Positions 1-29,827 of a stretch of 29,827 nucleotides of DNA are shown in pieces. How positions within the stretch are numbered: position 1 is the first letter of the stretch; every line of letters starts with the position of its first letter. The position numbers and the translations under genes are program-made. Under the pieces are notes generated by a model. The model did not search any database. It was given only the letters and a program-made list of their open reading frames with translations, and had not been told where the DNA came from. The stretch comes from a virus, in IMG/VR virus record IMGVR_UViG_3300032087_000584, positions 1-29,827 of that record; one strand, written 5' to 3'.

Positions 1-132
1 TGGTCATCCGAAGGCTCGATGTTTGGCTAGGTACAAGTACCAGTATTTGTAAAGGGTTTGGCGGACACAGCTAGCCCTTTCTTTTAAGTGTTTTAGTCTT
101 ATTTTACTTAAGTTAAAAGCCGCTAAAGCGGA
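1..132. other. Non-coding leader upstream of the terminase genes; possible cos region
   Basis: No convincing gene is seen here. The stretch holds a probable rho-independent terminator (51-85) and two 12-base inverted repeats, each with 5-base arms around AA: GGTAC-AA-GTACC at 30-41 and CCGCT-AA-AGCGG at 121-132. The second directly abuts the ATG at 133. In lambda the cohesive-end site cos lies just upstream of the small terminase gene, so position alone makes this a candidate packaging-recognition region. No known cos sequence was recognised and the idea is untested. The 52 bases after the terminator are AT-rich and could carry a late promoter, but no clear -35/-10 pair stands out. Confidence 0.4.
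51..85 (+). terminator. Probable rho-independent terminator before the late operon
   Basis: The arms AAAGGGTT (51-58) and AGCCCTTT (73-80) pair over 8 bp with one G-U wobble. A 14-base loop separates them and CTTTT follows. The stem is moderate and the loop is long. It would separate transcription arriving from the left from the terminase-led operon. Confidence 0.5.
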
Positions 133-636
133 ATGCTGATTAGTAAGAGCGAGGCAGCGACAGTTTTAGGAGTTAGCCCAGCTGCTATCACCCACGCGAT
201 AAAGAAGGGCCGAATCGTTCCGGTTCAGCGTGATGGCAAGGAATGGATTGACGGGGAGACGTTGAGAGAACAGTGGGGCAATGCGCGGAGCCGGATGCGC
301 AATGTCAACTCACGGGTTCCTAAGCCTGGGGGTGTTGTGGATGTAGGAAAAGTCTCTAGAGCTGCTGAAGATCTGCCGGATTACAACGAAAGCCGCGCAC
401 GGACTGAGTGGCTGAAGGCTGAGCTGATGGAGTTGGAGCGCGCAGAGAAGGAAGGCGAGCTTGTGCGTGCTGATGAGGTGTCAAAAACTTGGGGTGACTT
501 AGTTGCGATAACGCGGACCAAGATGATGGCGGTTCCGTCGAAAGCTAAACAGCGCATACCGGAGATCCCTGCGGATGCGTTCGTGGCGCTTGAGGAGATT
601 GTGCGCGAGGCCCTGGAGGACTTGGCTGATGGCTGA
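133..636 (+). CDS. terS: Terminase small subunit (lambda Nu1-like)
   Basis: This 167-residue protein is likely the DNA-recognition subunit of the packaging motor. Residues 1-50 fit a winged helix-turn-helix of the Nu1 type: an N-terminal SKSEAATVLGVSPAAITHAI segment, then a wing-like turn containing RDGKEW and the GETLREQW helix. The middle is a linker and residues 85-115 are charged and helical, as expected for the part that forms dimers and contacts the large subunit. The next gene starts inside its last codons (ATG at 629, TGA at 634-636), as is common for coupled terminase pairs. No strong ribosome binding site precedes the ATG; the 12-base inverted repeat at 121-132 touches it and could influence initiation. 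The assignment rests on the HTH, length and position; sequence similarity to lambda Nu1 itself is weak by eye. Confidence 0.8.
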   Translation: MLISKSEAATVLGVSPAAITHAIKKGRIVPVQRDGKEWIDGETLREQWGNARSRMRNVNSRVPKPGGVVDVGKVSRAAEDLPDYNESRARTEWLKAELMELERAEKEGELVRADEVSKTWGDLVAITRTKMMAVPSKAKQRIPEIPADAFVALEEIVREALEDLADG

Positions 637-2494
637 CATTGCTGAGCTGATGCGTGGAGCTTTGGAGGCGTTCCGTCCGCCGGAGAAGCTGACGCTGAGC
701 GAGTGGGCTGATCGTTATGCGTTCTTGTCTGCTGAGTCGAGTGCGGAAGCTGGCCGGTGGCACACGCTGCCGTATCAGAAAGGAATGATGGACGCGGTGA
801 CTGACCCGGCTGTGGAGCAGATCACGGTGATGAAGTCAGCGCGTGTTGGTTACACCAAGATGATCAACCACGCGATTGGTTATCACGTCCATCAGGACGC
901 TTGTCCGATCATGGTTGTGCAGCCGACTGTTGAGGACGCGCAGGGCTACTCGAAGGAAGAGATTGCCCCGATGTTGCGGGACACGCCTTGTCTGACTGGC
1001 TTGGTGAGTGAGTCGAAAGCAAAGGACGGAAGCAACACAATTCTGCAGAAGAATTTTCCCGGCGGCACGTTGTCGCTCGTGGGGGCTAACTCGCCGCGTG
1101 GATTTAGGCGTGTGAGCAGAAGGGTTGTGTTGTTTGATGAGGTTGACGGTTATCCAGCATCAGCAGGATCTGAGGGTGATCAGATCAAGCTGGGCATCAA
1201 GCGGACTGAGTATTACTGGAACCGCAAAATCATTGCCGGCAGCACGCCGACGGTGAAGGACTTCAGCCGCATTGAGCGGATGTACGAGGAGTCAGATCAG
1301 CGCAAGTATTTCGTGCCTTGTCCAGAGTGCGGCGAGATGCAGGTGCTGGAGTGGGAGAACATCAAGTGGATCAACAACGATCCTGAGACCGCTGCCTATG
1401 CGTGCAAGGGTTGCGGCGTTCTGATCCCGCACAGCAAGAAACGGTGGATGGTTGAGCGTGGTGAGTGGCGGGCTACAGCGCCGGGTAACGGTAAGCACGC
1501 AGGGTTCCACATCTGGGCGGCGTACAGCTACAGCCCCAACGCGAGATGGGCTGATCTTGTCGCTGAGTTTCTTGAGGCCAAGTCAAACCCTGAGGCGTTG
1601 CGGGTGTGGATCAACACCACGCTGGGACAAACGTGGTCTGACGATTACAGCAGCGCGATGAGTGCTGAGGCGCTGGTTGAGCGGTGCGAGGACTATGAGG
1701 AGGGTGTTCTGCCTGCTGGTGTCTTAACCGTCACGATCGGCGTTGACGTGCAGGGTGGTGGCGGAACGCTTGGGGAAAGATTGGCAATCAGCGTTTGGGG
1801 CTGGGGCCGTAAGGAAGAGGGTTGGCTGATTCAGTACATCGAGATCGCAGGAGACCCGACACGTTCTGAGGTGTGGAAACGGCTAGACGAGTTCGTGACG
1901 CGCAAGTGGCCGCATGAGCTGGGTGGCAGCTTGAAGGCTGACTTCATCGCAGTTGACAGCGGTGGTTTTGCAACGAGCGAGGTTTATCAATACGCGCGAG
2001 AGCGCAGGGCAAATGGCGTTATTGCCATCAAGGGTCAGAGCCAGCGAGACAAGCAGCCAATTGGCAAGGCCACAAAGGTTGACATCAACTCACGAGGCAA
2101 GACGATCAAAAAGGGTGCGACGTTGTTCCCTGTTGGCGTTCATGCCATCAAGAACACGATGGCGGGCCGGTTGAAGTACACCGAGCTAGGCGAAGGTTAT
2201 TTGCACTTTCACGCCACAACAGGCGAGGAGTATTTCAAGATGCTCACGGCTGAGAAGCAAGCGATCAAATTTAGAAACGGATTCCCTGAGCGGATATGGG
2301 TCAAAAAGGGCGGAGCAAGGAACGAAAGCTGGGACACGTTGATTTATGCCTATGCCTGTTTGCAGCTGCTGTATCGCAAATTTGACCGCAGGACAATTTG
2401 GGATCAGTTGGAAAAGCGTTTGGAGCAGCCGCTAAGATCGAAGGAAGCACCGCGTAAAGCGGTTGCGGCGCCGTCGTTCGTGAACAACTGGTGA
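629..2494 (+). CDS. terL: Terminase large subunit (lambda gpA family)
   Basis: This is the ATPase and nuclease that cuts concatemeric DNA and drives it into the prohead. I chose the ATG at 629, giving 621 residues (lambda gpA has 641), because the reading frame further upstream only overlaps the small-subunit gene. In this numbering the Walker A-like KSARVGYTK is at 69-77, nearly the lambda form. The Walker B-like LFDEVDGYP has D170 and E171. A zinc-ribbon-like pair of CxxC motifs is at C231/C234 and C259/C262. The C-terminal nuclease shows the expected acidic residues: D373 (in VDVQGG), D443 (in AVDSGG) and D569 (in ESWDTLIYA). It overlaps the small-subunit gene by 8 bases and the next gene by 4 (GTGA). 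It looks intact. Confidence 0.97.
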   Translation: MADIAELMRGALEAFRPPEKLTLSEWADRYAFLSAESSAEAGRWHTLPYQKGMMDAVTDPAVEQITVMKSARVGYTKMINHAIGYHVHQDACPIMVVQPTVEDAQGYSKEEIAPMLRDTPCLTGLVSESKAKDGSNTILQKNFPGGTLSLVGANSPRGFRRVSRRVVLFDEVDGYPASAGSEGDQIKLGIKRTEYYWNRKIIAGSTPTVKDFSRIERMYEESDQRKYFVPCPECGEMQVLEWENIKWINNDPETAAYACKGCGVLIPHSKKRWMVERGEWRATAPGNGKHAGFHIWAAYSYSPNARWADLVAEFLEAKSNPEALRVWINTTLGQTWSDDYSSAMSAEALVERCEDYEEGVLPAGVLTVTIGVDVQGGGGTLGERLAISVWGWGRKEEGWLIQYIEIAGDPTRSEVWKRLDEFVTRKWPHELGGSLKADFIAVDSGGFATSEVYQYARERRANGVIAIKGQSQRDKQPIGKATKVDINSRGKTIKKGATLFPVGVHAIKNTMAGRLKYTELGEGYLHFHATTGEEYFKMLTAEKQAIKFRNGFPERIWVKKGGARNESWDTLIYAYACLQLLYRKFDRRTIWDQLEKRLEQPLRSKEAPRKAVAAPSFVNNW

Positions 2495-3060
2495 TTAAAC
2501 ATCCGGCTGAAATCAGGATCGGCGACACCGTAATTTTTGATGTGCCGTCTTTTGCCAACAGCATTGGCACAACGATTGACAACAGCTACACGCTGACTTG
2601 GTACGGGCGAACAAATACAGCCAGCAAAGGTGCAGCAGTAACTGGAACCAATCAGGGTGACGGCTGGCGAATCACAATCCCGTCATCAACGACTACTGAC
2701 TGGGTCGCTGGCACTTGGTATTTTCAGCTGGTTGCCGTTAGCGGCTCAACGCAGTATTTAGCGGGTGAGGGTCAGTTCAAGTCCATCGCCAGCCTTGCCT
2801 ACACGGGCGACCCTGGTGCGTTTGATGGCCGTAGCCGTGCGCAAGTTGATCTTGATCAGGTCCAGGCTGCAATCCGCACCATTCTTGATGGCGGTGCCGT
2901 CAAGAGTTATTCAATCGCAGGGCGCAATCTGCAGAAATATGAATTGGCAGATTTGTTGGCCTTGGAAACTAAACTGAAGGCCGAGGTTAAGCGTGAGCAG
3001 ACAGCTGATCTGATTCGCAATGGCCAGGGCAATCCCCACAACTTGTTCGTGAGATTCTGA
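2491..3060 (+). CDS. gpW-like head-tail connector fused to an N-terminal beta domain
   Basis: The protein has 189 residues and starts with GTG at 2491, overlapping the terminase stop. Residues about 123-175 (QVQAAIRTIL, then YSIAGR, LQKYELADLLALE and a Lys/Glu-rich helix) match the gpW pattern: helix, short beta hairpin with a GR turn, long helix. gpW joins the portal vertex to FII and the tail and is only 68 residues in lambda. The first ~115 residues are extra. They are Thr/Ser/Gly-rich with alternating hydrophobics (VIFDVPSF, YTLTWYG, GWRITIPS, TWYFQLVAVSG), which suggests an immunoglobulin-like or related beta sandwich. The place between terminase and portal is exactly where lambda W sits. 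The gpW assignment is fairly secure; the N-terminal fold is inferred from residue pattern only. Confidence 0.75.
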   Translation: MIKHPAEIRIGDTVIFDVPSFANSIGTTIDNSYTLTWYGRTNTASKGAAVTGTNQGDGWRITIPSSTTTDWVAGTWYFQLVAVSGSTQYLAGEGQFKSIASLAYTGDPGAFDGRSRAQVDLDQVQAAIRTILDGGAVKSYSIAGRNLQKYELADLLALETKLKAEVKREQTADLIRNGQGNPHNLFVRF

Positions 3061-4610
3061 TGGGCGTTCGATCTGCATTCCGCGAACTGTTTAGGCGTGA
3101 GCGGCCTCAGCGCCGCCGTAGTTATGCAGGCGCAAGGGTTAGCCGGCTGACTGCTGACTGGGTGACGAGTGGCACCAGTGCAGACAGCGAGATCAAGTCC
3201 AGCTACAAGATGCTGCGCAACCGCGCGCGGCAGCTTTGCAGGGACAACGACTATGCAAAACAGGCTCTGAGGTCAATCACCAACAATGTGATCGGCCATG
3301 GCATCTATCACCAGTCACAGGTGCGGATGCAACGTGGCGGGCGGATGGACGAGGCAACCAATGCCCGCATTCATCAAGCTTGGCAACGCTGGAGCCATAA
3401 GACCCGCTGCGATGTGAGCGGTCTGCTCAGCTTCTATGACATGGAGCGGCTGCTGTGTCGCAGCTTGGCTGAGTCTGGTGAGGTGTTTATCAGGATTATC
3501 CGCCGACCTTTTGGCGACAGCGGGATTCCGTTCGCGCTGCAGGTTCTGGAGTCGGATTATCTGATTGATGATGATGTCCAGGCTGCAAAGGACGGCAAGA
3601 CCGTCCGCATGGGCATTGAGCGGGATGAGTACCTGCGCCCGATTGCCTACAACTTCTATGCCAACCATCCCGGCGATGTTTACGCCGGCAATGTGCGTAC
3701 TGCGCGCCGCATTCGCGTAAATGCAGAGGATGTCATCCATCTGTTTATCCCTGAGCGCCCAAGTCAGACGCGCGGTGTCACTTGGTTCGCCTCAGCGTTG
3801 CAACGTCTGCACATGCTGGATGGCTATGAGAACGCTGAGCTGGTGCGTGCTCGCGCTAGCAGTGCATTGATGGGATTTATCACCAGCCCTGAGGGTGAAC
3901 TGGTCGGTGATGACGTTGTTGATGGTGAGCGCGTTACAGACTTTCAGCCTGGCGTCTTCAAATACCTGGACCCCGGCCAGAGCGTAGAAGTGCCGCAGCT
4001 GGACGCGCCTGATGGCCAGCTTGAAGCATTTACGCGTTCAATGTTGCGTGCTGCAGCCGCTGGCATCGGGGTGAGCTTTGAAAGCATCAGCAAGAACTAC
4101 AGCCAATCGAACTACAGCAGCAGCCGCCTGAGCCTGCTTGAGGAGCGGGACACATACAAGTGTCTGCAGCGTTATTTCATCGAAAACTTCCACCAAATCG
4201 TGTTTGAGAAGTGGATGGACATGGCGGTGCTGAGCGGAACGCTGAGCCTGCCGGGTTACGAAACAGATCCTGATCGTTATCGCGCAAGCAAGTGGGTGCC
4301 GCGCAGCTGGGAATGGGTTGATCCGCAGAAAGAGGTTGCGGCTTACAAGTCAGCAGTGCGCAGCGGCTTCAAGACTCTTGGTCAAGTCATCAGCGAGCAA
4401 GGCGGTGACATTGAAGAGGTTCTGACGATGCGCCAGGCCGAGTTGGCGATGCTGGACGAGAAGAACATCATCACGGACACCGATCCGAGCGAGGTCAACG
4501 GTGGCGGTGGTGTTCAGCCTGGCTTAGGAATGGGTGCAGTCCCGGCATTCGATGACACTGAGCCGCCGGTATCTGATGAGGAGGAGGTGCAGGAAGATGG
4601 CGACGATTGA
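3060..4610 (+). CDS. Portal protein (lambda gpB family)
   Basis: The protein has 516 residues; lambda gpB has 533. It forms the dodecameric ring at the packaging vertex. The N-terminus is Arg-rich (LFRRERPQRRR), followed by the family's Tyr/Ala/Arg pattern and the helix RNRARQLCRDNDYAKQAL with SITNNVIG, typical of lambda-type portals. The central region with RPSQTRGVTWFASAL matches the conserved portal core. The stretch IGVSFESISKNYSQSNYSS corresponds to the clip/crown part of the family. The C-terminus is Gly/Asp/Glu-rich and probably disordered. The ATG at 3060 overlaps the previous TGA by one base, and the 3' end overlaps the following gene by 14 bases. Nothing looks broken. Confidence 0.95.
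   Translation: MGVRSAFRELFRRERPQRRRSYAGARVSRLTADWVTSGTSADSEIKSSYKMLRNRARQLCRDNDYAKQALRSITNNVIGHGIYHQSQVRMQRGGRMDEATNARIHQAWQRWSHKTRCDVSGLLSFYDMERLLCRSLAESGEVFIRIIRRPFGDSGIPFALQVLESDYLIDDDVQAAKDGKTVRMGIERDEYLRPIAYNFYANHPGDVYAGNVRTARRIRVNAEDVIHLFIPERPSQTRGVTWFASALQRLHMLDGYENAELVRARASSALMGFITSPEGELVGDDVVDGERVTDFQPGVFKYLDPGQSVEVPQLDAPDGQLEAFTRSMLRAAAAGIGVSFESISKNYSQSNYSSSRLSLLEERDTYKCLQRYFIENFHQIVFEKWMDMAVLSGTLSLPGYETDPDRYRASKWVPRSWEWVDPQKEVAAYKSAVRSGFKTLGQVISEQGGDIEEVLTMRQAELAMLDEKNIITDTDPSEVNGGGGVQPGLGMGAVPAFDDTEPPVSDEEEVQEDGDD
4582..4588 (+). promoter_or_regulatory. Strong Shine-Dalgarno that sets the start of the protease-capsid gene
   Basis: AGGAGGT lies 8 bases upstream of the ATG at 4597, inside the last codons of the portal gene. 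It fixes the start at 4597 rather than the earlier in-frame ATG at 4534, which would lie deep in the portal gene. Confidence 0.85.
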
Positions 4611-6984
4611 AGGCGTTGAGATTGACCTGACGCCTACGTCAGGCATGAAGGAAGAGGCGCAGCGTTATCGCGACTGGAAAGCTGACGGCGAAGCGGGCGG
4701 CACTGAAGTTGCAGCACGCAGAGCCGCGCAGATTCTTAGCGGTAACGAACTAAGCGCAGACACAGTTCTGCAGATGAACTCGTTTTTCGCACGCCACAAA
4801 GTAGACAAACAAGCCGAGGGTTTTTCTCCTGGAGAGGATGGCTATCCGTCACCCGGCAGAGTTGCATGGGCAGCCTGGGGTGGAGACGCTGGAATGAGGT
4901 GGAGTAGCGGCAAAGCAGATAGAATCAAAGAAATTCGTGATAGAAGCATGGACACGGATAGGGCCGAGCCTGGTGATTTGCGGGTTGGCGATTTTGTGCG
5001 TTGGAGTGCAAGTGGAGGCACGGCACAAGGCAAGATCGACCGCATTGAACGCGATGGTTCGATCAACGTCCCTGACTCAGAGTTCACCATTAACGGTGAT
5101 GAGGACGATCCCGCAGCCCTGATCACTGTTTATCGCGAAGGTGATGACGGCTGGGAAGAAACAGATGTGCAGGTTGGCCATCGCTTCTCAACGCTGACCA
5201 AGATTGCGGCGTTGCGTTGGCTTGAGGGCAAAACCTACAAACGCAGTGAAAACACTGCATTTGATGAGGTCGAAGAACGCATTTATGACTTTCCGTTTTC
5301 TTCTGAGCAGCCTGTGGCTCGGTATTACGGAAATGAAATTCTCAGCCACGAAAAAGGCGCTGCTGATCTCAGTCGCCTGAATGACGGCGCTCCGCTGTTG
5401 TTCAACCACAACCCTGATCGCGTGATTGGAGTTGTGGAGCGCGCGTATATCGACGACGAAAAACGTCGCGGCTATGCGCGTGTGCGGTTCAGCCGCAACG
5501 AGTTCGCGCAGGAAGTCTTGCGCGACGTAAGGGACGGAATCATCCGAAACGTCAGCTTTGGCTACGCCATCGAAAAGATGGAGGAGAGGAGTGGCGGCGA
5601 TTTTGTCGCTACCTCTTGGACCCCTACGGAGGTCTCGGCCGTTGCAATTCCCGCTGATGCCAGCGTGGGATTTGGTCGCTCCTTATCGGACTCCGAACCC
5701 GAAACCGCTGCCTCGGCAGCAATAACCACACCACCTGTTCCTGAAATGGAAAACACCACCCCTGACATGGAAGTGGTGCGGGCCGAGGCCGTTGAGGCTG
5801 AGCGTTCCCGCATTGCTGAAGTGACCAGCCTGTGCAACAAGCACGGCATGGAAGATCTGGGCCGTCAGCTCGTCGAGTCTGGCCGTTCGATCAATGAAGC
5901 ACGCGCTGCTGTGCTTGAAAAACTCAACGTCAAAGAGGAGCCCGTCAACATGAAGGCCGCTGAAATTGGCCTCACCGAGAAGGAAAGCCGCAGCTTCTCC
6001 TTCCTGCGTGCCATCAACTACCTGGCCAATCCGACCGATCGCGCCGCCCGTGAGGCTGCTGCGTTCGAGATCGAAGCATCTGAAGCAGCTGCTGACAAGC
6101 TCGGCCGCGCTTCCCGTGGCATCACCATCCCCGTGGATGTGATGCGTCGCGACCTGAACGTCGGCACCGCTTCCGCTGGTGGCAACTTGGTCGAGACTGA
6201 GCTGGATTCCGCCAACTTCATTGACCTGCTGCGGAACGCTTCCGCTCTGGATCAAGCTGGCGCAACCGTGCTGACTGGCCTTTCTGGCAACGTCAACATC
6301 CCGAGGCAGAGTGGAGCTGCGACCGCGTACTGGGTTGCTGAGTCCGGTTCACCTACCGAGTCCCAGCAGACCATCGATCAGGTCGCTCTGACTCCTAAGA
6401 CCTGCGGTGCTTTCACCGACTTCAGCCGCAAGCTGATGATCCAGTCCTCCATTGACGTGGAGAACATGGTGCGCACTGACCTCGCTCGTGTGCTGGCTCT
6501 TGAGATCGACCGCGTCGGTCTGTATGGCTCCGGCTCATCCAACCAGCCCCTGGGCCTGAAGGACACCACTGGCGTTCTGACCGAGGATTTCGCTGCTAAC
6601 ACCCCGACCTTCGCTGAGGTTGTGGCTCTGGAGAGCGACGTGTCTGGCGCTAACGCTCTGCTGGGTTCTCCCGTCTATGTGATGAACGCAGCAATGGCTG
6701 GCAGCCTTAAGACTGCCACCAAGGATTCTGGCTCCGGTCAGTTCATCCTTCAAGGCGGTGAGGTCAACGGCTATCGCGCTGTGATCTCTAACCAAGTTGC
6801 AAGCAACGACCTGTGGTTCGGTAACTTCTCCGACCTGATCATTGCTTACTTCTCTGGTCTGGATCTGATGGTTGATCCCTTCACTGGCAGCACCTCCGGC
6901 ACCGTCCGCGTGGTTGCTCTGCAGGATGTGGACATCGCAGCCCGCCACGGCGCGAGCTTCTCACGCGGTAACAACACCCTCTGA
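4597..6984 (+). CDS. Fused HK97-type prohead protease and major capsid protein
   Basis: One 795-residue frame carries several modules. Residues ~17-105 form a helical domain with a conserved Trp/Gly signature ending in WGGDAG (92-97). Residues ~127-195 look like a small Tudor/KOW-type barrel (GDFVRW, GKIDRIERDG, EDDPAALI). Residues ~235-380 are a prohead protease; the probable catalytic pair is H271 (in FNHNPD) and S320 (in RNVSFGY). Residues ~384-450 are charged and helical, like a scaffold or delta domain. From M452 the protein is an HK97-fold capsid (NIPRQ, AYWVAESG, FTDFSRKL and a C-terminal VRVVALQDVDIAARHGASF). An ATG at 5950 with its own ribosome site would give the 344-residue capsid part alone. 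Fused protease-capsid genes are known in other phages; here one gene covers the jobs of lambda C, Nu3 and E. Confidence 0.93.
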   Translation: MATIEGVEIDLTPTSGMKEEAQRYRDWKADGEAGGTEVAARRAAQILSGNELSADTVLQMNSFFARHKVDKQAEGFSPGEDGYPSPGRVAWAAWGGDAGMRWSSGKADRIKEIRDRSMDTDRAEPGDLRVGDFVRWSASGGTAQGKIDRIERDGSINVPDSEFTINGDEDDPAALITVYREGDDGWEETDVQVGHRFSTLTKIAALRWLEGKTYKRSENTAFDEVEERIYDFPFSSEQPVARYYGNEILSHEKGAADLSRLNDGAPLLFNHNPDRVIGVVERAYIDDEKRRGYARVRFSRNEFAQEVLRDVRDGIIRNVSFGYAIEKMEERSGGDFVATSWTPTEVSAVAIPADASVGFGRSLSDSEPETAASAAITTPPVPEMENTTPDMEVVRAEAVEAERSRIAEVTSLCNKHGMEDLGRQLVESGRSINEARAAVLEKLNVKEEPVNMKAAEIGLTEKESRSFSFLRAINYLANPTDRAAREAAAFEIEASEAAADKLGRASRGITIPVDVMRRDLNVGTASAGGNLVETELDSANFIDLLRNASALDQAGATVLTGLSGNVNIPRQSGAATAYWVAESGSPTESQQTIDQVALTPKTCGAFTDFSRKLMIQSSIDVENMVRTDLARVLALEIDRVGLYGSGSSNQPLGLKDTTGVLTEDFAANTPTFAEVVALESDVSGANALLGSPVYVMNAAMAGSLKTATKDSGSGQFILQGGEVNGYRAVISNQVASNDLWFGNFSDLIIAYFSGLDLMVDPFTGSTSGTVRVVALQDVDIAARHGASFSRGNNTL
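5935..6984 (+). CDS. Possible internal in-frame translation product: capsid protein alone
   Basis: GAGGAG (5935-5940) lies 9 bases upstream of an in-frame ATG at 5950, the boundary where the HK97 capsid domain begins (MKAAEIGLTEKE). Initiation there would give 344 residues, a normal size for a capsid subunit. It would help meet the need for hundreds of capsid subunits against few proteases. Lambda uses the same trick for Nu3 inside C. The coordinates include the ribosome site. The product is inferred, and GAGGAG could simply be two Glu codons. Confidence 0.45.
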   Translation, partial: EEPVNMKAAEIGLTEKESRSFSFLRAINYLANPTDRAAREAAAFEIEASEAAADKLGRASRGITIPVDVMRRDLNVGTASAGGNLVETELDSANFIDLLRNASALDQAGATVLTGLSGNVNIPRQSGAATAYWVAESGSPTESQQTIDQVALTPKTCGAFTDFSRKLMIQSSIDVENMVRTDLARVLALEIDRVGLYGSGSSNQPLGLKDTTGVLTEDFAANTPTFAEVVALESDVSGANALLGSPVYVMNAAMAGSLKTATKDSGSGQFILQGGEVNGYRAVISNQVASNDLWFGNFSDLIIAYFSGLDLMVDPFTGSTSGTVRVVALQDVDIAARHGASFSRGNNTL

Positions 6985-6986
6985 TC

Positions 6987-7199
6987 ATGAAGATCGAGAT
7001 CCGTAAACAGGTAACTCTTGCGGGTCAAATCGTCCGTATTGGGGAAGTCGTCGAGGCTTCCCTTACGGATGCAGCGATCCTGCTAGGTCAAGCTGCAGCT
7101 GTTCCTTATGTGGAGCCCGTGCAGCCTGAGGAAACGCCAACGCCTAAGGCAGAGGCAAAACCGAAAACCACTTCACGCCGGAGGGCTAAACAATCATGA
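6987..7199 (+). CDS. Small head-region protein with basic tail (FI position)
   Basis: This 70-residue protein starts two bases after the capsid stop. Residues 1-35 form a short beta-rich unit (IEIRKQVTLAGQIVRIGEVVE then a helix with DAAILLGQ). This pattern is common in small phage proteins that follow the capsid gene. The rest is Pro/Glu/Thr/Lys-rich and ends in a basic cluster (TSRRRAKQS), probably disordered. It sits roughly where lambda has FI, but no clear similarity to FI is seen. A role in head completion is inferred from position. It overlaps the next gene by 4 bases (ATGA). Confidence 0.65.
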   Translation: MKIEIRKQVTLAGQIVRIGEVVEASLTDAAILLGQAAAVPYVEPVQPEETPTPKAEAKPKTTSRRRAKQS

Positions 7200-7573
7200 C
7201 CGTCCAAAATCTCGGCACTAAAACCACGCTCTTGTCGCTCTCGGCAAGTGATGTGGTTACTGCAAGTGCCAACCGCACTGGCGTCGATCTCGTCGATTAC
7301 GAGGGCGACATCATTGCCGTTCTAGATGCTGAAGCCGGTGGCTCTGGCATCACATACGCCGTGAAAATCCAAGACTCTGCAGACAACAGCACATTTGCTG
7401 ATGTTTCTGGTCTGGCCTTCACCACCACGACTGCTAACACTGCACTGACGGAGACCCTTCGCATCAACAGCGATGAGGTCAGGCGTTACATCCGTGCCGT
7501 CATCACCGTTGCTGGTGGTAGTGGCGCTGGCGCTGTGAGCGTCGTTGCTCTCGGTTCTAAGAAGTACGGCTGA
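7196..7573 (+). CDS. Small beta-rich head protein, possible decoration protein
   Basis: The protein has 125 residues and is rich in Ala, Gly, Ser and Thr. Residues 28-85 (GVDLVDYEGDIIAVLDAEAG, then YAVKIQDSADNSTFADV) form a pattern I recognise, from memory, in small proteins encoded beside phage capsid genes: a beta strand set with an SxDNxTFxDV turn. C-terminal strands include RRYIRAVITVAGG. There is no signal peptide or membrane segment. Its place just after the capsid gene and its all-beta character fit a capsid-stabilising or head-completion protein, but the function is inferred from context. Confidence 0.6.
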   Translation: MTVQNLGTKTTLLSLSASDVVTASANRTGVDLVDYEGDIIAVLDAEAGGSGITYAVKIQDSADNSTFADVSGLAFTTTTANTALTETLRINSDEVRRYIRAVITVAGGSGAGAVSVVALGSKKYG

Positions 7574-7575
7574 TC

Positions 7576-7854
7576 ATGGCTATCGCCGAGGATCTTGATG
7601 TTTACTTGGCCGACTTTGGCGTCAGCTGTACGGCTGGCGCCACAACGGCCAAAGGAATCCTTGACATGCCCGGCGAGGTAGTGGCTGGGGGAATGATCCT
7701 TACAACGGATTATTCCCTTACCACCCGTTATTCGACGTTTGGCACCTTGGCCGCAGGGGATGCGATCACTGTTGATGGTGACGCTTATACCGTGCGGGAA
7801 AACCGCCGTATAGGTGACGGCAAGTTCGTTGAGATCGCATTGCAGAAAACCTGA
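7576..7854 (+). CDS. Head-tail joining protein, FII-like
   Basis: The protein has 92 residues; lambda FII has 117. It starts with an acidic helix (AEDLDVYLADFGVS), followed by strands around GILDMPGEV, a mid-protein region with ITVDGDAYTVRENR and a closing DGKFVEIALQK. The order 'helix with DFGV, a GI(F/L)D segment, then YxV ... DG' is the usual outline of FII-type attachment proteins, which cap the connector and receive the tail. Its place between the capsid genes and the U-like gene agrees. By-eye similarity is moderate. The stop overlaps the next ATG by one base. Confidence 0.6.
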   Translation: MAIAEDLDVYLADFGVSCTAGATTAKGILDMPGEVVAGGMILTTDYSLTTRYSTFGTLAAGDAITVDGDAYTVRENRRIGDGKFVEIALQKT

Positions 7855-8489
7855 TGGCCATTCAAAAGGTTGACAGTCGAGCAGGGTGGGCAGCGAGGAA
7901 TCCTGTTCTGCTGTCAGGTGAGATCGGCCTTGAGCGAGAGACTGGCAATCAGAAAATCGGCAATGGCCTTCAAGATTGGAACAGTCTCCAGTACTTCGGG
8001 AGCCCTGGATATTGGGCTGAGTTTTCAAGCGACGTAGACCAGACGACAACTGCGGACACGCCTACAGAGGTCACATTCAACAAAGCGAACGAACACAACC
8101 ATGGCGTGAAGGTTATTTCTGACAGCAGGCTTACGGTTGAATACCCAGGCGTTTACGTTTTTGAAATCAATTTCCAGCTCTCAAATAACGACACACATAT
8201 TCATGACGCGCATTTTTGGTTGAGAAAAAACAACGCAGGCGCTTCGGGTAACCTGCCTTTAACGACAAATACAGCCAGTGTTATTGAAAAGCACGGTGGC
8301 GTGCCAGGCGCTAACAATTTGCTGCTTGACCATACGCTCAAGCTTGCCGCTAACGACTACATCCAAATTATGTGGTCTCCCTCAGACGCGAACATTTCGT
8401 TGAAGGCAGGCGCTGGAATTTCTAGCCCCTACGCTCGACCAACACGGCCTAGCGTTGTGTGCAACGTGTTTCAGGTTGCGAGTGCTTAA
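7854..8489 (+). CDS. Fibre-like protein: tail-repeat N-terminus plus TNF/C1q-like domain
   Basis: The protein has 211 residues. Residues 1-48 (RAGWAARNPVLLSGEIGLER, then TGNQKIGNGLQDWNSLQY) match a short motif common at the N-termini of phage fibre and tropism proteins. Residues ~55-211 show alternating strands with TEVTFNKAN, SRLTVEYPGVYVFEINFQLS, FWLRKNN, and late strands DYIQIMWSPSDANISLKAG. The 'YPGVYVFE' core strand is typical of TNF/C1q jelly-rolls, which form trimers and often bind receptors or glycans. It lies between head-joining and tail-terminator genes, where lambda has Z, so it could be a head fibre rather than a tail fibre. Fold and role are inferred. Confidence 0.6.
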   Translation: MAIQKVDSRAGWAARNPVLLSGEIGLERETGNQKIGNGLQDWNSLQYFGSPGYWAEFSSDVDQTTTADTPTEVTFNKANEHNHGVKVISDSRLTVEYPGVYVFEINFQLSNNDTHIHDAHFWLRKNNAGASGNLPLTTNTASVIEKHGGVPGANNLLLDHTLKLAANDYIQIMWSPSDANISLKAGAGISSPYARPTRPSVVCNVFQVASA

Positions 8490-8491
8490 TC

Positions 8492-8923
8492 ATGACGACA
8501 CTACGCGAGAACATCCTGGATGACATCGTCAGCAGCCTGACGGGCACAACCAACGTCGGAACGCGCATCTATAGAAGCCGTGTGGTGCCGTTGCAGCGTG
8601 GCGAGAGCCCTGCATTAGTTGTTGAAGCAATCAGCGATACGCCTGAACAGAACACCAGCCTGCCAACGCTGGACTGGTCGCTCACAGTGCGTGTTTCCGT
8701 GATCGTGCGAGGTGACAAGCCTGATGAAGTTGCGGATCCGATTGTTGAGAGTCTGCACAGCAAAATTATGGCAGACCTGACGCTCGGCGGTTACGCAATC
8801 GACGTGCAGCCAGGAACGACAACATTTGAGATGGTTGACGCTGACCAGCCAGCTGGTGTGATTGGTGTTGAATATCTAGTGCGTTACCGCACCCGGCTCG
8901 CTGACCTGACTCAAGGCCCGTGA
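8492..8923 (+). CDS. Tail terminator protein (lambda gpU-like)
   Basis: I chose the ATG at 8492, giving 143 residues (lambda gpU has 131); the upstream extension lies inside the previous gene. The layout fits the gpU family: an N-terminal helix (LRENILDDIVSSL), an Ala/Val strand after a Pro (SPALVVEAIS), strands DWSLTVRVSVIVRG, a central helix (VADPIVESLHSKIMADL), and a closing strand (GVIGVEYLVRYRT). gpU hexamers cap the tail tube and dock it to the head. The position just before the tube gene is the lambda one. No catalytic motif is expected. The family call is from pattern and synteny. Confidence 0.75.
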   Translation: MTTLRENILDDIVSSLTGTTNVGTRIYRSRVVPLQRGESPALVVEAISDTPEQNTSLPTLDWSLTVRVSVIVRGDKPDEVADPIVESLHSKIMADLTLGGYAIDVQPGTTTFEMVDADQPAGVIGVEYLVRYRTRLADLTQGP

Positions 8924-8975
8924 CTATTATGGGTTCTGATAGTCAACTTCCTGTCTCCAACTGAGGTTTTGACCA

Positions 8976-9911
8976 ATGGCACTTAGAACAAGTCAACGCC
9001 TCCTGTTGGCGAAAGAGGAGTCAACTTACGGCACTGATCCGACACCAACAGGTGCTGCAAACGCGGTGCTTGTTCGCAGCCTTGAGATCAGCCCTTTTCA
9101 GTCTGACGCTGTTGAGCGTGAGCTGATTCGCGGTTATATGGGCAACTATGAAGTGCTTCACGCCAACCAGCGTGTTGAAGTGACTTTTGAAGTTGAGATG
9201 GTTGGCTCTGGAACAGCCGGCACCGCTCCTGCTTTTGGTCCGCTCCTTAAGGCTTGCGGCAACAGCGAAACAATCGTTGCCAGCACCTCTGTCACCTATG
9301 CACCGGTGAGCAGCAGCTTTGACTCTGTCACCATCTACTTCTTCCAAGATGGCGTCCGCCAGAAAGTGACTGGCGCTCGCGGCTCATTTTCAATCAACGC
9401 TGAGCTTGGCGCGATCCCGACCATCAGCTTCACGATGGTTGGCATTTATAACGAGCCCACCGACGTTGCAAACGCAACGCCGACGTATCAGAACCAAGCC
9501 AAGCCGGTGCTGTTTAAGAACGGCAACACCACTAGCCAGCAGCTGTTTAGCTATGCCGGTGCCGTGCAGTCGTTCAGCTTCGATCAGAACAATCAGAGCG
9601 TCTACCGCGAGCTGGTTGGTGGCAGCAAGGAAGTGCTGATCACGGATCGTCGCCCTGGCGGAAGCATTGTTCTTGAGGCTGTCACGATGGCAACTAAGAA
9701 CTACTTCACTGCCATCACTGGCTCTGCTACTGGCAACAACACGTTCCAGCATGGTCAAACTGCTGGCAACATCTTTACCTTCAGCGCACCTCAGACTGAT
9801 TTGTCTGCTGTTAGCTACTCAGATTCTGATGGCGTTCAGATGCTGAACTTTGACTACACAGCAACCCCGACAACATCGGGCAACGATGAGTACAGCCTGG
9901 CACTTACATAG
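8976..9911 (+). CDS. Major tail tube protein
   Basis: The protein has 311 residues, more than lambda gpV (246). The N-terminus (LRTSQRLLLAKEESTYGTDP) is the hallmark of a large tube-protein family in siphoviruses and myoviruses. The rest is beta-rich with repeated strand pairs (VEVTFEVEMVG, SVTIYFFQDGVRQKVTGARG, IPTISFTMVG) and a closing strand set ending VQMLNFDYTA. The family forms stacked hexameric rings that line the DNA channel. A 52-base gap separates it from the U-like gene, the largest gap in the tail operon. This may allow separate translation at a high level, although no strong ribosome site is evident. Confidence 0.88.
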   Translation: MALRTSQRLLLAKEESTYGTDPTPTGAANAVLVRSLEISPFQSDAVERELIRGYMGNYEVLHANQRVEVTFEVEMVGSGTAGTAPAFGPLLKACGNSETIVASTSVTYAPVSSSFDSVTIYFFQDGVRQKVTGARGSFSINAELGAIPTISFTMVGIYNEPTDVANATPTYQNQAKPVLFKNGNTTSQQLFSYAGAVQSFSFDQNNQSVYRELVGGSKEVLITDRRPGGSIVLEAVTMATKNYFTAITGSATGNNTFQHGQTAGNIFTFSAPQTDLSAVSYSDSDGVQMLNFDYTATPTTSGNDEYSLALT

Positions 9912-9942
9912 TGCGCTAGTTTTGGGGTGAATTATTCCTTTC

Positions 9943-10287
9943 ATGGGATTCGTCCTCAAAAAGTCCAACACCTACAAGTGGCCCGTTTCTGTGGATGTCC
10001 CTGTTGATGGGGGCAAACACGAGCGGGTCACTTTTGATGTTGAGTTCAAAGATCTGACGCAAAGCCGTTTGCTGGAGATTGCTGAGCTGAGCGGTGAAGG
10101 CAACTTGTCTGACGTTGAGATCGCCCGTGAGGTGATGACAGGCTGGGCAGGCGTTGAGGATGAGGACGGCAAAGAGCTGCCTTACAGCATCACCAAGCGT
10201 GACGAGCTGCTTGATGTGCCGATGATGGCAAGCGCGATTGCTGGCGCTTATCTGGAGAGCAAGCAGGGAGCCAAGAGAAAAAACTAG
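9943..10287 (+). CDS. Tail assembly chaperone, gpG-like
   Basis: This 114-residue zero-frame product is likely the equivalent of lambda gpG, which keeps the tape measure soluble and recruits tube subunits. It begins with a basic strand region (GFVLKKSNTYKWPVSVDVPV), then a helix-rich core (FKDLTQSRLLEIAEL, DVEIAREVMTGWAGV) and ends in Lys/Arg codons that form the slippery run. The TAG at 10285-10287 directly follows the slip site. Position between tube and tape measure, and the frameshift signal at its end, support the call more than sequence similarity does. Confidence 0.8.
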   Translation: MGFVLKKSNTYKWPVSVDVPVDGGKHERVTFDVEFKDLTQSRLLEIAELSGEGNLSDVEIAREVMTGWAGVEDEDGKELPYSITKRDELLDVPMMASAIAGAYLESKQGAKRKN

Positions 10288-10610
10288 AGGAGGCCGTTGA
10301 GTATCTATTCAGCGGTCCTGATGACAAGTCAGAGCTGATGGCTGATGCCAAGGCGTTTGGCTTGGCACTCCCTGAGCCTGATGCGCCTAAGGATTTTGAG
10401 GTGTGGCCTGACAACTGGCCTGCTGTTGAGATGTTCTTGCGTTGCCAGACGCAATGGCGCACAACGTCTGCAGGGGTCTGCGGGCTGGACTATACAGCTG
10501 TTCTCGCAGTGTTTAGACTTTACGAAGTCGAGGAGCCCACGACCGTGCTTGAGAATTTGCAGGTCATGGAGGCTGCGGCAGTCAAGATCCTGAATAAGGA
10601 GAGCAAGTAA
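9943..10610 (+). CDS. gpGT-like chaperone made by -1 frameshift
   Basis: A -1 slip at 10278-10284 would join 114 residues of the gpG-like protein to 108 residues read from 10284 onward, giving a 222-residue protein. The downstream frame is open from the slip site: it starts LEEAVEYLFSGPDDKSEL and runs into MADAKAFGL at 10338. The T-like part has FEVWPDNWPAVEMFL, WRTTSAGVCGLDYTAVLAVF and a closing helix, typical of the short protein that follows tail chaperones. In lambda only a few percent of ribosomes make gpGT. A separate start at ATG 10338 is possible but would lose the conserved-looking linker. Confidence 0.8.
10263..10317 (+). promoter_or_regulatory. Programmed -1 frameshift signal
   Basis: Three parts are visible. 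GCAGGGAG (10263-10270) resembles a Shine-Dalgarno stimulator and ends 7 bases before the slip site. The slippery heptamer A-AAA-AAC (10278-10284) is in the correct phase, with zero-frame codons AAA AAC followed by TAG. A stem-loop follows after a 7-base spacer: arms 10292-10300 and 10309-10317 pair over 9 bp with two G-U wobbles around an 8-base loop. The layout resembles E. coli dnaX. Confidence 0.82.
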
Positions 10611-12455
10611 ATGGCTGCCAAGTTTGGTCTGTTAATCGACGCCAAAACCAAGGGCGAAAACAATATCAAGCGCCTTGGCAACTCCATGCAGGGGGTTGAG
10701 GGCAAGGCCAAAAACCTTGGCATGGCTGTGCGTGGTGTCGGCAATGCCTTTAAGGCGTTGTTTGCCGCTGCTGCTGTCGCTGGCTTTAGCGCCTTTGTCA
10801 AAGGTGCGATTGATTCAGCTGATGCTTTTGGCAAGCTCAGCACAAGAACAGGCATTGCAGCTGACAAGCTGCAGGCGTTTGCCAACGCAGGCAAATTGGC
10901 TGATGTAAGCCAGAGCGACCTTGAGACAGGTTTGCGCACGTTGGCGCGTACTCAGGCTGAAGCTGCTGATGGTGTCGCGACCTATTCAGAGGCTTACGGG
11001 AAGCTGGGCTTAAGTGTCAAAAAAGCAGATGGCAGCCTGAAGCCTTCTGACCAACTGCTGGGTGAGATTGCCGACAAGTTTGCTGACTTGCCCAATGGGC
11101 CTGCGAAAGCAGCTGTTGCAATGGACATTTTTGGCCGTTCTGGGTCAAAGCTAATCACCTTGCTTAACGGTGGGTCTGAGGCGCTTGAGCGTTTTAACTA
11201 CGAGACCAGCGAGAACTTTGCGCAAAACGCAGAGATGTTCAACGACAAGATAACCACGTTGCAGATTCAATTTAACGGCTTCAGGGCACAACTTGCGGAT
11301 GCTTTGCTGCCTGCATTGAATTCAATAATCGAAGCCTTCTCGACAATGTTTAGCGCTGAGAACGACTTCACTGGTTTTTTCCAAGCAGTAGAAATTTCTA
11401 TTAGAGCTGTTGGGGTCTCAATTGCTGCGACGATTATGGGCATCACAGAAATAGTTGCTCTTATCAAGGCTGCAGCAACGGCTGTCGGTGCGGTTACCCT
11501 TGGCCGCTTTGGTGAGGCAGGTCAGGCAATTAGTGATTACATGTCAGGCGCTGGTGAAAGATATACCGGCAACAAAGAAGTTATGGACCTGTTGCTAGGT
11601 CGCATAGAGGCTCCAACAAACTATGGCGGCGGCGGTGCAGGGCTTGATTCTGTAACGTTGCAGGGAGGCGATACAGGCACGGGCGCAGGTCAAAGCAAGA
11701 CCGCCGGGGCTCTTGGCAGAGGGCTTGGAAAGGTTGGCGATGTTCTAAAAATGCTCGATGGTTTAAAAGAGCAAAATCGTTTGCTTAATGCACAGTTGGA
11801 AGGCAAGCGGGAACAGGTTGAGCTTGACATCCAAGTTGAGAAAATGACAAAGGGGTTGACCCCTGAGCTTGCTGCGCATGTCGAAGGGATTATCCGTGGC
11901 AACGCTGCTCTTGAGGACAGAATTCAAAAACAGGAAGACCTGAACAACAAAACCGACAAGTACAAGATCACGCTTGATCAGGTTAAAGACACGCTGGCTA
12001 ATCAAATGACCAGCGCGATTGAGGGGCTGATTGACGGCACTAAAACTTTGGGTGAGTCGCTGTCTGGCTTGTTAAGCACATTTGGCAGCATGTTTCTGCG
12101 GTCAGGCATCGGCTCACTGGTTGGCAGTATCTTTGAAAGCGCCAAAGGCAATGTGTTCGCTCAAAACGGCATCGTGCCTTACGCCAAGGGCGGTTACATC
12201 GGCCGGCCTACATTGTCGCTAATGGGTGAGGCGGGGCCTGAAGCTGTGCTGCCCTTGCGCCGTGGCCGTGGTGGTCGCCTTGGTGTTGAGACTTCAGGCG
12301 GTGGCGTCGGTAACGTTGTTGTGAACGTTGACGCCAAGGGAACATCTGCACAAGGCGATTCACAATCCGCCAACCAGTTAGGTCGAGCGATTGGAGCCGC
12401 CGTGCAGGCTGAGTTGATCAAGCAAAAACGACCTGGAGGACTTCTAACCCGCTGA
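10611..12455 (+). CDS. Tape measure protein (lambda gpH-like)
   Basis: The protein has 614 residues. A strong ribosome site (AAGGAG, 10596-10601) lies 9 bases before the ATG. The N-terminal half has the usual KFGLLIDAKTKGENNIKRL opening, a hydrophobic helix at ~48-65 and the KLSTRTGIAADKLQAF / FGRSGSKLITLLNGG region found in many tape measures. Another hydrophobic segment lies at ~265-295. Residues ~375-440 are charged and coiled-coil-like. The C-terminus has a Gly-rich segment with MGEAGPEAVLPL, a signature seen at the ends of many tape measures. It sets tail length. At roughly 0.15 nm per residue the tail would be about 90 nm, shorter than lambda's; this is an estimate that ignores processing. 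Confidence 0.93.
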   Translation: MAAKFGLLIDAKTKGENNIKRLGNSMQGVEGKAKNLGMAVRGVGNAFKALFAAAAVAGFSAFVKGAIDSADAFGKLSTRTGIAADKLQAFANAGKLADVSQSDLETGLRTLARTQAEAADGVATYSEAYGKLGLSVKKADGSLKPSDQLLGEIADKFADLPNGPAKAAVAMDIFGRSGSKLITLLNGGSEALERFNYETSENFAQNAEMFNDKITTLQIQFNGFRAQLADALLPALNSIIEAFSTMFSAENDFTGFFQAVEISIRAVGVSIAATIMGITEIVALIKAAATAVGAVTLGRFGEAGQAISDYMSGAGERYTGNKEVMDLLLGRIEAPTNYGGGGAGLDSVTLQGGDTGTGAGQSKTAGALGRGLGKVGDVLKMLDGLKEQNRLLNAQLEGKREQVELDIQVEKMTKGLTPELAAHVEGIIRGNAALEDRIQKQEDLNNKTDKYKITLDQVKDTLANQMTSAIEGLIDGTKTLGESLSGLLSTFGSMFLRSGIGSLVGSIFESAKGNVFAQNGIVPYAKGGYIGRPTLSLMGEAGPEAVLPLRRGRGGRLGVETSGGGVGNVVVNVDAKGTSAQGDSQSANQLGRAIGAAVQAELIKQKRPGGLLTR

Positions 12456-12799
12456 TGGCTACCTTCCCCGACATCCAAGCAAATTTTGGCGCAACAAAGG
12501 AGAGCGCGCCTACTAATCGTGTTGTCAAATTTGGCGACGGCTATGAGCAGGTTTTGCGTTTTGGCCTCAACCAGAATCCGAAGGTTTGGAATTTGACATG
12601 GGAAAACATCTCAGAGACTGACAGCGACACCATTGAGGCGTTTTTGGATGCTCGCGCGGATGATGGCGATGCCTTTGACTGGAGCCCGCCAGACGAATCA
12701 GACACCTACAAATGGCGTTGCGACCAGTGGTCAAAAACTTTGCCATCTGCGAATCTGGCAAATATCAGTGCAACGTTTCGCCAAGTTTTTGAACCGTAA
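12455..12799 (+). CDS. Minor tail protein M
   Basis: The protein has 114 residues (lambda gpM has 109). Family features are clear: TNRVVKFGDGYEQVLRFGLN near the N-terminus, the WNLTWENIS strand, an acidic helix (TIEAFLDARADDGDAFDW), and a late KWRCDQWSKTLPS segment. gpM lies at the distal tail tip and joins late in initiator assembly. Its ATG overlaps the tape measure stop by one base, and its own stop overlaps the L-like start by one base. Confidence 0.93.
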   Translation: MATFPDIQANFGATKESAPTNRVVKFGDGYEQVLRFGLNQNPKVWNLTWENISETDSDTIEAFLDARADDGDAFDWSPPDESDTYKWRCDQWSKTLPSANLANISATFRQVFEP

Positions 12800-13740
12800 T
12801 GGCTTATTCCGCATGGCAGGCGAGTAACGCTTACGCGGTAGGCGATGTCGTCCGTCCAACTACCACCACAGGAACGGGCTTAGTTTTTCGCGCCACGACT
12901 GCTGGCACGAGCGGTAGTAATGAGCCTGTTTGGGCGACAACAAGCAATCAAAGCCTCACCGATGGCACAGTTGTTTGGCTTGCGGTCAGTGCTGTAGCGG
13001 AAGAGCTGTCCGAGCTGTCGCCAACGTCAATTATTGACCTGTATGAGCTGGAAACGTTTGCTGCATTGCACGGATCTGATGCGACATATCGTTTTCACGC
13101 TGGCCTGACGCTCAAAACGCCAAACACTGGTGTGACCTGGAACGGCAACCAGTACACGCGCTATCCGATTGAGATCAGCGGGTTTGAATATCTAGGTAAT
13201 GGTCAGCTCCCACGTCCCACTGTGCGGGTGTCCAACCTGTTCAGTTTTCTGACGTTGATAATGATCGACATCAACGCAAGCAATCCTGCGAACGATCTCT
13301 GCGGTGCAAAGCTGACGCGGATCCGCACGCTGGCGCGTTATCTCGATGCGGTCAACTTCCCGAACGACACTAACCCCCATGGCACGCCTGATCCAACAGC
13401 AGAGGCTCCGCGTGAGATTTACTACGTTGATCGCAAGGTCACTGAAAACCGTGACGTAGTTGAATTTGAGCTAGTCAGCGCCTTTGACCTAGCTGGTGTT
13501 CGTTCTCCAAAGCGGCAATGTATCGCCAACCTTTGTCAGTGGGTTTACCGCAGTGCTGAGTGCGGATACTCAGGGGGTGCAGTAGCGGACATTCAAGATC
13601 GAGTGCCAACAGATCCTGACTATGACGGCACTGACAACTGCGGCAAGCGTCTGTCTAGCTGTGAGCTGCGTTTCCCTCCAAACGATGATGCGGGCGTTCC
13701 TTTCGGCAGTTTCCCTTCGATTGGAACGACCTATTCGTGA
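12799..13740 (+). CDS. Minor tail protein L with an extra N-terminal module
   Basis: The protein has 313 residues; lambda gpL has 232. Residues ~70-313 are gpL-like. Four cysteines near the C-terminus, C246, C255, C281 and C288, have the spacing I recall for the iron-sulfur ligands of lambda gpL (9, about 23-26, 7), so a [4Fe-4S] cluster is likely; C241 is an additional cysteine. Residues 1-68 are extra: [34 protein letters not shown] and DGTVVWLAV form a repeat-type motif resembling small carbohydrate-binding or chitin-binding-like modules found on phage tails and secreted enzymes. The fusion would place this module at the tail tip. The gpL part is secure; sugar binding is inferred. Confidence 0.88.
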
Positions 13741-14447
13741 TTGATTGGAAAGAAGCCGCTTTACAGCACGCAAAGGCAGAGATGCCCCGAGAGGCTTGCG
13801 GCTTGCTTGTCGTTATCAAGGGCCGTAAACGGTACTGGGCCTGCAAAAACTTGATTTCTGGTAATGAGTTTTTCTTGCTCGATCCAGAGGACTATGCAGA
13901 TGCTGAGGACGCTGGCGAAATTGTTGCAATCGTCCACAGCCATCCACATACGCCGCCACAGCCAAGCGAGGCGGACAAGATCTCCGCAGAAAAGTCAGGA
14001 TTGCCTTGGCACATTGTCCAACCAGTCACAGAAACGTGGGGCAGCTACGAGCCTTGCGGGTATGAGATTCCGTTAATCGGGCGGCCATGGCTGTGGATTG
14101 TGTCTGACTGTTGGACCTTGGTCCGCGATTGGTATGAACAGGAATGGGGCTTGAAGCTGCGGGACTGGCAGCGACCAGCAACGCCAGAAGAGTTTGACTT
14201 GCAGCCGATGTTTGAGGGTTGTTATGAGGAGACAGGCTTTGTGACCATTGACCCCGCTGCTGGCTTGAAGGTGGGAGATGCGTTGCTGATGTCAATGAAC
14301 TCCCCTGGGGCAAACCATGTCGGTGTCTACCTAGGAGATGGTTTGTTCCTTCACCATGTGAGAGGTCGCCTCAGTAGTCGCGATGTTTATGGAGGCTATT
14401 ATCAGAAGAACACAGGCCGTGTCCTGCGTCATATCAGCCGGACATGA
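13737..14447 (+). CDS. Tail tip protein K: JAB/MPN plus NlpC/P60 peptidase
   Basis: The protein has 236 residues and starts with GTG at 13737, overlapping the L stop (GTGA). Residues 1-105 are a JAB/MPN metallopeptidase domain with E19, H67-x-H69 and D80 in the HSHP...PSxAD signature, so the zinc ligands are intact. Residues ~112-236 are NlpC/P60: probable nucleophile C125 (in [11 protein letters not shown]), H194 (in [10 protein letters not shown]) and H206. This two-domain form matches lambda gpK. In lambda gpK is needed for tip assembly and may open peptidoglycan during infection. The stop overlaps the next ATG by 4 bases. Confidence 0.94.
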
Positions 14448-15076
14448 CGATGCTGCGCAAGATCAAGGTCTATGGCTCGCTGGCAAAGTTCCTGAAGCAG
14501 CGTGTTTTCCAAGCTGACGTTGCAACACCGGGTGAGGCTGTCCGATTTTTAATTGCTAATTTTCCGCAAGTGCGCGGTCACATGTCGGATAAGCATTACA
14601 AAGTGCTGGTTTCTGACAATGCACTAGCGATCGGTGACGAGCCAGAGCAGTTGCATAATCCGATTGGCGCTCAGGAAGAGATCAAGATTGTGCCAGTGAT
14701 GGCTGGTGCAAGTGGAGGTACAGGAAGAATTTTGCTCGGAGCTGCTTTGATTGCCACTGCAATCCTCCTGCCTGCAGGGGCAGCTATCGGAACTTTTGGC
14801 CTTGGCGCAGGTTCTTTTGCTGCAGCGCCTTTTATTGGAAGCATTGGTGCATCTCTTGTGCTTGGTGGCGTTGCCCAATTATTGACGCCAACACCAAGAT
14901 TCGATGCCGGTGCTGGTAGCGATCAGGATCCCCGCAAGTCTTATAGCTTTAGCGGGATTCAAAACGTTGCACGGCAAGGCGTTCCCGTGCCGATTGTTTA
15001 TGGGGAAACAATAGTCGGCAGCGTTGTGGTTTCAAGCACAATACTGACTGACGATCCTTCCTCTAGCGAGTATTAA
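14444..15076 (+). CDS. Tail assembly protein I
   Basis: The protein has 210 residues (lambda gpI has 223). Residues 1-85 form a ubiquitin/MoaD-like beta-grasp domain ([17 protein letters not shown] to [12 protein letters not shown]), normal for the family. A Gly/Ala-rich hydrophobic stretch follows (~90-145), able to cross a membrane. The C-terminal part has [22 protein letters not shown], the best family signature. gpI is needed for tail tip assembly with J, K and L; some homologues are absent from the finished virion. No defect is visible. Confidence 0.93.
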
Positions 15077-15078
15077 AG

Positions 15079-18000
15079 ATGGAAAACTATAAGCTGATTG
15101 CAGGTGCTGGCGGCGGAAGCAGTGCTGGCGGGGCGGGTGGCCCAAACGTTGCTCGTGACAACCTCGATTCTGTTCAATATGCGCGACTGCTGGAGCTGAT
15201 CAGTGAAGGTGAGATTGAGGGTTTCCCTTCTGCTCGCAATTACACAAAAGGCACAACCTCTTACAACAATGCTGCCTTAAAAGATATTTTCTTCAACAAT
15301 GTTCCTGTGCTAAGGGAAGGCGCAGATGTAACGAACCCTGCAGACAGCGATTTTAACTACAAAGGTATTTTTACATATTTGCGCTACGGAACTCAGGCGC
15401 AAGATTGGATTAGAGGGTTTCGCTTAAGTGAAACTATTTTCAGCGTTGGCACAGTTGTTAGTTTTGCATCATCTGTAACCCGCACGATTACAGACACAAC
15501 TGTTGACGCAGTGCGAATCACTTTCTCGGTGCCGCAGCTTCAGTTTTTTAGGGCAAACGGCGACGTCACTGGCACGCAAGTCAATTTCCGTGTTGAGCTG
15601 TCTTATGACGGCGGTGCCTTCAGTACAGCCAATGGTGGCTTATCAAGCGGCGATAGTCGTTTGCAATTTAAAGGGCGTACTGCTGATCTTTATCAGCGTG
15701 CAGTTGTTATTGACTTTACGCAGTCATTCAGCAGCAGCGTTGCGGTAAGAGTTGTCAGAGAAACTGCTGATGCTGGGACAGGTGATCCAGATAACTCCAC
15801 ACGAGTTGACGAAATATCTTGGTCAACTTATTCAGAAATCAGATATTCAAAACTGCGCTATCCCAACAGTGCTGTGTTTGGCCTTGTTTTGCCTGCCGAA
15901 CAGTTTGGTTCTGTTCCGCAACGTGCTTATCGCATCCGTGGAATTAAGGTTCAAATTCCAAGCAATGCTAGACCTGCGTTAGGCCCAAACGGACGTGGCG
16001 GTTTGATTTACAAGGATGAGCCTTGGGATGGAACGTTTACACAAAGCACAGATGGTGGCAACACTTACGGCGGAACGCAATGGACCTCAGATCCTGCTTG
16101 GATCTTGTGGGATTTGTTGACATCCAGTAGGTACGGATTTGGCGATCATATTGATACCTCAAAGCTCGACAAGTGGGCTTTCTTTGAAGCGTCTCAATAC
16201 TGCAGCGGGCGAAACACTTACTTAACAGATGGTCGCAGTGGCACGACTGATGATTACAACTCCCAAACCGGCAAGCACGGGTTAGATGACGGCACCGGAA
16301 CGTTTGAGCCGCGCTTCTCCTGCAACGTCAACATCCAAACGCAGGAAGAGGCTTACAAGCTTATCAACGACATGTGCTCGGTTTTCCGCGCTATGCCGTT
16401 TTGGTCTGCTGGCTCGCTGGCGGTTGCCCAAGATCGACCAACTGATTTCAGCTATTGCTTCAGCCCAGCCAATGTTGTTGATGGCAATTTTACTTACAGC
16501 GGCAGCAGCCTAAAAACACGCCATACCTGCGTGCAGGTTGCGTACATGGATCTGGATGCAAGAGACATCCAATACGAGCTTGTTGAAGACGACGATGCAA
16601 TTTCTAAGTACGGCGTCATCAAGACCAGCATTTCAGCTTTTGCCTGCACGTCTCGTGGTCAGGCTCGTCGTCTAGGTGAATGGCTGCTTTACACCGAACA
16701 GAACGAGGGCAACACGATTGCGTTTGAGGCAACGGCTGACGCTGGAGTAGTAGTGCGACCTGGGGATGTAATTCAGGTCTATGACCCGGTGATTAGCGGT
16801 GAACGACGGGGTGGACGGGTTCACACTGCAACAACAACGCAAATTTCGATCGACGACACAACTCAAACAGTCATTCCTGTTAGCAACCTGAACCCTGTCA
16901 TTCGGGTGCTGTTGCCTGATGGAACGTTTGGCAGCAGTCCAATTACTAGCAGCTCTGGTAATCTGATTTTTCTTGAAACAGAGTTACCAGAGACGCCGCA
17001 GCCTGGTGCGCCTTTTGTCATCAGCTCAGACGATGTGCGCCCGACGCTTTGGCGCGTCCTGACGATTACTGAGCAGGACGGCGCAACCTATGCAATTACG
17101 GGCATTTCGTATCTGCAGCAGAAGTACGCGCACGTTGAGCGCAAGCAATCAATTCCTGCTCGTGATGTCACCAACTTAAATGAGCCGCCACCGGCAACAA
17201 CCAACATCCAAGCGCAAGAATTTTTGTATGAGAACAACGGACAAGTTGCTCAAAAAATTATCGTTAGCTGGCAGCCTGTCCCAGAAGCGTACCAATATCG
17301 TTTCCGGTATCGCGTTGAAAATGGCAACTACACAACCATATACACGAAGTCGCCTGAATACGAAATTCTAGGAACGATTGACGGCACCTATGAGTTTGAG
17401 ATTACAACTGAAAACTACGCCCGCCGAGGGAGCAATGCTGCCAACGATACTTTTGTGGCAGTCGGAAAGACAGCGCCTCCTGCGAACATTGCCAGCCTAA
17501 ATATCTCACCGGTTGACGCTCATACTGCTGAGCTTCATTGGCCGCAAAGCACTGACATTGATGTGCGCATCGGTGGCACAGTAGAGATCAGGCACACGCC
17601 CCATACAGATGCAAACGCTGTCTGGAGCAAGTCGCAAAAAATTGTGCCTGCTGTTAATGGCAGCAGCACGCGCAAGATCGTTCCTCTGAAGTCAGGCACA
17701 TACTTCATCCGTGCAAAAGATTCGATTGGCAACTACTCGGCAGCAGCGGGCATCCCATCAGTGCAAGTTGATTTGCCTGAGCCGCAAGATCTAGAGGTTG
17801 TTCAGACTTACACCGAAAATCCAAACTTTACTGGCACGTTTGAAAGAGCTTTTAATAGCGTTACTGAGGGCGGGATCAGTCTTAGTGGCAAGGGCTTGAT
17901 TGATGAGATAACCGATTTTGACGCTGTCACCGACCTTGACTTCTTTGGCGGCGTTGAGTCAACAGGCAGCTACATCTTTGCCAACACTCTTGATCTTTCT

Positions 18001-18561
18001 GCAAAGTACGACGTTGAGCTGCTCGCTGATCTTGAGCTGCGCAACATCAACCCTGACGACTTCTGGGATGCACGCACTGAGTTGATTGATGATTGGACTG
18101 ATATTGACGCAGACGACTTTAACGAAACTGACGCTGAGCTTTATGTGCGGGCAACGCCAGACGATCCCAGTGGCACTCCAACGTGGGGCACATGGGAGCC
18201 ATTCGTCAATTCAACCAAACGTGGCAGAGGGTTCCAGTTCAAAATTGAGCTGGCTACAGACAACACTTCGCAGGATCCAATCATTGAAGCTCTTGGCGTG
18301 ACGGTCAGCCTGCAACGCCGGACAGAGCAGCAACGCAACATCAGTACTGGCACAAGTGCCAAGGCCATCACCTTCCCGTCTGCGTTCTACAGCACGCCAA
18401 GCGTCACGGTGACGGCGACAAACATGGCGAGCGGTGATTTCTTTGAGTTGACCAGCGTCAGCCGGACTGGCTTCACTATCGCAACGAAAAATTCCGGAGG
18501 TACAATCGTGGATAGGACCATCGATTATCAAGCCGTCGGACACGGCAAGGAGATCCCCTAA
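15079..18561 (+). CDS. Tip attachment protein J (central tail fibre)
   Basis: The protein has 1160 residues (lambda gpJ has 1132). A Gly-rich N-terminus leads into the hub region (LLELISEGEIEGFPS) and an inserted beta domain (~130-240). The conserved core has DPAWILWDLLTSSRYGFGDHI and the NDMCSVFRAMPFWSAG region. Two fibronectin type III-like units lie at ~700-895. The C-terminal third (~895-1080) is Asp-rich. Residues ~1085-1160 (ITFPSAFYSTPSVTVTATNM, GFTIATKN) resemble H-type lectin-like domains at the ends of phage fibres. J forms the trimeric tip that contacts the first receptor. Coding starts 2 bases after the I stop and ends on a one-base overlap with the next gene. Confidence 0.93.
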   Translation: MENYKLIAGAGGGSSAGGAGGPNVARDNLDSVQYARLLELISEGEIEGFPSARNYTKGTTSYNNAALKDIFFNNVPVLREGADVTNPADSDFNYKGIFTYLRYGTQAQDWIRGFRLSETIFSVGTVVSFASSVTRTITDTTVDAVRITFSVPQLQFFRANGDVTGTQVNFRVELSYDGGAFSTANGGLSSGDSRLQFKGRTADLYQRAVVIDFTQSFSSSVAVRVVRETADAGTGDPDNSTRVDEISWSTYSEIRYSKLRYPNSAVFGLVLPAEQFGSVPQRAYRIRGIKVQIPSNARPALGPNGRGGLIYKDEPWDGTFTQSTDGGNTYGGTQWTSDPAWILWDLLTSSRYGFGDHIDTSKLDKWAFFEASQYCSGRNTYLTDGRSGTTDDYNSQTGKHGLDDGTGTFEPRFSCNVNIQTQEEAYKLINDMCSVFRAMPFWSAGSLAVAQDRPTDFSYCFSPANVVDGNFTYSGSSLKTRHTCVQVAYMDLDARDIQYELVEDDDAISKYGVIKTSISAFACTSRGQARRLGEWLLYTEQNEGNTIAFEATADAGVVVRPGDVIQVYDPVISGERRGGRVHTATTTQISIDDTTQTVIPVSNLNPVIRVLLPDGTFGSSPITSSSGNLIFLETELPETPQPGAPFVISSDDVRPTLWRVLTITEQDGATYAITGISYLQQKYAHVERKQSIPARDVTNLNEPPPATTNIQAQEFLYENNGQVAQKIIVSWQPVPEAYQYRFRYRVENGNYTTIYTKSPEYEILGTIDGTYEFEITTENYARRGSNAANDTFVAVGKTAPPANIASLNISPVDAHTAELHWPQSTDIDVRIGGTVEIRHTPHTDANAVWSKSQKIVPAVNGSSTRKIVPLKSGTYFIRAKDSIGNYSAAAGIPSVQVDLPEPQDLEVVQTYTENPNFTGTFERAFNSVTEGGISLSGKGLIDEITDFDAVTDLDFFGGVESTGSYIFANTLDLSAKYDVELLADLELRNINPDDFWDARTELIDDWTDIDADDFNETDAELYVRATPDDPSGTPTWGTWEPFVNSTKRGRGFQFKIELATDNTSQDPIIEALGVTVSLQRRTEQQRNISTGTSAKAITFPSAFYSTPSVTVTATNMASGDFFELTSVSRTGFTIATKNSGGTIVDRTIDYQAVGHGKEIP

Positions 18562-19385
18562 TGGCTCAATTCACTGACGTGGTTCTCGCCAACCAAAGCG
18601 GCGCGAATTTTAGAAGCGAGTTAAATACTATCCTTGCGGGCCTTGTCAGTGGCAGCAGCGGTTCAACAGAGCCCAGTGGTACGAAATACGCCTATCAAAT
18701 CTGGATCGATACAAGTGCTACACCCCCAGACATAAAGATAAGGAACGGCTCAAATGACGGATGGATCACGCTAGGCACAGTCTCGACCAACCAAGGTCTG
18801 GCTGGCTTGTCTGGTGCGACCTTCACGGGTGACATCACGCTGAATGCGCAGTCTGATGTGCGCTTTGCTGATTCGGATAGCAGCAACTACATCGCGCTTC
18901 AAGCCCCCGCCACTGTTTCCAGCAACACAACCTTCACACTGCCTGCTGCTGATGGAACAGCAAACCAAGCACTGAAGACTGACGCAAGCGGCAATCTTGG
19001 CTTTGCCTCTTTCCTGCTTGCTACGGAAACCACGAACGGTCAAACCGTCACGGGTGGTGTTCGTGGAGCGATTACAACGCTGACGGATGCAGCAACGATT
19101 GCTGTGGATATGGATGACAACAACAACTTTAAGGTGACGCTCGGTGGGTCGAGGACACTTGGCAACCCGACAAATGTTGTTGCAGGTCAGACGGGATTTA
19201 TCGAAGTGATCCAAGATGGAACGGGCAGTAGAACACTCGCGTTTTCGTCGAACTATCGCTTTGTTGGCGGATCCGCGCCAACGCTATCGACTGCCGCAAG
19301 TAGCAAAGATGTGCTGGCGTACGCGGTCCTCTCTGACGAGAAGATTATGATCACAGCACACCTGGACGTTAAGGCAGCTTCCTGA
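18561..19385 (+). CDS. Tail fibre protein
   Basis: The protein has 274 residues. Residues ~43-75 (KYAYQIWIDTSATPPDIKIR, then GWITLGT) match a small N-terminal motif frequent in marine phage tail fibres. Residues ~95-150 contain a beta-rich repeat unit (VRFADSDSSNYIALQAPATV, TFTLPAADGTANQALKTD) that recurs in fibre shafts. The C-terminal part is beta-rich with LTDAATIAVDMDDNNNFKV and a final strand set. It follows J directly, where lambda carries side tail fibre genes. The attachment site and receptor are unknown. Confidence 0.8.
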   Translation: MAQFTDVVLANQSGANFRSELNTILAGLVSGSSGSTEPSGTKYAYQIWIDTSATPPDIKIRNGSNDGWITLGTVSTNQGLAGLSGATFTGDITLNAQSDVRFADSDSSNYIALQAPATVSSNTTFTLPAADGTANQALKTDASGNLGFASFLLATETTNGQTVTGGVRGAITTLTDAATIAVDMDDNNNFKVTLGGSRTLGNPTNVVAGQTGFIEVIQDGTGSRTLAFSSNYRFVGGSAPTLSTAASSKDVLAYAVLSDEKIMITAHLDVKAAS

Positions 19386-22201
19386 TGACAGTTCCCGGTA
19401 ATCTTTCTTCCCCGCTGCTGGCAGTTGCTGCTGCTGGTGCTGCCGCTGTAAACATCACCAAGTCTGTTCGGTTCAATTCAGCAGATTCGGCGCACCTTAA
19501 TCGCACCCCGTCATCTGCAGGTTCAAATACGACCTGGACGCTTTCAACGTGGGTAAAAAAGACCGGAAACGATAATCACATTTTTGGTGCAGGCGCTGGG
19601 AACACTCCAGGTCGTTTTGGTTTTGGTTTTAACGGCTCTGACAAGATTTTTGCGCTTGTAGTTGCGTCTGGCAGCACAGTTTTTCAGATTACGACTGATG
19701 CTGTCTTCCGTGATCCCGCCGGATGGTATCACTTAGTTTTGATAGCAGATACCGGGAACAGCACACAAGCTGATCGCTTTAAGATCTATGTAAACGGTGT
19801 TCTTCAGTCTGTAAGTGGCACTTTGATGCCATCAAGCCAAAACACTTTTGTAAATACAACGGCAGCTCATGTAATTGGCCGCCGCTCGTATAACACTAGC
19901 GATCCTTTCAATGGGTATCTTGCAGATTTCTACCTAATTGATGGTACAGCTTTAGAGCCAACATCATTTGGAGCGTTTGATGATAACGGCGTTTGGCAAG
20001 CTGCAGCCTATAGCGGATCATTTGGAACAAACGGATTTCATCTTTTCGACTTCGCGTCAGAAAGCACAGTGGGCCACGACTCAAGTGGCAACGAAAATGA
20101 TTTCACCGTAAATAACATTTCTCAGGCTTCGCTTATAACATGGAGTAATGGGTGGAGCAATAACCTGCTCGCAGGCTTTCCGGCTACAAATTGCTTTAAC
20201 GGGACCGGCACTGGCCTGACGATTGGAGGCAGCAACGTTAAATCCACTTGGACAGCTCCTTCATCAATACCGTTTACAACTTTGTCGATCAGAGGAGCGC
20301 ATGACGGCGCAAATATCAATGTCAACGGAACAGACGTAACGTCTCAATTTTCTAGTGGCTTGTCAGTAGTTACTGTCACTGGCATTTCATCGCCATTGAC
20401 AAGTATTGATCTAGACAACACAAACGGACAAGGCAACGCACGGATCTCGGCAATCAGGATTGATGGAGAGCTGCTAGCGGACGATGCCCCTTATCCAAGC
20501 GCAGGCAACGACGTTCTGTTTGACGTGCCAACGAACGGCGATTCGTCAGATGACTCCGGGGCTGGGGGAGAAGTCAGCGGGAACTACTGCACTTGGAATC
20601 CTTTAGACAGCCAACTAAATTTTGCTTCGCTGGCGAATGGAAATTTAGAACATACAGGTTCTAGCAGTGGCAGTTATTTTAGCTTTTCTGCAGGGACGAT
20701 AGGTTTTGACTCAAGCACCTCTACTGGTTTTTATTTTGAAGTTACCCAACTCACCTACGGTGACAGTTCATCTATTGGTCTTCATGACACTGCTTACCCA
20801 GTTGCAGGGCTTGATTATGGTTCTTGGATAGGCAGCTCTGGCAACCCCAACGGCATCAGTTATGTAACCTCAGGCACTGTATACAATTTTGGATCAACAA
20901 TTTCGTCTCAAGGAACATACACAAGTAATGGAGACGTTATTGGTGTCGCCGTAAAAGATAATAAAATTTGGTTTTCAAAAAACGGCACTTATATTTCAGG
21001 AAACCCTTCTACGGGCACAAGTCCTACCGCAACTCTTTCTAGCGCAAAGGTTCTTACTCCCATAATAAATGGATTTACATCAGGAGTTTACGCTCTAAAT
21101 GCAGGCCAGCGTGCCTTCAATACGGCGGCACCTACAGGTTACAAAGCACTTTGCACAACGAACCTCCCGACCCCGACGATTGCCGATGGTTCGGATTACT
21201 TTGACACCACTCTTTATACAGGCAACGGCAGCACGCAAACAATAAGTGGTCTGGAATTTAGCCCAGATTTTGTTTGGATTAAGTCCAGGGGTGGTTTAGC
21301 AGGTGGATCTCATCAACTATATGATCAAGTTAGAGGTGCGACAAAGCGGCTTCGCACGAATGGCACTGACGCAGAAGTAACGCAGTCAACTGGTTTAACT
21401 GCATTTACTTCTGATGGGTTTACCGTTGGCAATAATTCGTCCAGTAACTATAACAACGATCCGTATGTTGTTTGGGCATGGGACGCTGGAACGTCAAATG
21501 CAAGCAACACTGACGGCTCAATTACTAGCAGTGTAAGAGCCAACATTGCGTCTGGGTTTTCTATTGTCACTTGGACAGGAACAAGTGCTGCGGCAACTAT
21601 TGGCCACGGGCTAGGCGCTAGTTTAGGTATGTATATTATTAAAAATAGGGACGATAGCACTAATTGGGCTTTCTACCATAAATCTGTTGGTGCGACTAAA
21701 AAATTACTGCTAAACACAACTGATGGGGCTAGCACTAGCTCGTTTTTTAATTCTACAGAACCAACATCGTCAGTGTTTAGTGTTGGTGGCTCCGGCACTG
21801 TTAATAATAGCGGCAATGAAATGATCGCCCTCTGTTGGGCACCCGTGGAGGGCTATAGCGCGTTTGGTTCGTACACCGGCAACGGGTCAACTGATGGTCC
21901 TTTCATATCAACCAATTTTCGCCCGGCATGGCTTCTAATTAAGAGGTCCAACGGAACCGCAAAGTGGTACTTAGTTGATTCTACGAGAGACCCCGACAAC
22001 ACCGTCAATCTTTACCTGCAGCCTAGTTCAAGCAGCGAAGAGATTGATACTAGCTCTGAGGGGACAAAAAATTATATCGACTTTCTGTCGAACGGGTTCA
22101 AACTAAGAGGCACGGAAATCAGCACAAATGCTTCACAGGAATACGTCTACATCGCATTTGCTGAAAACCCGTTCCAGGCCAATGGCGGGCTTGCTCGTTA
22201 A
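19385..22201 (+). CDS. Large receptor-binding-type protein with LamG-, SPRY- and repeat domains
   Basis: The protein has 938 residues. Residues ~25-230 look like a concanavalin/LamG jelly-roll (TWTLSTWVKKTG, WYHLVLIADT, FKIYVNGVLQS, GYLADFYLIDGTAL). A small beta domain follows (~250-370). Residues ~380-575 resemble SPRY (GFYFEVTQLTYG, SNGDVIGVAVKDNKIWFSKNG). The rest holds repeats with the pattern YTGNGSTxxISG, SPDFVWIKSR, DGFxxG and VVWAWDAG or VYIAFAENPF; three copies can be traced at ~600, ~705 and ~830. Such LamG/SPRY/repeat proteins are common tail fibres in marine phages. Codons from about 20.6 to 21.8 kb are more AT-rich than neighbouring genes, suggesting recent exchange. Sugar or protein binding is inferred. 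Confidence 0.8.
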   Translation: MTVPGNLSSPLLAVAAAGAAAVNITKSVRFNSADSAHLNRTPSSAGSNTTWTLSTWVKKTGNDNHIFGAGAGNTPGRFGFGFNGSDKIFALVVASGSTVFQITTDAVFRDPAGWYHLVLIADTGNSTQADRFKIYVNGVLQSVSGTLMPSSQNTFVNTTAAHVIGRRSYNTSDPFNGYLADFYLIDGTALEPTSFGAFDDNGVWQAAAYSGSFGTNGFHLFDFASESTVGHDSSGNENDFTVNNISQASLITWSNGWSNNLLAGFPATNCFNGTGTGLTIGGSNVKSTWTAPSSIPFTTLSIRGAHDGANINVNGTDVTSQFSSGLSVVTVTGISSPLTSIDLDNTNGQGNARISAIRIDGELLADDAPYPSAGNDVLFDVPTNGDSSDDSGAGGEVSGNYCTWNPLDSQLNFASLANGNLEHTGSSSGSYFSFSAGTIGFDSSTSTGFYFEVTQLTYGDSSSIGLHDTAYPVAGLDYGSWIGSSGNPNGISYVTSGTVYNFGSTISSQGTYTSNGDVIGVAVKDNKIWFSKNGTYISGNPSTGTSPTATLSSAKVLTPIINGFTSGVYALNAGQRAFNTAAPTGYKALCTTNLPTPTIADGSDYFDTTLYTGNGSTQTISGLEFSPDFVWIKSRGGLAGGSHQLYDQVRGATKRLRTNGTDAEVTQSTGLTAFTSDGFTVGNNSSSNYNNDPYVVWAWDAGTSNASNTDGSITSSVRANIASGFSIVTWTGTSAAATIGHGLGASLGMYIIKNRDDSTNWAFYHKSVGATKKLLLNTTDGASTSSFFNSTEPTSSVFSVGGSGTVNNSGNEMIALCWAPVEGYSAFGSYTGNGSTDGPFISTNFRPAWLLIKRSNGTAKWYLVDSTRDPDNTVNLYLQPSSSSEEIDTSSEGTKNYIDFLSNGFKLRGTEISTNASQEYVYIAFAENPFQANGGLAR

Positions 22202-22224
22202 ACTCACTTCATCGTTCTAGTCCC

Positions 22225-22818
22225 ATGTTCGTTCTTGAGGGTCGCACACTTGCCCTAGATGTTGCGTTCCAGCATCGGGGCATTCAGTACCCAAGCAACT
22301 GGTTGCGTCTTGCGTCTGCAGAGGAACGTGCAGCCATTGGGATCACCGAACAGGCTGACCCGCAGTCTTGGGACGAGAAATTCTATTGGGGCTATGACTC
22401 AGACAACAATCTGATCCCCAAGCAGCTTGATGACGCTACTGATGATGATGGCAACGTCACGACTGGACTGAAGACGCTGTGGAAGGCAAAACAGAACGAG
22501 ATTGCTGCCAGCCTGCTTGCCCCTTCTGATTGGCGTGTTGTTAAAGAGCTGGAGGTCAACAGCAGCTTTGCAAATGCACGGACTGCATACCCTTCTGCGT
22601 GGATGACGTATCGCGCTGCAGTGCGTACAGCCTGCAATACGCGCCAGAGTGAAATTGACGCTTGCTCTGATGTTGCAGCGTTGAAAGAGCTGCTTTACGG
22701 ATCAGCACAGATCCAGCAAACCGACGATGATGGCAACGGTGTTGTGGATGCTGACGGCAGGCCCGTCATGATCGCCAACCCAAACATTGCTACTGCCTGG
22801 CCTGATGAACCGTCCTGA
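22225..22818 (+). CDS. Tail-fibre accessory protein (assembly-type)
   Basis: The protein has 197 residues. The N-terminus (FVLEGRTLALDVAFQHRGIQ then YPSNWLRLASAEERAAIGI) and the mid/late signature (LLAPSDWRVVKELEV, AWMTYRAAVRTACNTRQSEI) are, from memory, typical of small proteins encoded just after fibre genes in marine phages. They resemble tail-fibre assembly chaperones. The charged helix at ~85-165 is consistent with a helper or cap role. Two Asp-rich turns (TDDDGN at ~75 and again at ~170) are noticeable. The function is inferred from pattern and position; it might instead be a structural part of the fibre. Confidence 0.6.
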   Translation: MFVLEGRTLALDVAFQHRGIQYPSNWLRLASAEERAAIGITEQADPQSWDEKFYWGYDSDNNLIPKQLDDATDDDGNVTTGLKTLWKAKQNEIAASLLAPSDWRVVKELEVNSSFANARTAYPSAWMTYRAAVRTACNTRQSEIDACSDVAALKELLYGSAQIQQTDDDGNGVVDADGRPVMIANPNIATAWPDEPS

Positions 22819-22996
22819 TCCAATGATTTCCGCCAGCTACGGGGCCTCTGATGTCGCCGCGCAAAAGTCCCGAGTCTTGTGGCTTGAGGAGTTGTTTTTT
22901 TTGGATGGCCGGGACCAAATTTCACATCCACAACACGGAATTTTCACTGGGTTGGCCCTGAAGTATCAGAACTTGGATTCGACTGACGGGATCTGA
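22805..22996 (+). CDS. Small cyanobacterial-type hypothetical protein (LDGRD motif)
   Basis: The frame gives 63 residues from ATG 22805 or 57 from ATG 22823; the second avoids overlapping the previous gene. The notable stretch is LWLEELFFLDGRDQISHPQH followed by GIFTGLA. I recall similar 'xLDGRD...HPxHGxYTGL' segments in small proteins of picocyanobacteria and their phages. No membrane segment or signal peptide is present. The stop overlaps the next ATG by one base, which supports translation. The function is unknown. Confidence 0.6.
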   Translation: MNRPDPMISASYGASDVAAQKSRVLWLEELFFLDGRDQISHPQHGIFTGLALKYQNLDSTDGI

Positions 22997-23121
22997 TGGC
23001 CAAGTCACTTAGTGGCAACAACTTTGTTGTCGGTAAACCCAAACGGACAAAGCAGGGCAATGGCACAAACAGTCGCCCCAAACGAGGGAAGAAGCGATAC
23101 CGTGGCCAGGGAAAACGTTAA
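22996..23121 (+). CDS. 41-residue, highly basic small protein
   Basis: The ATG at 22996 overlaps the previous stop and the frame runs to TAA at 23119-23121. About one third of the residues are Lys or Arg. It starts AKSLSGNNFVVGKPKRTKQG and ends RGKKRYRGQGKR. I recall close look-alikes as tiny genes in marine cyanophages. Nucleic-acid binding is plausible from charge alone; the function is unknown. Confidence 0.6.
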   Translation: MAKSLSGNNFVVGKPKRTKQGNGTNSRPKRGKKRYRGQGKR

Positions 23122-23132
23122 TTCTCTTTCCC

Positions 23133-23495
23133 ATGCTCAAAGCTTTTCTTGTGAGTGGTGTCGCCGTTTCAGCAGCTGCGCTGGCATCTCCTGCTCTCGC
23201 AGACGTTTATGTGAACCCTGAGTTCAACGGTGGTTCCTACGGCGACGATTATCTGGGTGGAACGCTCAATCTGGATGTCGGCTTTGAAGGCTCTTCAGGT
23301 GCCTACAGCTATTACATCCAAGGCGGTCCAGCTCTGGTGATGCCTAACGGTGCCGAAAACGAGGTTGAGTTTGCTGGCAAGTTCGGCGGTTCAGTCCAAG
23401 CATCCGAGAAGGTTTCCATTTATGGAGAGCTGAGCGGCATGACTGGCGATGAGCTTTCGATTGGTACGAAGCTTGGCGCTAAATACAGCTTCTGA
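23133..23495 (+). CDS. Small exported protein, possible outer-membrane beta-barrel fragment
   Basis: The protein has 120 residues. Residues 1-23 form a clear Sec signal peptide (MLKAFLVSGVAVSAAALASP then ALA|DVYVNP). The mature ~97 residues are Gly/Tyr-rich with short alternating strands (GGTLNLDVGFEG, AYSYYIQGGPALV, VEFAGKFGG, VSIYGELSG, SIGTKLGAKYSF). The C-terminus ends in Phe after alternating hydrophobics, as in outer-membrane proteins that use the Bam machinery. At four to six strands it is too small for a full porin, so it may assemble as an oligomer or be a periplasmic/surface protein. It is the last gene before the terminator at 23535. A host origin is plausible. The receptor-modifying or superinfection-exclusion role one might guess is unsupported. 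Confidence 0.75.
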   Translation: MLKAFLVSGVAVSAAALASPALADVYVNPEFNGGSYGDDYLGGTLNLDVGFEGSSGAYSYYIQGGPALVMPNGAENEVEFAGKFGGSVQASEKVSIYGELSGMTGDELSIGTKLGAKYSF

Positions 23496-23534
23496 GCTAT
23501 AACAAGCACAGCTTCCTCACACGTTGCTGCAATG

Positions 23535-23561
23535 GGCTCCCGAGAGGGGGCCTTTTGTTTT
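23535..23561 (+). terminator. Rho-independent terminator at the end of the late operon
   Basis: The arms GGCTCCC (23535-23541) and GGGGGCC (23546-23552) pair over 7 bp with one G-U wobble around a GAGA loop, followed by TTTTGTTTT. It closes the plus-strand run of genes from the terminase to the exported protein. Confidence 0.85.
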
Positions 23562-23574
23562 CTCTGGAGCGATT

Positions 23575-23811
23575 ATGCAAAAGCTTTTCAACGTGATGTC
23601 TGTGGCATCTTTCGTGATGTCAGCAGGCATGGTTGCTGGAACGGCAGTGCTCTACAGCAAGCTGCCATCCATCATTGAGGGCTATAAGGGCAAGATTTTG
23701 GAGAGTGTGGCTGGCAACGTCACCGAGATGATCCCAGGTGAGATTGATGCGGCGATGCCAGAGCTGCCGACAACTACGGGTCCAGCTGTGCCAATCAAGT
23801 CACCATTTTAG
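23575..23811 (+). CDS. Small membrane protein
   Basis: I chose the ATG at 23575 (78 residues) because GGAG lies 5 bases upstream; the frame upstream of it runs through the terminator. Residues ~5-28 (FNVMSVASFVMSAGMVAGTA) form one membrane segment, followed by an acidic amphipathic region and a Pro/Thr-rich tail. Similar short 'MQKLFNV...' membrane proteins are, from memory, frequent in marine cyanophages. The role is unknown; lysis or virion association are both possible. Its 3' end overlaps the convergent minus-strand gene by 17 bases. Confidence 0.65.
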   Translation: MQKLFNVMSVASFVMSAGMVAGTAVLYSKLPSIIEGYKGKILESVAGNVTEMIPGEIDAAMPELPTTTGPAVPIKSPF

Positions 23812-24043
23812 TCTCAGCCTGCGGCTCAAGTTCTGGTGCATCCCAATGGTCGAGCCATTCACGCAGGGCTTGGCCTGTAGGGGTTGATTTAGGCCAACGC
23901 ACAAACTTAAGAAGCTTGGCCGGATCAGTAAACAGCATTGAACTCTTGCCAGACCTGCAGACGTAAACGAGCGGCGGGCCTTCTCTGTGCTTGGTAACTT
24001 CAATCCAAAGTTCGTTACCTGCTGTAAACCGTTCTGACTTCAT
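23795..24043 (-). CDS. 82-residue hypothetical protein
   Basis: This is a minus-strand gene. On its own strand AGGA lies 9 bases before the ATG, which supports the start. The protein is mixed alpha/beta and charged, with an N-terminal strand set (RFTAGNELWIEVTKHREGPP, LVYVCRSGK) and a helix pair (PAKLLKFVRWP, TGQALREWLDHWD). It has no signal peptide. I do not recognise the family. Its start codon shares two bases with the start of the divergent plus-strand gene (CATG at 24041-24044). Coding is likely but not certain. Confidence 0.55.
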   Translation of the reverse strand: MKSERFTAGNELWIEVTKHREGPPLVYVCRSGKSSMLFTDPAKLLKFVRWPKSTPTGQALREWLDHWDAPELEPQAETKMVT

Positions 24044-24818
24044 GCCGGAGATTCCTGAGATTGGAGTGAATGCAATCGGCGTGCCAATGATCTTTGTCGG
24101 TCAGCCGATACCACCACCTGTTTTACCAGCAGCACCGCCAGTTACGTCTACGCGGTTCCCAGTTATTGATATGCCTGGCTGTGTCCGGGCCAGGATTGCT
24201 GTCGGGAGTGGAACAGAAACGTTTGAGGAAGATCCCCGCGGGAACGTGACTTTGTGCACCGGAGCCGTTCCGATCTTTGAAGCGCCTGACTACAGACCGC
24301 GTGACTTCACTTGGGTAGAGCCACCAAAGGCAGACATAAAAAAGCCGGAGTCGGCGGCTCCGGCCCAGGTTGCATCCCCTCAAGCGTCGGACGGCATCAC
24401 CGACACCCCAAGGGTGCCCAAGGATCCACCGTGCCCACCCTTTGGAGCAAAAGAAATCGGATCGTTTAACAAATTAGGGACAAAGGTCCTTGCCGGTTAT
24501 GAGCTGCAAGAGGGCAAGTGCGTAAAGCTTTGGGATCCTGTGCCTGTTAGGCAGGTCATCAATAACTATGTGCCTGACGCTGGGCCAACGGTGTCGATTG
24601 CGTTGACTGCTGCTTTTGCAACGACTGTGGCGATTTTTGCTAAGCCCATCGCGTCAGTGCTGCAGAAGCTGGCCAAGCCTCTAACTAAGAAGGTAGTGAA
24701 GAAGGTCAATCAGAAGCTTGGCCGTAAGGTAAAACCGGAATCTTTACAGCAGCGGCGGGTGATTCAGCGTCACCGGAATCAAGCCATTCGCGATCTGAGG
24801 CGGGCTCTGGGTAAATGA
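24042..24818 (+). CDS. Pro-rich protein with one membrane segment, cyanophage structural type
   Basis: The protein has 258 residues from ATG 24042; no good ribosome site precedes it, so a later start is possible. The N-terminal half is Pro-rich (GQPIPPPVLPAAPPV) with short Cys-containing motifs (IDMPGCVRARIAVGSG, GNVTLCTGAVPIFEAPDYRP). Mid-protein is YELQEGKCVKLWDPVPVRQ. Residues ~182-208 are hydrophobic (VSIALTAAFATTVAIFAKPI) and the last 50 residues are strongly basic. I recall proteins of this build in T4-like marine cyanophages, where they are annotated as structural or hypothetical. The last 113 bases overlap the convergent minus-strand gene, and a minus-strand terminator lies inside it at 24338-24364. 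Confidence 0.7.
   Translation: MPEIPEIGVNAIGVPMIFVGQPIPPPVLPAAPPVTSTRFPVIDMPGCVRARIAVGSGTETFEEDPRGNVTLCTGAVPIFEAPDYRPRDFTWVEPPKADIKKPESAAPAQVASPQASDGITDTPRVPKDPPCPPFGAKEIGSFNKLGTKVLAGYELQEGKCVKLWDPVPVRQVINNYVPDAGPTVSIALTAAFATTVAIFAKPIASVLQKLAKPLTKKVVKKVNQKLGRKVKPESLQQRRVIQRHRNQAIRDLRRALGK
24338..24364 (-). terminator. Minus-strand rho-independent terminator inside a plus-strand gene
   Basis: The arms GCCGGAG (24344-24350) and CTCCGGC (24358-24364) pair perfectly over 7 bp around a 7-base loop. Six A's lie at 24338-24343, so a minus-strand transcript reads stem then TTTTTT. It lies about 340 bases beyond the stop of the last gene of the minus operon and can end that transcript. Confidence 0.75.
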
Positions 24819-25476
24819 TTTGGTGCGTGTGATCTTGGACGGGAACGGGCTTGAGGACGACATCAGCGCAGATGGAATAAAACGGCGAGGTCTTGGCAAA
24901 GCCGTAGCCACCCTTTATGGCCTCAGAGCAAGCCTTAAGCCTGCCCATCTCGTAGTTAAGGCGCTTGTCAGCTAGCGCCTGTTGGTACAAAGAGTTTTGG
25001 GATTCCGCCGCTTTTAGGCATTGGTTTAGAGCCCTGCGGTCCAAAGGCACTGAGATGGTGGCTGTGACGCCAAAGTTATTGCTGAAGTTTTGCCTGTAAC
25101 CTGTCCTTTGCGGCTTGTAAAACAGGACCTTGCCAGGGTTGTCTGGGATGCCATCGGGTCCGTCTAGTCCCGTCTCTGGGTCAATCAGGCCAAAGTTGTC
25201 GCTATTGTCATAGACCGGCTCTTGATAATACTGATTGTCTGGATTGCCAAAAGAATGCGTAGACGAAACAAAGGGCGAGATGTTTAGCGTTGCTCCATCG
25301 CATTGGATGCCTGACCCGTAAAGGTAACGATGCTGCGCTGAAGGCGTCACCTGCACGGCCTGATTAACCACTGAACCACTGCTATTACTGACGGGCGCTG
25401 CTGTTGCACTGACTTGTGCTGCTGCCGGGGCGGTGTAAAGCAGGCTGAGCAGCAGAGCAGAAGCTGTCGCTCTCAT
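24706..25476 (-). CDS. Exported protein, third of the exported trio
   Basis: The protein has 256 residues. A signal peptide is clear at 1-20 (MRATASALLLSLLYTAPAAA then QVSA). The mature part has SSGSVVNQAVQVTPSAQ, a YLYGSGIQCDGATLNISPFV segment, an Asp-rich central region (DPETGLDGPDGIPDNPGKV), a basic/aromatic strand (YKPQRTGYRQNFSNNFGVTA), and a helical region with regularly placed Cys (ALNQCLKAAESQ, GRLKACSEAIKGG, FYSICADVV). The Cys pairs suggest disulfides, fitting export. I recall a similar trio in T4-like marine cyanophages, where function is unknown. It starts in a 4-base overlap with the preceding gene. Its C-terminal 113 bases overlap the convergent gene. Confidence 0.75.
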   Translation of the reverse strand: MRATASALLLSLLYTAPAAAQVSATAAPVSNSSGSVVNQAVQVTPSAQHRYLYGSGIQCDGATLNISPFVSSTHSFGNPDNQYYQEPVYDNSDNFGLIDPETGLDGPDGIPDNPGKVLFYKPQRTGYRQNFSNNFGVTATISVPLDRRALNQCLKAAESQNSLYQQALADKRLNYEMGRLKACSEAIKGGYGFAKTSPFYSICADVVLKPVPVQDHTHQIIYPEPASDREWLDSGDAESPAAAVKIPVLPYGQASD

Positions 25477-25859
25477 TGGCTAAACGTGCTGGTGGAGTCG
25501 ATGACTGTTTCGGTGATTGTCTCGCGGTCGATGATGACCTTTTCGATCAAGCCAGGCGTGTTGAGGGTCTCGACGAACTGAAATGCAGCACCTGGAACTG
25601 ACTGTTTCCAGCTGGAGCGGCTAGAGAGGTTGATCTTGTTGCCGCTGATTGATGGGCTAACAATGCCGCTTGTTGGTTCAACACCTGTCCCGCTGACTGT
25701 GTACTCAAAACCGCTGCGATAGGACTCCGAGACGATCGACTCCTTGACAATCGTCTTGGACTCAGTGTGAGACGACACGATGCCCTGGCTGAAGTTAGGC
25801 ACGACTGGAACGGCCATTGCCGACGATGGCAACAGCAGCAGAATGATCAGCCGTTTCAC
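25473..25859 (-). CDS. Exported protein, second of the exported trio
   Basis: The protein has 128 residues with a short signal peptide (MKRLIILLLLPSSAMA). The mature part is Ser/Thr-rich and beta-type: PVVPNFSQGIVSSHTESKTI, then YRSGFEYTVSGTGVEP, a WKQSVPGAAFQFVETLNTPG segment and an ending of VIDSTSTFSQ. No catalytic motif is visible. It shares the SGxGV motif with the first protein of the trio (SYSISGSGV), suggesting the two are related or interact. It is coupled at both ends by 4-base overlaps. Placement in the cell (periplasm, outer membrane or virion) cannot be told from sequence alone. Confidence 0.72.
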   Translation of the reverse strand: MKRLIILLLLPSSAMAVPVVPNFSQGIVSSHTESKTIVKESIVSESYRSGFEYTVSGTGVEPTSGIVSPSISGNKINLSSRSSWKQSVPGAAFQFVETLNTPGLIEKVIIDRETITETVIDSTSTFSQ

Positions 25860-26350
25860 CGTGTCGTTAGCTCACTGATGACCTGACCGATTGCACTGGT
25901 GTTAGCTCCACCGGCAGTCACGGTCACAGCACCTGCAGTTGTGATGGTGCCAGCCAGAGTGCCAGCCGTTCCAGCAGCAGTAGAGGTGACATCACCAAAA
26001 GCAGGAACTGCACCGACTGTTGGAGCGGAGGTCGGAATGGTGTCTCCGATGGTGTAGCTGTTGGCAAAGCTGAAGGAGTTACCGCTGGTTGCTTGTGAGG
26101 CGGTAACAGTGGTCAACGCACCAACGCCCGCAGTGTGAGCACCCAGACCACCAACAACGCCAGCAGTGTTCCCGTCGGTAGTTGAAACTCCAGAGCCGCT
26201 GATGCTGTAGCTGTTTCCAACGCGAACAGCGCGAGTAGAAGCACCGCCAACCTCCAGTTGTACTGAGCTTTGAATTTTGTGGGTTAAATCAGCACGAGCA
26301 GGCAAAGCGGCTGCCAATGTGATGCCCAATACCAAAAGTGAGCGGTTCAT
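25856..26350 (-). CDS. Exported Gly/Ala/Thr-rich protein, first of the exported trio
   Basis: The protein has 164 residues with a signal peptide (MNRSLLVLGITLAAALPARA then DLTHK). The mature part starts with KIQSSVQLEVGGASTRAVRV and SYSISGSGV. The rest is low-complexity Gly/Ala/Thr/Val with short alternating strands, ending in TSAIGQVISELTTR. Such composition suits a beta-stacked or fibrous extracellular protein. It has no cysteine. It is coupled to its neighbours by 4-base overlaps. The function is unknown. Confidence 0.72.
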   Translation of the reverse strand: MNRSLLVLGITLAAALPARADLTHKIQSSVQLEVGGASTRAVRVGNSYSISGSGVSTTDGNTAGVVGGLGAHTAGVGALTTVTASQATSGNSFSFANSYTIGDTIPTSAPTVGAVPAFGDVTSTAAGTAGTLAGTITTAGAVTVTAGGANTSAIGQVISELTTR

Positions 26351-26628
26351 TTGATGCCGGCTTTGGAATCTTTGTTCTCAACGATAACGCTCTTCTCCTC
26401 TTTCTTCTTCTGACCGTTGCGACCCACAGAGAGGCCATAGCTAGCAGCAGTTGAACTCAGCAAGGATGCGCTGAAAGTTACATCTATCGACTGCTTGAAC
26501 ATGCCTAGATAATTGGCTGTGATCACGCCCATAGCCCAGATCATGATGGTCAGGCGAACAAAGTCGCCAAGCCATCCATTGCTGTGGTCTTCCTGCTCCT
26601 CTGACTTCGTTTCCTTAGTCTCTGCCAT
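26347..26628 (-). CDS. Small holin-like membrane protein
   Basis: This 93-residue protein is the first gene of the minus operon. The N-terminus (1-18) is acidic and polar. Residues ~20-44 (WLGDFVRLTIMIWAMGVITA) form a strong membrane helix, and ~48-70 (IDVTFSASLLSSTAASYG) a weaker second one. The C-terminus is charged (RNGQKKKEEK). Size, two hydrophobic segments and a charged tail fit holins, but co-transcription with three exported proteins means it might instead be a membrane partner of those. No ribosome site is evident before the ATG. Confidence 0.6.
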   Translation of the reverse strand: MAETKETKSEEQEDHSNGWLGDFVRLTIMIWAMGVITANYLGMFKQSIDVTFSASLLSSTAASYGLSVGRNGQKKKEEKSVIVENKDSKAGIK

Positions 26629-26654
26629 GATTGAGCAAGTGTTAGGGGCGGGTC

Positions 26655-26906
26655 ATGGTTGAAGTCTGGGCCGCCGTTGCTGGCGCGTCAATCACAGTGG
26701 CTGGTCTGGGCGCTTCAGGGATTAGCCGTCAAAGCCGTCAAGGTCAGGACTCATTGATCCGACTGACTGCTGCTGTCGATAACCTTGCTGGCCGTCTGGA
26801 TATTTTGCACAACGACATCAAAACAAAAGATATGGAAGTCTTCGCCAGATTGAACGAACTAGAGCGTTCAGTGGCGCGACTTGAGGGTCATACAGATAGG
26901 CACTAA
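26655..26906 (+). CDS. Membrane-anchored coiled-coil protein
   Basis: The protein has 83 residues. A hydrophobic segment (VEVWAAVAGASITVAGLGA) is followed by a helical, probably coiled-coil tail (DSLIRLTAAVDNLAGRLDIL, FARLNELERSVARLEGH). An AGGGG-type ribosome site lies about 8 bases upstream. The build resembles small phage membrane proteins encoded beside lysis genes; a spanin- or holin-associated role is possible. It lies only 26 bases from the divergent minus operon. Confidence 0.65.
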   Translation: MVEVWAAVAGASITVAGLGASGISRQSRQGQDSLIRLTAAVDNLAGRLDILHNDIKTKDMEVFARLNELERSVARLEGHTDRH

Positions 26907-26933
26907 CGTATTGGTGCTGTTGGATGTAGCCCA

Positions 26934-27107
26934 ATGCTTTTAATCCTCAAGCCAATCCTGATGACCGCGTGGAAATCACGGGCATTCAAAGAATTGATTG
27001 TGGCGATGTTAGAGCGGATCGTTTCTCAAACCGACAACGACTTGGACGACCTTGCCGTAAAGCATGTGCGTGAAATGCTTTTACCTGACACCAGAGTTGA
27101 CCACTAG
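26934..27107 (+). CDS. 57-residue helical protein
   Basis: The frame runs from ATG 26934 to TAG 27105-27107 and fills a gap between two clear genes. It begins MLLILKPILMTAWKSRAF and contains ELIVAMLERIVSQTDNDLDD, AVKHVREMLLP. I recall small proteins with a similar 'TDNxLDD' segment next to lysis genes in marine phages. It has an amphipathic N-terminus rather than a full membrane span. The function is unknown. Confidence 0.62.
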   Translation: MLLILKPILMTAWKSRAFKELIVAMLERIVSQTDNDLDDLAVKHVREMLLPDTRVDH

Positions 27108-27110
27108 ACC

Positions 27111-27857
27111 GTGTCCGGCATCATCCAAGTGACCCTCTTGGTTATCGCCATGGGCCTCGCGTTGCTGCCGTTTTTTGAGTGGTACAAACCAGACGTGCCG
27201 CATCGCATGGCTGCCATCAAGCAGCTGGAGGATGCTATGCCCCCAGAATTATTGTCCGAGGATGCTGCCTGGTTTCAGGCGTGGAAGGCCAGTGGTATTG
27301 ACCAGGAGGTTTATGTGCCTCGATACTTTCGACAGCTAGATCTGCCCGGCGGCGAACGCAAATGCTTCACGTCGGCCGCGGCCATGGTCGCTGCCTATTA
27401 CAAAAAGGTCGCCACTCAGGAGGAGTACGAGCGGATTAGGGACAAATACGGCGACACCACCTCTGTCTTTGCTCACGTCGAGGCGTTGACGAGCTTGGAC
27501 CTACAGGTCCGCTTTGTTGATAACGCTGACGCAGAAGACGTGATGGAGGCCATCGACGCTGGCATTCCTGTCTTGGTCGGCTGGTTACATCAAGGCAACA
27601 TGCTGCGGGGGGAGCCGCCAATGTGCGGTCATGAGAGTTGCGGCCACTGGTCGGTCCTGCACGGCTATCAATCGCGATATTCCTCAGACCCGAGCTGGCT
27701 TATGACTGACCCGGCTGGGCTGCCAAACATTGAGGAGGGTGGCCACAACCCTGCGCTTTCTGGCTATCGCGTCAGCGTGCGGCAGGCTGCATTTCATCAA
27801 CGTTGGCAAGACCGTGGGCCTAGGAGCGGCTGGGCGATATTTGTCGAGGCACAATAG
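27111..27857 (+). CDS. Membrane-anchored C39-type cysteine peptidase
   Basis: The protein has 248 residues and starts with GTG at 27111, 3 bases after the previous stop. Residues 4-22 (IIQVTLLVIAMGLALLPFF) look like a signal anchor. The rest is a papain-like C39-type domain: VPRYFRQLDLPGGERKCFTS carries a probable oxyanion Gln (Q75) and nucleophile C85, GDTTSVFAHVEAL is the usual mid-motif, and CGHWSVLHGY holds the probable catalytic His (H179). D207 in MTDPAG may complete the site. Extra Cys at C172 and C177 may bond. Similar C39-type proteins occur in marine cyanophages, often as lysis candidates. Cutting of peptidoglycan cross-links is plausible but untested; no classic endolysin is visible in this window. 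Confidence 0.75.
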   Translation: MSGIIQVTLLVIAMGLALLPFFEWYKPDVPHRMAAIKQLEDAMPPELLSEDAAWFQAWKASGIDQEVYVPRYFRQLDLPGGERKCFTSAAAMVAAYYKKVATQEEYERIRDKYGDTTSVFAHVEALTSLDLQVRFVDNADAEDVMEAIDAGIPVLVGWLHQGNMLRGEPPMCGHESCGHWSVLHGYQSRYSSDPSWLMTDPAGLPNIEEGGHNPALSGYRVSVRQAAFHQRWQDRGPRSGWAIFVEAQ

Positions 27858-27877
27858 GTTGCACTTAAAAGCAGCGA

Positions 27878-28393
27878 ATGACGGTTCTGTGTGACTGGGA
27901 GATCAAGGCTCGGTGTCAAAAAAGCCAGATGGTCGTCCCGTTTGACGCAGAGTTGCTGAACCCAGCCAGCTTGGATTTGCGCCTGGGTCTCTACCTGATG
28001 GTTGAGAACATCTGTGACCCTGAGCTGCTGCGGATTGATATCTCAGACAGAACAGAGGATGACCCGTTCCTGCTGCAGCCGGGTGAATTTTGCTTGGCTG
28101 AAACACTTGAGCTGTTTAACATCCCCGACGACATCAGCTGCCAATTTGTACTCAAGTCAAGCCGCGCACGATCTGGTCTTAATCACCTGCTTGCTGGCTG
28201 GTGCGACCCAGGCTGGCACGGATCGCGGCTAACTCTTGAGTTGAAAAACGAGCGGCTGCATCACCCGCTGCCTTTGTATCCAGGGCTGAAGGTCGGGCAG
28301 ATGGTGTTTCACAGAATGACCCCACCGCTGCGCAGCTATCGCGAGACAGGCCATTACAACAACCACTTGACAGTCATGCCTTCCGTGGCATGA
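27878..28393 (+). CDS. dcd: dCTP deaminase/dUTPase-family enzyme
   Basis: The protein has 171 residues. Family motifs are in order: PASLDLRLG (29-37), FVLKSSRARSGL (90-101) with S94/S95 and R98 in the places used for phosphate binding and catalysis, AGWCDPGWHGSRLTLELKN (106-124) with the catalytic Glu at E121, and GLKVGQMVF near residue 141. These fit dCTP deaminase better than a plain dUTPase. The product dUMP feeds dTMP synthesis, and some relatives also hydrolyse the triphosphate. E. coli Dcd has about 193 residues, so this is a little short but intact. No other nucleotide-synthesis gene is nearby. Confidence 0.8.
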   Translation: MTVLCDWEIKARCQKSQMVVPFDAELLNPASLDLRLGLYLMVENICDPELLRIDISDRTEDDPFLLQPGEFCLAETLELFNIPDDISCQFVLKSSRARSGLNHLLAGWCDPGWHGSRLTLELKNERLHHPLPLYPGLKVGQMVFHRMTPPLRSYRETGHYNNHLTVMPSVA

Positions 28394-28415
28394 CTTGATA
28401 AGAATCCTCAAGGCT

Positions 28416-28631
28416 ATGGGCTGGGCTGACTGGATGGTCATCAACCAAAGCCTTGAGGAGGAGCTTGAGGTTGAACGCAGCGTTAGAGAGGTCTACAGCT
28501 GCGAAGACGAGGAGGCGTTAAAACAGCTTTGCGCTGGTCTCGTCCGACAGAGCTGGCATCAAGGCAAGCTGCTCAGCCAGGCAGTCACACGCATAGGAGA
28601 GCTGGACGCCAAGCTGGCTTGCTGGGATTAA
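28416..28631 (+). CDS. Small helical cyanobacterial-type protein
   Basis: The protein has 71 residues from ATG 28416; a TTG at 28395 would add 7. It is helical and acidic: NQSLEEELEVERSVREVYSC, then LKQLCAGLVRQSWHQGKLL and QAVTRIGELDAKL. I recall this 'SLEEELxxERSVRE ... LCxxLxRQxWHQ' pattern in small proteins of picocyanobacteria and their phages. Its stop TAA shares the palindrome TTAA with the stop of the convergent minus-strand ORF. The function is unknown. Confidence 0.62.
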   Translation: MGWADWMVINQSLEEELEVERSVREVYSCEDEEALKQLCAGLVRQSWHQGKLLSQAVTRIGELDAKLACWD

Positions 28632-28789
28632 CCGTGCTTGCCGGTGATCCTTGACCTGTAGAGCCTGACGGCGGCCTCGTAGTGAAAGTTGGCCTGCCAA
28701 TCAAACCGGAATCTGCGAACCATGCCTGCAGAGCAGACTTCCCAAAGCAAGGTCCCGTTTTCGTTGACCTGCTTGATGGTTGGCTTCAT
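28628..28789 (-). CDS. 53-residue hypothetical protein directly after a terminator
   Basis: From the ATG at 28789 the protein starts MKPTIKQVNENGTLLWEVC and continues GMVRRFRFDWQANFHYEAAV, ending in a basic tail. It reads like a compact beta-beta-alpha domain. The frame is open further upstream to an ATG at 28879, but that would run through the terminator stem at 28796-28813, so I chose the internal start. No ribosome site precedes it; only the T-run of the terminator does. The family is not recognised and the gene call is moderate. Confidence 0.5.
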   Translation of the reverse strand: MKPTIKQVNENGTLLWEVCSAGMVRRFRFDWQANFHYEAAVRLYRSRITGKHG

Positions 28790-28813
28790 AAAAAAGGAGC
28801 GCGGCGGCGCTCC
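28790..28813 (-). terminator. Minus-strand rho-independent terminator
   Basis: The arms GGAGCGC (28796-28802) and GCGCTCC (28807-28813) pair perfectly over 7 bp around GGCG. Six A's at 28790-28795 give a T-run on the minus-strand transcript. It follows the 96-residue gene by 22 bases and should end the minus-strand recombination group. The ATG of the next small ORF begins at the base after the T-run. Confidence 0.85.
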
Positions 28814-28835
28814 TAGTCTCTCGTTCGTCACAAGC

Positions 28836-29126
28836 TTAAAAGTCAGCGGTTGACGTGTCAGCTGGGCGGGGCTTGGCATCGCTGAGAGCCATCAGAAAAT
28901 ACTCATTGCCGCTTTCCTTGGCAGTGCGAGGCATCAGGTTGGCGCGCAGCTTGACGCACTCCTCGCCTTTAAGGTTCTCGCAGCGGTCTGCAGTCTTGAC
29001 CCATTCGACAAGCTTGCGCAGCTCAGCCACGGGCACATCCATTAGTGCCCAATAGTGGCCGTCTTTCTTTTGATCTTTGTTGAAGTTGCCCCAGATGTTG
29101 AAGGCGTCGGGTGCGAAGTCAGGCAT
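28836..29126 (-). CDS. 96-residue hypothetical protein
   Basis: The protein begins MPDFAPDAFNIWGNFNKDQK, then YWALMDVPVAELRKLVEWVK, a Cys pair in DRCENLKGEECVKLRANLMP and ESGNEYFLMALSDAKP. It is a soluble alpha/beta protein without signal or membrane segment. Its ATG overlaps the RHH gene stop (TGATG), so the two are coupled, and a terminator follows 22 bases after its stop. The strand-rich end and its place after a recombinase suggest a role with DNA, for example single-strand binding or modulation, but no known motif is visible. Confidence 0.6.
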   Translation of the reverse strand: MPDFAPDAFNIWGNFNKDQKKDGHYWALMDVPVAELRKLVEWVKTADRCENLKGEECVKLRANLMPRTAKESGNEYFLMALSDAKPRPADTSTADF

Positions 29127-29308
29127 CAGTTGAAGAATTTAGAGATGATGGTTTGCAGCGCAGAGTTGATCACGCCGTGATGGCGTTGCTCTGCGTAGTG
29201 CTGCAGCTGGGCAGACAGTTGCTTGTCAAGGCGCACTTGAAAGTGCCCTGATCGTCGGTTCGCATCTGCCTTGGCTTGCTGTTCGCGTTTCTTGTCGTCC
29301 TCAGGCAT
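29126..29308 (-). CDS. Small ribbon-helix-helix-type DNA-binding protein
   Basis: The protein has 60 residues. After a charged N-terminus (DDKKREQQAKADANRRSG) comes HFQVRLDKQLSAQLQHYAEQ, a beta strand then helix, and a second helix GVINSALQTIISKFF. This is the Arc/MetJ/CopG layout, where the strand FQVRL would pair in a dimer and contact DNA. Its ATG lies inside the last codons of the recombinase gene (8-base overlap). It is a plausible autoregulator of this group, though the helix-turn signature (usually with a Gly or Ser-rich turn) is only partly matched. Confidence 0.65.
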   Translation of the reverse strand: MPEDDKKREQQAKADANRRSGHFQVRLDKQLSAQLQHYAEQRHHGVINSALQTIISKFFN

Positions 29309-29827
29309 TTTTCTGAATCCAAGCCTGATGCTTGCGGCTAGTGATTGCAGACGAGACCTTAGCGTTATCGCCTAGCTTGAAAGCAAAGCGGAACGACTTG
29401 CAGAAGTCCTCGCGCTTGCCAGGGCTCATCTCGCCGATAAGACCCACGAGCATGTTGCGCTCTTCTGTTGTCAGCGGTTGATCGTCCTTGGCAACGCCTT
29501 CAATGGCTGGCGTTGCCTTGGCTTTCTTTTCCTCGCGGTGTGGGTTTTCAACCTCTTCCCGCGCCCAAAGCTGCCAACCAAGGCCAAACTGTGCTGCAGC
29601 TGCTGTGCAAAGACAGCGACGATGGCTGTCAGTCAAATCGCGTGCGCTGACCTTGTCAAAAGGAATCGCGTTGTTGCGATTGTCCATGATGGCCTGAGGG
29701 AAGTCAGGCGTTCTTTGACCGTCTGGGCCGCTGAAATATCCAACGACATAAGCAGTGCCGTTAGGTGCTTGCCAAACGTGGCTGCTATCAACGTAGTGAG
29801 CGAGGTGAAACTGCCAACCAGGCGCAT
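29301..29827 (-). CDS. Single-strand annealing recombinase, C-terminal part (truncated by window edge)
   Basis: The frame is open from the right window edge to the stop at 29301, about 174 visible residues; the start lies outside the window. The visible part begins APGWQFHLAHYVDSSHVWQA and continues TAYVVGYFSGPDG, then AIMDNRNNAIPFDKVSARDL and TDSHRRCLCTAAAAQFGLGW. The pairing of 'V/I-MDxRNxAI' with 'RCLxxAxAxxFGLGxxL' is what I recall for the DUF1071-type single-strand annealing proteins, which pair complementary single strands in phage recombination. The C-terminal ~85 residues (LTTEERNMLVGLIGEMSPGK onward) form a separate helical domain. An internal ATG at 29687 is a less likely start, since it would cut through the conserved core. 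Confidence 0.72.
   Translation of the reverse strand, partial: APGWQFHLAHYVDSSHVWQAPNGTAYVVGYFSGPDGQRTPDFPQAIMDNRNNAIPFDKVSARDLTDSHRRCLCTAAAAQFGLGWQLWAREEVENPHREEKKAKATPAIEGVAKDDQPLTTEERNMLVGLIGEMSPGKREDFCKSFRFAFKLGDNAKVSSAITSRKHQAWIQKNA

Follow-up and report, generated by a model that had tools for sequence, protein, structure and literature searches.

The locus raises the question of what four overlapping minus-strand genes, encoding one membrane protein and three exported proteins, do for the phage that carries them. They lie in a stretch of 29,827 bases from a virus record (the window), a genome of small cyanosiphovirus type in which the terminase is 46% identical to that of S-LBS1 and 36% to that of S-CBS3, and is followed by genes for the portal, a fused head protease/capsid, the tape measure and the tail fibre. 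The original prediction had read the four genes as a dedicated export or surface system. A conserved functional unit was upheld, but the set contains no transporter and its products are thus exported cargo and not an export system, and the place of the operon in the genome favors lysis over a generic surface role. We give about an even chance that the operon is part of the late lysis machinery of the phage, opening the envelope by acting on its outer layers.

Organization and products of the conserved unit

The operon runs on the minus strand from 26628 to 24706, as confirmed by the ORFs and junction sequences. The first gene, P4 (26347-26628), encodes a 93 aa membrane protein with a DUF6450 match (PF20048, E = 2.7e-12) and belongs to phrog_721/2714, the T4-GC 218 family. 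It is followed by P3 (25856-26350; 164 aa; phrog_564 = T4-GC 237 / Syn9 gp167), P2 (25473-25859; 128 aa, GTG start; DUF6322, PF19847; phrog_650 = T4-GC 236 / Syn9 gp166) and P1 (24706-25476; 256 aa; phrog_848/1755 = T4-GC 235 / Syn9 gp165), all three predicted to be exported. Each stop codon overlaps the next start, as ATGA between P4 and P3 (26347-26350), GTGA between P3 and P2 (25856-25859) and ATGA between P2 and P1 (25473-25476), all on the minus strand; the overlaps had been described as identical, which holds for their length of 4 bases but not for their sequence. In siphovirus-type loci the three junctions were ATGA (95/98), NTGA (74/88) and ATGA (98/100), the P4/P2 junction was ATGA in 4/4 podovirus-type loci, and P2 and P3 adjoined P1 in every locus of siphovirus type (96/96) and of myovirus type (59/59); many loci are related to one another, so these and the later synteny counts are not independent. 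Overlaps at these operon junctions were scarce in myovirus-type loci. The adjacency of P2 and P3 to P1, together with the conserved ATGA junctions, indicates that the association is not due to chance.

A rule-based scan of the 36 window genes flagged export signals in P1, P2, P3 and the product of 23133-23495, and weakly in two small proteins; the head, tail and packaging genes were all unflagged. With the hydrophobic segments of P4, this confirmed the expected set of three signal-peptide proteins and a membrane protein. Among relatives, signals were flagged for P1 in 124/186, P2 in 139/182, P3 in 163/171, the gp164-like protein described below in 7/173 and a cytoplasmic control (dCTP deaminase) in 11/46, under a rule slightly looser than that used for the window, with any upstream start allowed. 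The P3 signal peptide is predicted to be cut after ...LPARA. No lipobox and no spanin-type anchor were found in P1-P3; P2 and P3 are cysteine-free, and the first of the cysteines in P1, four of which are invariant, is residue 59, with cleavage predicted near 18-21.

The SGSGV-type motif noted in two of the exported proteins is present as SISGSGV in P3 and TVSGTGV in P2, at equivalent positions. The two proteins are homologous by profile alignment (hhalign, probability 97%, E = 4e-11), by which they are classed as paralogues with the SGxGV motif within their common core. Two hydrophobic segments were recognized in P4, one clear and the other weaker, which fits a small-holin layout, and the C-terminal 25 residues were net positive in 9/9 members tested. 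In comparisons with curated holin families P4 had no match, only DUF6450 and PHROGs of unknown function being recovered; given the two segments, 'holin-like' is acceptable solely as a description by size and hydrophobicity.

AlphaFold2 modelled P2 as two strands of about 33-35 residues (pLDDT about 90) and P1 as a strand-rich half with a 43-residue helix (overall pLDDT 67); the paired strands predicted for P2 and P3, of about 33 residues, would extend roughly 100 angstroms. Foldseek returned no match in the PDB at E <= 0.001, and the claim for P2 was therefore kept to that of an elongated strand-rich exported protein as modelled, which is likely to be oligomeric. Weaker PDB matches of P2 (best E 0.017), among them pore-forming protein stems and phage collar proteins, resemble it in long strands only and were not taken as pore evidence. 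Three matches at E <= 0.001 were obtained in a viral fold library (one S37-C6 homologue, two without a name). Sequence searches gave no convincing solved relative of P1, P2, P3 or the gp164-like protein, and two antibody-chain matches of P3 were taken as chance.

The conserved unit exceeds the four-gene operon and includes a convergent plus-strand gene (23991-24818; phrog_570 = T4-GC 234), here called gp164-like; the coordinates first given for the operon were right, but the unit had been drawn too narrowly. A TTG start at 23991 was dropped in favor of the probable ATG start at 24042, close to the onset of homology. The product is proline-rich, with four invariant cysteines, a C-terminal hydrophobic segment and a basic tail. 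Its coding sequence overlaps that of P1 by 113 bases (24706-24818), and such an overlap recurs in 99/100 loci of siphovirus type, with a median of 113 bases, and in 63/71 of myovirus type, with a median of 98. Of the 139 sipho- and myovirus-type loci having the gene, 137 show it convergent and two co-directional.

Distribution among phages and host chromosomes

T4-GC 218, 219, 234, 235 and 237 were reported to cluster in 15/16 cyanomyoviruses, S-PM2 being without the cluster, and functional clustering was hypothesized with no function given (Sullivan et al., 2010, PMC3037559). Syn9 gp164-gp167 and P-SSM4 T4-GC 234-237 are the same set as the window cassette, which bears out the statement in the original prediction that T4-like cyanophages carry similar trios lacking an assigned function. 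The window holds T4-GC 234, 235, 236 and 237 homologues in conserved order, with T4-GC 218 nearby as P4; no match to T4-GC 219 (phrog_605) was found among the window neighbors scanned.

Relatives of P1 were found in 441-453 phage records, all labelled cyanophage, marine or uncultured virus, and those of P2, P3 and the gp164-like protein in 412, 386 and 393 phage records; as a yardstick, a polymerase of T4 type similar to the Syn9 enzyme occurs in about 469 records named as cyanophage or marine. The set also occurs in siphovirus-type contigs and in podoviruses of T7 type, even in P-SCSP1, the smallest of them. The T7-like form consists of gp164-like, P4, P2 and P1, without P3, and is carried by P-SSP7 (042-045), KBS-P-1A, NATL1A-7, the 37.8-kb P-SCSP1b, S-SBP1 and S-TIP37. 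The C-terminal segment relates the product of its short, proline-rich first gene (phrog_9426) to the gp164-like family (hhalign, probability 94%), and P-SCSP1b has the convergent layout of the window. The cassette genes were not found in 129 of 178 kb of S-SZBM1, a T4-like phage with a published virion proteome; with S-PM2, this makes the cassette less than universal. The unit is real, widespread and common to unrelated phage types, its genes co-occurring widely and its signal peptides being conserved.

Upstream of the gp164-like gene lie two plus-strand genes. The first (23133-23495; PF24653 Phage_OMP, phrog_417) encodes an exported outer-membrane-like protein and is a cassette neighbor, a candidate member of the unit only. 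The second (23575-23811; phrog_568, 'plasmid stability', E 4e-22) encodes a small membrane-type protein, and phrog_568 genes frequently accompany the cassette. Their presence nearby, and a location that varies by phage type, would suit a chiefly self-spreading mobile cassette, a suggestion made in PMC3037559, with the 'plasmid stability' protein as its driver. We consider this very improbable: the window phrog_568 protein has 78 aa and a hydrophobic segment at its N-terminus, T7-like loci retaining the operon gave no phrog_568 match, the set includes no recombinase, and the near-constant order and translational overlaps show that the products are under selection.

P3-P2-P1 were also found in three freshwater Synechococcaceae MAG chromosomes (L188, L189, L190), adjoining ndhI-ndhG-ndhE-nadK-CYTH-luxR and preceded by two genes, of which one encodes a membrane protein and the other a small secreted product. 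There were no recognizable phage genes nearby, no P4 and no endolysin. A convergent proline-rich gene lies downstream in the 2 contigs reaching far enough, and its layout and a weak profile match suggest that it may be gp164-like. Chromosomal P1 is 59-60% identical to P1 of the freshwater myophage DSL-LC03, and genes have therefore passed between phage and host, in one direction or the other. Such copies are rare, at most 6/300 family genomes matching any one gene, and two of the stronger matches proved to be phage contigs. Other 'bacterial' matches (Bacteroidetes, Gammaproteobacteria and archaeal MAGs; L180-L182, L184-L187, L191) were judged by gene order to be misbinned cyanophage contigs, the G071 and G283 matches were ruled out as host genes, both being T7-like phage contigs, and P1 relatives were not found in a plasmid search.

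That a cell keeps the P genes suggests a regulated or changed use, or products that are not themselves lethal. The freshwater three-gene copies, whose P1 shares 60% identity with its freshwater myophage counterpart, fit a non-lytic modification of the envelope, in which host-exchangeable exported proteins would cover or restructure the outer membrane or surface of the infected cell, whether to block superinfection or to preserve the envelope in late infection. It would also account for every product being an exported or membrane protein and for the outer-membrane-like neighbor. Overall we consider this explanation unlikely, given the genome positions and the promoter word described below.

Genomic position and the lysis reading

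In T7-like cyanophages the operon takes up the interval in which T7 itself carries the holin, TerS and Rz/Rz1. In P-SSP7, NATL1A-7, KBS-P-1A, S-SBP1 and S-TIP37, gp164-like-P4-P2-P1 lies between the tail fibre and TerS, and P-SCSP1b has it between tail genes and TerL. Phages without the P genes fill this slot with a small membrane-type protein, a C39+glucosaminidase endolysin (phrog_10051), a coiled-coil gene and TerS (S-CBP1, S-CBP3, S-CBP4), with an endolysin (phrog_181), a coiled-coil gene, a small gene and TerS (P60), or with a coiled-coil gene, h57 and TerS (Syn5). The order in S-SBP1 and S-TIP37 is P operon, coiled-coil gene, TerS, the right side being the same as in the S-CBP phages, so that the P genes occupy the position of the small protein and endolysin of the latter. 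A slot endolysin of the kinds sought was found in 0/6 T7-like phages with the operon versus 4/5 without it, an exchange that envelope modification does not predict. The phrog_10051, PF01832 and phrog_181 endolysins, the three families covered, were found in none of the P-operon phages searched except for the C39 enzyme of the window, and Rz (PF03245) and Rz1 (PF06085) were found in 0/10 records, including the window, by Pfam search.

On the other side of P4, the window carries three plus-strand genes. A gene divergent from P4 (26655-26906; phrog_26178), with a hydrophobic N-terminus and a coiled coil, encodes a homologue of gp20 from the lysis region of S-CBS3. It is followed by h57 (26934-27107; phrog_2738), a small protein gene that also adjoins P1 or TerS in T7-like cyanophages, and by a C39-type endolysin with an N-terminal hydrophobic anchor (27111-27857; PF13529; phrog_10051, lysis). 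Within the window lineage, 80/81 loci have h57 and the C39 endolysin placed head to head with the operon, and operon and endolysin thus coexist there.

In myovirus-type loci, the word [ACT]TAAATA was found before P3 in 39/60 distinct upstream regions, always 15-41 bases upstream of the gene within the 120 bases scanned, and resembles the T4-type late promoter word. A late-type promoter in T4-like relatives is ill-suited to superinfection exclusion, which is usually early, and so weighs against the envelope-modifying explanation. In T4-like forms it would suit virion or virion-associated proteins, such as parts of a tail tip or appendage, as would the position of the operon after the tail-fibre genes in sipho- and T7-like forms. 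A virion role is nevertheless improbable, somewhat more so than envelope modification: cleavable Sec signals on three products are ill-suited to cytoplasmic assembly, and the S-TIM5 record labels neighbors as virion structural but not the cassette genes.

Since the operon stands in the position of cyanophage cell-bursting genes, it probably helps to open the host cell. In the lysis reading, P4 would be a small holin-like protein of the inner membrane, and P1 and P2/P3 would be exported by Sec to the periplasm, where they may assemble, with disulphides probably securing P1 and long paired strands securing P2/P3. The wall would be cut first, in the phage of the window by the adjacent C39 endolysin, and P1-P3 would then disrupt or bridge the outer membrane, the role played elsewhere by the Rz/Rz1 spanins, with the gp164-like proline-rich membrane protein as a putative partner.

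This reading is supported by the T7-like slot exchange, the C39 adjacency, the late-type promoter word, the lack of Rz/Rz1 in 10 records, the three endolysin families missing from P-operon phages other than the window, the conserved signals and the invariant cysteines of P1. Against it stand the chromosomal P3-P2-P1, without endolysin or P4, where a lethal function is unexpected; the T4-like cassette, which is not adjacent to any recognized lysis gene; the less than universal distribution; the lack of solved relatives by sequence or fold; and P1-P3 having neither a lipobox nor a spanin-type anchor. More tentatively, and with rather less than an even chance, P1, P2/P3, P4 and the gp164-like protein may form a new apparatus for lysis or for opening the outer membrane, distinct in origin from the Rz/Rz1 spanins, strand-rich in the periplasm through P2/P3, common to sipho-, podo- and myoviruses of picocyanobacteria and exchangeable with classical endolysin cassettes.

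Marine Synechococcus and Prochlorococcus account for a large part of ocean photosynthesis, and our literature search did not find how their phages open the cell. A set that spans three tail morphologies, is retained in the smallest cyanopodoviruses and is swapped with endolysin genes makes this question testable, and genetic tools already exist for one operon carrier, S-TIP37, a T7-like phage of Synechococcus WH8109 (for the engineering of cyanophages, see PMC8776855).

Comparison with known systems

The T4-like form was already published in 2010 as clustered hypotheticals, which are now tied to a concrete hypothesis; the siphovirus and T7-like forms are new relative to the literature searched. 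A search for the Pfam or PHROG family names of the operon returned no paper, nor did the literature searched contain the other elements assembled here, namely how widely the convergent gene is conserved, that P2 and P3 are paralogues, the late-type promoter, the slot exchange and the host copies. Like the cyanomyovirus cluster, the window has homologues of T4-GC 218 and 234-237 and the 'plasmid stability' protein, but its P4 is the first of four genes joined by 4-base overlaps, in a small siphovirus genome with an endolysin adjoining and no phrog_605 seen among the neighbors. P-SSP7 042-045 and the T7-like equivalents share gp164-like (phrog_9426), P4, P2 and P1, with h57 nearby and a 4-base P4/P2 overlap; they differ in lacking P3 and in usually running in one direction throughout, except for the convergent P-SCSP1b. 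The chromosomal copies resemble the window operon in having P3, P2 and P1 in the same order and a convergent, putatively gp164-like gene. Compared with the Rz/Rz1 spanins, the operon proteins have no sequence match and no lipobox, and bear cleavable signals where the spanins have an anchor at the N-terminus, whereas the proposed role as the last envelope-opening step, the T7-like genome position and presumed late expression are alike.

Gene calls in named cyanophages

The GenBank starts of two P1 homologues, gp165 of Syn9 (L001 6252-7136) and its counterpart in NATL1A-7 (L098 5590-6474), lie well upstream, deep within the P2 gene. Homology and the signal peptide place the predicted true start of both downstream of the GenBank start. 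In P-SSP7, an unannotated homologue of the small protein h57 (phrog_2738; L093 6062-6217) was located directly 3' of P1 homologue 045.

Operon copies in cellular assemblies

Copies of P3-P2-P1 were found on three freshwater Synechococcaceae chromosomal contigs (L188 6743-9418, L189 6721-8453 and L190 6810-9305), close to ndhI/ndhG/ndhE and to genes for NAD kinase, a CYTH protein and a regulator of the LuxR type. Divergence was much faster in P3 than in its neighbours. Two T7-like phage genomes bearing the P operon lay on contigs assigned to cyanobacterial genomes (L212, G071 C5; L213, G283 C12), and may represent contamination, infected cells or integrated phage. Cyanophage-like contigs with the P cassette (L180, L181, L182, L184-L187 and L191) were binned in MAGs labeled Bacteroidetes, Lewinella, Gammaproteobacteria, Formosa, Euryarchaeota, Crocinitomicaceae and Neomarinimicrobiota.

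Other genes of the window

The phrog_568 product (23575-23811, plus strand) is 78 aa with an N-terminal hydrophobic segment; the name 'plasmid stability', given to this family in records and papers (PMC3037559, PMC9602691), looks unsupported. A conserved minus-strand ORF of 82 aa (phrog_37139, 23795-24043) shares bases with the phrog_568 gene and also with the beginning of the gp164-like gene, and was found in many relatives (gp26 in S-CBS3). A single 816-aa ORF (4534-6984) gives matches to families of the head maturation protease and also to those of the major head protein, which suggests a protease-capsid fusion like that in S-CBS3 and S-LBS1 relatives.
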